Shown in pieces: positions 1 through 64,000 of a stretch of 64,000 bases of DNA. The notes under the pieces are model-generated. The model saw only the letters and a list, made by a program, of their open reading frames with translations. It had not been told where the DNA came from and did not search any database. The DNA lies in the NCBI GenBank assembly GCA_019310535.1, contig JAFDED010000005.1:1-64000 (forward strand), written 5' to 3'. The first letter of the stretch is position 1; each line of letters begins with the position of its first letter. The position numbers and the translations under genes are program-made. Source of the DNA: Deltaproteobacteria bacterium (lineage in GTDB: Bacteria > Desulfobacterota > JAFDED01).

Positions 1-305
1 TCGGCTTCCTGTCCCTCCAAAACACAAACACTCTGCATCTCCTTGCGCCTGAGCAACCGGGCATAGTGCTGAGCCTGTTCCTCGATAGGGGCCGGGAGGG
101 GAATTAAGGATTGCTGGCCTGAGACGATTTCTTCGATCCTGTTGGCCAGGGTTTTCCACTCATCCCTCGGAAGATCAAGTCTTCCTAAATTCAAGACGAT
201 TCTTTGCCTGGGTCCCTTTGGAGTGCGCACCGATTCCATCAATCGGTGGTAGATAAAGACACGATCCGAATCGGGATTCTTCTTTTTGATCTCACGAATG
301 AACAT
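1..305 (-). mobile_element. Transposase N-terminus, IS1634/IS4-type, truncated by window edge
   Basis: Minus-strand frame absent from the ORF track: MFIREIKKKNPDSDRVFIYHRLMESVRTPKGPRQRIVLNLGRLDLPRDEWKTLANRIEEIVSGQQSL..., which resembles the conserved N-terminus of IS1634-type transposases (RTPKGPRQR.VLNLG.LDLP). Confidence 0.72.
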
Positions 306-468
306 ACAGGTGAGGATACCAAGCAAAGAACCAAAAACATCGTATTTTGACTGATTATCACAAAAAATTTGGTAAACTTGGGATAAGATTCCCAAACGCA
401 AACGGGCCGCTTTGATCTGGATGTGAAAGCATTTGTGAGATAAGGTTACTCTCGGCAGGCATCATTAA

Positions 469-1854
469 TCATTTATAGGATCTTCTCCCTTTTCGAGCTT
501 GTGTGATCCCGTATTCGGAGAGCTTCATCTGGAGAGTTCTGCGGGTAATTCCCAGGATTTCGGCTGCCCGGGTTCTATTCCCTTCAGCTTTTTCAAGCGT
601 CTGTAAAATCCACTGCTTCTCCATTTCTTTCAGAGAAGTGTCCTCTGGAAAGATTGCCGGTGTTTCCTCGCCCCCACTCTCCTGAAGGACCTGTGGCAGG
701 TCTCTGGGAGAGATCAAGGCCGAGCGGCACATTATTACCGCCCGCTCCACAGCGTTTTCCAGTTCTCTTACATTGCCCGGCCAATGGTGTCGGATCAGGA
801 TGTCCAGGGCTTTGGGCTCGAAGCCCATGATATCCTTCTTGCGGTTTTTGGAGGAATATTTATTCAGAAAATATTCCGCCAGAAGCGGAATGTCTTCCTT
901 CCTGTCCCTGAGAGGAGGAATCTGAAGGGGGACTACATTAAGCCGGTAAAAAAGGTCCTGTCGGAAATTCCCGCTCTCCGCTTCCTTTTGTAAGTCCCTG
1001 TTAGTGGCTGCGATCACTCTCACATCCACCTTGATCGTTTGGGAGCTACCCACAGGCTCAAATTCTCCCCCCTGCAACACTCGCAGCACCTTGGCCTGAG
1101 TTGCCAAGCTCATATCCCCGATCTCATCAAGAAAAATGCTCCCCTTGCTGGCCATCTGAAAGCGCCCCTCCCTCCGCTGGTGTGCTCCCGTGAAGCTGCC
1201 CTTTTCATGGCCAAACAACTCGCTCTCCAGAAGGGTCTCGGTCAGAGCTGCGCAGTTGACTTTGACAAAGGGGCCTTTCGCACGCTTGCTTCCCTCATGG
1301 ATCAGGTTGGCGATAATCTCTTTTCCGGTCCCTGTCTCTCCCAGTATCAATACTGTGGCGTCTGTGGGTGCCACCAGTTGAACCGTTTCCAGCACTTTAA
1401 GGAATGCCGGGCTCTTGCCGATAATATGAGAGAGGTCAAACAGCTCTCCCAGGCGTTCCTTTTGAAGGAGATTTTCCTCCTGCAGCTTACGGACCTGCAG
1501 AACCCTCTCGAGCTTTACCAGCAATTCCTCAATGTCCAGCGGCTTGGTGAGGTAATCGCTGGCGCCTATCTGGAGACACTCCACGGCCTGGGGAATGGAG
1601 CCATAGGCCGTCATCATGATTACCGGTATGGTGGGGTGATCGGCGTGGATGGATTTCAGGGCTTCTATCCCTCCCATATCCGGCATTCGGATATCCAGGA
1701 GCACCGCATTAAACCAGGAAGCTTTAACGGCCTCCACGGCCTCCTTTCCGTTAACGGCCTCTTCCACCTGGTATCCTTCTGACTCCAGATTCGCCCGAAG
1801 CATCAGGCGAATGGACTCCTCGTCATCCGCCACGAGGATGGGCTTCCGGTCCAT
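469..1854 (-). CDS. Sigma-54-dependent response regulator, NtrC/ZraR family
   Basis: Receiver domain (ILVADDEESIRLML...VLLDIRMPDMGG), AAA+ (GETGTGKE, GAFTGA as GSFTGAHQRR), Fis-type HTH C-terminus. Start placed at MDRKPILVADDEE rather than the upstream ORF Met. Confidence 0.93.
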   Translation of the reverse strand: MDRKPILVADDEESIRLMLRANLESEGYQVEEAVNGKEAVEAVKASWFNAVLLDIRMPDMGGIEALKSIHADHPTIPVIMMTAYGSIPQAVECLQIGASDYLTKPLDIEELLVKLERVLQVRKLQEENLLQKERLGELFDLSHIIGKSPAFLKVLETVQLVAPTDATVLILGETGTGKEIIANLIHEGSKRAKGPFVKVNCAALTETLLESELFGHEKGSFTGAHQRREGRFQMASKGSIFLDEIGDMSLATQAKVLRVLQGGEFEPVGSSQTIKVDVRVIAATNRDLQKEAESGNFRQDLFYRLNVVPLQIPPLRDRKEDIPLLAEYFLNKYSSKNRKKDIMGFEPKALDILIRHHWPGNVRELENAVERAVIMCRSALISPRDLPQVLQESGGEETPAIFPEDTSLKEMEKQWILQTLEKAEGNRTRAAEILGITRRTLQMKLSEYGITQARKGRRSYK

Positions 1855-3628
1855 GATCTTTTCCTTCCGGGGTGAGAGTTCCTGGTTGCGAGTCTTTTCC
1901 ACTTGATACAGGCAAGAAAATAGAAAACCGGGTTCCTTTTCCCGCTTTGCTGTCCACTGTGATACGACCCTTGTGACTCTCCACAACACGGTGAACAATG
2001 GCCAATCCGAGTCCAGACCCTTTTGGTTTGGTGGTAAAGAAGGGATCAAAAAGTCTCGGAATGTTCTCCTCGGGTATTCCGCAGCCGGTGTCGACAACGG
2101 AGATGTGAACTTCTTTTCCTTCCACCTGCTGCAGGCGGACTTTCAGCTTACCTCCCCCTGGCATGGACGCCAGAGCATTGAGCAGGATATTTAACAGAGC
2201 CTGTGAGATCTGGTCCGGGTCCAGGTGCATGATTGGAATGTCATCATCGTGTAAAAATTCCAACTCTACCCCTTTGGCCGTAACATCGTCCCGGATCAGG
2301 TCTAAAACATGGTCTATCAGCACCACCAGGTCGGTCTTCGATATCACCAGATCGCGGGGTCGGGCGTAATCCAGGAGCCCGGAGACCACCCGATTCAGCC
2401 GATCCACTTCCGAGATCATCACTTCCGAGTATTTACGATCCAGGCTCCCGGGCTTTTTGTCTTTCTGAAAATAATGGGACAGTCCCCTGAGGGCCGTCAA
2501 GGGGTTCCTGATCTCATGAGCCACTCCGGCGGCCAGAGATCCCAGGGCTGCCAGACGTTCTCTCTGCCGCACCTGCCGCTGTAATTTCCTGATCTGCCGC
2601 AGGTCCCGCATGATAATTACAGCCCCGCTTTCGTTATTTTCATCGTCGGGGAGCGCCGCCGCGCTGACGGCCAACGGAAGAGATTCGCCATGGCGGTTGC
2701 ACTCAACTTCCCACTCGATAATTTCCCCGTCTCTCCTGAGCCGATTCATTAACTCCGGGCCGGTGCCGGGGATCAAATCTTCAATGCTCAAATCATCCGG
2801 CAGTTTTTTGGGGAGGTGAAACATTTCCCGGGCACGGGGATTAACGGAAGTGATTTTTCCTTCGGAATCAATTCCCACCAAGCCTTCGGGCATTTTTTTA
2901 ACCAATTGCTGGGTGTATGCCTCAACGCTTTCCAGGGTCCGTCTGGTTATGGTCAGGTGATAAACCACAAAAATGAAAAAGATGGAGGCGCTTCCCAAGG
3001 CAAAGAGTATCCCGCCCATGATGAGAGCATGCTGGAAATCTTCCCTGGTGGATTCCAGAATCGGGTCCATTCGCATATTCACCACCACGGCGTATTGCCC
3101 CGGCTCTGGCAAGGTTCTCATCATGGAATGTCTTCTTCTTGGAAAGCCATTTTTCGGGACTATTGGGACGAAAAGCTTTCCAACCTCGAACGCCACAGGC
3201 CCCCGGCTCAGCGGCATGGGCCCCTGATCAGGCTTGGCATCAAATAATGACTTTTTATAGAGAAAATTGTTCTCTTGCTGCCCTACTAGGACAGGGTCGG
3301 AGTGAGCGACGATGATACCGCGGCGATCGAAGATGCTGATGGAGTGAAGCAGGGGTTCACTGGAAAACTCCCTGATCAGTGTCTGTATCTGGGACTCACC
3401 CCACATCATCATGTCCATCATGCTGGTCCGTGCGCCTGCCTCCAGGGCACGAATTATAATAGACCCCTCTTGAACCAAGTACTCTTCCATGCGCATTCGC
3501 TCACGGTGGAGGTTACGATAGGTAGAGATTGCGATGAGAACCAGAAGGGTCATCACTATAGCGATCAAGGTGATCGACGGAATATAAAGCGCGGATTTTG
3601 TTTTCGATTTAGATTTTCCCATGAACAC
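1823..3628 (-). CDS. Membrane sensor histidine kinase (PAS, HisKA, HATPase)
   Basis: H-box GVAHEIRNPLTALRG, N/G boxes (DTGCGIPEENIPRLFDPFFTTKPKGSGLGLAIV); overlaps the start of the response regulator. Confidence 0.92.
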   Translation of the reverse strand: MFMGKSKSKTKSALYIPSITLIAIVMTLLVLIAISTYRNLHRERMRMEEYLVQEGSIIIRALEAGARTSMMDMMMWGESQIQTLIREFSSEPLLHSISIFDRRGIIVAHSDPVLVGQQENNFLYKKSLFDAKPDQGPMPLSRGPVAFEVGKLFVPIVPKNGFPRRRHSMMRTLPEPGQYAVVVNMRMDPILESTREDFQHALIMGGILFALGSASIFFIFVVYHLTITRRTLESVEAYTQQLVKKMPEGLVGIDSEGKITSVNPRAREMFHLPKKLPDDLSIEDLIPGTGPELMNRLRRDGEIIEWEVECNRHGESLPLAVSAAALPDDENNESGAVIIMRDLRQIRKLQRQVRQRERLAALGSLAAGVAHEIRNPLTALRGLSHYFQKDKKPGSLDRKYSEVMISEVDRLNRVVSGLLDYARPRDLVISKTDLVVLIDHVLDLIRDDVTAKGVELEFLHDDDIPIMHLDPDQISQALLNILLNALASMPGGGKLKVRLQQVEGKEVHISVVDTGCGIPEENIPRLFDPFFTTKPKGSGLGLAIVHRVVESHKGRITVDSKAGKGTRFSIFLPVSSGKDSQPGTLTPEGKDHGPEAHPRGG

Positions 3629-4241
3629 TATTACCCATTCACTCTTTAATTTATGATACAGTATACAGTAAAAATGGGATTATTCAAAGAGGGGCCGGAG
3701 ATAGGGGCCTGGTTACAGGATTGTCTTATTTCATTTCCTGGTATACTTTGGTCATATGGTCCGCTCCGTTGGGATAGGTCCTTTGTGCATTCCTGGTGAA
3801 GGTCACGCCGTCAGCTGGCGGGTGCGCGACAGCTTTGTCTACATCCATGATCCATAACCCTGGATGATCACCTTCATCAAGTTCGCCTTTGTTCGCCCGG
3901 CAAGACTTAATAACTGTCAGCCAAAAGGGATGCCGAGGACCGTGTGGGACGGTGCGCGAGCTTGCCGCTAGTGTTTAGAAAGAAAAAGATTTGATATCTT
4001 CAGTTGAGAATATATAATAGTAAACAGTCGGCTATATGAAGCGTTCTGACAATGACCCGGTGAGATATGCGCTGGCAGATCAATAGCGGAATCGATAAGC
4101 TCTTTCCGGTGCACCGGGGAGTTGGCCAGAGTGAAAAGGACTCGCAAAAAATTGACAGATGACAAATCCAGCGCAGAGCGAGTCCGGAAGAATCGGCTGA
4201 CATTGGCGGCATCCCGCGACCCGCTTCCGTGGAGGTAGAAG

Positions 4242-4760
4242 ATGTGCCAGAAGAAAGGGAAACCGATGTTCATTCCAACGATAATCATGGGAGCACTGGC
4301 CATTGTCCTTCTTTTCATAGGGTACCACAACGGACAAGGCCAGCATCTGAGCGGCATAAAATCGGGCCTGACCATGGTATTTGAAATCCTGCCATTGTTA
4401 GTTTTCGCATTTATCGTGGCTGGTATGGTTCAGGTTCTTCTTCCTCGTGAACTATTATCAAGATGGGTCGGCGCAGAATCCGGAATACGGGGGATAATCG
4501 TCGGCGCGGTGGCTGGTGGTTTTACCCCTGGAGGACCTTTTGTCAGCCTTCCCGTAGTTGCGGCGCTTTTGCAATCCGGCGCCGGTATAGGAACCATGGT
4601 AGCATTCATGACAGGATGGTCATTATGGGCAGTCAGCCGCCTGCCTATGGAAGTGGGAATACTTGGATGGAAATTCACGCTTATTCGCTTTGTCAGCACA
4701 TTTTTCTTTCCGCCTCTTGCGGGACTCATAGCCCATACGATTTTCTCCAGCCCCGAGTAG
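4242..4760 (+). CDS. UPF0718/DUF318-like half-permease
   Basis: Multi-TM 172 aa protein with GGFTPGGPFVSLPVVAALLQSGAG; about half the size of a full family member. Confidence 0.6.
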   Translation: MCQKKGKPMFIPTIIMGALAIVLLFIGYHNGQGQHLSGIKSGLTMVFEILPLLVFAFIVAGMVQVLLPRELLSRWVGAESGIRGIIVGAVAGGFTPGGPFVSLPVVAALLQSGAGIGTMVAFMTGWSLWAVSRLPMEVGILGWKFTLIRFVSTFFFPPLAGLIAHTIFSSPE

Positions 4761-4800
4761 AACAGAACGATGGAAATGGTTCCATGCAGGAGATAACAGC

Positions 4801-6039
4801 ATGAAAAAAGCGTTTGGGATATTTGTTTTGCTTGGACTTGTCGGCCTTCTGGGCTGGCAGTTGTATCAGCGAGTCAGTACGGCGCAGAAAGGAATCCACC
4901 GGCAGCGCCGGTCCCCCATGGTGGCCGTGGAAGCGGCTCGCGTAAAAAAGGCCGCAATCCGCGATGTCGCCCTGTTCACCGGCTCACTGAGGCCCAGGTC
5001 TTATTTTGTCGTAGCGCCTAAGATTTCCGGGAGGCTGGAGAAACTTCTGGTCAATATCGGAGACAGCGTCAAACGCGGCCAGCTCATTGCAATGCTGGAT
5101 GACGATGAGTATACCCAACAGGTGGAGCAGGCTCGGGCTGAGTTGGCGGTGGCCGAGGCCAATGTCGAAGAACGCCGCAGTGCTCTGGAGGTTGCAAAGC
5201 GCGAATTTGAGAGGACAAAGGCGCTTCGTCACAAAAAGATAGCGTCCGAGTCTGAACTTGATGCTGCCCAGGCCCATTACCAGGCCCAGGAAGCGAAATT
5301 AAAAGTCGCTCTGGCTCAGGTGGTGCAAAAGGAAGCGGCGCTGAAGACCGCGCAGGTTCGATTGTCCTATACGAAAATTCGGACATCGTGGAAGGACGGA
5401 GATGAGTATAGAATCGTCGGTGAGCGGTTCGTGGACGAGGGAGCCATGCTCACGGCCAACGCCCCCATCGTCTCCATACTTGACATAAGCGCTCTGACAG
5501 CCGTGATTCACATAATTGAACGGGATTATGCTCACGTGAAGACAGGACAGGTAACGGTGATGACCACCGATGCCTTTCCCGGCAAAACCTTCACCGGAAA
5601 AGTAGCTCGCGTGGCGCCATTGTTAAAAGAAACCTCGCGCCAGGCAAGGGTGGAGATCGAGGTTCCCAATCGCGAACAACTCCTCAAACCTGGCATGTTT
5701 ATCCGCGCCCAAATTGAGTTTGCAAGGAACGACAATGCGATCGTAATACCCGTGACTGCTCTGGTAAAACGCGATGGTCAACAGGGCGTTTTTATGGCGG
5801 ACGCTCAAAACATGAAGGTGCGCTTTGTTCCGGTGAGTCTGGGCATTGTCAATGGTGACATGGCCGAGGTTGTCAAGCCCTCACTTTCCGGGTTAGTCGT
5901 AACCTTGGGTCATCATCTTCTCGAGGATGGCTCAACCATTACCCTGCCAGACCTCAAACGGGAAAATTCATCCCCCCGGAGGGTCGATGATGGCGCACCG
6001 GAAGGGCGCAGGCGCCGCCGAATCGGAGCAAAGCCATGA
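4801..6039 (+). CDS. RND efflux periplasmic adaptor subunit (MFP family)
   Basis: N-terminal TM, lipoyl/biotinyl-like and coiled-coil hairpin, KTGQVTVMTTDAFPGKTFTGKVARVAP; overlaps next RND gene by ATGA. Confidence 0.93.
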   Translation: MKKAFGIFVLLGLVGLLGWQLYQRVSTAQKGIHRQRRSPMVAVEAARVKKAAIRDVALFTGSLRPRSYFVVAPKISGRLEKLLVNIGDSVKRGQLIAMLDDDEYTQQVEQARAELAVAEANVEERRSALEVAKREFERTKALRHKKIASESELDAAQAHYQAQEAKLKVALAQVVQKEAALKTAQVRLSYTKIRTSWKDGDEYRIVGERFVDEGAMLTANAPIVSILDISALTAVIHIIERDYAHVKTGQVTVMTTDAFPGKTFTGKVARVAPLLKETSRQARVEIEVPNREQLLKPGMFIRAQIEFARNDNAIVIPVTALVKRDGQQGVFMADAQNMKVRFVPVSLGIVNGDMAEVVKPSLSGLVVTLGHHLLEDGSTITLPDLKRENSSPRRVDDGAPEGRRRRRIGAKP

Positions 6040-9000
6040 AACTCTCTCGATTTGCTGTCCGTCGTCCTATCTTCACAATTATGAGCACATTGATCGTTAT
6101 TATCCTGGGAGGGGTGTCTTTTATCCGTCTTCCTATAAACCTCATGCCTGATATTACCTATCCCACGCTAAGTATTTCAACTACTTATGAAAACGCCAGC
6201 CCTGAAGAGATTGAGGAACTGGTCACACGCCCTGTCGAAGAGGCGATGGCCGCGGTTCCCGGTATAGAGGAGATATCCTCTGTCTCGATGGAGGGCCGGA
6301 GTAGTGTCCGTGTCTCCTTCGCGTGGGGCACTGACCTGGACGCAGCGGCCAACGATATTCGGGACAGGCTGGATCGGGTGATCCCTCGTCTTCCGGATGA
6401 CGTGGATCGGCCCAGGCTGCGCAAGTTTGACCTTGCCAGCTTTCCCGTTCTCATTCTCGGCGCTTCAAGCAATTTGGATCCTGTCCAGATGCGCAGGATC
6501 ATCGACGACCAGGTAAAATATCGCCTGGAGCGAATCCCCGGTGTGGCGGCACTTGACGTGTGGGGCGGTCTCGATCGGGAGATTCATGTCAACCTTTACG
6601 CGGACAAGATCAAGGCCCTGGAATTACCGCTTGATCAAATTCTCAGCCGGATCAAGGCACAGAACATCAACTTGCCTGCGGGAACGGTGGACCGTGGAAA
6701 CTATGAGGTAACTATACGTACTCCAGGGGAATACACCAGTCTGGATCAGTTGCGCAATACAGTGGTCTCCGTCCGCGAAGGAGCGCCCATACGAATTAAA
6801 GATATCGCCAGCGTAGAGGACTCCTGGCAAAAGGTCAGACGCATCGTTCGAGTGAACGGACAGCCGGGGGTGCGCCTTTCCGTCAACAAGCAATCCGGCA
6901 CTAACACGGTGGAGGTAGCCAGGAAGGTCCTCCGGGAAATAGATCGGATCAATAGTGACACTCCACAGATTCGCCTGACGCCCATCATTGACACTTCGGA
7001 TTTCATTCAACGCTCCATCGCGAACGTCGGCTCGATGGCTATGTATGGCGGGTTATTAGCCATCATGGTTCTTTTGTTTTTTCTGCGCGATATTCGCAGC
7101 ACCACCATCATCACCACCGCCATCCCCATTTCCATTATCGCCACGTTTGCCCTGATGTATTTCGGGAATTTCACTTTGAACCTCATGACTCTCGGCGGCC
7201 TGGCCCTGGGCATCGGCATGTTTGTGGACAACTCAATTGTTGTTCTGGAAAATATTTTCCGCATGCGTGAGTCAGGGGAAGCATCCGAACAGGCAGCGAT
7301 CAGCGGCAGCGAGGAAGTCACCTCCGCCATCATCGCCAGTACGCTGACGACTGTGGTAGTATTTCTGCCGGTGGTCTTCGTCCCCGGCATGGCCGGTGTG
7401 ATGTTACGGCAACTCGCCTTTGTGGTGAGTTTTTCGCTTATGTGCGCCCTTGCCGTTGCACTGACCCTGGTGCCGATGCTTGCCTCAAAAATTCTTCGTC
7501 CAACAGCGATTAAACCCGCGACAGAGGAGACGTTGGCGCATAAAATCTTACGCTTCAGCGGCCTGGTTTTCAGGCGGATGGAAGACAGGTATAAACACCT
7601 GCTCCACTTCGCCCTGGATCACCGGGCGCTGGTCGCAATCTTCGCAGTTCTGCTCCTCATTGGAAGCCTGGCCCTTGCTCCATTTGTCGGAGTTGAGTTC
7701 ATGCCCAGCACTGACGAGGGTGAGGTGCGGGTCAACGCGGAAATGGAGGTTGGCACAAGGCTGGAGGTGCTCGATGAGAAATTCAAACTCATCGAAACCA
7801 TAGTAAAGAAGAATGTTCCTGAAGCCAAAAATATGGTGGCGAGTCTGGGAGGATCAAGCTGGCGATCAAGAGGGTCTCATACAGGATATATTAGAATAGC
7901 CCTGAAACCGGAGGCGGAACGAGACCGGTCCAGCGAGGAGATCGCCAGGGTTCTTCGAGGGAAACTGGCCGGGATTCCCGGTGTCACCATCCGCACCCGG
8001 GCTGGACAGGGCCTTTTTATCCTTCGCATGGGTATGACTGGTACGGATAAAATTCAGGTGGAAATCCGGGGACACAATTTGCAAACGGCCGATGCACTGG
8101 CCCAAAAGGTTAAAGAGGTAGTCGAAGGCGTGGAGGGCGTTACCGACGCCCGGATAAGCCTCGAGGGGGGAAGCCCTGAGGAACTGGTCATTGTAGACCG
8201 GCAAAAAGCGGCGGATATGAAGCTCTCGGTGTCGCATATTGCTAATATGCTTGAGACTGTCCTGTCCGGAACCAGGGCCGGGAACTATCGCGAGGCCGGA
8301 AAGGAGTACACAATTCTGGTCAAAGTGAAGGACGCGGAGCGAATGGAGCTTCGAGACATCCTGGACCTGACGTTGACCAATATGAGCGGTGAACCGGTGG
8401 TTTTGAGAAACGTGGTGCACGTTCGGCCGCGAAGCGGACCTGTACTGATCGAAAGGAAGGATCAGGAGCGTATCGTTACTGTTTCGGCCAACATCAGCGG
8501 GCGGGATATGGGTTCCATTGTGGCTGATATCAGCGAAGGGCTTCGTTCTGTCCCTGTGCCGCGGGACTTTGGAATCATGTTCGGCGGAGATTATGAAGAG
8601 CAGCAAAAGGCGTTCAGGGAGTTGCTGCTGAGCTTTGTGCTGGCCCTAATGCTGGTCTACATGGTGATGGCGTCCCAGTATGAGTCGCTTTGTTATCCCT
8701 TCGTGGTGATGTTCTCCGTGCCGTTCGCCGCTATTGGTGTTATTTTGATGCTTCTTCTCGCAAACACAACCTTCAACATCCAGTCGTTCATCGGCTGCAT
8801 CATGCTTGGGGGCATCGTGGTAAACAATGCCATTCTGCTCGTGGATCATACAAACCTCCTTCGTCGACGTGATGGGATGCCCTTGCGCGAGGCGGTTGAG
8901 GAGGCCGGGCGGCGGCGACTACGGCCCATACTTATGACCGCCATGACCACCATGTTGGGGCTCACGCCACTGGCTGTGGGGCTTGGCGAGGGGGGAGAAG

Positions 9001-9200
9001 CACAGGCACCATTGGCCAGGGTTGTCATCGGAGGGCTGCTGAGTTCAACGCTTATTACTCTGATATTCGTGCCTACTGTCTACACGATTTTCGCACGTCG
9101 CGCGGAAGAAAAAGATGTGCAAACCGCTGACATTCAATCGGTTCCGCTCACCAGCGGGCAGAGCCCTATGGCTTCACCACCAGCAGTGCCTCATGAATAA
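6036..9200 (+). CDS. RND efflux inner membrane transporter (AcrB/HAE1-like)
   Basis: 1054 aa; [13 protein letters not shown]...; [21 protein letters not shown] motif; C-terminal [13 protein letters not shown]. Confidence 0.96.
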
Positions 9201-9420
9201 CTGAGCAAAAAGGGCAGAAGGCTTGACTCAGTCCAAAACACAGTGGGAAAGCGTCCTTTCTTTAGAAATTTAAGATGCTCAAAATTTGTTAGAATTATCT
9301 GCTTAGTTCAGAGAAATGCTTACTAATTACTCCATTGTAAAAAGCCTTTTCGAATAGAAATGTTGGACTGAAAACCATGATTCAACAAGGTTGAAACGTA
9401 TACACTACCACGATATCCAT

Positions 9421-9567
9421 GGGGTGGCCCAGACAATTTATTGTCTGGGCTGCGCAGCAGCAAGAGGTAATTCCGTTATTCTTTAATGGAGGGTTGCAGT
9501 GTTATATTGCGCCGGGTAAATCCTCTTCTCGCTTCGCGGCCCGGACGACAAGTCGTCTGGGCCACCC
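9421..9567 (+). repeat. Dispersed hairpin-ended element, copy 1 (diverged)
   Basis: ggggtggcccagacaatttattgtctgggctgcgcagcagcaagagg ... cctcttctcgcttcgcggcccggacgacaagtcgtctgggccaccc; same ends as copies at ~47250 and ~58391. Confidence 0.85.
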
Positions 9568-9715
9568 GCTTAACACTATCTTTGATAGTTTGGTTAGGGC
9601 CTTTGGTGTTCCCGAGCAATTACATATTACCAATTGATTGCTGATTTACCTTGATAATACTAAATTTTTTTCAGATGTTTAACTCCGGGCCGGTGATTGA
9701 CGAAGGAGATGGAAA

Positions 9716-11359
9716 GTGTTGTTGGGCAAAGGATTTAGAAATCTCGCGGGCATTCTTTCCTGTGTTTCATGGATGGTATTAGTAGCGTCCTGCAAGCATA
9801 CGAACACAACCCCTTATGTTTACAACAGTAATCCAATTGGTGATCCTTTGCCTGCTGGTGAAATTACAGCCGGGAGAAAAACGATGCATCTGGATTACAC
9901 CTCTTCAAAGTCCCTGCCTGAAGGCCCGATTGAGGTAACTATCGAGGAGTCCATCCTTCTCGCGCTGGAGAATAATCGATCTTTACATGTTGAGCGATAC
10001 AATCCATTAATTGTCCAAACTTTCGAAGATCGGGAACGTGCGGTATTCGATCCCGTGCTGAGCGGTGGCGCAACTGGCTTCCGCGAAAAGGGCAGACAGC
10101 GATCTAGAACAAGCAGCGGCGAACTGTTTGATATTACGTCCAACCGAACGGAGGTCGATCTCGGCCTTTCTCAGTTCCTTCCCACAGGCACGGAAGTGGA
10201 TGTTGATCTCTCAACGAATCGGACTTGGGCGGACCTCTTCAACGATCTGCATGCCACACGCGCCGGTCTGACGGTAACACAGGCCCTCCTCAGAGGGTTC
10301 GGAATAGACGTGAACCTCGCCAGCTTGCGACAGGCCAGGCTGGATACGCTCGTCTCGCAGTATGAGCTGCGCGGCTTCTCAGAGTCGCTTCTCGCACTGG
10401 TTGAAGAAATTTACTGGGACTATGCCCTGGCGCAGCGCCAGATAGAGATCTTCACCGTCTCTTTGAAGCTGGCTGAACAGCAGCTCAGAGAAACCGAGGA
10501 GCGGATTAAAATTGGGAAGTTGGCTGAAATCGAACTCGCTGCAGCGCAATCGGAAGTGGCTTTGCGGCAGGAAGCACTGATCAATGCCCGCAGCACTCTG
10601 GCCACAACCCGCTTGCGGTTGTTGCGATTGCTTAATCCTCCTGGAACAAACCTCTGGAACCGAGAGATTGTTTTGATGGATAAGCCCGTTGTGCCGGATG
10701 TGAGGCTTGATGATGTTGAGAGCCACGTACAGGTCGCTCTGCGCATGCGGCCCGATCTGAATCAGGCTCGATTGGAACTCCAGCGCGGGGATATGGAGAT
10801 CGTTAAAACCAGAAACGGACTCCTGCCCAAATTGGATTTATTCATTACCCTGGGAAAGACCGGTTTCGCAGATTCCTTTGGCGATTCAGTGCGCGATTTC
10901 GGTGGAAATAGCTACGACATATCTGCAAGTTTAAGGGTGGAATATCCTCTCGGTAATCGGGAGGCTTATGCTCGCCACAAAAGGGCCACATTTACACGTA
11001 AGCAGGTTGAAGAGGCCATGGAAAATCTTACCCAGCTTGTTCAGGTGGATGTCCGTTCCGCTTATATACAGGTCAACAGGGCCAGGGAGCAGGTGGTAGC
11101 CACTGGGGCAACCCGTAAGTTCCAGGAAGAAAAGGTGCGGGCGGAGACCGAAAAGTTCCGGGTCGGCAGATCGACTACTCTGCTTGTCGCACAGGCACAG
11201 CGGGATCTCGTGGCCAGTCAGATTTCCGAAATCGAAGCGGTCGTGGACTATCTCAAGGCACTGGTGAACCTTTATAGGCTTGACGGGTCATTACTCGAGC
11301 GGCGAGGCATTAAAGCCCCCGGACGCGAACCAGTTGATCTGTCGATTGAAAAGTGGTAA
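9716..11359 (+). CDS. TolC-family outer membrane efflux protein
   Basis: Lipoprotein-like N-terminus (VASCKHTNTTP), duplicated OEP helical repeats; follows RND genes. Confidence 0.88.
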   Translation: MLLGKGFRNLAGILSCVSWMVLVASCKHTNTTPYVYNSNPIGDPLPAGEITAGRKTMHLDYTSSKSLPEGPIEVTIEESILLALENNRSLHVERYNPLIVQTFEDRERAVFDPVLSGGATGFREKGRQRSRTSSGELFDITSNRTEVDLGLSQFLPTGTEVDVDLSTNRTWADLFNDLHATRAGLTVTQALLRGFGIDVNLASLRQARLDTLVSQYELRGFSESLLALVEEIYWDYALAQRQIEIFTVSLKLAEQQLRETEERIKIGKLAEIELAAAQSEVALRQEALINARSTLATTRLRLLRLLNPPGTNLWNREIVLMDKPVVPDVRLDDVESHVQVALRMRPDLNQARLELQRGDMEIVKTRNGLLPKLDLFITLGKTGFADSFGDSVRDFGGNSYDISASLRVEYPLGNREAYARHKRATFTRKQVEEAMENLTQLVQVDVRSAYIQVNRAREQVVATGATRKFQEEKVRAETEKFRVGRSTTLLVAQAQRDLVASQISEIEAVVDYLKALVNLYRLDGSLLERRGIKAPGREPVDLSIEKW

Positions 11360-11716
11360 TGGGAAAACAACAGAGGGGGGATACCTTACTCAGCATTTCC
11401 CATCGGGGCCATAAAGAGTCTTTTCTGAACGCCCGGGAGATAGCGCCAGGAGCTTCAGTGCGGGGTGGTTGATGAAGTTTATTTGATCGAAAATCAGTAG
11501 TATAAAATATTGTCGAAAACATCAGACTGATCGAGGCGAATTGACGATAAGAAATTCTGAATGCGAGAAATAACCCTTCTTCAATGTCCTGGCTCAACTT
11601 CCACCTGTCTTCCGAAATCATGACTCTGTGCTCAGACTCCAACAGAATCATGCTGTTCACATGACGCTGCCCGCAAAAAAGCTTGACAACCAGTTAGCAG
11701 GGTAATTAACTTTATT

Positions 11717-11735
11717 AGTAATGATTGTCATTATT
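11717..11735. promoter_or_regulatory. Fur-box-like palindrome
   Basis: agtaatgattgtcattatt matches 14/19 positions of GATAATGATAATCATTATC; ~160 bp upstream of a ferritin-like gene. Confidence 0.5.
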
Positions 11736-11897
11736 ATAGAAAAGGGTGGTTGGTTGATGGTAGCCAAAAAGGGCACGAATGTTTCCCGGAAAGAATGAAG
11801 CGATTCCAAATTGGGCGAGAGCGGGAGATAGGCGCCAATCCTGAATATGATCCGGGGACATGACTCTTTAAACTGAATTCATGAAGGGAGACAAATA

Positions 11898-12431
11898 ATG
11901 ACCGATAAAGAAGGCAGGACGTTGAAAATGGTTTCCACAGCATTGGAGATGGAGGAAAAAGGGAAAGCGTTTTACGAGAAGGCGAGCACCACCTGCCACG
12001 ATAAGCTGGGGCGGGAAATTTTTCGCATGCTTATGGAAGAGGAACTTGTTCATATAGACCGAATCAAGAAAATTTATAACTCGTTGGAAGGCGCCCATAC
12101 CTGGACGGATGAATGGAAAGAAATGAACATTCCGCACAAGGACCTGGGTAAGGTCTTCAGGGAGATGGCGATCCGGCATGGTAAACACATTAGGGTCGAC
12201 ACTAGCGACCTGGAAGCGCTGGACATAGGCATTGATTTAGAGCTTCGTGCTGTATCGTTTTATGAGGGACACCTCGACAAGGCAACCGACGAGCATGAGA
12301 AAGAATTCATTGCGCGTATGATCGGAGAGGAGCGTACCCATTATTCGACACTTTCCGACATGAAGTACTATCTCAATGATCCGGCGGCCTGGTTTATGGA
12401 AGCCGAGCGTGCCGGCTTGGATGGAGCCTGA
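11898..12431 (+). CDS. Ferritin-like/rubrerythrin-domain protein
   Basis: ALEMEEKGKAFYEKAS...MEEELVHIDRI and LELRAVSFYEGHL...GEERTHYSTL repeat of carboxylate-bridged diiron helices. Confidence 0.8.
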   Translation: MTDKEGRTLKMVSTALEMEEKGKAFYEKASTTCHDKLGREIFRMLMEEELVHIDRIKKIYNSLEGAHTWTDEWKEMNIPHKDLGKVFREMAIRHGKHIRVDTSDLEALDIGIDLELRAVSFYEGHLDKATDEHEKEFIARMIGEERTHYSTLSDMKYYLNDPAAWFMEAERAGLDGA

Positions 12432-12510
12432 TTTTGCGCACAGAATACAAGAAGAGAGGACATTATGCCTCTTTCAGTGGAGGGAGGAGTGTTTGAACAA
12501 GCAATATGTT

Positions 12511-12541
12511 CGAGGAGAAATTGTTAATGCGTTTCTCCTCG
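12511..12541. other. Perfect 10-bp inverted repeat (stem-loop), no U-tract
   Basis: cgaggagaaa-ttgttaatgcg-tttctcctcg. Confidence 0.6.
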
Positions 12542-12812
12542 GATGAGTGACTCCGGCACCGCTTGATTTCCACCAGCCAGGTCATGGGGAACATCGTGCT
12601 GCTGCCCTGGGCCGAGTGGCGTCGTGAAGGCTCAAGAATCTCAATGATAATCTGCTATTCCTCGAGCTGGCCGAAACGCCGCCTAAGGAATGCCCGCCAT
12701 GCCGCCAAAAATGTGATTTTCTCAATGTTACCTGTTATAACCCGGAGTGCAGGGGTCTGGGGACCGACCAAAGGCTCGGCTCCTTAAGGGATAGAATGAG
12801 AGGAAGGTATTC

Positions 12813-12998
12813 ATGAATACGCCGCAACATTGCCCGGGTTTTCATAATTTCAAGAACTTGCAGTCATTCATGTGCAAGTGCCCCCACTGCGGAAAAGAAA
12901 CTGAGATCTTTTCCGATGAGTTTGATAAAAAACATATTTGCAAACGCTGTAAAAAAGAGATCGATTTTAAACAATGCACTCTGGAAGGCACAACGTGA
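12813..12998 (+). CDS. Small zinc-ribbon protein
   Basis: CKCPHCGKETEIF...HICKRCKKEID; two CxxC pairs. Confidence 0.6.
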   Translation: MNTPQHCPGFHNFKNLQSFMCKCPHCGKETEIFSDEFDKKHICKRCKKEIDFKQCTLEGTT

Positions 12999-13407
12999 AT
13001 TTCGGCGCGCAGGGCAGAGGAAGCCTCTGAGTGTCGATGGGAAATCTTATCTGGTGCCGCTGTCGGTGCGAACTCCCCGTGCTTTTGAAAAAAAGTCCAG
13101 GAGTACCCTTCAAAACACCTCACGCCGCTCGCGGGACAATACCGTTTCCCGATAATGAACTCATCCTGCCATCACCGCCTTTTTTAAAAAGAAAAGCTGT
13201 GGCCGTGCCATAGAGATGGCAGTTTCTCCACGTCATAATGGCATAAGTTCTTGAGCTTGGCTATAATGAATTAAGGTAAGCAAGACAACAGTAGGAAAAC
13301 AAAAGATGCAGCGCCGATAAATAATTGCATACCGTCCTTAAATCCGCGTGTTAATAATCGGCGCTTGTGGAAGTTTTCTCTAAGACACCAAAGAAAGGAC
13401 AACCATA

Positions 13408-15465
13408 ATGGCCAATCGTTTGATTCGCGATAAAAGCCCTTACCTTCTCCAGCATGCCCAGAATCCAGTTGACTGGTTTCCCTGGGGAGAGGAGGCTTTC
13501 CATAAAGCGAGGAAAGAGAATAAGCCCATCTTCCTGTCCATCGGGTATTCAACCTGCCATTGGTGCCATGTGATGGCGTACGAATCATTTGAAGATGAAG
13601 AAGTTGCCGAGCTTTTGAACAAATCGTACGTCTCCATCAAGATTGACCGCGAGGAGCGCCCGGATATCGATCAGATTTACATGACGACGTGCCAGGCGCT
13701 CACGGGGCGGGGAGGTTGGCCGCTGTCCATATTCATGACTCCCGAGGGCAAGCCCTTTTTTGCGGGAACATATTTCCCGAAATCGAGTCGGATGGGCGTG
13801 CCTGGTTTCATGGATATTCTTGATCGAGTCGCTGCGGCATGGCAAAAAGATCGTCTAGGTATCCTCAAGGCCAGCGAAGAGATCACCGGGGCCATTCAAC
13901 CAAAGGCGGCTCTTATTGTACAAGGTCCTTCGCCGGACCGTGGTATATTGAAAAAAGCGTATGAACAATTAATGCAAAACTTTGATCCAACATGGGGCGG
14001 TTTTGGCTCCGCTCCGAAATTTCCCACACCCCATAACCTCACCTTTCTGTTGAGATGGCACAGGAGCAACCGCGATTCCGGCGCCCGGGGCATGGTGGTA
14101 AAGACTCTGGATGCAATGCGCAGCGGCGGCATCTTTGACCAGATCGGTTTTGGATTTCACCGCTATTCTGTGGATGAAAGGTGGTTGGTCCCCCATTTTG
14201 AAAAGATGCTGTACGACCAGGCCTTGCTTGCCATGGCTTACATCGAGGCGCATCAGGTTACAGGCAAAGAAGGATACGCCCGTGTTGTGCGCGAGATATT
14301 TTCGTATGTGCTCCGTGATATGACAGCTCCCGAGGGCGGGTTTTTCTCAGCAGAAGATGCTGATAGTGAAGGCAAAGAAGGAGTGTTTTACGTGTGGAAA
14401 CCCGGGGAGGTCAAAAAACATTTAGGAGAAGAACTGGGAGACCTCTTCTGTCGATTTTACGGCATAACTCCTGCCGGAAACTTTGAAGATGGAAATAGCA
14501 TCCCCCATATTTCTGCGGCTCCTCACGTTTTCGCTGAACGAGAAGGCCTGGAACCCGTTGAGCTTGAAACCCTTTTGGAAGGCGCCAGGCAGCAACTCTT
14601 TCTGGCCCGGGCAAAACGCGTCCGCCCGCATAAAGATGACAAGATTCTCACCTCCTGGAATGGGCTCATGATCGCCGCCATGGCAAAAGGATACGGAGCG
14701 CTCGGTGATTCAGAATTTGTAAATGCAGCAGGACGTGCTGCCGCTTTCGCGCTTCGAAAACTCAGAAAACCGAATGGCGCACTGCTCCGTCGTTACAGAC
14801 AGGGGGAAGGCGCTTACCCCGGATACCTGGATGACTATGCTTTTCTGGTCTGGGGTCTCTTAGAGCTGTATGAGGCTACCCATGAAATTTCGTATCTGGA
14901 GGAGGCCGTTGCTATCAACAGGGTCATGATCGAGCTGTTCCAGGATGAATCAGGTGCGGGGTTTTTCTTTACGGGAAAAGAGAATGAGAAGCTGATATCC
15001 AGAAGCAAAGAGGTTTATGACGGGGCACTCCCCTCGGGCAACTCGGTTGCGGCACTGAACCTGTTGCGTCTGGGCCGTATGACCGGAAACATCGATCTGG
15101 AGCAAAAAGCCGATGAGATGATGAGAGAGTTTTCCGGGCAAGTCTCTACAGTCCCCATGGGATATACTCAATTTTTGAGCGCCCTGGACTTCTTGATCGG
15201 CCCGAGCCGGGAAATAGTGATTGCTGGAGATCCGTCCCACGAAACCACTCGCGCCATGGTCTCCCTTGTTCGCAGGAAATTTCTGCCCAACAAAGTGTTG
15301 TTGCTCAGGCATGAAGGTGAAGGGGACGGGAGGCTCTTGGCCCTATCACCATTTGTGGCCGGGATGCGTCCCATAAACAATCAACCTGCGGTCTACCTGT
15401 GCGAACAGTATGCTTGCACAACTCCCATAACCAGTATGGTTGATCTCGAATCGGCCCTTCAATAA
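13408..15465 (+). CDS. Thioredoxin-domain protein, YyaL/DUF255 (SSP411-like)
   Basis: [31 protein letters not shown]...[18 protein letters not shown]. Confidence 0.94.
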
Positions 15466-15526
15466 GCGACTATCAGACCCAATCATTTTGTTTGCATCAC
15501 TACCCATGCCGGAAGGAGACAACACT

Positions 15527-16159
15527 ATGCCCTATAAAAACAGGAAATCCTTTCAAGTGTTTTTTGTGATTGTGATCATATGGCTGATTTCCAGCACAGC
15601 GGCCTATGCGGAAAATGAAATTAGGGAATATCAGGGGAAACCCCTGGATAGTTTTGATCGCGAATACGACAATTCCATCAGGGGTCCTCAGCACGTGGAT
15701 CCAGAAACTTATCGCCTCGAGGTGACCGGCCTGGTGGAAGTTCCACTATCTCTCACATACAAGAAAATTCTTTCCCTTTCCAGGGTCGAACGGGCCGTCA
15801 CGCTCCACTGCGTGGAGGGATGGAAGGAGCATCTTCTGTTTGAGGGGGTGCGTCTTGCAGATCTTTTTGCTATGGCCAGGCCGCGCGAGCGCGTCCGCAC
15901 CGTCATTTTTTATGCAGCGGACGACTATTCCTCTTCATTGGAGTATGACTATGTAATTCGCCGCGACGTCTTGTTGGCGGCCAAGATCAACGGCAGGGTG
16001 CTGGACGACAAGCGGGGTTTTCCTTTTCAGGTGGTGGCGGAATCAAAACTCGGGTATAAATGGGTTAAGTGGGTCAAACGTATTGAATTATCAGACAAGC
16101 CTTACCAGGGGTACTGGGAAAGGATGGGCTATGATAATAAGGCGGACGTAAAGAAATAG
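15527..16159 (+). CDS. Secreted molybdopterin-dependent oxidoreductase (sulfite oxidase-like)
   Basis: YRLEVTGLVEVPLSLTYKKIL..VTLHCVEGW..., C-terminal YKWVKWVKRIEL; signal peptide. Confidence 0.82.
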   Translation: MPYKNRKSFQVFFVIVIIWLISSTAAYAENEIREYQGKPLDSFDREYDNSIRGPQHVDPETYRLEVTGLVEVPLSLTYKKILSLSRVERAVTLHCVEGWKEHLLFEGVRLADLFAMARPRERVRTVIFYAADDYSSSLEYDYVIRRDVLLAAKINGRVLDDKRGFPFQVVAESKLGYKWVKWVKRIELSDKPYQGYWERMGYDNKADVKK

Positions 16160-16196
16160 ATCCACTCATTTATGTATGCTGCCCGGAGAGAGAGCC

Positions 16197-16481
16197 ATGA
16201 AACGTTTCGAATACACCATCACCAAATACTCCTCCGACACCTTTAACCTGCTGGTCTATTTTTGTTCGGAGGCTGGAGAATGCAGCTTGAATCAGATCCC
16301 TTCGGATCAGACAAAAGTGCTTGAAGATATCTTGAATAAACAGGGGAGCCAGGGGTGGGTTCTGGTGCAGTTGTTTTTCGGCAAGGACGGGGCGATGGCT
16401 TTCTGGAGGCGGGAACTCACCGGAAAAGCGGAACAACCGCGGAACAACCTGATATCGGATTCCCTAAGCATAACGCGGTAA
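16197..16481 (+). CDS. DUF4177-like small protein
   Basis: MKRFEYTITKYSSD...LNKQGSQGWVLVQLFFGKDGAMAFWRRE. Confidence 0.5.
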   Translation: MKRFEYTITKYSSDTFNLLVYFCSEAGECSLNQIPSDQTKVLEDILNKQGSQGWVLVQLFFGKDGAMAFWRRELTGKAEQPRNNLISDSLSITR

Positions 16482-16648
16482 ATTTGTTGCGCAACCGTCA
16501 TGTTATCCCTGCCACCGGTGGCTTCCATATTGTGTGCTTTATCGGGCCGTGTTTCAAGCAGCACCGGGATTTGGAGACTGACATGAATGCCGGACATGTT
16601 GGCGCTTGACCCGGCACATCCGCAAAACTACGGAACAGAGCGACAAAC

Positions 16649-16846
16649 ATGACCAGGATAACAGTAAAAGGGATGACCTGTCAGCATTGTGTTATGGCTG
16701 TAACCAGGGCCTTGGGCGAAATCGACGGCGTCAAAGATGTCTCGGTGGACCTGGACAAAGGCGAGGCTGTCTTTGACGAAACAAAGCCCGTTGATAAGGA
16801 GCTTATCAGAGAAGGCTTGGAGAAAGAGGGATACCAGACGGGCTAG
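16649..16846 (+). CDS. Heavy-metal-associated (HMA) domain protein, CopZ-like
   Basis: MTRITVKGMTCQHCVMAVTRALGEIDGVKDVSVDL; CxxC metal site. Confidence 0.9.
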   Translation: MTRITVKGMTCQHCVMAVTRALGEIDGVKDVSVDLDKGEAVFDETKPVDKELIREGLEKEGYQTG

Positions 16847-17101
16847 GAGGGGGCCGTGCCCACCGGTAACCCGGATTTTGCATTAAAAGCACCACCCCTC
16901 TCAGGCACAACGAAATATGAAATTTGTGGCAGGATAGCAGGATAAAGAAAATCCGTATTATCCTGTTGTTCCGTTAAAAAATGAATTTTCACGGAGGAAA
17001 GATGTCGCGATGGGCATTCAGGAATAAAATGGTGCCCCGTTTCTGATATTTGAGAGGTGAGTTTTCTATTGGGCGGAGAAGATCGATATAGGAGGCCGAT
17101 T

Positions 17102-17617
17102 ATGAAAAAAACCGTTGTTTGTTTTCTCTTTGTGATTTTTGTATTGGTGGGGGGTAAGTCTCTTTTTGGGCAGGGCATGATGAGGCAGGGCGGTTTTTCC
17201 ATGCATCACTACTTCATGCACGCCCGAAACTTGCAGCTACTGCACCCCCGGCAAGCCCAACAAGCCATGATTCATTTTGCCGAATCGCTCAGTGTGAAGT
17301 GCAATTTCTGTCATAATGTGGGGCCTGAGGCGGATGCCGACAGCATCAAACGCGATAGCGTGATACAGGGCGATTTCGCCCTGGACGATCCGCAGTCGGT
17401 CGCCGATAAGGACGTCAAGAAATCCCTCGGCCACAAGGCACGCGCCCGCGAGATGGTCAGAATGGTGAATTATGACAATCAGAACTTCCTCGACTGGAAG
17501 CACAGTAGCGGCAGGCAGGCGGACAAGGTAAATTGCTGGCTCTGCCACCGCGGCAAGCACGATAAAATGGTTTCCGATCATAAAGAAAAAAATAAAGACT
17601 TTGTTGACCTGTACTAA
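17102..17617 (+). CDS. Secreted diheme c-type cytochrome
   Basis: CNFCH and CWLCH heme motifs, signal peptide, reaction-centre cytochrome-like FAESLSVKCNFCHN. Confidence 0.82.
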   Translation: MKKTVVCFLFVIFVLVGGKSLFGQGMMRQGGFSMHHYFMHARNLQLLHPRQAQQAMIHFAESLSVKCNFCHNVGPEADADSIKRDSVIQGDFALDDPQSVADKDVKKSLGHKARAREMVRMVNYDNQNFLDWKHSSGRQADKVNCWLCHRGKHDKMVSDHKEKNKDFVDLY

Positions 17618-17762
17618 GTTGTGGCCATCCTGATGATGCTTTGTACCATGTTGCGTTAAAAGGAATAATTCCATTTTTACATTCATAGGAAGATGGATGG
17701 GGTGAGGGGATTCCTACTATTTCTCCCTCACCGCCTTCCACCATGTCCACATACCTTATTCT

Positions 17763-20735
17763 TCATTCTTCCTCAACCGGTGCAAACCCCCGCCGCATGG
17801 TATTCTCAGTGATGGATCGCGGTTCCATGAACTGGAGGAGATAGTCGGGGCCGCCGGCCTTGGAGCCTACCCCGGACATGCGGAACCCTCCGAAGGGCTG
17901 CCGGTGCACCAATGCGCCGGTAATTTTCCGGTTGATGTAGAGGTTCCCCACCATGAATCCCCGCCGTGCGAGCTGGATGTTCCCGGGGCTGCGGGAGTAG
18001 ACCCCGCCGGTGAGGGCGTATCGGGTAGAATTGGCCATTTCCAGCGCCTCCTCGAAGTCCCGCGCTGTCATGATGGAGAGCACAGGCCCGAATATCTCCT
18101 CCTGGGCCAGCCGGTGCCCGGGACGGATTCCGTCGAAGATCACCGGGCCCACGAAGTGGCCGCCGCCGGGTGCTTCCATCTCCAATAGGAGCTTTCCCTC
18201 GGAACGGCCCAGTTTGATGTATCGCCGGATATTGCGCTCCGCTTCGCCGTCGATGATCGCGGCCAGGCGGGTGCCGGGATCCTCCGGCGGCCCCATGCGC
18301 AGGCTGCGCGTAGCTTTCACAAGGCGTTCCGCGAAATGGTCGTGGATGTCCTCCAGCACGATGACGCGGGAGCATGCCGAGCACTTCTGCCCCTGGTATC
18401 CGAAGGCCGATGCAATGACCCCCTGGATGGCCTCGTCCAGGTCGGCGTCGCTGTCCACGATAATGGCGTTCTTGCCGCCCATCTCGGCCACCACCCGCTT
18501 GATGGCCATCTGTCCCTCCCTGGTGTCGCCGGCAAGCCGGATGATCCGCAGGCCCACCTCCATTGAGCCGGTGAAGGCGATCATTGCGACTTCCGGATGC
18601 TTGACCAAATGTTCCCCAACCTCCTTGCCCGGACCGGGGAGGAATGCAAGAACCCCCGGCGGCGCCCCCGCCTCCAGCAGTATCCGGGCCAGGTATGCCC
18701 CGGTTACGGCAGCCCGGCTGGATGGCTTGAACACTGCGCAGTTTCCGGTCACCAGGGCCGCGCTCACCATGCCGGCGGCAATGGCCAGAGGAAAGTTCCA
18801 CGGCGACATTACCGCCGCTATACCGCGGGGCTGGTAGAGGTAGTGGTTGATCTCGCCGGGCTCCCGGCCCAACCGCATGGGTTTACCCAGACGGATCATC
18901 TCGCGGCCGTAGTATTTGCAAAAATCGATGGCCTCCGCCACGTCGGCATCGGCCTCCGCCCACGTCTTGGAGACTTCGTAAACCGCCAGGGAAGCAAGCT
19001 CCATGCGCCGATCCCGCATGAGTGCCGCCGCTTTGAAGAGCACCTCGGCCCGGCTTCGGGCCTCCATGTCCCGCCAGGCTGGCAAAGCCTTGCGGGCGGC
19101 ATGCAGGGCCTTCTCCACCTCTTTGCTCCCCGCCTGGTGAACACGTCCCACCACCTCTCCCTCTCGGGCCGGATTGGTGGATATCAGCAGATTCCCGGTC
19201 TTCACCTCCCTGCCGTCGATGATCAGTGGGAACTCCTCTCCCAGACCCTGGCGCACCTGCTGGAGCGCCTGGCGCATGGCCTCCCGGTTCGCTTTCTTTC
19301 CGAAATCCACAGCGGGCTCGTTGGCAAAGGGAGATATGTCATCGGGCTTTGTGCGCTTGTCGGTTTTCGATGCCTTCATTTCCGTCCTCCTGTGCGAAGG
19401 GGGCCGGAGAAGCTCCTCGGCCTCGGCCCCCTCGGCGAATCGCTGCCTCAGGAACGACTCGTTGGAGGTGTTCTCCAGGAGCCTGCGCACCAGGTACGCC
19501 ATGCCTGGAAGTATCTCCCCGATGGGCGAATATTCGCGCACGTGGTACCCCATTTCCAGCAGGACCGCCTTGATAGGCTCCGCCATGCCGTAGAGCATCT
19601 GGAACTCGTATGCCTCTTGGGGGACACCTTTGTCCTCAGCCAACACCATGGCATGAGCAATGGAGCGGACGTTGTGGCTCCCGAAGGCGGAGGTCACCAG
19701 GTCGTGGTTCTCCAGCAGCAGCTTGGTGGATGCCTCGAAACATCGATCGGTATGCCACTTATCGGTGAAAACCGGAATGGGCCACCCGCGCTGCAGCGCC
19801 AGCACGGTCTCGTAGTCCCAGTAGGCTCCTTTCACCAGACGGATCGTCAGTGGATGATTCAGGCGCCGGGCCCAGCGAATCATACCGCGAAGGTCAGCAG
19901 GTGTGTCTTTGAGGTACGTCTGGATAACGATGCCGGCATGGGGGAACCCCCGGAATTCCTCTTCCTCCATGAGGCTGCTGAACACTGCCAGCGTCAGATC
20001 CTTGATGGCGTACATCTCCATGTCCAGCGTGATGAATGCGCCAAGCTCGCGGGCCTTGCGGAACAGCGGGCGGAGACGACCCTTGAGCACATCGACGGCT
20101 CCCTCGATGTCGGCCGGGTTGATCTGGGAGTAAAGGGAGGAGAGTTTAATGGAGACGTTCACCTTGGGAAAAAAGGCCTCCCGGGCGGAGTCACGCCCGG
20201 GCCAGTCTGTCATCTCCTGCGACAGTGTCACCAGGAGGTCCATGTATCGGTCTGCAACTACATCGGTTTCAGTCTCGCTGACCACCGCCTCTCCCAGCAG
20301 GTCCACGGTGAAGGTCATCCCTGCATCCCAGATTTTGCGCAAATCTTTAAGAGCGTCGGCCGGGTCTGCACCCACGATGAACTGCGCTGCCATCTGACTG
20401 ACGTTGCGCCTGGCCTCTCGAGAGGCCAACCGGGCGGCAATAGAGCTGGAGGAGATGGACGCCATGCCCCATTCAAGGGCCGCGGGAAGCTCAAGGCCGG
20501 AGTGTACAAAATATTCTTCCAGGTGGCGGGCTATATGTTTGTGGTCTCTTAAAGTGGGAAGTACGTCAATGAAACGGAACATCTGCACCTTTAAAGCTTC
20601 GTTGCCAAGGCACCAATCCATGAGCTTGCCCATCCACCACTTGCGGTCGAAAATGGAGGCCGTCTGCTCCTTCATCAGTCGAAATATTTCCAGGCCTCTG
20701 GCTTTGACCCGATCCTCAAAACTATCGGTGGACAT
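17763..20735 (-). CDS. putA: Bifunctional proline dehydrogenase / glutamate-semialdehyde dehydrogenase
   Basis: PRODH N-half plus ALDH C-half (FTGSMEVGLRI, GYQGQKCSACSR). Confidence 0.93.
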   Translation of the reverse strand: MSTDSFEDRVKARGLEIFRLMKEQTASIFDRKWWMGKLMDWCLGNEALKVQMFRFIDVLPTLRDHKHIARHLEEYFVHSGLELPAALEWGMASISSSSIAARLASREARRNVSQMAAQFIVGADPADALKDLRKIWDAGMTFTVDLLGEAVVSETETDVVADRYMDLLVTLSQEMTDWPGRDSAREAFFPKVNVSIKLSSLYSQINPADIEGAVDVLKGRLRPLFRKARELGAFITLDMEMYAIKDLTLAVFSSLMEEEEFRGFPHAGIVIQTYLKDTPADLRGMIRWARRLNHPLTIRLVKGAYWDYETVLALQRGWPIPVFTDKWHTDRCFEASTKLLLENHDLVTSAFGSHNVRSIAHAMVLAEDKGVPQEAYEFQMLYGMAEPIKAVLLEMGYHVREYSPIGEILPGMAYLVRRLLENTSNESFLRQRFAEGAEAEELLRPPSHRRTEMKASKTDKRTKPDDISPFANEPAVDFGKKANREAMRQALQQVRQGLGEEFPLIIDGREVKTGNLLISTNPAREGEVVGRVHQAGSKEVEKALHAARKALPAWRDMEARSRAEVLFKAAALMRDRRMELASLAVYEVSKTWAEADADVAEAIDFCKYYGREMIRLGKPMRLGREPGEINHYLYQPRGIAAVMSPWNFPLAIAAGMVSAALVTGNCAVFKPSSRAAVTGAYLARILLEAGAPPGVLAFLPGPGKEVGEHLVKHPEVAMIAFTGSMEVGLRIIRLAGDTREGQMAIKRVVAEMGGKNAIIVDSDADLDEAIQGVIASAFGYQGQKCSACSRVIVLEDIHDHFAERLVKATRSLRMGPPEDPGTRLAAIIDGEAERNIRRYIKLGRSEGKLLLEMEAPGGGHFVGPVIFDGIRPGHRLAQEEIFGPVLSIMTARDFEEALEMANSTRYALTGGVYSRSPGNIQLARRGFMVGNLYINRKITGALVHRQPFGGFRMSGVGSKAGGPDYLLQFMEPRSITENTMRRGFAPVEEE

Positions 20736-21282
20736 GGATCACCTCAGGCAGGTTAATCGGAGTTGATCATTGTTGCAGTACAGGCAAGGGGCGCTTGGAA
20801 CTATTGCGTTTCTATTCAGGTATAAGTATAAGCCAGAATTATATGGTTTTTTCATCAGCCTTTGTTGATGCGTTGCATCCGCCAGGCTGACAGTCTGAAA
20901 CAACGCAATACACCATAAAGGTTCAATATGCGTTATGTCTGCACCATTAATACATATTCCAACAATTTTAGTATATCACAGGGCGGTTGTAAACGCCAAT
21001 GTTCGCTGTAAGCGCCTGGAAGCACTCCCTTTTGAAATCTTGACGGGATAACACGATGGTCCGGATTTATAAATGCTGTTCTGGCAATAATCTCTTAATG
21101 TTTAAAAAAGTGGTTGAAAATTCAAAAAATAGTGCAAGAAATAGGATTGAAAAGTATACTATATGCCAATATATTGAAAAAGCTTGTTACAATACATTGG
21201 AATTTGGTATTACACCAGGTGTGAACGTCATGACAAAATAAGACGGCTATGACGGCATGATTAATTCATCAAGGAGGCTAAT

Positions 21283-22029
21283 ATGGGACGTCTGGAAGGT
21301 AAGGTGGCCCTGGTTACAGGGGGAGGGACAGGCATCGGGCGGGCCACGTCGCTTCTTTTTGCTGAGGAAGGGGCCGACGTAGCGGTAAACTACTCCCGCT
21401 CACGGTCGGAGGCCGAGGAAACCGTATCGAAAATAGAGAAGCTGGGACGGAAAGGGCTGGCCATCTGCGCGGATGTATCTGACGATGCTGCCGTGAGGGA
21501 TATGATCGATACCGTGGTAAAAACGCTGGGACGGCTCGACATACTGGTGAACAATGCGGGCATCACGAAGTTCGTTCCCCTGGACGACCTGGAAGGCCTG
21601 ACCGACGAAAACTGGGAGCGGATCCTTGCGGTCAACGTGAAAGGAACCTTTTACTGCTCGCGGGCGGCCATTCCCCGACTGAGAGAGAACGGTGGAGGAC
21701 AGATCGTCAACGTGGCCTCCATAGCCGGTATTACAGGCTATGGGAGTTCAATTGCATACTGTGCCTCAAAGGCCGCAGTCAGTTGCATGACCAAATCGAT
21801 GGCCGCCAGCCAGGCACCCGATATCCGCGTCAACGCCGTGGCCCCCGGGGCCGTGCAAACGCGATGGGTCGTAGGGTGGGAAGAATTCATGGAGAAGCAC
21901 AGGGAAGCCACACCCCTCAAACGTCTGGCCACTCCCGAGGACGTGGCGGCATCAATCTTCGGTCTGGTCATCAGTGATTTTGTAACCGGCCAGATCCTGG
22001 TTGTGGATGGGGGAAGGATAAACGTGTAA
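21283..22029 (+). CDS. SDR family oxidoreductase (FabG-like)
   Basis: TGGGTGIGRA, NNAG, YCASKAA motifs. Confidence 0.94.
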   Translation: MGRLEGKVALVTGGGTGIGRATSLLFAEEGADVAVNYSRSRSEAEETVSKIEKLGRKGLAICADVSDDAAVRDMIDTVVKTLGRLDILVNNAGITKFVPLDDLEGLTDENWERILAVNVKGTFYCSRAAIPRLRENGGGQIVNVASIAGITGYGSSIAYCASKAAVSCMTKSMAASQAPDIRVNAVAPGAVQTRWVVGWEEFMEKHREATPLKRLATPEDVAASIFGLVISDFVTGQILVVDGGRINV

Positions 22030-22457
22030 TACCATTCACCATGCCCATAATCTTCACAACAGTCAGTCTAGAGGAGTATGCTATTCCAACGGGCGTAACG
22101 ACCGAAACAAGCATTTGAGAATAAACTAAAATGACTTTATTACAATAATTCGACTCCGACTTTGCCTCAGTAACAGTGATCAGGAATCCCGTTCCCTTCT
22201 CGGGGAGAAGCCATACGATGGGTTAACTAAGAAACCAACGCCTCCAAATTTAACCCCCGACCTGGGTACCAGGGTAAAGGAGAAGAGGGTGCATATTTTT
22301 AGAAATGAGACGCATAGAGATTCCAATCCGTTGCTAAGCTGAGGCAACAAACAGTTAACAAATGCAATTGCCAGGAGCCATGGTTGACAGGGTTTTCTGG
22401 CGCAATATTTTTTTGGGGCATTCCTCCTTCCAACCAAAACCAAATGGAACGATAACA

Positions 22458-24248
22458 ATGCAAAAGGTTGTACAAAAAGCAGTTTCTTCGTTTCCCTCAC
22501 CCAAAGAATTTCTCGTCGGCACACAGCCGAGAAAACGGTTGAACCAATGGCTGGCCACTGGAATCTGCGGCAATGACATTACATCTTCATGCCTCTATGT
22601 CTCCGCTATAGCGGTGGTTTTCGCCGGTGTCCTTGCCCCCGTGGTGCTCATTCTGGTCTGCGTGGTTCTCTATGCTTATAAAAAAGTCTATACCGAGGTT
22701 GTTGAAGCTCTTCCCTTAAACGGTGGAACATATAATTGTTTACTCAACTGCACATCCAAGTTTGCCGCCTCAGTGGCAGCCTGCATGACCATTCTTTCTT
22801 ACGTAGCCACCGCCGTTATTTCAGCCAAAACAGCCATTGAGTATCTACACCACGTAGTTCCGAGTGTTCAAGTGATTGGGGCTACGATTTTTGTGCTCGG
22901 CGTCTTCGCCGCCCTGGCCATCATCGGCATTAACGAGTCGGCTGTAGTGGCGCTGGTTATATTCATTTTCCATATGACCACTCTGACTGTTTTTTGTATC
23001 ATGGGTTTTGTCCAAATACCAGCGGATTTCCATTTTTTCAAGGCAAATCTCGGCACCCTGCCCGCGGGTGATACCCTGTTGATCTCTATTTTTCTTGGTT
23101 TTTCAGCGGCCCTGCTGGGTATCAGCGGCTTTGAGAGTTCGGCCAATTTTGTTGAAGAACAGGATGTAGGGGTGTTCCGCAAGACCCTGCGTAACATGTT
23201 GATAGCGGTTCTCATATTTAATCCCCTGACAGCCATTATCTCCTTGAACCTCATGCCTTTGGCCGAGATTGTCAGCCATAAGGATCACCTGCTCTCGGAA
23301 ATAGCTCATCAAATGGGTGGAAACACGTTCAAGATGATAATCGTTTTCGATGCAGCGGCCGTGCTCTCCGGGGCTGTTTTGACAAGTTTCGTGGGAGTTA
23401 CCGGCTTGATTCAGCGCATGGCTCTTGACCAATGTCTGCCGCAATTCTTTTTGAAACAAAACCGCAGAGGGACCTGTCACAGAATCATTATCGCTTTCTT
23501 CCTGCTCTGTTCGTCCATTTTGATTATCACCAGAGGGAGCCTGCTGTCGCTGGCCGGGGTTTATACCATTTCCTTTCTCGGAGTCATGACCCTCTTCGGC
23601 CTGGGCAATATTCTCCTGAAGGTAAGGCATAGAGAACTCAAGCGAACCTATCGGGCACCATGGGGTGTAATTCTCCTTGCCATGGCCGCCACCAGTCTCG
23701 GCATAGTCGGGAATGTTATCATTGATTATAATAACTTTGTGTATTTCCTGGATTATTTTGTCCCCACGGTGATGCTTGTTGTGCTCGTGTATTTGCGCAT
23801 TCCCATCTTGAAAGCCATATTGGAAGTGTTGAATAACCTCATGGTCAGATTTCTGGTATGGCGCACCATGATAATAGATAGAATTGTCGAACTGAACGAA
23901 CAACGGGTGATCCTGTTTACACGCAGCGGCCGCCTGGATCGGTTGTTTTCCGCTTTTCAGTATATTGTGAAAAATGAATCGAGTCGGTCAGTCGTATTGT
24001 TGCATCTTTATAATTCGCCGGAAGAGAATGATGAGGAATCCATAAAGGCAAGCCTGAAGGCAATCCAAGAAATCTTTCCAAACTTAAAGGTGGAGCTGAT
24101 TGTGCGCCAGGGCAAATTCGGGCCGGAAATGGTAGACGCCGTCTCCCAGGAGTTCGGTGTGGCCAAGAACAATATCTTTATCGGCGCTCCTGAGGAAAAG
24201 CATCATTTTTCGATCCAGGATATGGGCGGGGTGCGCGTTATTTTTTAA
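22458..24248 (+). CDS. APC-family amino acid permease with C-terminal USP-like region
   Basis: Multi-TM protein (LNQWLATGICGNDITSSCLY..., GFSAALLGISGFESSANFVEEQ); soluble C-terminus RSVVLLHLYNSPEEND. Confidence 0.82.
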   Translation: MQKVVQKAVSSFPSPKEFLVGTQPRKRLNQWLATGICGNDITSSCLYVSAIAVVFAGVLAPVVLILVCVVLYAYKKVYTEVVEALPLNGGTYNCLLNCTSKFAASVAACMTILSYVATAVISAKTAIEYLHHVVPSVQVIGATIFVLGVFAALAIIGINESAVVALVIFIFHMTTLTVFCIMGFVQIPADFHFFKANLGTLPAGDTLLISIFLGFSAALLGISGFESSANFVEEQDVGVFRKTLRNMLIAVLIFNPLTAIISLNLMPLAEIVSHKDHLLSEIAHQMGGNTFKMIIVFDAAAVLSGAVLTSFVGVTGLIQRMALDQCLPQFFLKQNRRGTCHRIIIAFFLLCSSILIITRGSLLSLAGVYTISFLGVMTLFGLGNILLKVRHRELKRTYRAPWGVILLAMAATSLGIVGNVIIDYNNFVYFLDYFVPTVMLVVLVYLRIPILKAILEVLNNLMVRFLVWRTMIIDRIVELNEQRVILFTRSGRLDRLFSAFQYIVKNESSRSVVLLHLYNSPEENDEESIKASLKAIQEIFPNLKVELIVRQGKFGPEMVDAVSQEFGVAKNNIFIGAPEEKHHFSIQDMGGVRVIF

Positions 24249-24331
24249 GCATCTGAAATCCTCCTGACGCTATTGAAAATTTCTGCTTTTTTACCTCGGA
24301 ATATGAAAAAACATCCTCACGGGTGTCATAG

Positions 24332-24982
24332 CTAAAAATCCACCCCAGCCGTGTCCCGTTGAAGGCCCTTGAGGTGGCAAGTGTCGTTCAGCAGGAGTAC
24401 GGTGGCAGATCGGCCGTCCATGCGGAAACGGTTGATGCAGCACGTATCCTGCTGAATATGCCAGAATTGGGAATCGGGAAGCCCCAGCAGCGCCAGGCAG
24501 AGCACCTTGAGTACCACCCGGTGAGAGACCAGCGCCAGCGTTTCCCCCGGGTGATGCAGCGTCAACTGGTGAATGCAGTCAAGGCTTCGAGCCCGCACCG
24601 ACGCCAGGCTCTCGCCCTCCGGAAAAGTCATTTGATGGGGCGATGTCTCCCACTCTCGAATGAGCGCGGGGTATGATCGCCGTACATCAATCTCCGGTAA
24701 TCCCTGCCATTTTCCGTACTCGATGTCCTGCAAGCCCTCCAGCTTCCGAACTGTGATCCCCCGGTTACGGGCCAGGATCGTCGCCGTTTCTGCCGCCCGG
24801 GAGAGGGGGCTGGAGTAAATGTGGTTCAGTTCCACGTCTGCCAACCACTGGGCAACGGCCTCCGCTTCCCTGCGGCCTGTGTCGTCCAGCGGGACGTCGA
24901 TCCTCCCCCTGAAGACCCGATCCCTGTTCCATGCGGTCTGTCCATGACGGATGAGATAGAAATCTGTCATAATTTTGGCCAT
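24332..24982 (-). CDS. Histidine phosphatase family protein (phosphoglycerate mutase-like)
   Basis: FYLIRHGQTAWNRDRVFRGRIDVPLDDTGRREA. Confidence 0.92.
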   Translation of the reverse strand: MAKIMTDFYLIRHGQTAWNRDRVFRGRIDVPLDDTGRREAEAVAQWLADVELNHIYSSPLSRAAETATILARNRGITVRKLEGLQDIEYGKWQGLPEIDVRRSYPALIREWETSPHQMTFPEGESLASVRARSLDCIHQLTLHHPGETLALVSHRVVLKVLCLALLGLPDSQFWHIQQDTCCINRFRMDGRSATVLLLNDTCHLKGLQRDTAGVDF

Positions 24983-25020
24983 TTCTTAATACCTGCGGGC
25001 CTGACCACTTGTGGGAATAA

Positions 25021-25168
25021 ATACGAAGTAAATGAGAAATACGAAATTAGAATATCGAAATCCGAAACAGAATCTGAATAAATCCGAAAATGTACAAGCT
25101 TCCCTATAAAATTGTTCTGGATTTTGCGTTTTGATCGTTTGTATTTGTTTCGAATTTCGTACTTCTTA
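25021..25168. repeat. AT-rich intergenic repeat with inverted-repeat ends
   Basis: gaaatacgaaattagaatatcgaaatccgaaac ... gtttcgaatttcgtacttc; arms are near-complementary. Confidence 0.55.
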
Positions 25169-26845
25169 TAACTTTCTGGCCGTCTGCAGAGGTCGGCAGA
25201 GGGTTTCTTCCAATGAATGAATCAGCGGGGGCAGGGTAGAGGCATCATTGGCGCTGACGGCTATTCCATCGTATTGGCGCTGATACTGTGCCATCTGCAG
25301 GGGGTTCATCAGGTCTTCTTTGTTGAGGACCCGGATGACGGGAATATGCCGAAGTCCCAGGTCCGCGAGAATCGAATCCACCGACGTTACCTGCTCGGCC
25401 AATCGGGGGTTGCTGGCATCGATGACGTGAACCAGCACATCCGCCTCTTTAAGCTCATCCAGCGTGGCCCTGAATGCCGCGATGAGATCCCTGGGAAGAT
25501 CCCGTATGAAACCGACTGTGTCGGTGATAATGGCCTCGAAGTCTCTCGGGAATCGCAGGCGACGGCTGGTGGGGTCCAGAGTGTCGAACAGTCTATTCTC
25601 CACGCGGACCTGACTGTGTGTTAGCGTGTTTAAAAGGGTGGATTTTCCGGCGTTGGTATAACCCACAATGGAGATTATGGGCAGCCGGTTAGACCGGCGC
25701 TTGTTTCGGCGCTGATCCCGTTGTCTGTTTATCTGCTTCATTTCATGTTCCAGGCGATGGAGGCGTTCCCGCGCTCGGCGCCTATTAATTTCGAGCTTGG
25801 TCTCTCCAGGCCCCCTGCCGCCGATACCGCCCGTCAAGCGCGACATGGCGGTATTCTTGGTTGCAAGGCGGGGAAGCAGGTAACGAAGCTGGGCCAATTC
25901 CACCTGGAGTTTGCCCTCCCGGCTTTGAGCCCTCTGTGCAAAAATATCAAGGATCAACTGGGTTCTGTCAATGACGCGCAATTCGGTATAATCGGTGATG
26001 CTTTTGACCTGGGAAGGGTTCAGATCCTGATCGAAAATGAGGAGATTCGCCCCTTGCTGGAGGGATCGAATTACCAGATCATTCAACTGTCCGCGGCCCA
26101 GCAAAGTCCGCGGATCAATGGTCTGACGTTGCAGAATGATGCTGTCCACAATCGAAACGTCGGATGAGCGGGCCAATTCCTCCAGTTCCTGAAGACTGTG
26201 GCGAACGGCAGAGCGAGGCCCGGTGGTTACTGAAAGCAGTATGGCCCGGTCTGACCCAATTTCCACTTGGTGCACGCGCTGGGATCGGCCGATCTCGTCT
26301 TCCAGAGAGCGAATGAACTCCAGGAAATCCATTTCCATCCGGGAAGGATGCTCGGGTTCCATTGTCCTCCAGATAGTCCCTTCAGGGTTTGGGGGCAGCA
26401 AATGACCCCAGTGCATTCTTCCTGGCAGCCCTCCCCCATCAATGGTGATGGCGCCGATCATGTCCACGCGCATCAACGCCAGGTCGTTCAGGTCATCTCG
26501 CGTCAGAGGCTCTCCCTCAAGATGAGTGTGGAGCATTCGCAGCCCCCGGAGTCGGCTGATACCTACGCGATACGCGGATATATCCGGCCAAACGATGCGG
26601 CGAGCGTCCCCTACCACCACGAATTGCACATTGCCACCGCGATCAACCATCACCCCGATCTGTCGACCGATCTCGTATGAGAGCTCTGTCATGTAGCGAG
26701 CCAGCTCGGGGCTGATGATCCTTCGCTCCGGGATGCGCCGGCGATATATGCGCTGGATTCGCTGGATCTGGTTGCCCTTCAGCCCTTCGATCTTTCCGTA
26801 AACAGTTTTAATGGCGACCCCTCCTGACCAATAGGGTATTCTCAC
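25166..26845 (-). CDS. hflX: GTPase HflX
   Basis: TGGIGGRGPGETKLEINRRR, GYTNAGKSTLLN, DTVGFIRDLP. Confidence 0.95.
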   Translation of the reverse strand: MRIPYWSGGVAIKTVYGKIEGLKGNQIQRIQRIYRRRIPERRIISPELARYMTELSYEIGRQIGVMVDRGGNVQFVVVGDARRIVWPDISAYRVGISRLRGLRMLHTHLEGEPLTRDDLNDLALMRVDMIGAITIDGGGLPGRMHWGHLLPPNPEGTIWRTMEPEHPSRMEMDFLEFIRSLEDEIGRSQRVHQVEIGSDRAILLSVTTGPRSAVRHSLQELEELARSSDVSIVDSIILQRQTIDPRTLLGRGQLNDLVIRSLQQGANLLIFDQDLNPSQVKSITDYTELRVIDRTQLILDIFAQRAQSREGKLQVELAQLRYLLPRLATKNTAMSRLTGGIGGRGPGETKLEINRRRARERLHRLEHEMKQINRQRDQRRNKRRSNRLPIISIVGYTNAGKSTLLNTLTHSQVRVENRLFDTLDPTSRRLRFPRDFEAIITDTVGFIRDLPRDLIAAFRATLDELKEADVLVHVIDASNPRLAEQVTSVDSILADLGLRHIPVIRVLNKEDLMNPLQMAQYQRQYDGIAVSANDASTLPPLIHSLEETLCRPLQTARKL

Positions 26846-26912
26846 CAGCCCACGATTGTCAAGGCATAACTAAAAACGCATTTGATCACAGAAAGACAAA
26901 TCCTGTTGCTGT

Positions 26913-29555
26913 TTATTGGCCCACGATCGTTAGAGTATACCCATCCAAGTTGATATACCTTTGTGCGATTTTCAGCACATCCTCGCGGGTGACCGACTGG
27001 ATCTTTTGCAAATATTGTTTTGTGTAATCTATACCCAGCCCGTACCGTGTATTGAATGCCAGCTCGGCGGCCTGGGAACTGTTCCTCTGCAGGCCTATGA
27101 AGTGATGACCGATAATGAACCGCTTGGCACGCTCCAATTCCTGTTGGGTGACCATATGGTCCCTTACTTCCTGAAGCTCGCGCAGTATCCCCGAAAGGGC
27201 CTGTTTCAGCTTCTCCGGAGCGGTGCCCATGTACACGCCGAATGATCCCGGATCAAGTCCCAATCGGTTAAAGGATGTGACCGAGTAGGCAAGGCTGTCC
27301 CTGTCCCTCAGGCGCGTGAAGAGGCGGCCCCCCATGCCTGAAAGGATGTTATCCAGCACTTCCAGGGCGAATCGATCGGGACTATCAAGCGATGCGCCGA
27401 GGAATCCCAATATGATATAGGCCTGCCGGGTGTCCCGGGGGATGTGCTCTTTCCTGATCTCTGTGGCCCGCGGCTCCCGGGGGATTATGGGCGCAGCAAA
27501 TTCCTCTGCCTGAAAACCGGCAAAGAGGCGATGGAGCCGTTCTTCAATCATTTCAGGTTCCACATCACCCACCACGGCCAGCACCAGGTTCGAAGGGACA
27601 GCATAGCTGGTGTAATACGACCTGAGATCCCGGGCGCTCAAACGGCTGACGCTTTCCCTGGTTCCCTGCATGCGCATCCTGTATGGGTGGACACGAAAGA
27701 GATTCCGGCCGAAACGATCCATGACCAGTCGGTCGGGGTGGTCCTGAATCTGATCGATGGCGGAGAGGATGAGCCTGCGCGTCTTTTCCATCTCCTCGGG
27801 ATCAAAGGATGGCCGCAGGAGCACATCGGTAAATATTTCCAAACCCCTGTCCAGGAAGCGGCTCAAAAATTCGGCCTCGACACCGAAAGAATTAAGACCC
27901 GAAAAGCCCTCCATACGCCCCGCAATGGATTCCACTTCACTGGCAATCGCTTCAGCGCTGCGGGAGGTGGTGCCTCGTGTGAGCATGCGGGCGATGAAAT
28001 TATTTATGCCGTTATTCTCAGGAGTCTCGAATCTCACCCCTCCCAGGAACACGGCCCGCAGCGCGACAATGGGCACATCCGATTTTTTCTTGATGATAAG
28101 CGTCATCCCGCCCGGCATCACCCGGTGCCGGACTCCATGAGGCTCCGCATCGGCTCGCGCCGGCTCGGGGAGGTGCGATTCATGCTCCGCTTTTCGGGCG
28201 ATCCCTTCCAGCTCGGAGTGCGTTGGAGCAGGAATCCCCTTCGGTTTCAAGAGCGCGATTGTCAAATTTTCCGTTCGCAGGTACCGTCGGGCTACCCGGA
28301 GCAAGTCATTCTCATCCACCTGCCGAATCCGCTTCAGATATTGCCGCTCGAAGTCCACATTTCCGATTACCGTTTGAAAATACCCAAAGGAGCGTGCCTG
28401 GCCTTGCATTGTCTGTTTCCCGAAGATAAAGTCGCTCTCCAGGTTGAGCCTGGCCTTTTCCAGTTCAGTGGATTTCACCGGGGTGCTTTTCAACGAGTAC
28501 GTCTCGCCCAAGATGGCCTCCAGAGCTTTGTGCAAACTGTCGTTTCCCGGCTCCAGCGTGGCCTGGATCCAGAAAAGCCCAGTATCCAATGGTGTATAGG
28601 ACGTTGAAGTGATCATCTGGACCAACTGTCGGCGTGAAAGAACTTCCCGGTAAAGGCGTGAGCTTTTCCCCTGCCCCAGGATCAACGCCAGGATATCCAG
28701 TGCGTATATGTCTTCGTGACGAACGCCCGGTATGTGCCAGCCCAGGACGAGATATGATTTGCTCACATCTCCGGAGAGAACCGCTCTGCGCTGCGCCTTC
28801 TGGGGAGGTTCGGCCGCACGGCGCCGTTCCGGCACAGGGCCGGGGGGAATCCCTCCAAAGTAGTGCCGAGATACTTTCTCAGCCCGAGTGAGATCGACAT
28901 CCCCAACAATCACCAGAGTCATGTTGGCCGGTTTATACCAGCGCTTTATGTAGTCAACCAGATCAGTACGGCGTAATTGCCGTATCACCTTTTCAAAACC
29001 GATGACCGGCCGGCGGTACGGATGGTGGCGGTAAGCGGTCTTGAAAAAATCCTTTATCAGCCGTCCGAAGGGTCGGTCGTCCGAGCGGCGAACCTCTTCC
29101 AAAACAACCTCCCGTTCCCTCTCTATCTCTCCATCATCCAGCATGGAGTGCTGGATGGCATCGGCGAGGATGTCCACGCCTGTCTCGAACTCGCGGCTGG
29201 GGATCACGATATAATACATGGTGTAATCACTGGACGTGGCGGCATTGATGGATCCACCCGCACCTTCCACAGTACGGGATATTTCTCCCACACTCCGGCG
29301 CACTGTACCCTTGAACATCATATGTTCCAACACGTGGGAGATGCCTGCTTCATCGTCTCTCTCATCCGCACTGCCCGTCCCGACCCACACCTGGATGGCC
29401 ACCACCGGTGCTGAACGGTTCTCCTGCAAGATAACCTTCAGGCCATTTTCCAGCGTAAAGACGGTTGGGCTAAGCCCCCATACCGGGGGGCCGCACAAAA
29501 AAATGACAATCCATGCGATGACTATAATGCTTTTTTTGCCAATATTCCGCATCAT
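26913..29555 (-). CDS. M16 family metallopeptidase (two-domain, secreted)
   Basis: HVLEHMMFKGT (HxxEH) and tandem M16 domains; N-terminal signal. Confidence 0.93.
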   Translation of the reverse strand: MMRNIGKKSIIVIAWIVIFLCGPPVWGLSPTVFTLENGLKVILQENRSAPVVAIQVWVGTGSADERDDEAGISHVLEHMMFKGTVRRSVGEISRTVEGAGGSINAATSSDYTMYYIVIPSREFETGVDILADAIQHSMLDDGEIEREREVVLEEVRRSDDRPFGRLIKDFFKTAYRHHPYRRPVIGFEKVIRQLRRTDLVDYIKRWYKPANMTLVIVGDVDLTRAEKVSRHYFGGIPPGPVPERRRAAEPPQKAQRRAVLSGDVSKSYLVLGWHIPGVRHEDIYALDILALILGQGKSSRLYREVLSRRQLVQMITSTSYTPLDTGLFWIQATLEPGNDSLHKALEAILGETYSLKSTPVKSTELEKARLNLESDFIFGKQTMQGQARSFGYFQTVIGNVDFERQYLKRIRQVDENDLLRVARRYLRTENLTIALLKPKGIPAPTHSELEGIARKAEHESHLPEPARADAEPHGVRHRVMPGGMTLIIKKKSDVPIVALRAVFLGGVRFETPENNGINNFIARMLTRGTTSRSAEAIASEVESIAGRMEGFSGLNSFGVEAEFLSRFLDRGLEIFTDVLLRPSFDPEEMEKTRRLILSAIDQIQDHPDRLVMDRFGRNLFRVHPYRMRMQGTRESVSRLSARDLRSYYTSYAVPSNLVLAVVGDVEPEMIEERLHRLFAGFQAEEFAAPIIPREPRATEIRKEHIPRDTRQAYIILGFLGASLDSPDRFALEVLDNILSGMGGRLFTRLRDRDSLAYSVTSFNRLGLDPGSFGVYMGTAPEKLKQALSGILRELQEVRDHMVTQQELERAKRFIIGHHFIGLQRNSSQAAELAFNTRYGLGIDYTKQYLQKIQSVTREDVLKIAQRYINLDGYTLTIVGQ

Positions 29556-29995
29556 TGCTGCTCCTCTGAGGACAAAGTCATCCGATTTTTTTTCGGAGTT
29601 TCAGCTCGGGCTGAAAAAATATCATCCAAGGCAGTCAATTGCCATTATCTACCGGCCCGGCTGTGGTTTTTTGTTTCTCTGTTTGCATCTTTGTTTTATA
29701 AATTTTTTAACACACTTGTCATGTATTTAAAAGGGTGGCAATTTAATTCCCTTGAAGTGTGATCGGGGATGATCCTATTACTTGACAAATATATTTCATC
29801 CACATATTATTGGAATCACGATTTTCTGTATTCTTTGACAGTGTTGGAGAGAGAGGTTCAATCCATCAACATACTATTCAACAAGACCGCCTCCAGTGAA
29901 GGGGCAAATACAGATGGATCTGTTTCATAGAGTGCATGGGGGCGGAAAAATCAAAACTTACGAAAAAAGGTTTTGACAATTTTAGGAGGTCGATC

Positions 29996-31096
29996 ATGAG
30001 CAGAAAGCTGAGTTCGCAGGATCTGGATGACCTGGTCCAGGGAGCGATTGTCATTGCTGCCGGTGGAGGCGGCGAGCCTGAGTATGGCAAGAAGATGTTT
30101 AGCGAAGCCCTGGCTGCAGGAAAGTCGTTTGAATTGATGGAGAAAGAAGAGGTCCAGGATGAACAGCTTTTTGCCCTTGTCAGCTACGTGGGGGGAGGGG
30201 TTTCAAAAGAGGAGGAGGAAATGGTGGAAGCCCTTCCGATTGTCCACGAGCATCCCATTGTACAGGCCGCGGATGAGCTGGCATCCTACATCGGCAAACC
30301 CTTCGATGGGTTTTTCCCCAGTGAGATCGGGCCTGGAAACACTCCCGCGGCCATGTACGTATCCGCGATGAAGGGGAAGCCCACCCTGGACGCTGACACT
30401 GTGGGTGCCAGGGCCAAGCCTGAGCTCTCCATCTCCGCCACTAATGTGGTGGGAATCCCGGCAAGCCCTCTGGCCGCAGTCAACTTCCACGGCGAGGTAG
30501 CCATCATTAAACAAACCCATGACGACTACCGGATGGAGGTAATGGCCAGATACATCTCACGGAGTTCGGGCGGCAAGTGCGGGACAGCACGCTGTCCATG
30601 CAGCGGCCGGCAGGTCCGGGAAGGGATCGTCTGGGGAACGATTTCTCTGGCCATCGAAGTGGGCCGTATCCTGAGGACCGTCAAAAAAGAAGATGCGGTG
30701 GAAACCCTGACTCAGGTCTTGGACGGAAAACTCCGCTTCGTAGGGGCGGTACGGGGTTTCGAGCACGAGAGGCGGGCCGCTTTCAACTGGGGGAACATTC
30801 AGCTTGAAGGCACCGGCGGCTTCGCGGGTCAACGATACAGGGTCTGGTACAAGAACGAGAATCTGGTCTCATGGAGAGATGGGGAGGTTGACGTGACATG
30901 CCCGGACAGCATCTTCATCGTTGATGCACGGAGTGGAGAAGGACTACTCAATGAGGATAAATATTTTATCTCGGGCCGTGAGGTGGCCGTGATCGCACGG
31001 CGTTGTCCTGAGGTCTGGACGAGGGAAAAGGGGTTGGAGATCTTCGGGCCGGGCCACTTCGGTTTCGATTTTCCGTATCGACCCTTCCGGGAATGA
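29996..31096 (+). CDS. DUF917 family protein
   Basis: LDDLVQGAIVIAAGGGGEPEYGKKMF...; typical DUF917 N-terminus. Confidence 0.82.
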   Translation: MSRKLSSQDLDDLVQGAIVIAAGGGGEPEYGKKMFSEALAAGKSFELMEKEEVQDEQLFALVSYVGGGVSKEEEEMVEALPIVHEHPIVQAADELASYIGKPFDGFFPSEIGPGNTPAAMYVSAMKGKPTLDADTVGARAKPELSISATNVVGIPASPLAAVNFHGEVAIIKQTHDDYRMEVMARYISRSSGGKCGTARCPCSGRQVREGIVWGTISLAIEVGRILRTVKKEDAVETLTQVLDGKLRFVGAVRGFEHERRAAFNWGNIQLEGTGGFAGQRYRVWYKNENLVSWRDGEVDVTCPDSIFIVDARSGEGLLNEDKYFISGREVAVIARRCPEVWTREKGLEIFGPGHFGFDFPYRPFRE

Positions 31097-31435
31097 TGCA
31101 GCTTGGCCATATTTTTCTATGGATCACGCGTGCGATGCAATGACCCGATCAGGGAGTGAATGGTTCACCCCATTCAAATAGAGGGTAGATGAAAATTGCT
31201 TGACAGCATATTGTAGTAACTATACTGTTACATCAAAAAAAGTTTGAGGGAAGTGATCGACAGCGTCATCGAAAGGAACGGGTAGACCCATCATCAACAT
31301 CTCTCCAGCAAATTCAAGGGAAAGGGCTATAAAGGGGCCGGAGAATAGTGGGCGGATGATGCGACTTCTTCTCCGGTTAAAAAAATGGTGCATTTCGACT
31401 TCCGAAAGACGGGAAGAAAGATGAGGAGGGGACCC

Positions 31436-32509
31436 ATGAAAGAATTTCGGGATAGGGACATTGATCGGAGGACATTTTTAAAGATCACCAGCGGTGCGGT
31501 GGGAGCCGGGCTCGTCGGTTCTGTTTTTGGACCTGCGTCAAATGCATGGGCGGCGAAGAGGGGGATAGTGGCGACTTCGTACGGTGGTACCTGGCAGAAA
31601 TTCATGATGAGTGAGATAATTCCTCCTTTCCAAAAGCAGTGCGACTGCAAGGTAACCCTGGGCGTGGGGCTGGCCAAGGAGTGGTATGCCAAGCTGCGGG
31701 CCAGCGGCGTGGACAATCCGCCTTATGACGTTGTAATGACCAACGAAATCTGGGCCGTCCAGGAGCGAAGAGAGGGGTTTTTCACTCCCTTGCCCATTGA
31801 GAAAGTTCCAAACCTGAAAGACATAAATCCTCTGTGCCGTTATCCAGACGACATTTCTGTCATTGGACTGGTCCAGCCCATTGGTCTGGCCTACCGTGAA
31901 GACCTGGTCAAGAATCCCCCAACATCATGGAAAGACCTCTGGGAAAACCCGGAATTCAAGGGAAAGATCGGTCTATACACCATAACCAACTCCGCTGGGT
32001 TCATGACTGTGTTGATGGCATCCAAGATATTCGGCGGAAGCGAGTACAAGCTCGACGAAGGATTTGCAGCCATCCAGAAGCTCAAGCCTTTCAAACAGGT
32101 GGATTACTCAGGCACTATGAATGTCATGCTGGAACGGGGAGAGATCATTATCGGCCCGTTGGACGCACCCGCCGTTGGTCGCGGCCGGAGAAAAGGCCTG
32201 AAGATCGCTTTTTGCGCGCCCAAGGAAGGTATGTTCATGTTCGAGCAGACCTTCAACGTGACGAAGGGGAGCAAAAACAAGGATTTGGCCTTCGCATACG
32301 TGAACTATGTATTAAGCCCTGAAGCTCAGAGCAAATGGATGAACAAATATCTGCTGGCCCCGGCCAACATGAAAGTGAAGATTCCCCCGGAGCTTCAAGA
32401 GTATATCCCCATTTACGGCGATCGGATCAAAGAGATCACTAAGTGGGACTTTACAGCGGCCATGGATCGGAAGCCTTATATGGTGGAGAAGTGGAACAAG
32501 GAGATGTGA
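31436..32509 (+). CDS. ABC transporter substrate-binding protein (PotD/spermidine-putrescine type), Tat-like signal
   Basis: DRRTFLKITSGAVGAG signal; YGGTWQKFMMSEIIPPFQKQ; followed by ATPase and two permeases. Confidence 0.9.
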   Translation: MKEFRDRDIDRRTFLKITSGAVGAGLVGSVFGPASNAWAAKRGIVATSYGGTWQKFMMSEIIPPFQKQCDCKVTLGVGLAKEWYAKLRASGVDNPPYDVVMTNEIWAVQERREGFFTPLPIEKVPNLKDINPLCRYPDDISVIGLVQPIGLAYREDLVKNPPTSWKDLWENPEFKGKIGLYTITNSAGFMTVLMASKIFGGSEYKLDEGFAAIQKLKPFKQVDYSGTMNVMLERGEIIIGPLDAPAVGRGRRKGLKIAFCAPKEGMFMFEQTFNVTKGSKNKDLAFAYVNYVLSPEAQSKWMNKYLLAPANMKVKIPPELQEYIPIYGDRIKEITKWDFTAAMDRKPYMVEKWNKEM

Positions 32510-32615
32510 GCGAATTCCCCTCAACCGTCACGCCTCCAGGATCGGGTGATCCCTTTGGCACAAACGCCCATCCACGGAGGCGTCTTAATATTCTATCCAT
32601 GCAAGAGAAGGTGAG

Positions 32616-33722
32616 ATGACCAACATTGCCGTCCGAAATCTGACGAAGCGCTTTGATGATGTCGTAGCTGTATCCAACATGGACCTAAATATACAGGAAG
32701 GGAGTTTCGTGGCACTGTTGGGTCCCAGCGGATGCGGTAAAACCACTACCCTTCGATGCATCGCCGGATTTGAGGATCCGAATGAAGGAGAGATATGGTT
32801 TGATAATCGCGATATCACCTTCCTGCCCCCGGAAAAACGAGACGTGGGGATGGTTTTCCAGAACTACGCGTTGTTTCCCCATATGACGGTCTTTGACAAT
32901 ATTTCCTTCGGACTCGAGATGAGAAAAGTACTGAAACATGAGATCCGCAACAGGATTGAAGAGGTACTATCGATGGTCCAACTGTCCGGGTTGGAGGGCC
33001 GCTATCCCCAGCAGCTCAGCGGGGGCCAGCAACAGCGCGTGGCCCTGGCCCGTGCTCTTGTGATCAAGCCCCGGGTTCTCCTCCTGGACGAACCCCTGGC
33101 CAACCTTGACGCCAAGCTGCGTGAAGAGATGCGCTTTTTTATTCGCTCCTTGCAAAAAAGTGTTGGGATCACCACTGTTTACGTAACCCATGACCAGGCT
33201 GAGTCAATGGTGATTGCGGACAAGATCGTGGTTATGTTCGATGGCGTGGTAAACCAGATCGGTGCACCTGCCGAAATTTACAATAAGCCCGCAAACCGCT
33301 TGGTGGCGGACTTCATAGGTTTAATCAATTTTATCAAAGGCGAGGTGAACTCCTGCAAGTCCGGTGGCCTCTGCCGGGTGTCCACAGCTCTGGGTGAGAT
33401 CGTCTGTAAATATGAAAAGCCTGTGGCAGAAAATTCGCGGGTAACCCTGGCCGTTAGGCCCGAATCCATCAAGCTTCATGGTTCCGACGGGGAGCTCCAG
33501 GCAGAGAACGCCATCGAGAGCCGTGTGAAAGAGCGGATATATCTCGGCAGCATGCTGGATTACAAGATCGTGTGCCGCGACGACTCAGTGATGCGGGTTC
33601 AGGAGGACCCCTGGAAAACGTTTGAGATCGGCGAGAAGATCTATGCATGTTTCTCCTCTGATCGCGTGTGGATCATCCCCGAGGAACAGGGCGGCAATCT
33701 TGTCCGGGCGGACGCCCGGTGA
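32616..33722 (+). CDS. ABC transporter ATP-binding protein (PotA-like)
   Basis: GPSGCGKTT, LSGGQQQRVALARAL, LLLDEPLANLD, C-terminal TOBE. Confidence 0.95.
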   Translation: MTNIAVRNLTKRFDDVVAVSNMDLNIQEGSFVALLGPSGCGKTTTLRCIAGFEDPNEGEIWFDNRDITFLPPEKRDVGMVFQNYALFPHMTVFDNISFGLEMRKVLKHEIRNRIEEVLSMVQLSGLEGRYPQQLSGGQQQRVALARALVIKPRVLLLDEPLANLDAKLREEMRFFIRSLQKSVGITTVYVTHDQAESMVIADKIVVMFDGVVNQIGAPAEIYNKPANRLVADFIGLINFIKGEVNSCKSGGLCRVSTALGEIVCKYEKPVAENSRVTLAVRPESIKLHGSDGELQAENAIESRVKERIYLGSMLDYKIVCRDDSVMRVQEDPWKTFEIGEKIYACFSSDRVWIIPEEQGGNLVRADAR

Positions 33723-33749
33723 AGAGGTGAAAATCCCAGGAGGTACGGT

Positions 33750-34631
33750 ATGAAGCCGGATAGGAAAAGAAAAAGCGTACTGGCAAACCCGTGGATTCTT
33801 GTGGCCCCTGCCATTGTTATTCTCGCGATCTTTTTCCTGATTCCGTACTTGAACCTCATTATGATCAGTTTCCGCGAGGTTGCCACCGACAGGCCCTATG
33901 GCCAAGCATTCACATTGGCTAACTACAAAAAGGGGCTGACAGATACATATTATTTAAACGTGCTGTGGACGACCCTGCGGTTTGGCTTTATCACCACGCT
34001 CGTCACCTTGCTTATTGGATATCCCGTGGCGTATCACCTTGCGCGCACCCGCAGCAGATGGAAAAGCCTCTTGTATGCTTTTGTCCTCTCGCCGCTGCTG
34101 GTGGGTGTGGTTATTCGATGCTATGGCTGGATCGTGCTGCTGTCCGACAAGGGGCTGATCAACGACCTGCTTATCAAGGTCGGCATCGTGGCCCACCCTC
34201 TGAAGCTGATGTACAATTCCTTTGGTGTGGGGGTGGGGCTGGTCCATGTATGGCTTCCCTTTATGATTCTTCCGCTGCTGGGGACCATCGGGAGCATTGA
34301 CCCGAGCCTCGAGGCGGCGGCGCGTTCCCTGGGCGCCGGTCCTCTGAAAACCTTCTTCAAGATCACCCTGCCCCTGAGCATGCCAGGGGTTCTATCGGGA
34401 TCCATCCTGGTTTTCATCCTCACTATCAGCGCGTACGTCATCCCCATCCTTTTGGGGGGGTTCAAGCTGATGATCATGCCGACACTGGTTGTGCAGCAGG
34501 TTCTGGAGGCTTTTTTGTGGCCCTTCGGCGCTGCGCTGGCGCTGATCCTGTTCGTCTGCGCCATGGTGATTATTTACTCGTACAACCGCACGATGGTCCA
34601 CGTATTTCGTGGGGTTATGGGTAGAATATGA
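33750..34631 (+). CDS. ABC transporter permease (PotB-like)
   Basis: EAAARSLGAGPLKTFFKITLPLSMPGV EAA loop. Confidence 0.93.
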   Translation: MKPDRKRKSVLANPWILVAPAIVILAIFFLIPYLNLIMISFREVATDRPYGQAFTLANYKKGLTDTYYLNVLWTTLRFGFITTLVTLLIGYPVAYHLARTRSRWKSLLYAFVLSPLLVGVVIRCYGWIVLLSDKGLINDLLIKVGIVAHPLKLMYNSFGVGVGLVHVWLPFMILPLLGTIGSIDPSLEAAARSLGAGPLKTFFKITLPLSMPGVLSGSILVFILTISAYVIPILLGGFKLMIMPTLVVQQVLEAFLWPFGAALALILFVCAMVIIYSYNRTMVHVFRGVMGRI

Positions 34632-35425
34632 TGTTGGTCAAGCACTATCGAATGGGATTGCTCGTTGTGGTGAGCCTGGTTTATGGCTTCCTGCTATTGC
34701 CGCTGATCATCGTGGTGATGGCGGCTTTCAACGCGGGTGAGTATCTGACATTTCCACCCCAGGGGCTCTCATTCAGATGGTTCGCGTCGTTCCTTCAGAG
34801 CGAGCCTTTCATAGATTCCCTGAAGCTGTCGCTGGAACTGGCTATTTATACCATGTGCATTTCCACCACGATAGGGTTCCTGGCTGCCCTCTTTGTAGTA
34901 CGATACGCGGGCAAGTGGCGCGAGCGTTTGCGAGTAATCATGATTTCTCCCATACTGTTGCCCTCGATCCTCACCGGGATTGCTCTGCTGCTCTTTTATT
35001 ACGCCGTGGGGATCGGGACCACCACTATATTTGGTCTGCTCATGGGACACGTACTGATCACTCTCCCCTATGTGTTCCTCAACATATCTTCTGTGCTTTA
35101 TAATTTTGACCGCTCCCTGGAAGAAATGGCCCGGAGCTTGGGGGCCGGTCGTTTCAAGACGTTCTTTCGCATCACTCTCCCTATTATCAAACCCGGGGTG
35201 ATCGCGGGAGCAGTCTTCGCATTTATCGTCTCCTTCGATCAGTTCACCATATCCCTGCTACTCAAAGCTCCCGGTCAGGTTACCCTTCCTATACAGCTCT
35301 TTGACTATGTCCGCTGGGACTTTGACCCAACTGCGGCAGCTGTTGCAACTGTAAGCATCGGTATCACCGTGGGAGTGGTGATTCTGGTGGAGCGCCTGGT
35401 GGGCCTGGATGCCCTGTACCGGTAA
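34628..35425 (+). CDS. ABC transporter permease (PotC-like)
   Basis: EMARSLGAGRFKTFFRITLPIIKPGV; ATGA overlap with upstream gene. Confidence 0.93.
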   Translation: MMLVKHYRMGLLVVVSLVYGFLLLPLIIVVMAAFNAGEYLTFPPQGLSFRWFASFLQSEPFIDSLKLSLELAIYTMCISTTIGFLAALFVVRYAGKWRERLRVIMISPILLPSILTGIALLLFYYAVGIGTTTIFGLLMGHVLITLPYVFLNISSVLYNFDRSLEEMARSLGAGRFKTFFRITLPIIKPGVIAGAVFAFIVSFDQFTISLLLKAPGQVTLPIQLFDYVRWDFDPTAAAVATVSIGITVGVVILVERLVGLDALYR

Positions 35426-35593
35426 GGCCTGTGTCCCCGTCTTCACGGAGCCCGCGTGGTATCCGCTCAACTTTTTCACATGCCTGACCGGTTCATCCAG
35501 CTCAAAGCTCTTGGCTGCTGAAACATAGGCCGTTTCAATCTCTTTCCTCAAGGGTCAGGACTTTTTATTGGAATATAGTTGCTATGAATTATA

Positions 35594-35622
35594 TTGACGA
35601 TTGTGTTATTTTCTGGTATTCT
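35594..35622 (+). promoter_or_regulatory. Candidate sigma-70 promoter upstream of carD
   Basis: TTGACG - 17 nt - TATTCT, ~40 bp before the CarD ORF. Confidence 0.35.
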
Positions 35623-35653
35623 AATTATTTAGAAGATATAACATTAAGGAGGT

Positions 35654-36139
35654 TTGCAAGGGATGTTTAATATCGGTGATTTGGCAGTATACCCTGCCCA
35701 CGGGGTTGGAATTATTGAGGCAATCGAAAAGAAAGAATTTTCCGGCAGCTTGCAAACCTTCTATATAATGCGGGTACTCGATAGTAGCATGACCATTATG
35801 ATTCCGACCGATAACGTAAAAAATGTGGGTCTCCGAGAAATTATCGACACCAAAGACATACCAAAAATTTACGAAATCCTTCAGGAGAGGCATGAAATTC
35901 CGGAAAATCAAACGTGGAACCGACGATATCGTGATTACATGGAAAAAATCAAGACGGGGTCTGTCTATGAGATCGCTAAGGTTCTCAGGGACCTCACACT
36001 CTTGAAAAACGGCAAAGACCTCTCCTTTGGAGAACGAAAAATGCTTGATACAGCACGGAGTCTATTAATCAAGGAGCTTTCAATAGCTCGAAACACGCCA
36101 GAGGAGGTGGTGGAAAAAGACATTTTCCGGTTTTTTTAG
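35654..36139 (+). CDS. carD: CarD family transcriptional regulator
   Basis: MFNIGDLAVYPAHGVGIIEAIEKKE; LRDLTLLKNGKDLSFGERKMLDTAR. Confidence 0.95.
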   Translation: MQGMFNIGDLAVYPAHGVGIIEAIEKKEFSGSLQTFYIMRVLDSSMTIMIPTDNVKNVGLREIIDTKDIPKIYEILQERHEIPENQTWNRRYRDYMEKIKTGSVYEIAKVLRDLTLLKNGKDLSFGERKMLDTARSLLIKELSIARNTPEEVVEKDIFRFF

Positions 36140-36224
36140 GCGGGTGAGTCCTGAGGCGTACTCTAAATGGGTACTTTTTTGAAATGTTTACACAAAAAGG
36201 AGGGAGAATCTATGCGGAAAGGGG

Positions 36225-37265
36225 ATGAACTATGAAATGATTCGTATCATGCTGAAAATTTTATTAGCCCTTGCCTGTTCGGTTTCCATAGCCATTATTT
36301 TTTACGAATTATTTTCCCGACAGGATCTCGCCCTCGTCGGTGGAGTTATCGGACTGATCATTGCTTTTCTTATTTTAGCATCAGAGCAGTATGCCCTGAA
36401 ATCTCCTTTGAAAGTGATGATAGGCGGTGCCTTGGGGGCCATCACCGGCTTGGTCATGGCCAATTTATTCGCATATGCCTTTTTATTGGACTGGAAACAA
36501 AGCCCCACTTTGGGTTTATCAGCTTACATCCTGGCCAATTCTGTCCTTGGGTATCTTGGTCTGGCCCTGGGAACAAAAAAGGCTGAGGACTTTGACCCTA
36601 ACCAGTTGATTTTTTTTACGAGAAACAGGCCGTCGTCAGAAAACATCAAAATTCTGGACACCAGCGTGATTATCGATGGACGATTCGCTGATATCTGCGA
36701 GACTGGATTTATTGATGGAATCATGATGATTCCTCAGTTCGTTCTCCATGAACTCCAGCGGATTGCCGACTCGGCGGATTCTTTGAAAAGAACGAAAGGA
36801 AGAAGGGGCCTGGACATTCTTAACAGGATGCAAAAACAGGTGGATTTGAATGTGCGGATACTGGAACAGGACTTCCCAAAGATCCGAGACGTGGATTCCA
36901 AGCTCATCGCTCTGGCCAAAAAGCTGAATGGGAAAATCCTTACCAATGATTTTAACCTCAACAAAGTCGCCGAGTTACACGGTGTGACCGTCCTGAATAT
37001 CAATCAACTGGCCAATGCTCTGAAGCCTGTGGTACTGCCCGGCGAGGTGATGAAAGTCCAGATTATCAAGGAAGGAAAAGAGCAAGGCCAGGGTATTGGT
37101 TATCTTGATGACGGCACCATGGTCGTGGTTGAAAGCGCCCGGAGATTTCTGGGTAAAAGTGTTGAGGTTGCCGTTACCAGTGTTCTTCAAACCACGGCAG
37201 GAAGGATGATATTCACCATCCTCAAGGATAATGGACGGGAATTGCTCCATCACGCCAGATCGTAA
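36225..37265 (+). CDS. PIN/TRAM domain membrane protein (YacL-like)
   Basis: KILDTSVIIDGRFADICETGFIDG PIN motif, C-terminal TRAM, N-terminal TM helices. Confidence 0.93.
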   Translation: MNYEMIRIMLKILLALACSVSIAIIFYELFSRQDLALVGGVIGLIIAFLILASEQYALKSPLKVMIGGALGAITGLVMANLFAYAFLLDWKQSPTLGLSAYILANSVLGYLGLALGTKKAEDFDPNQLIFFTRNRPSSENIKILDTSVIIDGRFADICETGFIDGIMMIPQFVLHELQRIADSADSLKRTKGRRGLDILNRMQKQVDLNVRILEQDFPKIRDVDSKLIALAKKLNGKILTNDFNLNKVAELHGVTVLNINQLANALKPVVLPGEVMKVQIIKEGKEQGQGIGYLDDGTMVVVESARRFLGKSVEVAVTSVLQTTAGRMIFTILKDNGRELLHHARS

Positions 37266-37279
37266 GACTTCGTTAAACC

Positions 37280-37322
37280 AGGCCCGGAAAACTCCTCCAG
37301 AGAGCTAACTGGGCCTTTTTAT
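37280..37322 (+). terminator. Possible rho-independent terminator
   Basis: aggccc ... gggcct followed by ttttatt. Confidence 0.4.
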
Positions 37323-37470
37323 TACCCGGTGAAATTGGAAGCCGCAATGCCCGCGAATTTATATTATTACGCAAAGCAGATGAGGCATCAGGCGTGATTG
37401 CCAAAGGGTTGGAGTCTCAGGGTGGAGGACAAGTGATCACAGCGGTAAAGACACCGGTTGGGGTGTTCCA

Positions 37471-38748
37471 TTGATGCAGACGTGTGCCATTGTCCCTGCG
37501 GCGGGTATGGGCCTGCGCATGGGCGGCAACATGAGCAAGACGTTCATAGCTCTCGACGGCGTTCCCATTCTGGCCAGGACACTCCTGCGGCTTCAAGCAG
37601 TGAAAGAGATCGACGCCTTGGTTCCGGTTGTCCAGGCCGATTATGTCCGACACTGTCTCCTGCACATTGTGGAGGCTTACGGGATTCAGAAGGCGATACG
37701 CGTGGTTGAGGGGGGAAAGACGCGGCAGGAATCCGTTCTGCGGGGGTTGGAAGCGGCGGATATGTGCCGAATGATCATAGTGCACGATGCAGTTCGCCCT
37801 TTTGTCACAGAAGATTTGATCAGGAAAGTTCTCGATGCAGCGGCAAATAGTGGAGCGGCCATGGCCGCGCTTCCAGCCGTTGATACGGTCAAGAAAGTCT
37901 CGGAGAACAGGCTCGTCCTTGAGACCCTGGATCGCCAGCAAATATGGATGGCTCAGACACCCCAGGCTTTTCGGTGGGAACTGCTGATGAACGCGCATAA
38001 AAAAGCGGCCAGGGAAGGGTGGATGACCACGGACGATGCCTCCCTGGTAGAGCGTCTGGGAGTGCCCGTGCAGGTGGTGGAAGGGCTGCGAAACAATATC
38101 AAGATCACCACTCCAGAGGACCTGTTGATGGCAGCCAGGATACTGGAGCAGCAGAGCGATCACACGTATCACGCCCGATCCGGGCATACGTACAAGGGAG
38201 AACCGTCCATTCACCAAGCTTCAGGCCGGACGCATGCAGCGACGCTGCGGGTTGGATTCGGTTATGATGTGCATCGATTGGAACGGGAAAGTCAGCTCTG
38301 GCTGGGAGGGGTGTGTATTCCTTATGAAAAGGGGCTCCAGGGGCACTCCGACGCGGATGTCTTGCTCCATGCTCTGTGCGATGCCATACTCGGGTCAATG
38401 GCATTGGGCGATCTGGGGACACATTTCCCGGACACAGACCAGCAGTACGGGAACATCCGCAGCACGGAACTGCTGCGCCGCGTGTGCCGACTTTTGCGGG
38501 AAAAAGGCGCACAGGTGGAAAATGTGGATGCCACCGTCGTGGCACAGGCTCCCCGACTGGCTCCTTACATCACCTCAATGGTGGAGATCATAGCAAGCAT
38601 ATTGGGCATCGAGAAGGAACGGGTCAGTGTGAAGGCCAAGACCACTGAGGGTCTGGGTTTTGCGGGCAGAGGAGAAGGGATGGAAGCATATTCCATAGTG
38701 CTGGTGGGCCAGGAGGCCCCACACGAGGTTCCTGGAGAGGAAAGCTGA
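37471..38748 (+). CDS. ispDF: Bifunctional IspD/IspF (MEP pathway)
   Basis: IspD N-half (AIVPAAGMGLRMG) and IspF C-half (RVGFGYDVHRLE, GHSDADVLLHALCDAILG). Confidence 0.95.
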   Translation: MMQTCAIVPAAGMGLRMGGNMSKTFIALDGVPILARTLLRLQAVKEIDALVPVVQADYVRHCLLHIVEAYGIQKAIRVVEGGKTRQESVLRGLEAADMCRMIIVHDAVRPFVTEDLIRKVLDAAANSGAAMAALPAVDTVKKVSENRLVLETLDRQQIWMAQTPQAFRWELLMNAHKKAAREGWMTTDDASLVERLGVPVQVVEGLRNNIKITTPEDLLMAARILEQQSDHTYHARSGHTYKGEPSIHQASGRTHAATLRVGFGYDVHRLERESQLWLGGVCIPYEKGLQGHSDADVLLHALCDAILGSMALGDLGTHFPDTDQQYGNIRSTELLRRVCRLLREKGAQVENVDATVVAQAPRLAPYITSMVEIIASILGIEKERVSVKAKTTEGLGFAGRGEGMEAYSIVLVGQEAPHEVPGEES

Positions 38749-38749
38749 G

Positions 38750-40192
38750 ATGGGATCTGACATTCGCTTGCGATTTGCTCCCAGCCCCACCGGGTGGCTC
38801 CATGTCGGCAATGCCCGAACCGCCATCTACAACTGGCTCCAAGCTCAACGGGAAGACGGTGTACTGATCCTTCGTATCGAGGACACTGATCGGGTGCGGT
38901 CCCGGAGGGATTTCGAACAGGCCATCCTCGAGGATCTCACCTGGCTTGGAGTCCATTGGCAGGAGGGTCCGGATCGTGGCGGTAGCTCGGGGCCTTACCG
39001 GCAATCTGAGCGGGAGAAAATATATCTCGAATATGCCCAACGACTTCTTTCCACGGGAAAAGCATATCCCTGCTATTGCACTGATGAAGATTTGGCGGTG
39101 CGGAGAGCGGAAGCCAGGGCCCTGAGAAGGCCGCCGCGCTATGATGGAAGATGCAGGGGCTTGTCAGCTGCCCAGCGACGGAAGCTGGAAGCCCAGGGCA
39201 TCCGCCCATCTATTCGATTCCGCGCGGATGAGGAAGTCATCACTGTTACTGATCAAATCCGGGGCATGGTTTCATTCCCGTCCGGCTTTGTGGGCGATTT
39301 CGTGATTATCCGCTCCGACGGCTTACCCACGTACAATTTCGCCGCGGTGGTGGATGATGCGCTCATGGGCATTACCGATGTGATCCGGGGCGAGGATCAT
39401 CTCTCCAACACACCGAGGCAGATCATGCTCTATCGAGCCATGGGCTTTCCAGTGCCCCGGTTCGCCCATCATGCGCTTCTGCTGGGTCCCGACGGTCACC
39501 GCCTGAGTAAGCGCCACGGGGCTACTGCCGTCCGCCTTTATCGAGAAGAAGGGTTCCTTCCCCAGACTCTGTTTAATTACCTTGCTCTTCTTGGATGGGC
39601 TATCGAGGGGGGGGCTGAAGTGATGGACCCCGCGGAATTGGTTCGTCACTTTGATATCAAAAAAGTCCGTGCCGGCTCCGCTGTGTTCGACATGGATAAG
39701 CTCCTCTGGCTCAACTCCCAGCATATGCACTTCCTTTCGCCCGAGGAACTGGCCCATCACATGCAGCCGTTTCTGGAAAAGGCCGGGCTGGACACTGGAT
39801 CCGTGGATGTGTCATACCTGACGGCCATGGCCGGCGCTATTCGGGACAATATCCAGACGCTGTCTCAAGCCGCAGTTCCTTCTGCGATTTTCTTGAAAAC
39901 ACCCGATCTGGACGAAGAGGCTATCAAGGTTCTGACGCTTCCCGGCGCACGGGAAGTTCTCCAGGCTTTTCGCCAAGAGGCGGAACGCCTTTGCGCGTCC
40001 TCCCGCCTGGATCCTGCGGCGCTGATCAGCGCCGCCATGTCCCGGACGGGGCTGAAAGGCAAGCAACTTTTCATGCCGCTCAGGGCGGCCCTCACGGGCT
40101 CAATCAGAGGGCCAGAGCTGCAAGCGGTGCTCGGTTTGCTGACCCGGGAGGAGATCATACGCCGGCTGGAGCGGGCCCTGGCGTCCCTGTGA
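38750..40192 (+). CDS. gltX: Glutamate--tRNA ligase
   Basis: RFAPSPTGWLHVGNARTAIYNWL; HRLSKRHGA. Confidence 0.95.
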   Translation: MGSDIRLRFAPSPTGWLHVGNARTAIYNWLQAQREDGVLILRIEDTDRVRSRRDFEQAILEDLTWLGVHWQEGPDRGGSSGPYRQSEREKIYLEYAQRLLSTGKAYPCYCTDEDLAVRRAEARALRRPPRYDGRCRGLSAAQRRKLEAQGIRPSIRFRADEEVITVTDQIRGMVSFPSGFVGDFVIIRSDGLPTYNFAAVVDDALMGITDVIRGEDHLSNTPRQIMLYRAMGFPVPRFAHHALLLGPDGHRLSKRHGATAVRLYREEGFLPQTLFNYLALLGWAIEGGAEVMDPAELVRHFDIKKVRAGSAVFDMDKLLWLNSQHMHFLSPEELAHHMQPFLEKAGLDTGSVDVSYLTAMAGAIRDNIQTLSQAAVPSAIFLKTPDLDEEAIKVLTLPGAREVLQAFRQEAERLCASSRLDPAALISAAMSRTGLKGKQLFMPLRAALTGSIRGPELQAVLGLLTREEIIRRLERALASL

Positions 40193-40263
40193 GGGGCTTC
40201 CCCCAACCTGTTTTATCCCTCTGAAACGTAGGTGAAGGTCTTCAGGAAAGACAAGATAAAGCA

Positions 40264-40548
40264 ATGAAAAAGGTTGCTGTTCTTATACGTGATCAAGATA
40301 AATTGTACGAAGGGCTGCGAAGCAGCCTCGGCCTGAGCCTGGTGGACCACCAGGTGAGCATGTTCGTGCTGGGGCATGAAATTCCAATGGACGAGGCCTA
40401 TCTTGAAAACATGGGCTTTTTGGACGAGATGGGCGGGCTGCGATATAGCGACGTCCCAGTAAATGCCGAGCAGCACGGCTTTCATTACATAAGCCCCGAT
40501 GAACTGTCGCAAAAGCTCCTGGAATATGAAGTGCTGATTCCATTTTGA
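40264..40548 (+). CDS. DsrE-like small protein
   Basis: KKVAVLIRDQDKLYEGLRSSLGLSLVDHQVSMFVLGHEI. Confidence 0.5.
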   Translation: MKKVAVLIRDQDKLYEGLRSSLGLSLVDHQVSMFVLGHEIPMDEAYLENMGFLDEMGGLRYSDVPVNAEQHGFHYISPDELSQKLLEYEVLIPF

Positions 40549-40558
40549 GATCTTTACC

Positions 40559-40735
40559 ATGAAGCTGCTGCATATTTATAAGTCGAAACCTGACGATACT
40601 GTATTAAAACTGGCCGAAGCACTTGCCGAGTCCGCTGAGGAAAACCATGAGGTCCGCCTGTACCAGGGAGCTGCGAATTATCGCCAGTTACTGGAACTCA
40701 TTTTTCAATACGACAGGGTCATCTGCTGGTGGTAA
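40559..40735 (+). CDS. 58-aa small protein (possible DsrH/TusB-like partner)
   Basis: MKLLHIYKSKPDDTVLKLAEALAESAEENHEVRLYQGAANYRQLLELIFQYDRVICWW*; below the ORF-track length cutoff. Confidence 0.5.
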   Translation: MKLLHIYKSKPDDTVLKLAEALAESAEENHEVRLYQGAANYRQLLELIFQYDRVICWW

Positions 40736-40781
40736 GATTTTCGTCCTCTCCTTATTCGGCCGAAAAAATTACGCAAGGTTT

Positions 40782-41516
40782 TTATAATTCAATCACCATC
40801 CCGTCATGTGCCGTTTCCAGGCCCATCCGGCCCACGTTGTTCAGGGCTTCCGGCCCCATGTGGGTGATAAGTATATGGCCCACCTCCAGTTCTTCCCGGT
40901 GAGACACGAGGTCGCGATAGCTCATGTGGCGCGGGATATCTTTTTCAAAGGCGAACCCTTCAGCAATCAAAAGGTCCGCTCCCTTTACCGCCTGTGCAAG
41001 TCCGGGAAACCACTGCGTATCGCCCGTGTAACACAGGACCCGCTCGCCGTCCTCGATGCGGTACCCGAAGGCTGTCTCCCGAAGGGGGTGAACCACTTGA
41101 AAAGCAAGTGCGGAAATCCCGTCCAACTCCAGCGCTTCTCCTGCCTGCAGCTCTTTGTATCGAACCCGGAACTTACGCGGGACATCCTTCATCTCTGAGA
41201 ACATGACCCGGTACAGATCCTCCACTCGCTGCTCTGTGCCCGGAGGTCCGGCCATCACCAACTCATCGTCCCGGTGCGACAGGAACTGATATTCCAGGTA
41301 AAAAAACGGGATCCCTCCGAAATGATCGCCGTGCAGGTGGCTCAGCAGGATCGCTTTGAGCTTCAATGGCTCCAGTGAGGCACCCTTCATGCCGGGCAGG
41401 GTGCAGGGGCCACAGTCCAGTAGAATCATCGAATCGCCTGAACGTACGATGATGGCGGGGGCATTGCGTCCTCCGCTCCCGAAAGCGTCACCTGTTCCCA
41501 GAAATATGATCTGCAT
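40782..41516 (-). CDS. MBL-fold metallohydrolase (RNase Z-like)
   Basis: IIFLGTGDAFGSGGRNAPAIIV; LLSHLHGDHFGGIPFF. Confidence 0.9.
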   Translation of the reverse strand: MQIIFLGTGDAFGSGGRNAPAIIVRSGDSMILLDCGPCTLPGMKGASLEPLKLKAILLSHLHGDHFGGIPFFYLEYQFLSHRDDELVMAGPPGTEQRVEDLYRVMFSEMKDVPRKFRVRYKELQAGEALELDGISALAFQVVHPLRETAFGYRIEDGERVLCYTGDTQWFPGLAQAVKGADLLIAEGFAFEKDIPRHMSYRDLVSHREELEVGHILITHMGPEALNNVGRMGLETAHDGMVIEL

Positions 41517-42059
41517 AGTCTCTCCTTTCCCCGAGACTTCCAGAGTGCAAGCTTTATAGAGTAAGGTATAGCACAAAATTTCTTTAAGTCGAAATTTTTT
41601 TGTCATGTGCGAGGCAATTGCGCGAGGTCTTTTATTCTTGATATTTCCCCAAAATTCACTATAACAATGCGCCAAAAAGATTTTGATTTTGATGGTATTA
41701 AGGGGCTTAGAAATGAAATGCTTTATGACACGTTGCACGGGCGTCTCGCCCTTATCATAGTATAGTCAGCACGGCCATGCCGCGGTGAGGGCTGAGCGGT
41801 AAGTATGATCGAGAAAAAAATGGGGAAACTTCCCAACTACAAAAACGACCTTCTTGCAATTAGCTATATTATGTGGTAATGAACACTTTATATCCTGCGG
41901 AGATGGCGTGTGCAGGCACAATCCAGTCCTCAAGAGATTGCAAAGAGCGCATTTCCATCCCCTGGATTCGACACCCAAATTAAATCACTTTCGTTTGCCG
42001 CTTTTCCCATCACGACTCTATTTATTTACAGGGGTGCGGCGAACAAGGACGGCGTCATC

Positions 42060-42701
42060 GTGATCGTACAGCAATGGATGACCTCAAAAGTCATTACCGT
42101 TCAGGAACGGGAGTCCCTTGCTGAATGCATGTTTATTCTCCGCGAGAACAAGATCAGAAAACTTCCGGTTATGCGCGGCGATCGGCTGGTAGGCATTATC
42201 ACTGACAAAGATATCAAGGAGTATACCCCTTCCAAAGCAACATCACTGGATGAATATGAGATCCATTATCTGTTGACCAAGGTGTCGGCTCGGGATGTCA
42301 TGACCCGGGACCCCATGACCATCTCTCCCGAGACCACGGTGGAAGAGGCGGCCTTGATCATGCATGAAAATCGTCTTGATGTGCTCCCCGTCATGAGGAT
42401 GAGCAAACTTGTGGGCATCATTACCGAGTCCGACATCTTTAAAGTGCTGGTATATATGTCCGGGGCCCGCTTCGGGGGAGTGCAGATCGGTGTGGATCTC
42501 GATGATACGGCTGACTCTCTCTATCCCTTGCTTGAGATTATCCGAAAGCACGGGGCAAAGATCATAAGCATGTTTTCCATCTACGACCAGATGCCGGATG
42601 GCCGTCGATGTTGCGTCATACGGTTGATCGGAAAAGAGCTGGAACCGCTGATTCAAAACATAAAGGAGCAATTTCCCATCGCCTTCGAGACCAAATTATG
42701 A
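42060..42701 (+). CDS. Tandem CBS-domain protein with ACT-like C-terminus (AcuB-like), GTG start
   Basis: VQQWMTSKVITVQERESLAE... VSARDVMTRDPMTISPETTVEEAA. Confidence 0.82.
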   Translation: MIVQQWMTSKVITVQERESLAECMFILRENKIRKLPVMRGDRLVGIITDKDIKEYTPSKATSLDEYEIHYLLTKVSARDVMTRDPMTISPETTVEEAALIMHENRLDVLPVMRMSKLVGIITESDIFKVLVYMSGARFGGVQIGVDLDDTADSLYPLLEIIRKHGAKIISMFSIYDQMPDGRRCCVIRLIGKELEPLIQNIKEQFPIAFETKL

Positions 42702-42762
42702 GGGCACCGCTGGCGGGTTTCTCCTGACTTCTTCAGATAAATCAAAATAAGACGAAAAAATC

Positions 42763-43230
42763 ATGACACGCAAACCAATCACACCTGAAGGATACAGAAA
42801 GCTTCTGGCAAGGCTGGACCATCTCAAGCGGGTTGAAATGCCGAAAATTGTGCAGGCCATCGAAGAGGCCAGGGAGCATGGAGACATCTCCGAGAACGCC
42901 GAGTTCCATGCTGCAAAAGAGCAGCAAGGAATCATTCAGGCTCAGATTCACGACATCCAGGCACGCCTGAGCAACCTGAATATCGTGGATGTGGATCAAC
43001 TTTCCATGGACCACGTGACCTTTGGCTCAACGGTGGTGCTGGAAGATCTGGACAACGGGCAAAAGGTCACTTACCAGCTTGTTGGAGAGGATGAGGCAGA
43101 TCCCGGTGCCGGAAAGATCTCTATCATTTCTCCTGTGGCCTTAGCTTTGAAGGGAAAGAAAATCGGTGAAGAGATTCAGGTTCGAACGCCGAAAGGAATC
43201 AGAGAATTCGAGGTTCTGGATATTCGCTGA
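42763..43230 (+). CDS. greA: Transcription elongation factor GreA
   Basis: PITPEGYRKLLARLDHLKRVEMPKIVQAIEEAREHGDISENAEFHAAKEQQ. Confidence 0.96.
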   Translation: MTRKPITPEGYRKLLARLDHLKRVEMPKIVQAIEEAREHGDISENAEFHAAKEQQGIIQAQIHDIQARLSNLNIVDVDQLSMDHVTFGSTVVLEDLDNGQKVTYQLVGEDEADPGAGKISIISPVALALKGKKIGEEIQVRTPKGIREFEVLDIR

Positions 43231-43554
43231 TTCAATTTGTAAATTTATTTCTTGATCTTACTGGTATTTTCCTGTAGGGTAAATTCTTGTTATGAATAAA
43301 CCAGCGTTGGTGCTCTTTGTGGTATTCGTCGGACATGTCAAGCCCGAAAAAGCTCCCGCCGGGTGGAATGAAAGAGGCGTTTTCAAAATGATTACCGGAT
43401 TTGGATAGAGAAATTATACGCCGAAGAAAGGAAATCCCGGTATTACTAATAATTGCTCCGCCAGCAATCCCTGCTGAGAGGTAACGTCAGCGCACACCGG
43501 GGGACAACTACCACGACTATTCCAACAATGTTAATATGATTAATAACGTCAGAG

Positions 43555-43778
43555 CCTCGGGCCGGGGGAGAGACCATTACGGGGCGCCGAAGGGGCAAGG
43601 AATATTGAAACTCTCAGGCAAAAGGACCCCGGTTCACTGATCTTCTGGAGAGTCCGGTATTTAAGGCGTAGTCCTGTGGAAGCAGGCCTTTTGCTGTGTA
43701 CGCCGGCACCGAAGGGGCAAACCCGCATCTACCGTGATGTATCGTGGGTGAATCTCTCAGGTAAAAGGACAGAAGAAG
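43555..43778 (+). ncRNA. Tandem glycine riboswitch (gcvT element)
   Basis: Two aptamer cores: gggagagacc...gcgccgaaggggcaa...aaactctcaggcaaaaggacccc and ctggagagtcc...gcaccgaaggggcaaacc...gaatctctcaggtaaaaggacag, directly upstream of gcvH. Confidence 0.95.
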
Positions 43779-43820
43779 GATGTTTGGCGGACATTCTTCT
43801 TCTGTCCTTTTATTTTTTTT
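43764..43820 (+). terminator. Intrinsic terminator of the riboswitch expression platform
   Basis: aaaggacagaagaaggatgt-ttggcgg-acattcttcttctgtcctttt + U-tract (20-bp stem, one G.U). Confidence 0.93.
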
Positions 43821-43841
43821 AGCATGAGGAAAGGAGGCAGT

Positions 43842-44228
43842 ATGAATTTCCCGGATGAACTTCGTTATGCAAAGACTCATGAATGGGCTCGAAAGGAAGG
43901 CGGCGAGGCTGTGGTGGGAATCACGGACTTCGCACAGGATGCGCTGGGAGATGTGGTTTTCGTTGATCTCCCTCAAGAAGGCGTCACGTTCAAGGCAGGA
44001 GACGTTTTCGGTTCCATAGAGTCTGTGAAAGCGGTATCGGAACTTTACGCCCCACTCAGCGGTGAAGTGGCGGCCATTAACAACGGTTTGGAAGAGCATC
44101 CTGAATGGGTCAACGATGATCCATACGGGCAGGGCTGGATGATTCGTCTCCGCCCTTCATCTCCGGATGAATGGGACCGGCTGGAAACTGCGGAATCTTA
44201 CAAGAAGGGCCTGGAGAGAGAGGAATAG
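43842..44228 (+). CDS. gcvH: Glycine cleavage system H protein
   Basis: YAKTHEWARKEGGEAVVGITDFAQDALGDVVFVDLP; lipoyl-Lys ESVKAVSEL; strong SD aaaggagg. Confidence 0.96.
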   Translation: MNFPDELRYAKTHEWARKEGGEAVVGITDFAQDALGDVVFVDLPQEGVTFKAGDVFGSIESVKAVSELYAPLSGEVAAINNGLEEHPEWVNDDPYGQGWMIRLRPSSPDEWDRLETAESYKKGLEREE

Positions 44229-44277
44229 AGGTGACGCAAATATTTCAACCGTGAAACATCCCCAAAGGGAGGTTGCA

Positions 44278-45621
44278 ATGCCATACATTCCAGCCACTCA
44301 AGAGGAATTAACCGCTATGCTCAGGACAATGGGCATAGAGCGAGTGGATGAGCTCTTCGAGTCGGTGCCCCCTGAAATACGGTTGAAGGGACCGCTCAAC
44401 CTGCCGCCCTCCATGTCGGAACCCGACCTTATGGCCCATCTCCGGAAGCTGGCCGGGGAGAATGCCTCCTCCTGGCTTTCTTTTTTGGGTGGAGGAATCT
44501 ATCCCCACTACATTCCCGCAGTCGTGGATCATCTGGCGGGAAGGGCTGAGTTTGTTACCGCCTATACTCCATATCAGGCCGAAGCCAGCCAGGGAACGCT
44601 TCAGGCCATCTTCGAGTACCAAAGCCTGATCTGCATGCTCTCCGGGATGGATATTTCCAATGCCTCCATGTATGACGGTGCGTCCGCCCTGGCCGAGGCT
44701 GCCCTTATGGCCTGCAGAGCCAGCAGCAAGTGCAAACTGCTCATCAGCGCCGGCGTTCACCCCCAGTATCGGGCAGTGGTGCGAACTCTTGGGTCTGCCA
44801 TGGGAATGAGTCTGCTCGACATTCCTCTTGGCGAGAATGGACAGACCAGGAACCCCCGGGAGTTCCTGGATGGCGAAACAGCGGCCGTCCTTATCCAGAG
44901 CCCCAACTACTTCGGGTGCATCGAGGATTTGAAGACAGCGGCGGAATCGGCCCACAAAAAAGGGGCATTGCTGGTGGCATGTGCTACCGAGGCCTTGTCC
45001 TTGGGATTGCTCAAGCCCCCCGGCGCCCAGGGCGCGGACATCTTCGTGGCAGAAGGGCAGTCATTTGGTTTACCCCAATCGTTCGGTGGTCCCTTGCTGG
45101 GCATTCTGGCCGTTCGTCAGGAGCAGCTTCGCCGCATGCCGGGGCGGTTGGTGGGACAGACCGTTGACAGGCGGGGTAACACCGGCTACGTGTTGACACT
45201 GGCTGCCCGGGAGCAGCACATCAGGCGAGAGAAAGCAACTTCCAACATATGCACCAACGAATCGCTCATGGCCCTCAGAGCGGCCGTATACCTGTGCACC
45301 CTCGGCCCCCGCGGACTCCGGGAAGTGGCACGGCTTAACCTCCTCAAGGCGCGATACGCCCGGGAGCGCATCGCGTCTCTCCCCGGGTTCCGAATGGCCT
45401 TCTCCGCACCGGTGTTCAATGAGTTCACCGTCTATACACCCAGGCCTGCTGCGAAGATTCTCGAAGCCCTCCGTAGTCGTCGAATCCATGGAGGCATCGA
45501 TGTTTCCCGGCACATTCCCGGCGGAGGAGACACCCTTTTGATCTGTGTGACCGAAATGCACTCGAAGGAAGATATAGACAGCCTCTGCGCAGCCCTTGCC
45601 GATGGAGGACGAGAAGAATGA
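44278..45621 (+). CDS. gcvPA: Glycine dehydrogenase (decarboxylating) subunit 1
   Basis: MPYIPATQEELTAMLRTMGIERVDELFESVP; typical GcvPA. Confidence 0.95.
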   Translation: MPYIPATQEELTAMLRTMGIERVDELFESVPPEIRLKGPLNLPPSMSEPDLMAHLRKLAGENASSWLSFLGGGIYPHYIPAVVDHLAGRAEFVTAYTPYQAEASQGTLQAIFEYQSLICMLSGMDISNASMYDGASALAEAALMACRASSKCKLLISAGVHPQYRAVVRTLGSAMGMSLLDIPLGENGQTRNPREFLDGETAAVLIQSPNYFGCIEDLKTAAESAHKKGALLVACATEALSLGLLKPPGAQGADIFVAEGQSFGLPQSFGGPLLGILAVRQEQLRRMPGRLVGQTVDRRGNTGYVLTLAAREQHIRREKATSNICTNESLMALRAAVYLCTLGPRGLREVARLNLLKARYARERIASLPGFRMAFSAPVFNEFTVYTPRPAAKILEALRSRRIHGGIDVSRHIPGGGDTLLICVTEMHSKEDIDSLCAALADGGREE

Positions 45622-47126
45622 CCGATATGCACAATAGGGAACTCGGCCTGCAAATGGATGAGCCGCTGATTTTCAATCGGGGGGCGCCCGGACGCCGCGC
45701 CTTCATTCCGTCCCCTTGCGATGTGCCCGAGGTGGAGGCGGAGAAGCTCATCCCTCCTGATTTGATCAGGGAGGATGTGGATGGATTCCCCGAGGTCAGC
45801 CAGGTGGAACTGGTTCGCCACTTCACCCGGCTGTCTCAGTGGAACATGGGGATAGACACTGCCTTCTATCCGCTGGGCTCGTGTACTATGAAATACAACC
45901 CCAAGGTCAATGAGGAGGCCGCCGCCCTGCACGGGTTCTCGGAGCTTCACCCCTGTGTGGATCAACGGGATGCCCAGGGTATCCTGCGGTTGATGCTTGA
46001 GTTGGAGCGGTGCCTGTGCGAAATCAGCGGCATGTCGCGGGTAGCGCTCCAGCCCGCTGCGGGCGCACAGGGGGAGCTTACGGCAATGCTGATGATCCGC
46101 GCCTATCACGCAGGGCGCGGGGATACCCGACGGCGCGTGATCCTACCTGACTCCTCCCATGGGACCAATCCCGCATCCACGGCGCTTTGCGGCTATGAGG
46201 CGGAAACAATCCCCAGCGACCGGCGGGGGCTTGTGGACACCGCTGTCCTGCGAAAACGCCTTGGCCCCGATGTAGCGGCCCTCATGCTGACCAATCCTAA
46301 CACTCTGGGATTGTTCGAGCGGGACATCCTGGAGATAAACCGGCTTGCGCACGAAGCCGGGACCCTGGTTCACTGCGATGGGGCAAACCTCAACGCCATT
46401 GTCGGGGTCTGCCGTCCGGGAGACATGGGCTTCGACACCATCCAGTTCAACCCGCACAAAACCTTCTCTACGCCTCACGGTGGCGGGGGACCCGGTGCGG
46501 GCCCCACTGGAGTATCGGAAACGCTGGTTCCCTATCTGCCCGTTCCCACGGTTGAGATGGATGATGGCCAATTACGGCTCGAGTACAACCGGCCGCACAC
46601 CATAGGCCGTGTCCGCTCTTTCTACGGCAACGTCGGGGTGATGGTCAGGGCCTACGCGTACATCCTCGCTCTGGGATCCGAAGGTATCAGGCGAGTCGCC
46701 GAAGCAGCCGTGATCAACGCCAATTATCTGCTGCAGCGGCTTGAGGCCAAATATCCGCCGAAATACGGTAGGCCATGCATGCACGAGTTCGTACTGGATG
46801 ACAGCAAACTGGCCCCCTTCGGTGTATCCACCCTTGACGTGGCCAAGCGGCTCATCGACTATGGTTTTCACCCCCCCACCATATACTTCCCGCTCATCGT
46901 CAGTGGAGCCCTGATGGTTGAGCCGACGGAGACTGAGACGCGGGAAACACTGGATTCATTTGCGAAAGCCTTGGAGGCCATTGCGCAAGAGGCCCAGAAG
47001 GACCCGGAGATATTACATCAGGCCCCTCACTTAACCAGGCTGAGCCGCCTAGACGAGACCCGGGCCGCCCGCAAACCCATATTGCGTTGGACCCCCGGTT
47101 TGTCTCCCTCTGGTAACGATAAATGA
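45618..47126 (+). CDS. gcvPB: Glycine dehydrogenase (decarboxylating) subunit 2
   Basis: Start overlaps gcvPA stop; PLP motif NPHKTFSTPHGGGGPGAGP. Confidence 0.95.
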   Translation: MTDMHNRELGLQMDEPLIFNRGAPGRRAFIPSPCDVPEVEAEKLIPPDLIREDVDGFPEVSQVELVRHFTRLSQWNMGIDTAFYPLGSCTMKYNPKVNEEAAALHGFSELHPCVDQRDAQGILRLMLELERCLCEISGMSRVALQPAAGAQGELTAMLMIRAYHAGRGDTRRRVILPDSSHGTNPASTALCGYEAETIPSDRRGLVDTAVLRKRLGPDVAALMLTNPNTLGLFERDILEINRLAHEAGTLVHCDGANLNAIVGVCRPGDMGFDTIQFNPHKTFSTPHGGGGPGAGPTGVSETLVPYLPVPTVEMDDGQLRLEYNRPHTIGRVRSFYGNVGVMVRAYAYILALGSEGIRRVAEAAVINANYLLQRLEAKYPPKYGRPCMHEFVLDDSKLAPFGVSTLDVAKRLIDYGFHPPTIYFPLIVSGALMVEPTETETRETLDSFAKALEAIAQEAQKDPEILHQAPHLTRLSRLDETRAARKPILRWTPGLSPSGNDK

Positions 47127-47204
47127 TAAAAAGGATTATCCTATTAGGTCAGCAAATAAAGCTTTTATTAAATTCTTATTGCTTAACCATTGAACCGAAA
47201 GCTG

Positions 47205-47478
47205 TGATTCAATACCGGCCGAACCTTAATGGCATTCAGGTTCCATGAGGGGTGGCCCGGACAATTTATTGTCCGGGCTGCGCAGCAGCAAGAGGCAGTA
47301 CATGGCTCGTTTAATGGTTCCCGGGCGCGGGGTGCACCGGGCAAAACCTCTTGCCGCTTCGCGACCCGGACGACAAGTCGTCCGGGCCACCCCAACAACA
47401 TCCTGCATCTATTATTGGCGGCAATTTGACTGTAATATCGTTGATCAATATGTTGCTGATCAACGCGGATAATTCTAA
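47205..47478 (+). repeat. Dispersed hairpin-ended element, copy 2 (core 47250..47393)
   Basis: Core ggggtggcccggacaatttattgtccgggctgcgcagcagcaagagg...cctcttgccgcttcgcgacccggacgacaagtcgtccgggccacccc; flanks also conserved with copy 3. Confidence 0.9.
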
Positions 47479-47583
47479 TGATAAATAAAGGAAATTTACC
47501 GCAGAGATCACAGAGAAAGAAAACAAAAAATCTCTCTATATTTTCTCAGTATGCTCTGCGGTAAAAATAATAAGGAAGAGCCT

Positions 47584-48519
47584 ATGGAATGGATCTGTGT
47601 TGCTGCTCCGGCCAGCATCGGCAATGCCGGGCCGGGATATGATGCCCTGGGGGTGGCGGTCACCGGTCCCGGTGATCGGGTTTGGGCCCGCCGGGTCCCT
47701 CAGTCAGGCATTTTCATCAAAGAGATCCTGGGCTTCTCTCATGGAATTCCAATGGAACCGGGGTCAAACAGCGTGGGCATTGCCGCCAGAGGTGTCCTGG
47801 ACGCTCTGGGTGTGAAGGAAGGGCTGGAGCTGAGGATAAGCAAGGGGATCCCGCCGGCAAGCGGGTTGGGCAGCAGCGCCGCAAGTGCCTGCGCCGGTGC
47901 GTTTGCCGCCAACGCCGTTTTTGAATACCCCTTGCCCCGGGAGAAGCTGCTTCCTTTCTGTACAGAGTCTGAGCGAGCCACATCGGGAGACGCATACGCG
48001 GACAACGTGGCCGCCAGCCTCCTGGGAGGACTGGTGCTCATCCAGGGCACCGATCCCGTCGAGGCGATCTCACTGGGCGCTTTGGAAGGAGTATACTTCG
48101 TCGTCGCCACACCCAGGTTCACCCTGACCACCCGGGAAAGCCGGGGGGTGGTGCCCAAGGACATTCCCATAAAGGCCGCTGTGGCAAATATGTCGGCCGT
48201 AGCCTCTGTGGTGGCAGGCCTGTTAACTAAGGACGTCAAATTGTTCGGTAGGGGGATTCAGGACCATCTGGTTGAGCCGTTCCGAAGTCCGCTTATTCCC
48301 GGTTTCCATGAGATAAAGGCTGCCGCCCTCGATGCAGGAGCCCTGGGATGCGCTATATCCGGATCCGGCCCCAGTATATTCGCTGTTACCGGGAGCGATG
48401 ATGTCGCCCGTGTTGTGGGAGAACGGATGCGTGCAGGCTTCATGGAACATGGGCTTGAATCCGAAATCCGCCTCGCCGTCATGGATGTTCAAGGAACGAA
48501 AATAGTGTCGCCGGAATGA
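47584..48519 (+). CDS. thrB: Homoserine kinase
   Basis: VAAPASIGNAGPGYDALGVAV...GIPPASGLGSSAASACAGA GHMP kinase motif. Confidence 0.88.
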   Translation: MEWICVAAPASIGNAGPGYDALGVAVTGPGDRVWARRVPQSGIFIKEILGFSHGIPMEPGSNSVGIAARGVLDALGVKEGLELRISKGIPPASGLGSSAASACAGAFAANAVFEYPLPREKLLPFCTESERATSGDAYADNVAASLLGGLVLIQGTDPVEAISLGALEGVYFVVATPRFTLTTRESRGVVPKDIPIKAAVANMSAVASVVAGLLTKDVKLFGRGIQDHLVEPFRSPLIPGFHEIKAAALDAGALGCAISGSGPSIFAVTGSDDVARVVGERMRAGFMEHGLESEIRLAVMDVQGTKIVSPE

Positions 48520-48598
48520 AAGAGAATAAGGATGCACGTTCTCCGAAAATAAGCATCCCCAATTTTCTAGTTCTCCGGAATAAGGGAGATGTAATGAC

Positions 48599-51500
48599 AT
48601 GAGTGCAAGAAAACAGACAGGAAAAAAGGATTTAAACAAGATGGAACCGACTGCGGGGCCGATTCTCAAGCACACAGATCCCTTTGTTGCCCGGCTTGTG
48701 CAGATGGAGGAGGAGCGCCAGGAAGAAAAAATAATCCTGATACCATCGGAGAGCTATTGTCCTCAGCCGGTGCGGGAGGCACTGGCCACCGGCTTTGGCA
48801 ATCTCTATGCGGAAGGTCATCCCCCGCCGCGGATGCTTAACGAGGAGCGGGACAGATTGGAAGACGTTGAGCGCCAGAGGGCTTTGATCCGGCGCTATGC
48901 CAACCGTCGATACTACAAGGGCTGCGAGTTCGCTGATATAGTGGAGGCGCTGGCCTGCAAGAGGGTGTGCAGGCTGTTTGCCACACGCACTCATCCTCCA
49001 GAGACCATCCATGCCAACGTGCAGCCCCTTTCCGGCGCGGCGGCCAACAACGCCGTGTACGAGGCATTTATGCGCCCCGGGGACACTCTCCTGGGGCTGC
49101 GTCTGAGTATGGGAGGGCATCTCACTCACGGAAGTCCCCAGAACCGGTCAGGGCGGCATTATCGAGTTGTTTCCTACGAAGTTGACCCGAACACAAGCCA
49201 GTTGGACTACGATGGCATCGAGCGCATGGCCCGCGAATACCTTCCGAGAATTATTGTAGCAGGCTTCAGCGCTTTCCCTTGGGCCGTGGACTGGCGCCGG
49301 TTGCGCCGCATCGCCGACAATATCCCCGATTGCCTGATACTGGCAGACGTAGCCCACACCGCCGGACTTATCGTGGCGGGCGTCTATCCCAACCCCATCG
49401 ATTTCGCCCACGCGGTCTCCTTCACCACTCACAAGACGATGTGCGGTCCCAGGGGCGCCGTGATTCTCACCACCGACCCGGCCATGGCAAGAGAGGTGGA
49501 CGATGCCGTGTTTCCCGGTGAGCAGGGGGGCCCCCACTTCCATTCCATCGCGGCCAAAGCGGTGGCCTTCCAACTGGCCTCCATGCCCGAGTTCCGGGCC
49601 CTCCAGAGCCGGACAGTCGAGAACGCCAAGAGCCTGGCTGCGTCGATGGAGCAGAGAGGCCTCAATATCGCTTACGGCGGTACTAACTCGCACCTGCTGC
49701 TGGTAGACCTGCGAAAGATGAAAACCCCCACCGGGGAGAGGCTCTCCGGCGAGATCGCCTCCCGCATTCTCGAACTGGCCGGACTGGTGGTCAATAAAAA
49801 CCCCATTTGGGATGACGAAGATGCGGCTCACCCGAGCGCCGTAAGATTGGGAACCACATGGGCGAGCCAGCGCGGCATGGGCCCGGAAGAAATGGATGTC
49901 ATCGCGGAGGTCATCCATGACATTCTGACGCACATCCACCCGTTTCATTATATAACCTCCGACTGTATTGTGGGGCGCGGCAAAATAGATCACCGCGTGC
50001 TGAGACGGTGTCAGGAGCGCGTGGGATCCCTGGTGAAGCCTCAACCTGCCCCATCAGTGAAGACCGGCGGCGAGCAGGAAGGGCCCGCATGGATATCCAT
50101 CCGGGGGGATGAGGAGCGAGTCCGCACGTTCCTCCATGAGGCCTTTACGGCGGACCTTTACGGCATAAAGCCGGGAGAGGTCCGTCCATCACTGATCCTG
50201 GACAGCGAGGGAAAGGTGCTGGATCGGGTTGTGACCGGTGGTGTGGAAGGCAGGAACGGCGAACTTAACGTGTTGTTGGCGACATCTCCTGCTCGAAGGG
50301 ATCATATCGTTGCATGGCTTGAGAGCCTTTCAGATGGATATGCGCTCTTCAACAAGAACGATGTGCTGGCTAAAGTACATGGTCCGGTAATGGTGAAGCC
50401 GCTTCCTTCGGGGATGCAAGGGCCGCCGGCGATGGCCAATGCCTGGGCGAAGGACCCCCCGCAGCAAGCGGCTGCGATCGAGGAACTGGCACGAGAGGAG
50501 CCCGGTCTTGTCGCCTATAAGAAAGCGTTCTTTGTGGGGAAAGAATCGCTGAATGCCCCGGCCCGGCAGGAAATGAAGCCGTTTCGTTTCCGCCCCCCGG
50601 AAGGGCCTCTCAAGCGCACGTGCCTGTATGATGAGCATGTACGGGTAGTCGCCCCCAACTATATAATTCCCTTCGCGGGCTGGGAGATGCCGGTTCGCTA
50701 CGGCCTGATTGCACAGGAACACAGGGCGGTTCGGGAGTGTGCCGGGCTCTTCGACGTGGCCCACATGGGGATACTGGAGGTGAGCGGGCCGTTCGCCGGG
50801 AGGTTCCTGGATCTATCTACCACCAACTCCATCATCAACCTGATCCCCGGGAGGGCCATGTATGGTTATATTTTGGACGGTGATGGAGAGGTCGTGGACG
50901 ACACCATGATCTACCGGGCGGAGCGGGACCGCTTCATGATGGTGGTCAACGCCGTTAACACCGACCGAGTGATCGCCTGGCTTACTTATCTCAACGACGG
51001 CGGCCTGCTGCCCGGCCCGGACGGCCCTGCGACGCTGGAAGGGAAGGCAACCATTAGGAACCTGAAGGATCCCTCCGCGGGCGATGATCAGCGAATCGAC
51101 ATGGCCCTCCAGGGGCCGAGGTCCATGGATATCCTGACCCGGGTCCTGCGCTTCAAGGCGGACCACGCGCGCCTGGAGCAGTTGCTTCACAATGACTTCA
51201 TCGACCTGGAGCTTGCGGGTGCGCCAGCCCGTGTGTCGCGAACTGGCTATACCGGGGCCGAGATGGGCTTCGAGATTTACATCCACCCCCAGGCGGCGCC
51301 GTTGTTGTGGCGCCAGTTACTGGATGCAGGGAAGCCCCTGGGTCTGGTGCCCTGTGGGCTGGGCGCGAGGGATTCCCTGCGCACCGAGGCCGGGCTGCCC
51401 CTCCACGGCCATGAGCTGGCAGGGGAGCATCACATCTCTCCCATAGAGGCGGGCTACGCGGCTTTCGTAAAGATGCACAAGCCCTTCTTCGTGGGCCGGG

Positions 51501-51874
51501 AGGTCATGCGGCGCCACCTCGTGAAGCCTGAGCGCGGCGTTGTGCGGTTCCAGGTGATAACCCGTTCCCCCCGGATGCTCAACCCCGGCGATCCCGTGGT
51601 GGACCGCCAGGGGGCGTTTGTAGGACGCGTGACCAGTGCGGCCATGGCCGGCGACAGGCTGGTGGGGATGGCACTGGTTAAGCACGCATACACCAGGCCT
51701 GGGACGCGCCTGAGCATCTTCCCTGTCCGGGGCAAGATACCGGAGGGAGTGGAGCCGCTGGAGAACATCGTAGCCCGAGGCCGTGCCGCCATCCCTGTGG
51801 AGGCGGAGGTGTTGCTGAGGTTCATGACGCCGCCCGAGATAAGCCAGGCCGCGGAGCGTGTCTCCGCCGGGTAA
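48599..51874 (+). CDS. Fused serine hydroxymethyltransferase - (degenerate GcvT-like segment) - aminomethyltransferase
   Basis: SHMT half: IILIPSESYC, RYYKGCEFADIVE, SFTTHKTMCGPRGA; C-terminal GcvT: IPFAGWEMPVRYG, DGEVVDDTMIYR, GLGARDSLRTEAGLPLHGHEL. Confidence 0.93.
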   Translation: MSARKQTGKKDLNKMEPTAGPILKHTDPFVARLVQMEEERQEEKIILIPSESYCPQPVREALATGFGNLYAEGHPPPRMLNEERDRLEDVERQRALIRRYANRRYYKGCEFADIVEALACKRVCRLFATRTHPPETIHANVQPLSGAAANNAVYEAFMRPGDTLLGLRLSMGGHLTHGSPQNRSGRHYRVVSYEVDPNTSQLDYDGIERMAREYLPRIIVAGFSAFPWAVDWRRLRRIADNIPDCLILADVAHTAGLIVAGVYPNPIDFAHAVSFTTHKTMCGPRGAVILTTDPAMAREVDDAVFPGEQGGPHFHSIAAKAVAFQLASMPEFRALQSRTVENAKSLAASMEQRGLNIAYGGTNSHLLLVDLRKMKTPTGERLSGEIASRILELAGLVVNKNPIWDDEDAAHPSAVRLGTTWASQRGMGPEEMDVIAEVIHDILTHIHPFHYITSDCIVGRGKIDHRVLRRCQERVGSLVKPQPAPSVKTGGEQEGPAWISIRGDEERVRTFLHEAFTADLYGIKPGEVRPSLILDSEGKVLDRVVTGGVEGRNGELNVLLATSPARRDHIVAWLESLSDGYALFNKNDVLAKVHGPVMVKPLPSGMQGPPAMANAWAKDPPQQAAAIEELAREEPGLVAYKKAFFVGKESLNAPARQEMKPFRFRPPEGPLKRTCLYDEHVRVVAPNYIIPFAGWEMPVRYGLIAQEHRAVRECAGLFDVAHMGILEVSGPFAGRFLDLSTTNSIINLIPGRAMYGYILDGDGEVVDDTMIYRAERDRFMMVVNAVNTDRVIAWLTYLNDGGLLPGPDGPATLEGKATIRNLKDPSAGDDQRIDMALQGPRSMDILTRVLRFKADHARLEQLLHNDFIDLELAGAPARVSRTGYTGAEMGFEIYIHPQAAPLLWRQLLDAGKPLGLVPCGLGARDSLRTEAGLPLHGHELAGEHHISPIEAGYAAFVKMHKPFFVGREVMRRHLVKPERGVVRFQVITRSPRMLNPGDPVVDRQGAFVGRVTSAAMAGDRLVGMALVKHAYTRPGTRLSIFPVRGKIPEGVEPLENIVARGRAAIPVEAEVLLRFMTPPEISQAAERVSAG

Positions 51875-52057
51875 GACATACCACGGATTCACGAATATGT
51901 GTGTTAATATTTCAGGAACAAGCGGTTTTATTCCTTGACATTTTTTCACAAAAAGTTAATATGGGATTCATGATCGATACGTGTATATTATATTGAAAAG
52001 TTTTGATTTTTTTAACCCGAAGCCCTTTCACAAAGGGGAACCGGGATGACGTCAAAG

Positions 52058-52110
52058 ACAAAACGAGACCCCATTTTTTCTGGCAGCGAGAAGATGGGGC
52101 CTTGTTTTGT
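52058..52110. other. Large imperfect stem-loop (17-bp arms, 3 mismatches)
   Basis: acaaaacgagaccccat ... atggggccttgttttgt. Confidence 0.6.
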
Positions 52111-52153
52111 GGAATGTAAAATAATCGATAATCTCAAAAAATGATTTTGAAAT

Positions 52154-53185
52154 TTGAAAATGGGCGTCAAAATGAAAATAAATCGTGTTTCAAAGTTTAA
52201 AATATTTTTAATGGTTTTACTTTTAATATTAATTAATTTACAAAATTCTTGGGGGACACTGCTAAGATTGGGACACACTTATCCGAAAGATTATCCAACT
52301 TATAATAGCGCCTTCAAATATGCAGAAATGATTAAAAAAGAAACAAATGGCAAATATGAAATTAAATTATATCCAGGTGGTCAATTGGGTTCTGGACGGA
52401 CATTGGTAAAGTCAGTCAGATCAGGCATAATAGAGATGTGTATTGTCTCTTCTTCAACAGCAGAATATTTTTTAAAAGAATTAGCATTATTGAAACTTCC
52501 TTTTATATTTAAAAACTATAAGCATGTTGATAGTATTTTAGATGGTGATATAGGATTATCTTTACTAAATCTTTTTAAAAATCAAAACATTAAAGGTTTA
52601 ACATTTTTGGAACAAGGTTTTTTACAAATAAGTAATGCTAAAAGGGCAATTAAAAATGTTAATGATCTTAAAGGATTGACGATAAGAGTTTATCCTTCAA
52701 AAATCCAAGAGGATACATTTAGAATTTTAGGCGCAAGTCCTGTTATTATGCCCTTTGCAGAAGTTTACACAGCTTTGCAACAAGGTGTGGTTGACGGTGA
52801 TATCGTAACAATAAATTCATTTAAAAACCGTAAGTTTTATGAGGTTCAGAAATATTTGTCCCTTACAAAGCATTCTTACAGAGCGGATATTCTTTTATTT
52901 AATAACGATATTTTTAATAAATTATCAAATGATTATCAGGTAATTTTTCAAAAAGTTGCAAAAGAAATATCTATTTATCAGCGAGACTTTGTTAGAGAAA
53001 AAGAAAGAAAAACAATAAAGAGTTTGAAAAAATTAGGTATTATGATTATTGAACCTGATCGAGAGGCAATGAAGAAAATGGTTGAGCCGATTTATAATAG
53101 ATACCCAATGTTGTATGAAAGCATCCGGGATTATTGGGACTGTGAAAATAAATGTCCACTTCCACCAATTTGTTGCTATAATTAA
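52154..53185 (+). CDS. TRAP transporter substrate-binding protein (DctP-like)
   Basis: LRLGHTYPKDYPTYNSAFKYAEMIKKETNGKYEIKLYPGGQLGSGRTLVKSVRSG...GLTIRVYPSKIQEDTFRILGASPVIMPFAEVYTALQQGVVDG. Confidence 0.88.
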   Translation: MKMGVKMKINRVSKFKIFLMVLLLILINLQNSWGTLLRLGHTYPKDYPTYNSAFKYAEMIKKETNGKYEIKLYPGGQLGSGRTLVKSVRSGIIEMCIVSSSTAEYFLKELALLKLPFIFKNYKHVDSILDGDIGLSLLNLFKNQNIKGLTFLEQGFLQISNAKRAIKNVNDLKGLTIRVYPSKIQEDTFRILGASPVIMPFAEVYTALQQGVVDGDIVTINSFKNRKFYEVQKYLSLTKHSYRADILLFNNDIFNKLSNDYQVIFQKVAKEISIYQRDFVREKERKTIKSLKKLGIMIIEPDREAMKKMVEPIYNRYPMLYESIRDYWDCENKCPLPPICCYN

Positions 53186-53197
53186 GGGGAACTATCA

Positions 53198-53764
53198 ATG
53201 AAGAGTTTATTTTTAATATTTATTGTCTTGATTTTATCTATGTATTTGGTGTTAAATTTATCATTTAGTCAAGAAATCATGCCAAAACCATCTATAAGTG
53301 CTAAGAGGGATTCCTGTAAGACTTTTATTGACTTTACCTTAATGTTAACTACACTTTCTTTAGGTGTCTTTGTGTTAATTCCCACAGCCTTAGGATTGAT
53401 TAGATACAGAATTGCCGGAATAAAAAAACCATTATTGTTTTGTGGACTTTTTTTTCTAATACTTTCTATTGTGATCGGAACTATTGTGATAGCTTCTTTG
53501 GCTGGCACACAGAGAATGGGCGAATATGATATTAATAATCCAATTACTAAATTGGCTTCAAAGATTCAATGGGGTTTATCAATTTTAGGAATAATAGCAA
53601 TTAGTTTTATCTTAATGTTTAGCATATTTCAACAAAAAGAAAGAGATGCAAATGAACTTAATATTCTTCGCGCTAAAGCAATAATTAAGCTTTCAGAATT
53701 TTATAATGAAAAGTCACAACCTGATAAAGCTATTGCTGTATTAGAAAGATTGGTTGAAGATTAA
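53198..53764 (+). CDS. Hypothetical membrane protein with TPR-like C-terminus
   Basis: Several TM helices then RAKAIIKLSEFYNEKSQPDKAIAVLERLVED. Confidence 0.6.
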   Translation: MKSLFLIFIVLILSMYLVLNLSFSQEIMPKPSISAKRDSCKTFIDFTLMLTTLSLGVFVLIPTALGLIRYRIAGIKKPLLFCGLFFLILSIVIGTIVIASLAGTQRMGEYDINNPITKLASKIQWGLSILGIIAISFILMFSIFQQKERDANELNILRAKAIIKLSEFYNEKSQPDKAIAVLERLVED

Positions 53765-53784
53765 TGGAATTTGATAATATTAAT

Positions 53785-53941
53785 TAGTGTTCATCCGGAA
53801 ATCCTACTTTTTCTCTTTTCATGTGAGAAGAGGAAGGTTTTTTATAATACAACTTGCTGATATTATAAGCCATCTTATTCATATTCAAATTTTTAATATA
53901 AGGATTGAGAATAAATTTTTATAATTTCCGGATGGACACTA
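53785..53941. mobile_element. MITE-like element with 18-bp terminal inverted repeats
   Basis: tagtgttcatccggaaat ... atttccggatggacacta, 157 bp end to end, AT-rich interior without ORF. Confidence 0.65.
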
Positions 53942-53987
53942 GATAGATTAGCGGGCAATTATCGTGCGCTCCTCATGGAGGCGGCTA

Positions 53988-56900
53988 ATGAAGATTTTTC
54001 GTCTGTTCCCGGTTTCTTTCATCCTTTTGATACTTGCTCTTTTCGCGATGACGGGCCCTGCCCGGGCGCAGGCCCTTGACGTATCGCTGACCATTGCTGA
54101 AGACGCCGGGTATGCCCGGATGGATGAACCGGTGACCAGCGGTGTGCCACTGCCGCGTTCAGCAGGAATCACCTCTACTTCCTCCCTGCGACTGGTGGAC
54201 GAATCGGGCGACACGGTTCCAGCGGCCTTCATGGTCCTGGGCCGCTGGGGCGGAACGCCCAGGGATACCTCCAGACCCATTCGGTGGGTGCTGATAGATA
54301 CCAATGTATCCGTCCCGGCGTACGGGAGCGTGACCTTACGCCTGCGCAACGACGGCGCTGGCAGCGCCGTCTCTTCCCTTTCGTTGGCGGAGGATACGCC
54401 GGAGCACGTGGTCGTCGACACGGGAGCCGCCCGCTTTCGGGTGGGGAAGACGGCGTTCCGAATCTTCGACTCGGTGACCGTGGGAGGGGTTGAAATTCTT
54501 TCTCCCTCCGGCTCCGGTGGAATTGTAGCCGCACGCAGCGGAGAAATATACAGCTCTCAGAACGACACCCCCATCAGCGTGACCGTCGAGCAGCAGACAA
54601 CCCGTCGTCTGCTCCTCAAGGTCATGGGATCTCTGCGAAACGCCGCCGGCACGGCGCTCCTGGAGTACACAGCCCGGCTGGAGTTCTTCGCAGGCAAGGC
54701 CGTGGTCAGGGCTTACGTGACCATCGAGAACAATAACCCGCCGGAGGTGGGCGAGTGGGGTGATCTTATACTGGATACCGACTACCAGCCGATAGTCTGC
54801 CAGATAGGTTCCCCGAACAGCGTGAGCCTTTCTGGCATATCCCTGAACCTGCCCCTGGCGTCCGCATCGACCTTCCTCACCGAGAGCGGAAACTCGGGCA
54901 ACCTGGAGGAACCGGTCTTGCTCTATCAGGATTCCAGCGGAACTGATTACTGGAACAACTACGGGCCTGAATCTGCACCCCGGCTCCAGAGCGCATGCAC
55001 GTTCCGGGGCTGGCGGTTGACACAGGGCAGCGAGACCCTGTCCAGCGGCGATCAGTCGCTGGGCTGGATGGAGGTCAGCGGAGGGCAGGGGGGGCTTCTG
55101 ACGGCGGTGCGCGACTTCTGGCAGAACTTCCCCAAGGCCCTGCGGGCGGATTCTTCAGGCATGGTGCGGGTAGGGTTGTTCCCCGATGAGTTCAGTGCTG
55201 ACTTCAACCTGCGCCCGGGAGAGCGCAAGACCCACGAAGTTCTGCTGGCGTTCCATGCCGGAAGCCTGGACGCCGCCGAGGCCGAGGCGGCCGCTGGTGC
55301 GTTCAACGCTCCCCTGTTCATGGCGGCCACGCCCACATGGTACGCAGACAGCAAGGTCTTCGGCGACGTGGGATTTCGCGACCCATCCCGCTGGCCCATC
55401 TATGAGACATATGCCGACAGCGTTCTTTACCCGGCCCCTGATCCCGACCCATACACGGGCCGCAGCACAACCCTGCTGGAGCGCATCGAGGAGTTCAACT
55501 TTTACGGCTGGCAGGACTTCGGGGATGCTCCGGTGGACTACGAGCCCACCGAGGAATTTCGAAGAGCAGGCCACTTCAACCTGAAATACCAGTTCAGCTA
55601 CGGCATGTGGCTGCAGTTCATCCGGTCCGGGGATCTGGCATGGGTGCGGCTGGCCGAGCGAGCGAACAAGCATCTGGCCGACATCGACATATTCCACATA
55701 CCAAGAAGCGGAAGATCGCACTGGATGCAGGGAGGCTACTTTGGGCATTCCTATCACGATGAGCCAGGTAATCTGAACCCGAACCGCAATTACGGAATCA
55801 CCACCTTTGATCTCTGCTACGGCGTGCCTGGGATGATGGCCCTTTACTACCTGCGCGGATACCCCCAGATGCTGGAGGCTTCCCTGGAGGTAGTGGACTA
55901 TCAAATGAACATATGGCAGCTTTTCCCTGAAGAGGGGGAGCAGCGAAAGCGGGGAGCCCAAAGCTACTTGTGGCATCTGGCTGAAGCGTACCGTGCCACG
56001 GGTGATTCACGGTATCTCACAGAACTCAACGACTTTGTTGCCCTGGGGCACCCATCCAACTACGGGTGGGTAGCTGACCCACGCGGCTATACCCCCCTGG
56101 ACCCCGAGGACAGCTATTTCCGCACCTGGATGCTCAGCCTCTATTTGTTCGGCGTGGGGAAGTACCTGGATCTGCTGGAGGAGTTCGGACAACCCGACAC
56201 ATTGAACTGGCGCCAGGGACTGAAGGATTACGCGGATTTTCTTTTACGATGGGTCAAGCAGGAGTACGAGGGGGGTCGAAAGGCGGTATTTCCTTACGAT
56301 TACTATTTTGACGGCGTGATCGCGGACGCGGATGGAAATCCCTTTGTGGGAGACTGCATGGATTATGACCCCGGCAATCCTGTCTGCCGGGAGACGTATC
56401 CTGCCTACACCTGGTGTTTGGTGGCGGCCGATGTTTTCGCCTATACGTACAAGTACACGGGGGAGGAGCGCTACCTGAATGAGGCGCGAAAGTTCTTCCT
56501 GGCTGGCACCGAGGACCACTATTATCTGGACTCTGTTCCTACTTATTACTATTCCAAGGAAGCGGCCAATATCATCAACAACGGCCCCTTCTATCAGTTT
56601 CACGCTGGAGGGGGAGTTTCACAGCAAACCCCGTCCCTTGCCCTCTTGTTCATACCCACTGAAGCGCGGCGGGGGGAATCGGTCAGCCTGTACATCTCTT
56701 TAGTTAGTCCTTTTGAATGGGTGTATTTGGATTTTTATCTTGTAATGCAAAGCCCCAATGAGGAATACTTCAGTTACACCGCGGACGGATGGATGCCCGG
56801 GATCATTCCCGCCTTTAGTGCCGTGCCTATCGGGGGTGCTAGTGTGCTCAGAAATACTCCGGTGATCTCAGGCACTCTCCCATGGGCAGATCCACCCGTC

Positions 56901-57005
56901 GATGCCGAGGGCGAGTACCAGTTTTTTGCGGCTTTCACCGGTCCCGGCACAACCACGCTGGTGGGCAACTTTGCATCGGCATCGTTAGTGATAAGCGGTG
57001 AATGA
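53988..57005 (+). CDS. Secreted PcRGLX/YetA-like protein (RIFT barrel; rhamnogalacturonan lyase-like)
   Basis: Signal peptide; DEPVTSGVPLPRSAGITSTSSLRLVDESGDTVPAAFMVLGRWGG; (alpha/alpha)-barrel-like C-terminal part. Confidence 0.6.
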   Translation: MKIFRLFPVSFILLILALFAMTGPARAQALDVSLTIAEDAGYARMDEPVTSGVPLPRSAGITSTSSLRLVDESGDTVPAAFMVLGRWGGTPRDTSRPIRWVLIDTNVSVPAYGSVTLRLRNDGAGSAVSSLSLAEDTPEHVVVDTGAARFRVGKTAFRIFDSVTVGGVEILSPSGSGGIVAARSGEIYSSQNDTPISVTVEQQTTRRLLLKVMGSLRNAAGTALLEYTARLEFFAGKAVVRAYVTIENNNPPEVGEWGDLILDTDYQPIVCQIGSPNSVSLSGISLNLPLASASTFLTESGNSGNLEEPVLLYQDSSGTDYWNNYGPESAPRLQSACTFRGWRLTQGSETLSSGDQSLGWMEVSGGQGGLLTAVRDFWQNFPKALRADSSGMVRVGLFPDEFSADFNLRPGERKTHEVLLAFHAGSLDAAEAEAAAGAFNAPLFMAATPTWYADSKVFGDVGFRDPSRWPIYETYADSVLYPAPDPDPYTGRSTTLLERIEEFNFYGWQDFGDAPVDYEPTEEFRRAGHFNLKYQFSYGMWLQFIRSGDLAWVRLAERANKHLADIDIFHIPRSGRSHWMQGGYFGHSYHDEPGNLNPNRNYGITTFDLCYGVPGMMALYYLRGYPQMLEASLEVVDYQMNIWQLFPEEGEQRKRGAQSYLWHLAEAYRATGDSRYLTELNDFVALGHPSNYGWVADPRGYTPLDPEDSYFRTWMLSLYLFGVGKYLDLLEEFGQPDTLNWRQGLKDYADFLLRWVKQEYEGGRKAVFPYDYYFDGVIADADGNPFVGDCMDYDPGNPVCRETYPAYTWCLVAADVFAYTYKYTGEERYLNEARKFFLAGTEDHYYLDSVPTYYYSKEAANIINNGPFYQFHAGGGVSQQTPSLALLFIPTEARRGESVSLYISLVSPFEWVYLDFYLVMQSPNEEYFSYTADGWMPGIIPAFSAVPIGGASVLRNTPVISGTLPWADPPVDAEGEYQFFAAFTGPGTTTLVGNFASASLVISGE

Positions 57006-57031
57006 ATCCAGTGATAGCAAAGGAGGATAAA

Positions 57032-58228
57032 ATGAGATATTTCCTGAAAATCGCCCTGGTTTTTCTGTGTGTCCTGGGGATGGGAGCCTTTTTACCGTCG
57101 ACGCCTTTAGAGGCCGCCAATTTCCAGGAAGTTTTTTTCCTGCACCACTCCGTTGGGGAGGACCTGATCGAAAATGGGAACGTGCGGGGCCTGTTTACCG
57201 CCGCGGGATATCGATTCTGGGATCACGGGTATAATGAGGACGGACTTCGCGACCCCGCTGGGAACTATGCAGGAACCTATAACATCCCAAATGATTCAAC
57301 CGACCCTGAAGATTACTACTATCTCTTTCAGGAGGGAAACCTTTCGTCCCCTGACCACGCACTGGTGCGCATAATGACCCATGATGTCATCATCTTCAAG
57401 TCGTGCTTTCCCTCCTCCGCCATTTACGATGCTGCAATGCTGGAGGAATATAAGACCTACTACCGATCCATCCGGGACTTCATGGATCTGCATCCCGAGA
57501 AGCTGTTCATTCCCTTCACCACACCGCCGCTGCACCCCGAGGAGACCGACTCAACAGAGGCCGCCAATGCCCGCGCCTTTGCCAACTGGCTGACGTCTTC
57601 CGAATACACCAGCGGGCATCCAAACGTGTTCCCGTTCAACTTCTTCGACCTCCTTGCGGACAGCAACAACGTCCTGCGATCCGAATACCGACAGACTTAC
57701 GTGGACTCCCACCCCAACGAGCGGGCCGGTCGGGAGATAGGACCCGTTTTCGTCAATTTCGTGATTAATGCAATTGAATCGTACCGATCATCGGGAGGCG
57801 GAACCGGCGCCACAGGCGGTACAGGAGGCGGTACAGGAGGCACCGGGGCCACGGGCGGTACGGGGACAGGCGTTTCCTTTTCTATCAACCTGAACGAGTC
57901 CGATTACAGCGCCGGCGATTACTTTTATATGAACACCACGTGCTCAGGCTATCCCACTGAAATGGACCTATACATCGTAGTCGTTTTACCGGATGAGAGC
58001 ATCTTAAACGCGGCGGACGGCGCTGTGGTTGCACCCGGCAACCCCATCCAGCCCGTCTGGCCGTGGCTGTATTCTTCGGAGAATCTGGAGGTCTTATCCT
58101 TTGTAGTCCCCGAGGGCGTGCCGCCGGGTCATTATGTGTTTTACGGCATCATCGTTCCCCAGGGAGCGGATGTGTACCAGATAGGCAACTGGCTGTCCGC
58201 GTCGCAGGTGGATGTGGACTTTTACTAA
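57032..58228 (+). CDS. Secreted SGNH-like protein with Gly/Thr linker and C-terminal beta domain
   Basis: Signal peptide; EVFFLHHSVGEDLIENGNVRGLF; linker GGGTGATGGTGGGTGGTGATGGTGTG. Confidence 0.6.
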   Translation: MRYFLKIALVFLCVLGMGAFLPSTPLEAANFQEVFFLHHSVGEDLIENGNVRGLFTAAGYRFWDHGYNEDGLRDPAGNYAGTYNIPNDSTDPEDYYYLFQEGNLSSPDHALVRIMTHDVIIFKSCFPSSAIYDAAMLEEYKTYYRSIRDFMDLHPEKLFIPFTTPPLHPEETDSTEAANARAFANWLTSSEYTSGHPNVFPFNFFDLLADSNNVLRSEYRQTYVDSHPNERAGREIGPVFVNFVINAIESYRSSGGGTGATGGTGGGTGGTGATGGTGTGVSFSINLNESDYSAGDYFYMNTTCSGYPTEMDLYIVVVLPDESILNAADGAVVAPGNPIQPVWPWLYSSENLEVLSFVVPEGVPPGHYVFYGIIVPQGADVYQIGNWLSASQVDVDFY

Positions 58229-58345
58229 AACAGTAGACTGAGAGGGCATAAAGAATAAATCCAGAATTTGCATGAGAACAACCATGCCTCGGGCACGACA
58301 AAACACGAAAAGAGAACAAGTTTTTGACGGGATAACAGAAAACTT

Positions 58346-58616
58346 TGATTCAATACCGGCCAAACCTTAATGGTATTCAGGTTCCATGAGGGGTGGCCCA
58401 GACAATTTATTGTCCGGGCTGCGCAGCAGCAAGAGGCAGTACATGGCTCGTTTAATAGTTCCCGGGCGCGGGGTGCACCGGGCAAAACCTCTTGTCGCTT
58501 CGCGACCCGGACGACAAGTCCGGGTCACCCCAACAACTTTCTTCATCTATTATTGGCTGCAATTTGACTATAATATTGTTGATCAATATGTTGCTGAACA
58601 AAGCGAATAATTCTAT
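58346..58616 (+). repeat. Dispersed hairpin-ended element, copy 3 (core 58391..58531)
   Basis: Near identical to copy 2 over ~270 bp including flanks; 3-nt deletion in the second hairpin (gacaagtccggg). Confidence 0.9.
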
Positions 58617-58647
58617 TAATTTAACATCTTAAACCTAACACCTTAAA

Positions 58648-58712
58648 CCATCAGCTAAGCTGATGGTCCAAGCTATGCTATGCAGGTTCGGTGGTGATCA
58701 CTGAACTTCCAA
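58648..58712. other. Pair of adjacent hairpins
   Basis: ccatcagct-a-agctgatgg (9-bp arms) and gttcggtg-gtgat-cactgaac (8-bp arms, one G.U). Confidence 0.55.
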
Positions 58713-58880
58713 AAAGCGAATACCTCGCTAAGAAGAGGGCGGGTGGCCCTAAACATCAAAGAGAGGTATTCGATGGGAGATTTCAAAAAAACGCCATCAA
58801 GATATTCGATATGCATCTGGAGCTAAAGCAAAGGTACTGGGGGCGGCATTTCTGGGCGAAAGAGTACTGTGTATTTACGC
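58691..58880 (+). pseudogene. IS200/IS605-type (Y1 HUH) transposase remnant
   Basis: IKIFDMHLELKQRYWGRHFWAKEYCV matches the characteristic ELKKRYWGRHFWARGYFV segment of IS200-type TnpA; no HUH or full-length frame present. Confidence 0.6.
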
Positions 58881-59220
58881 TATTCGATCGCAGTGATGGA
58901 TCACTTCCGTGACCCGGTACGTGGAGATTTCCTCGAGGTCACCATTCGGGTGAATGGGCAGGCCAGGGAGGTATCCGACGTGAATTCCCGGTGCCGGGGT
59001 TGCCCGACAGCCATCGCCTCCGGCAGCATGATGACTACCTTATATATATACACTCAGAAGATATCAACGAAGTTTCCTGCTTGACAGAGACGGACATTGT
59101 CAAGGCTCTGGGTGGATTGCCAGAGGGAAAGCTGAACTGCTCGGTGCTGGGGATTCAGGCCATCCGGGACGCCGTCGCCGATTACCTTCTTTATAGCGTG
59201 ATACTCCAGCAGGGGCTTGT
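58869..59220 (+). pseudogene. NifU/IscU-like scaffold domain split by a frameshift
   Basis: YSIAVMDHFRDPVRGDFLEVTIRVNGQAREVSDVNSRCRGCPTAIASGSMMTTL (frame 1) then IHSEDINEVSCLTETDIVKALGGLPEGKLNCSVLGIQAIRDAVADYL (frame 2); break at (TA)5. Confidence 0.75.
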
Positions 59221-59380
59221 CAAGGATCGCGTTCAGTACGAGAGCGCACTGGACGGGAAAAGGGGACCATGGGCCCCCATGGGTGCGACGGTGCCTGCAA
59301 GACCCTGGGGGGAAAATGAATCAAATTTGGCAACGCTAGATGAAAGATCAAAGTTGATCGGAGTTGAAGAGCGAAAACCC

Positions 59381-60127
59381 ATGATAATGCAAAATCTGTG
59401 GAAAGCTGTGGAGGCCGAAGCCGTTCGGAGGAGCATTGCCGACATCAGGCTCGGCCTGGGCTATACCGCCGTGGTACTGGATGACGGCCGGACTGGGGTG
59501 GCCTACACGTTGCGAGATTCATCCGATGAGTGCTGTTGCATCCTTCAGGAAGCCGGGAGCCTTAGGGGGCGGAGCGTGGAAAGTATCTTTCGCCAATCGC
59601 TGAACGGACCGCCATTGTGGAGATCCATCGGTGCGGCCGCCATCAATGCCCTGGCACCGGATGGCGAGTTTCCCGAGTCCGAGGGCAATATCCTGGATTT
59701 CTTCCAGGTGGGCACGGAGGACCGGGTGGGCATGGTGGGATATTTCGCCCCATTGATGAAATTGGAGCACCGGGTGAAGGAATTACTGGTACTGGAGGAG
59801 AAAGCCCTGGGCGATGACCGGACCCACCCGGCCCATCGAGCGCCGCATATCCTGCCCACCTGCTCGGTGGTCATCCTCACCGCCGTGAGCGTGGTTAATG
59901 GCACGTTTGATCAGTTGATCGGCCTTTGCAAAGGGGCCCGCGAGGTCGTTCTGGTTGGACCCTCTACACCTATGTTCCCGCGCGTCTTTGCCTCCTACGG
60001 CCTGACCCTTTTGGGGGGGATCCGGATCGCCGATACCCCAGGGTTGCTGCAAGTGATCAGCGAGGGAGGGGGAACGCGACAGTTCGGCAGCACCGTCCGC
60101 AAAGTAACCGTTCGGATTAGAGCATGA
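59381..60127 (+). CDS. DUF364/DUF4213-type protein (putative metal-chelation family), open upstream into the NifU-like frame
   Basis: MQNLWKAVEAEAVRRSIADIRLGLGYTAVVLDDGRTGVAYTLRDS...VVLVGPSTPMFPRVFASYGLTLLGG. Confidence 0.75.
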   Translation: MIMQNLWKAVEAEAVRRSIADIRLGLGYTAVVLDDGRTGVAYTLRDSSDECCCILQEAGSLRGRSVESIFRQSLNGPPLWRSIGAAAINALAPDGEFPESEGNILDFFQVGTEDRVGMVGYFAPLMKLEHRVKELLVLEEKALGDDRTHPAHRAPHILPTCSVVILTAVSVVNGTFDQLIGLCKGAREVVLVGPSTPMFPRVFASYGLTLLGGIRIADTPGLLQVISEGGGTRQFGSTVRKVTVRIRA

Positions 60128-60342
60128 GATCAATTGCTAAAGACCCGGAGAGAACAAGTCGGTTCGATTTCGATCAGATCGTCGACTGCTACGACTGCCG
60201 GCATATGACGCCGGTGGGCGAAATGCTGGCCCGATCGGAAAAACGTGGGGTGGATGAGGTTGTTTCTCACCTGTCCGGTAAAATACGAATGAAGGGATTT
60301 TTTATCACCCGGAATCAAATGATTAATTATGCAGAGGTTTAG
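60124..60342 (+). CDS. Hypothetical 72-aa protein with CxxC motif
   Basis: DFDQIVDCYDCRHMTPVGEML; ATGA-type overlap with upstream ORF. Confidence 0.5.
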   Translation: MRSIAKDPERTSRFDFDQIVDCYDCRHMTPVGEMLARSEKRGVDEVVSHLSGKIRMKGFFITRNQMINYAEV

Positions 60343-60345
60343 CTG

Positions 60346-62325
60346 GTGGATAAATCCAACGAACAAGTGATAACCAGACGTACTTTCATCCAGTACATGG
60401 GGTTCCTTGCCGCGGAGATGGCGCTTGTGGGAGGGTGTGCCCCTTCAGCATCCAAGGAAGGCAAGAAAATTATTGTGCTCGGCTTTGATGGCATGGACCC
60501 CATCATCGCACGAGAAATGATGGATGGTCATCAATTACCTCATTTTAACAAATTGAAGCGTTCCGGGGCCTACACTGCACTCAGGACAACCTGGCCTCCG
60601 CAATCGCCGGTGGCATGGTCCAGTTTTGCCACGAGCCTGAATCCCGGGGGGCATGCCATCCATGACTTCTTGTCCCGTGACCCTCAAACTTATCTTCCCA
60701 GGATCTCCATGGCGGAGGTCGCTCCCCCGACGCGAACTCTGTCGCTGGGAAAATGGAAGATACCGCTGGGGGGTCCCGAAGTCCACTCATTGCGAAAAGG
60801 CGAACCCTTCTGGGATGCGGTAGCCAAACACGACATCCCGGCCACGGTGCTCTGGGTGCCGGTAACCTTCCCTCCCAGCCGCGAAGTGAACATGCTGTCA
60901 GGACTCGGTACACCTGATCTGTTGGGCACTCAGGGAACATTTTCATTTTATACCACCCAGCAGATTGAGGATACTCGCGACACCGGGGGCCGCGTCCTTC
61001 CCATTACCCCCGATGATGACCGCTTTATTGCTTTTATCGAGGGTCCTCCCAATTCCTTCCGGTCGGAAGATGTGCCCATGAAGATCCCCTTCACGGTCCG
61101 AGTGGATGAGCGGAAAAAGCAAGCCGTCTTCGAGATTCAGGGAGAGCACTACACCCTTCGTGTTGGACAGTGGGCACCATGGATCCGCCTGCGGTTCGAG
61201 ATGTTGCCCACGGTCAGCCTGTACGGAATTTGCAGGTTTTACCTCAAGAGCGTGCACCCGGCTCTTTCGTTATACGTCACCCCCCTCAACATAGATCCCG
61301 AGAACCCTTCCCTGCCCATCTCCAATCCGGAAGACTATGCCGGGGAACTTGTGCGTAAGTTCGGGCTGTTTTACACGCAGGGCATGCCGGAAGACACCTG
61401 GGCTTTGAATGAAAGAAGGCTGGACGAGAAGGAATTCATGCAAATTGTGGACACTGTTATGTCGGTTCGGGCTCGCATCCTGATGCACGAGGTTGAGAGA
61501 CTCCGTTCTGGTCTGCTGGCGGCCGTTTTCACATCCTCCGACCGTATTCAGCACATGCTCTGGCGTTATACCGACCCCGAGAGCCCCGCCTATGATCCCG
61601 ATGAGGTCAGATACTGGGGCATGGAAATCCGCAATTTTTATCGGCGCATGGATGCCCTGCTGGGCCGTGTAATGAAGCGCATGAGACCGGATACCACCCT
61701 CATTGTCCTGTCCGATCATGGCTTCGCTCCGTACCGACGCTCGGTCAACCTCAACACCTGGTTACTCCGGAATGATTTCATGCGGCTGCGCAGGGGAGGC
61801 AAGGAGAGCGCCGAATTTTTCGACGATGTTGATTGGGGGCGCACCCGGGCTTATGCCCTGGGTATGAACAGTGTTTACCTTAATCTGGCGGGACGGGAGG
61901 GCCATGGAATCGTCCAGCGGGGCACGGATGCCGACAGGACGGCAGAGGAGCTTTTCAAGGCTATGGCCGGCATGAGGGACCCTTCCACTGGCCGGCCCGT
62001 CGTTTATGCTGCAGTGCGTACCCGGGATGTCTATGGTACAACACTTACCCAGGATGCGCCGGATGTGATCGTTGGTTACGACAGGGGATTTCGTGCTTCC
62101 TGGCATACGGCACTGGGCGCGGCTCCAGAGGCTGTCTTCGAGGATAACACTTCCAAGTGGAGCGGAGACCATTGTATGTGCCCACAAATAGTGCCCGGCG
62201 TTTTATTCGCCAATCGACAGGTTAGCACTTCCAGCCCGCATATTATGGATGTGGCTCCCACAGTTCTGGCCTTGCTGGGCGTAAAGGTGCCTCCAGCCAT
62301 GCAGGGAAAAAAATTGTTTGGATGA
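60346..62325 (+). CDS. Alkaline phosphatase superfamily phosphodiesterase, Tat/lipoprotein signal
   Basis: TRRTFIQYMGFLAAEMALVGGC; KKIIVLGFDGMDPIIAREMMDG; TLIVLSDHGFAPY. Confidence 0.88.
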   Translation: MDKSNEQVITRRTFIQYMGFLAAEMALVGGCAPSASKEGKKIIVLGFDGMDPIIAREMMDGHQLPHFNKLKRSGAYTALRTTWPPQSPVAWSSFATSLNPGGHAIHDFLSRDPQTYLPRISMAEVAPPTRTLSLGKWKIPLGGPEVHSLRKGEPFWDAVAKHDIPATVLWVPVTFPPSREVNMLSGLGTPDLLGTQGTFSFYTTQQIEDTRDTGGRVLPITPDDDRFIAFIEGPPNSFRSEDVPMKIPFTVRVDERKKQAVFEIQGEHYTLRVGQWAPWIRLRFEMLPTVSLYGICRFYLKSVHPALSLYVTPLNIDPENPSLPISNPEDYAGELVRKFGLFYTQGMPEDTWALNERRLDEKEFMQIVDTVMSVRARILMHEVERLRSGLLAAVFTSSDRIQHMLWRYTDPESPAYDPDEVRYWGMEIRNFYRRMDALLGRVMKRMRPDTTLIVLSDHGFAPYRRSVNLNTWLLRNDFMRLRRGGKESAEFFDDVDWGRTRAYALGMNSVYLNLAGREGHGIVQRGTDADRTAEELFKAMAGMRDPSTGRPVVYAAVRTRDVYGTTLTQDAPDVIVGYDRGFRASWHTALGAAPEAVFEDNTSKWSGDHCMCPQIVPGVLFANRQVSTSSPHIMDVAPTVLALLGVKVPPAMQGKKLFG

Positions 62326-62939
62326 ATAAAGAAGTTAAGGAGGATGTAATGGATATACGGGTGATCGATTTGATCCGCCGTAGAAGAAGTATACGCAGGT
62401 TCCGTCCTGATCCCATATCCTTTCAACTTTTGGAGCAACTTGTGGATGCGGGCAGGCTGGCTCCAACAGGAGGCAATATACAGCCGCTGGAGTTCGTGGT
62501 GGTGGACGACGAGGATTTGAAATCGCTCGTTTTTGAAACATTAAAGTGGGGCATGCACGTCCGGCCCCGCAGGAATCCTCCCGAAGGGAAGCGGCCTGCT
62601 GCCTACATAGTGGTGCTCGTCAATAAGCAAAGGCGTCCCAGCGGTTCCGAGCGCGATGCGGGGGCCGCCGTGGAAAACATGGTCCTGGCCGCCCTGGAAC
62701 AGGGGGTGGGCTCCTGCTGGCTTCGGAACATTGACATCCCGAAATTGGCAGAACTGTTGTCCATCCGGGAGCCCTTGGAAATAGACTCCGTCCTGGCCCT
62801 TGGTTGCCCTGATGAAGAGCCTGTGGTGGAGGAAATGCAGGGTGAGGGGTATCGGTACTGGTTGGATGATGATGACAGGCTGCACGTCCCCAAGCGTCCG
62901 TTATCAGCCGTTCTGCATTATAACAAAATTACCCGTTAA
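62322..62939 (+). CDS. Nitroreductase family protein
   Basis: VIDLIRRRRSIRRFRPDPISFQLLEQLVDAGRLAPTGGNIQPLEFVVV. Confidence 0.92.
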   Translation: MNKEVKEDVMDIRVIDLIRRRRSIRRFRPDPISFQLLEQLVDAGRLAPTGGNIQPLEFVVVDDEDLKSLVFETLKWGMHVRPRRNPPEGKRPAAYIVVLVNKQRRPSGSERDAGAAVENMVLAALEQGVGSCWLRNIDIPKLAELLSIREPLEIDSVLALGCPDEEPVVEEMQGEGYRYWLDDDDRLHVPKRPLSAVLHYNKITR

Positions 62940-63059
62940 TACCGCTTTTTAACCTTTGAAGTTCCGCCTTATCAAAAGGAAAGATGGGCGTTTGTTTGTT
63001 TTTTTGTCCGCATTCGGATACGATTGAAAAAAAGTGAAAAATTTCGTGAAAGGATGCTT

Positions 63060-64000
63060 ATGATAGCTTATTTTCAATGCTTTTCGGGCATCAGCGGCGA
63101 CATGGTTCTGGGGGCATTGCTGGACCTCGGCCTGGAGGTGAGCCATCTCGAGGAAGAGTTGAGCAAGCTTCCCATGGAGGGGTATAGCCTTTCCGCTGAA
63201 CGTTTAAAGAAAGGCGGAATCACCGGTGTACGGTTCAGGGTCGACGTCCATAAAGAGCAGCATTCCCGAAAACATGCCCGGATCCGGCAAATGATAGAAG
63301 ACAGCCAACTCTCTCCCGAAGTTAAGGATGTGAGCCTTCGTATTTTCCGTCGTCTGGCAGAGGCCGAGGCACATGTGCACGGGGTTGAGTTGGAAGAGGT
63401 TCATTTCCACGAGGTTGGAGCTGTAGACTCCATTATTGACATCGTTGGAACGGCGGTGGGTTTCTCCGATCTGGGCATACGCCGAGTTCTCGCCTCGCCA
63501 CTGACCGTGGGGAGTGGGTTCGTTGAAACCCAGCACGGACGGCTCCCCCTGCCTGCACCGGCCACGGCGAAGCTTCTGGTCGATGTCCCCATCCGGGCAT
63601 CCCGGGTGGAGGGAGAAAGGGTCACTCCAACGGGGGCGGCCATCGTGACCACACTGGCAGAAGGTTATGGCGCTATACCGTTTATGACGCTGAAGGCGGT
63701 GGGATATGGGGTGGGGGCACGGGAATACCAGGATGCACCAAATGTTCTGCGCGTGCTTCTGGGTGATGCGGAGGAGACATGGGAGACGGACCGTTCCGTG
63801 GTCGTGGAGACGAACCTGGATGACATGAGCCCCGAGTGGTATGGGTTCCTCATGGAGCGTCTTTTCAATCTGGGCGTCCAGGACGTCTTCTTCTCCCCCA
63901 TCCAGATGAAAAAAAACAGGCCTGGAACCCTGGTCCGGGTCATCTGTTCCGAACGGCTGGCAGACGAGGTCGCAAGAGTCATTTTCATGGAAACTACCAC
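63060..64000 (+). CDS. larC: LarC-type nickel insertion protein, truncated by window edge
   Basis: Plus-strand frame missing from the ORF track: MIAYFQCFSGISGDMVLGALLDLGLE...EEVHFHEVGAVDSIIDIVG...VTPTGAAIVTTLAEGYG...VVVETNLDDMSPE. Confidence 0.93.
   Translation, partial: MIAYFQCFSGISGDMVLGALLDLGLEVSHLEEELSKLPMEGYSLSAERLKKGGITGVRFRVDVHKEQHSRKHARIRQMIEDSQLSPEVKDVSLRIFRRLAEAEAHVHGVELEEVHFHEVGAVDSIIDIVGTAVGFSDLGIRRVLASPLTVGSGFVETQHGRLPLPAPATAKLLVDVPIRASRVEGERVTPTGAAIVTTLAEGYGAIPFMTLKAVGYGVGAREYQDAPNVLRVLLGDAEETWETDRSVVVETNLDDMSPEWYGFLMERLFNLGVQDVFFSPIQMKKNRPGTLVRVICSERLADEVARVIFMETT

Follow-up and report, generated by a model that had tools for sequence, protein, structure and literature searches.

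What kind of mobile element left the hairpin-ended repeat near position 47,250 of the window, the 64,000-nucleotide stretch of deltaproteobacterial DNA analysed here, and which transposase copied it? Read from the sequence, positions 47249-47393 hold two perfect hairpins and inverted ends. The 5' hairpin of this core is GCCCGGACAAT-TT-ATTGTCCGGGC and the 3' hairpin is CCCGGACGAC-AA-GTCGTCCGGG; the ends (47249-47295 and 47347-47393) are 83% complementary across 47 nt, and further in GCAGCAAGAGG is complementary to CCTCTTGCCGC. The terminal hairpins, the mutually inverted ends and the inner inverted pair, all claimed in a preliminary description of the locus, are thus borne out. When folded as single-stranded DNA, the 145 nt reach a minimum free energy of -46.8 kcal/mol (z -6.6, equalled by 0 of 200 shuffles) with a long imperfect stem as the favoured fold, and the single modules folded alone give -14.2 and -13.6 kcal/mol (z -4.2 and -2.9), which indicates that local hairpins and an end-to-end fold are both possible. 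The two mutually exclusive folds proposed earlier are therefore physically feasible, but the compensatory changes tested back the local hairpins only; the end-to-end stem arises because the core consists of two inverted copies of one module.

This module is 46 nt long and is ordered as a GGGTGG foot, stem 1, stem 2 and a CAAGAGG tail. The core (47250..47392, + strand, 143 nt) is constructed from two such REP modules and a 51-nt middle. The left module (47250..47295, +; 48.6 bits with the REP profile) has its foot at 47250-47255, stem 1 at 47256-47264 / 47269-47277, stem 2 at 47278-47281 / 47285-47288 and its tail at 47289-47295, while the right module (47347..47392, -; 50.5 bits) is inverted, with its GGGTGG foot at 47387-47392. 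The core is accordingly a pair of closely spaced inverted REPs with the GTRG tetranucleotide of REPINs at the outer hairpin foot; GTGG-type REPs have been documented previously (PMC3116915, PMC6006769). Covariation, which had been proposed earlier as a check, was evaluated on an alignment of 32 modules, 30 of them from other genomes. Both stems covary, with two-sided changes in 12 of 13 pairs and 96.8% of cells paired, and the score of 0.536 compares with 0.156 for shuffled and at most 0.09 for slid alignments, so that compensatory change, as expected of REPIN hairpins, is present in both modules. The GGGTGG foot is invariant in all 32 aligned modules, and GGGTAG occurs in a few weaker ones.

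Among 397 other genomes sampled from the same phylum, the module was present in nine, where it often forms inverted pairs with unrelated middles and flanks. The two modules of such a pair are on average 79% identical, and identity between loci is 70%. Stem 2 usually differs between the two members, as it also does in the window pair. Paired REPs at L094, L120, L123, L126 and other loci usually differ in stem 2 yet keep it paired, and the left and right ends may thus be distinguishable.

The association with a transposase was examined by searching for Y1_Tnp genes in the nine module-bearing genomes and for relatives of the RAYTs across the genome collection. In about ten loci, belonging to Desulfobacterota, Planctomycetota and Verrucomicrobia, a RAYT gene was found to have the module upstream (+) and downstream (-). 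Inverted flanking modules of this kind occur at JADFYC010000305 (L096/L120), QZKP01000012 (L093/L123), G312:C13 (L102) and loci L124, L125, L126, L127, L131 and L132, and at L128 the downstream module is represented by its tail only. The five RAYT proteins tested scored 112-123 bits with the curated profile NF047646 (REP_Tyr_transpos; cut-off 80). Together, the architecture and the transposase association identify the core as a REPIN. A second RAYT in genome G053 (L101, G053:C7) has a diverged form of the REP module, scoring 16-20 bits, at its flanks, which suggests RAYT-specific REP subtypes inside one genome.

The search for RAYT genes flanked by the same hairpins, suggested in the preliminary description, therefore succeeded with full-length genes in other genomes and recovered none in the window's own genome, whose assembly is 95% complete in 191 contigs. 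There, a profile built from the five RAYTs gave nothing significant (best E 0.3), and the best match of NF047646 was a 25.7-bit fragment at C158, which was rejected as the cognate RAYT since no REP module lies alongside it. The Y1_Tnp matches of this genome are fragments, none of them significant with the RAYT profile; the one in the window (58787-58882) adjoins an IS200-type end hairpin and has no REPs of its own. The cognate RAYT is likely, though not certainly, absent from this genome, because the missing 5% of the assembly could hold a REP-flanked copy.

If the core is a REPIN, the unit that was dispersed around it is a different one. Thirty copies from the same genome were aligned to set the element ends, and their similarity runs past the core as far as abrupt boundaries at TAGGATTATCC (left) and GGATAATTCTA (right), corresponding to 47131-47477, beyond which the flanks differ among copies. 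The exact-ended repeat is hence longer than the approximately 145 bp ascribed to it earlier, and is bordered by 8-bp target-site duplications (TSDs). In the window it is a 347-bp element on the + strand, designated MITE type A, with the REPIN at its centre. The left terminal inverted repeat (TIR) AAGGATTATCC (47131..47141, +; consensus TAGGATTATCC) is matched by a right one at 47467..47477 (-; consensus ...GGATAATTCTA), and the duplication ATGATAAA lies at 47123..47130, where it overlaps the stop codon of the upstream gene, and again at 47478..47485. Full copies are mostly 355-370 bp. A second copy in the window (58343..58615, +), with its 5' end missing, contains REP modules at 58391-58436 (+) and 58488-58530 (-). 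Instead of the three copies counted in the preliminary description, 40 copies of at least 84% identity were scored in the genome, from about 200 first-look candidates.

Across the 45 copies having both ends, the left and right 8-bp duplications match at 78% of positions, against 31% when ends were shuffled among copies, and 88% of their bases are A or T. The element thus combines the characters of a MITE, namely TIRs, short length, the lack of a transposase gene and a TSD of constant length. Restored insertion sites fall within an ORF of at least 100 codons in 13 of 40 cases, compared with 87% of random sites; tolerance of insertions at such places could also account for the A+T-rich target and this intergenic bias. 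Other repeats adjoin MITE A. Three truncated left ends (L205, L218, L224) are preceded by a common sequence, TATGTAAC.TGACG..GGGCGG...TCATC..AAATTCATTGTAAAA, which appears to be an additional dispersed repeat fused to the MITE. Directly downstream of the window copy, an inverted repeat TTTACCGCAGAGATCACAGAGAAA / TTTCTCAGTATGCTCTGCGGTAAA occupies 47495-47565, and is probably another dispersed repeat, because similar ACCGCAGAG...CAGAGAAAG stretches adjoin the copies L021, L030 and L068.

The origin of the MITE ends is indicated by a degenerate element of about 1.5 kb (G000:C86) with the same two ends. Its interior contains remnants of a zinc ribbon and of an IS1595/ISXO2-type DDE transposase, with PF12762 (DDE_Tnp_IS1595) reaching 47.9 bits in the last ORF (cut-off 27) and 92 bits across two stop codons, so that the MITE shares its ends with an IS1595-family element, albeit a relic. 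Members of the IS1595 family generate an 8-bp target duplication, with which the TSD of MITE A agrees. No intact autonomous element with type-A ends was found in the assembly. Better transposase ORFs at C29 and C105 were considered as the intact partner and rejected, as no type-A ends belonging to them were found; the C29 transposase has a MITE A next to it, which is bordered by a near-match TSD of its own. The C86 relic also holds an IS200-like fragment. An IS200-like relic related to this fragment, with the hairpin AAACCATCAGCTAAGCTGATGG and the Y1_Tnp fragment at 58787-58882, is located at 58640-58900 of the window, just downstream of the second MITE-A copy.

Whether the REPIN is confined to one MITE type was assessed on an unselected 413-kb sample of the genome (the window, contigs C75 and C163 and the rest of C20), which contained 29 REP modules in 20 loci. 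Eight loci lie in MITE A, four clearly in MITE B, with two further ones having weak B flanks, and three in MITE C, while three have no recognised flanks; 15 of the 20 are thus clearly inside MITEs. Extrapolation from this sample would give about 230 REP loci genome-wide. MITE B, represented in the window by a copy at 9290..9662 (+; TIR TAGAATTATC... / ...GATAATACTA; REP modules at 9422-9467 (+) and 9522-9567 (-)), is a diverged relative of A with related ends and a related middle. MITE C ends in AGGRGTTACCCC / CAGGACTTTCCCC, unlike the ends of A, and inspection by eye shows apparent duplications of about 8-10 bp on either side. Direct comparison of A and C revealed only the two REP modules in common (100% and 96% identity), so at least two miniature transposons unrelated to each other have taken up the modules. 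Copies of A average 92% identity to the reference copy, those of B and C about 85-88%, and A is probably the most recently amplified, its mean identity being the highest. The sequence CCATG precedes the left REP in A, B and C alike.

In about ten MITE-A copies the core has shrunk to a single hairpin of 32-36 nt, GGGTGGCCCGGAC-8 nt-GTCCGGGCCACCC. Some of these collapsed cores have a left-type loop and others a right-type one, which fits deletion between the repeated arms on more than one occasion, and the collapsed copies have their own TSDs, which implies that the MITE can move without an intact REPIN. Copies L200, L221 and L227 were considered as clean empty MITE A and discarded, their REPIN being missing through deletions that also took flanking sequence. 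No clean MITE A without any REPIN, the expected empty ancestral site, was found among the genome copies examined, so we infer, rather than observe, that the REPIN was inserted into a pre-existing MITE.

These observations make it very likely that the locus carries a REPIN as cargo in an IS1595-type MITE, the remnant of an old REPIN population whose transposase is now gone. The earlier REPIN-like label accordingly holds for the core, by virtue of its inverted REPs, GTGG foot, covariation and RAYT-flanking relatives elsewhere, but not for the dispersed element, which is the longer MITE in a genome where no cognate RAYT was found. Since none is detectable there, a DDE transposase working on the ends of the MITE accounts better than a RAYT for the recent copying of the window copy. 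In the proposed course of events, a RAYT would once have spread the REPIN by making single-strand cuts at the feet of its hairpins. Long ago the REPIN would have been inserted midway along MITE A, a non-autonomous transposon of the IS1595 family, and it would have reached no fewer than two miniature transposons of unrelated kinds, the A/B lineage and C. The next step would have been loss of the RAYT, after which an IS1595 transposase, acting on the TIRs in trans, would have produced the recent copies, including the one in the window, whose landing site would have been the stop codon of the preceding gene. A bolder and rather doubtful extension regards the whole as a dual-mobility unit, in which the IS1595 DDE transposase moves the outer ends and the HUH-class RAYT moves the inner REPIN, and REPINs outlive the loss of their RAYT by repeatedly boarding unrelated MITEs as carriers.

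It might instead be supposed that the REPIN is still mobilised by a RAYT, unassembled or rarely acting, and that its location in MITEs merely follows from a preference for inserting into MITE DNA. Lying as they do among repeats, RAYT genes may drop out of draft assemblies, and three of the 20 sampled REP loci lack recognised MITE flanks. However, two of these three are partial and the third is a diverged pair, no such gene was recovered from the 95%-complete assembly, and all MITE-A copies hold the REPIN at the same internal position with the TSDs outside the MITE, a pattern that independent REPIN insertions would not produce; this explanation is improbable. Still less credible is the proposal that the hairpins are intrinsic to the IS1595-type MITE, serving for instance stability or transposition, and merely resemble a REPIN. 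Although most copies in this genome do lie inside MITEs, the modules flank RAYT genes and pair around unrelated middles in other genomes, MITE C with its other ends has only the modules in common with A, and the IS1595-like relic at C86 lacks the hairpins. A regulatory RNA, selected as a two-state switch, is the least probable of all, since, despite two alternative folds of strong stability and a position near gene ends, no Rfam family reaches its gathering threshold, sub-threshold matches to microRNA precursors (39 bits against a gathering threshold of 268) are found on both strands, with the appearance of hairpin artefacts, no terminator-like tail is present, and the element is dispersed with TSDs at unrelated loci. 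As a separate observation, a tandem glycine riboswitch (two Rfam RF00504 aptamers) is located elsewhere in the window, at 43555-43782, upstream of likely glycine cleavage genes.

The preferred reading, a REPIN carried by IS1595-type MITEs, bears on how such repeats persist. In most accounts, REPINs depend on a RAYT that is present in single copy and passed on with the genome, and about 200 REPIN loci with no detectable RAYT, mostly in MITEs of at least two unrelated lineages, would offer a natural way to test whether REPINs, as passengers of other elements, can survive the loss of their transposase. Meanwhile, the analysis defines a REP type with two covarying hairpins, together with its RAYTs in Desulfobacterota, Planctomycetota and Verrucomicrobia. 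The literature searched contained no description of REPINs inside MITEs, which is not proof of absence; the component parts are of known kinds, and the nested arrangement is new as far as that literature goes.

Known REPINs and REPtrons with a RAYT, or TnpA-REP (Bertels and Rainey 2011, PMC3116915; Nunvar 2010, PMC2817692; Quentin 2018, PMC6006769), share with the present element the inverted REP pair, the outer GTGG foot, the hairpin stems, the high copy number, the largely extragenic location and, in the other genomes, the inverted modules around the RAYT gene. They differ in that each REP here adds a second conserved hairpin and the CAAGAGG tail, no cognate RAYT was found in the genome, and most copies lie inside other transposons. 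The TIRtrons, or TIRYT (Di Nocera 2013, PMC3733652), are RAYT-type genes with longer inverted repeats on either side, some of which are double-palindromic and some repeated in the genome; the available part of that paper includes the planctomycete R. baltica among the species discussed and does not describe MITE nesting, and its double-palindromic TIRs may be related to the REP module reported here. MITEs of the IS1595 (IS1595 / ISXO2-like) family are similar in possessing the TIRs of a PF12762-bearing IS, an 8-bp TSD and no coding capacity, whereas the element described here carries a central REPIN as cargo. Finally, a physical link between REPs and insertion sequences is also known from IS insertion into REPs (Tobes and Pareja 2006, PMC1525189), but there the IS targets the REP, while here the REP pair resides inside the transposon and is copied along with it.

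Follow-up and report, generated by a model that had tools for sequence, protein, structure and literature searches.

Within the stretch of DNA which we analysed, 64,000 nucleotides of the Deltaproteobacteria bacterium contig JAFDED010000005.1 (hereafter the window), a single intact reading frame of 1091 amino acids starting with ATG joins a serine hydroxymethyltransferase (SHMT), a degenerate GcvT-like module and an aminomethyltransferase (GcvT) in one chain. From sequence and structural modelling we consider it probable (about 0.8) that this protein is a bifunctional enzyme which would interconvert two molecules of glycine and serine plus CO2 and NH3 by means of a shared folate. A Shine-Dalgarno-like sequence close upstream of the ATG, AAGGGAGA, constitutes a plausible ribosome-binding site. 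In a Pfam scan the protein matches SHMT (PF00464) with 370.9 bits (cut-off 27) and GCV_T (PF01571) with 247.4 bits over two stretches (cut-off 25.6), while GCV_T_C (PF08669) scores 24.0 bits, just below its cut-off of 25.9. The GcvT equivalog TIGR00528 is matched with 241.2 bits, above the cut-off of 235.85; the NCBIfam scan of the window protein named the separate enzymes and returned no model for the fusion. The AlphaFold2 model of the full-length chain reaches a pLDDT of 87.4 and a pTM of 0.86. The initial annotation had described an uninterrupted SHMT-GcvT frame of this length with an intact PLP Lys motif and a full-length-looking aminomethyltransferase; the fusion and its intact active sites are confirmed by the open reading frame and its Pfam matches and by the active-site residues conserved in 58 aligned sequences. 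Its reading as a fusion of two enzymes holds for the fusion as such but is incomplete, as it overlooks a third module, derived from GcvT, which separates the two enzymes, as well as an insert of about 26 residues in SHMT; a simple two-domain fusion is thus rejected on the grounds of Pfam, profile and fold matches. The features concerned are compiled in Table 1.

Table 1. Position of the fusion gene, its modules and the neighbouring features in the window.
Feature	Position	Strand	Basis
SHMT / pseudo-GcvT / GcvT fusion gene	48599..51874	+	1091-aa ORF, Pfam, AlphaFold2 model
SHMT module, aa ~22-482	48662..50044	+	Pfam 370.9 bits, fold, active-site residues; PLP Lys279 at 49433-49435
Family-specific SHMT insert, aa ~76-101	48824..48901	+	within the YAEG...RYYKG folate-binding loop
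Middle module, aa 494-664, shortened degenerate GcvT-like	50078..50590	+	profile and fold matches to 1yx2
GcvT module, aa 669-1045	50603..51733	+	GCV_T 230 bits; catalytic-type Asp768 at 50900-50902
Tandem glycine riboswitch	43555..43782	+	two RF00504 aptamers, 43555-43639 and 43640-43782
Terminator-like hairpin and T-run right after the riboswitch	43764..43810	+	20-pair stem, then TATTTTTTTT
gcvH	43842..44228	+	ORF, internal Met chosen as start; homologues adjoin fusions
gcvPA (GDC-P N-terminal subunit)	44278..45621	+	GDC-P 417 bits at 44284-45594
gcvPB (GDC-P C-terminal subunit)	45618..47126	+	ORF; weak in-frame GDC-P match
Homoserine-kinase-like (ThrB/GHMP) gene	47584..48519	+	ORF 47551-48519; name read from sequence

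The predicted fold of the SHMT module closely resembles that of 1yjs (Z 53.7, rmsd 1.3 over 404 residues), and PF00464 is matched by all 43 fusion members scanned. Lys279, Asp250, His253, His177, Tyr70, Glu72, Tyr106 and Arg416 are invariant in the 58 aligned sequences; exceptions concern His278, which is Gln in four of them, and Ser145, which is Ala in one, while Tyr105 is replaced by Phe in 38. In G. stearothermophilus numbering, the SHMT of the window possesses Tyr51, Glu53, Tyr61, His122, Asp197, His200, Lys226 and Arg357. Compared with SHMT (GlyA) of, for instance, G. stearothermophilus, it shares the whole fold and all catalytic residues checked and would probably carry out serine-glycine hydroxymethyl transfer; it differs by the insert in the folate-binding loop and by the partner fused to its C-terminus. 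In virtually all fusions, and in their split versions, the stretch from YAEG to R[YF]Y spans 37 residues, in contrast to 10 to 12 residues in canonical SHMT; the loop concerned (YAEG to R[YF]YKG) carries, in SHMT, Glu and Tyr residues which contact folate. Two sequences for which automatic counting gave odd spans (L052 and L080) carry the same insert, the counts being artefacts of the regular expression. The fusion SHMTs form a clade of their own, which excludes the seven stand-alone SHMTs sampled. 4-Fluorothreonine transaldolase (TIGR04506) consists of an SHMT-like domain followed by a further C-terminal domain, which we take not to be GcvT; the fusion protein scores 86.6 bits against this model, far below the equivalog cut-off of 650.

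The GcvT module matches B. subtilis GcvT (PDB 1yx2) with an E-value of 3.1e-59. Its Asp768, which aligns with the catalytic Asp96 of T. maritima GcvT, is present in 58 of 58 sequences and belongs to a set of invariant residues further comprising Asp767, Asn784, Tyr884, Arg924 and Glu930. With GcvT of B. subtilis (1yx2) and T. maritima (1woo) the module has in common the full folate-binding domain, the catalytic-type Asp and the signature motifs, whereas it sits behind SHMT and a degenerate GcvT-like module and possesses a C-terminal extension; its GCV_T_C match is weak. The C-terminal barrel domain (PF08669) is matched at an E-value of 0.001 or better by 19 of the 43 fusion members. A precedent for the fusion of a GcvT-type folate domain to the enzyme supplying its C1 unit exists in the alpha subunit of sarcosine oxidase and in dimethylglycine oxidase; there, however, the partner is a flavin/amine dehydrogenase rather than SHMT, and a pseudo-GcvT module is absent. 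We would like to note that the window protein carries Ala887 within its TGYTGE motif, a position occupied by Glu in 57 of the 58 aligned rows; as Ala887 is directly followed by Glu, the Glu site of the motif may be shifted by one.

GcvT makes and SHMT uses the same labile folate intermediate, 5,10-methylene-tetrahydrofolate (methylene-THF), and the steps catalysed by both enzymes are all reversible. In the proposed mechanism the GcvT module would convert the aminomethyl group bound to the H-protein to methylene-THF, tetrahydrofolate would shuttle the methylene group between the two active sites on the same chain, and the SHMT module would add it to glycine to give serine, with GcvH, GcvPA/PB and lipoamide dehydrogenase acting as partners. 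Running forward, the enzyme would serve the breakdown or recycling of glycine; in reverse it would form glycine and serine from C1 units. Since the active sites are strictly constrained and often irreplaceable, we judge both activities to be real, and conservation across phyla, the constrained active sites and the location in a gcv locus preceded by a glycine riboswitch make a coupling of the half-reactions a reasonable assumption. Against the bifunctional reading stand the mostly distant position of the gcv genes, the split genes of Chloroflexota, four genomes negative for GDC-P and Ala887 of the window protein.

The putative dead-GcvT spacer, in a fixed arrangement and together with the conserved insert in the folate loop of SHMT, invites the hypothesis of channelling. 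In this reading, which we hold to be rather less likely than not, the two elements would hand methylene-THF directly from one active site to the other, which would amount to a captive folate in a widespread enzyme. Alternatively, both activities may be real while the fusion secures 1:1 expression and co-localisation, methylene-THF equilibrating with the bulk pool. To this explanation we assign somewhat less than an even chance: fusions often encode stoichiometry only, and several Chloroflexota have the chain split into genes of an operon, yet the ordered architecture, whose middle module and constant-length insert at the folate-binding loop are kept across phyla, goes beyond what simple co-expression would need. 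In the split versions, found in a minority of Chloroflexota (L102, L104 and L105), SHMT-plus-middle and GcvT are encoded by adjacent separate genes with the split point just after the middle module, from which it follows that covalent linkage is dispensable there. These loci are natural controls for the contribution of the linkage, and the natural fusion offers a single-chain system in which direct transfer of methylene-THF between enzymes can be measured.

The earliest hint of the third module was a weak second GCV_T stretch at 50117-50344. A profile built from 32 middle-module members retrieves B. subtilis GcvT (1yx2) from the PDB with an E-value of 3.5e-11. As the PDB matches listed for the model of the whole fusion are SHMT entries only, which speaks neither for nor against the remaining modules, the middle module was folded alone; the resulting model (pLDDT 91.2) has as its 32 best PDB matches exclusively members of the GcvT superfamily, the best being 1yx2_B (Z 15.8, rmsd 2.4 over 136 residues). 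It aligns across residues 50-279 of GcvT, which implies a gap of about 90 residues at the second subdomain, and this subdomain is deleted in most members. In the alignment of 58 sequences the position of the catalytic Asp (543) is occupied by Glu, Asp, Arg or Ala depending on the member, and neither the TGYTGE nor the GLGARD motif is present in the middle modules aligned. A second functional T-protein is rejected on account of these losses. Most likely, the pseudo-GcvT module is a structural spacer which would fix both active sites relative to each other. A more active role, in which it still binds folate or docks the H-protein and so passes the cofactor between the two active sites, strikes us as rather unlikely. 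The GcvT fold is indeed kept, Asp588, Lys592, Gly595, Pro596, Lys642 and Phe645 are conserved, and the module is longer, in several lineages nearly full length, in Thermoplasmatota, Methanomassiliicoccales, Poribacteria and Myxococcota, with GCV_T scores of up to 127.7 bits (G412); the loss of the catalytic Asp, of both motifs and, in most members, of the second subdomain speaks against it.

The initial annotation had further stated that the window contains no stand-alone gcvT, and had called for a search of the whole genome for separate glyA and gcvT genes. The source genome is a draft of 4.8 Mb in 191 contigs, 95% complete with an estimated contamination of 5.9%, and within this assembly PF01571 has no match outside the fusion frame, so that the absence of gcvT extends from the window to the genome and is not a matter of the window merely missing the gene. 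A second PF00464 protein is encoded on contig C168 by a stand-alone frame of 424 residues (L013:2492-3739). It keeps the PLP lysine and lacks three active-site tyrosines (Y51L/Y60L/Y61C in G. stearothermophilus numbering), which renders a role as normal housekeeping SHMT doubtful; it probably catalyses a different PLP reaction. The tetranucleotide usage of C168 matches that of the window, hence a contaminant is unlikely. Its SHMT-like gene is bordered on either side by a carbon-nitrogen-hydrolase-like gene, the two resembling each other, and an alanine-racemase-like gene is located nearby. Within 95% completeness, the fusion thus appears to be the only T-protein of the source genome and its only SHMT with a canonical active site.

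Of 32 distinct genomes with the fusion, 18 encode no other PF00464 protein, 26 no other PF01571 protein, and 16 no further member of either family; these counts leave out weak matches below cut-off and halves of fusions at contig ends. In G278 and G400 the GcvT pieces found separately are contig-end halves of this kind and were rejected as stand-alone genes. Most fusion genomes are drafts, single absences being soft and the pattern across many genomes firm. As the fusion is often both sole SHMT and sole GcvT, both halves should be functional. GDC-P is found in 29 of 33 fusion genomes and was not detected in the other four, possibly due to genome incompleteness. The presence of formate-THF ligase (FTHFS) in 17 of 22 fusion genomes is consistent with a folate-based C1 metabolism. 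It is improbable that one module has been repurposed, the GcvT half acting on another N-methyl donor or the SHMT half being another beta-hydroxy-amino-acid aldolase. The GcvT relatives within sarcosine oxidase, DMGDH and TMAO demethylase do act in this way and all of them match weakly, and the four sampled genomes without detectable GDC-P would fit; however, many genomes encode no SHMT or GcvT other than the fusion, and the residues which form the active sites of the two canonical enzymes do not vary. Several Chloroflexota hold two fusions, L118, L119 and L120 being second, paralogous copies.

The SHMT / pseudo-GcvT / GcvT chain occurs in about ten phyla, in hundreds of bacteria and some archaea. 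Hosts are Chloroflexota, Bipolaricaulota, Planctomycetota, Poribacteria, Myxococcota, Spirochaetota, Thermodesulfobacteriota, Atribacterota, Thermoplasmatota and another euryarchaeote. When genomes were sampled by phylum, fusion-type SHMT, mostly in frames of more than 1000 residues, was encoded in 68 of the 100 from Bipolaricaulota, in 76 of the 400 from Chloroflexota and in 6 of the 395 from Desulfobacterota. Scanning about 85,000 species genomes with the N-terminal segment of SHMT yielded 313 loci, the best 80 of which were used; 64 of these 80 have a near-complete GcvT in the same frame, while the remaining 16 are nearly all truncated at the end of a contig, one consisting of two overlapping frames, and a clearly intact stand-alone SHMT of the fusion type was not seen among the best 80 of 313. 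With the middle module as query, two other genomes of the source phylum yielded frames of 1085 and 1178 residues, both collinear with the window protein and located downstream of gcvH-gcvPA-gcvPB. That the fusion is an assembly chimera or an annotation artefact has a negligible probability: the source genome is a draft of many contigs with some estimated contamination, but collinear homologues occur by the dozen in independent genomes, some on Mb-sized contigs, and include ones of about 46-49% identity, one of them on a contig of 3.3 Mb, for which reason the assembly error considered in the initial annotation is excluded.

In trees of the SHMT and of the GcvT module the fusions are separated from the stand-alone sequences sampled (SH-aLRT 100 and 99). 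L116, seemingly a stand-alone sequence inside the GcvT clade, belongs to a second fusion which is cut at the end of a contig. The topology is consistent with one fusion event, in trees with few outgroup rows and long-branch warnings. The best trees nest the split genes of Chloroflexota among the fusions, which disfavours them as the ancestral state and favours their origin by fission of fusions; the alternative order of split and fusion is not rejected by the AU test (p 0.33-0.34). The window protein groups apart from the other Desulfobacterota fusions, which suggests, with weak support, a separate acquisition.

As to whether the architecture is a common annotated one, it is common in sequence data, yet neither an NCBIfam model nor a paper was found, the search of the open literature (5.4 million papers), Bipolaricaulota included, having returned no account of an SHMT-GcvT fusion. 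Databases such as InterPro very likely contain proteins of this kind. The enzymes as such are known, and the novelty lies in a widespread architecture which joins them to a degenerate third module; it will concern specialists of folate and C1 metabolism above all. For annotation it matters that fusion genomes can appear to miss gcvT or glyA. Moreover, the reverse glycine cleavage system and SHMT form the core of the reductive glycine pathway, so SHMT-GcvT fusions are candidate parts for the engineering of C1 assimilation.

Upstream of the fusion the window harbours gcvH, gcvPA and gcvPB, with the tandem glycine riboswitch ahead of gcvH. The two aptamers score 60.1 and 56.8 bits in Rfam (gathering score 32), and the terminator-like hairpin which follows is likely the expression platform. 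Glycine riboswitches ahead of gcv operons usually turn expression on; the riboswitch therefore suggests an operon induced by glycine and, in the source organism, a preference for glycine use. Between gcvPB and the fusion lies the ThrB-like gene, preceded by some 450 bp, an arrangement with which a single gcv-fusion transcript is plausible; the ThrB-like gene itself may be co-transcribed with its neighbours. In L015 a glycine riboswitch is situated directly 5' of the fusion, followed by gcvH, gcvPA and gcvPB, and gcvH homologues lie beside the fusions in L011, L012, L015, L079 and L084, while at most other loci the fusion is located away from the gcv genes. In G020 a selenocysteine tRNA (L012:10397-10489) was observed close to the fusion locus. 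Immediately downstream of the window's own fusion gene, the G+C content drops abruptly to 30% at 52000-53999, compared to 60% in the neighbouring regions. This segment, likely a foreign insertion, encodes a solute-binding protein of the TRAP type and a small membrane protein.
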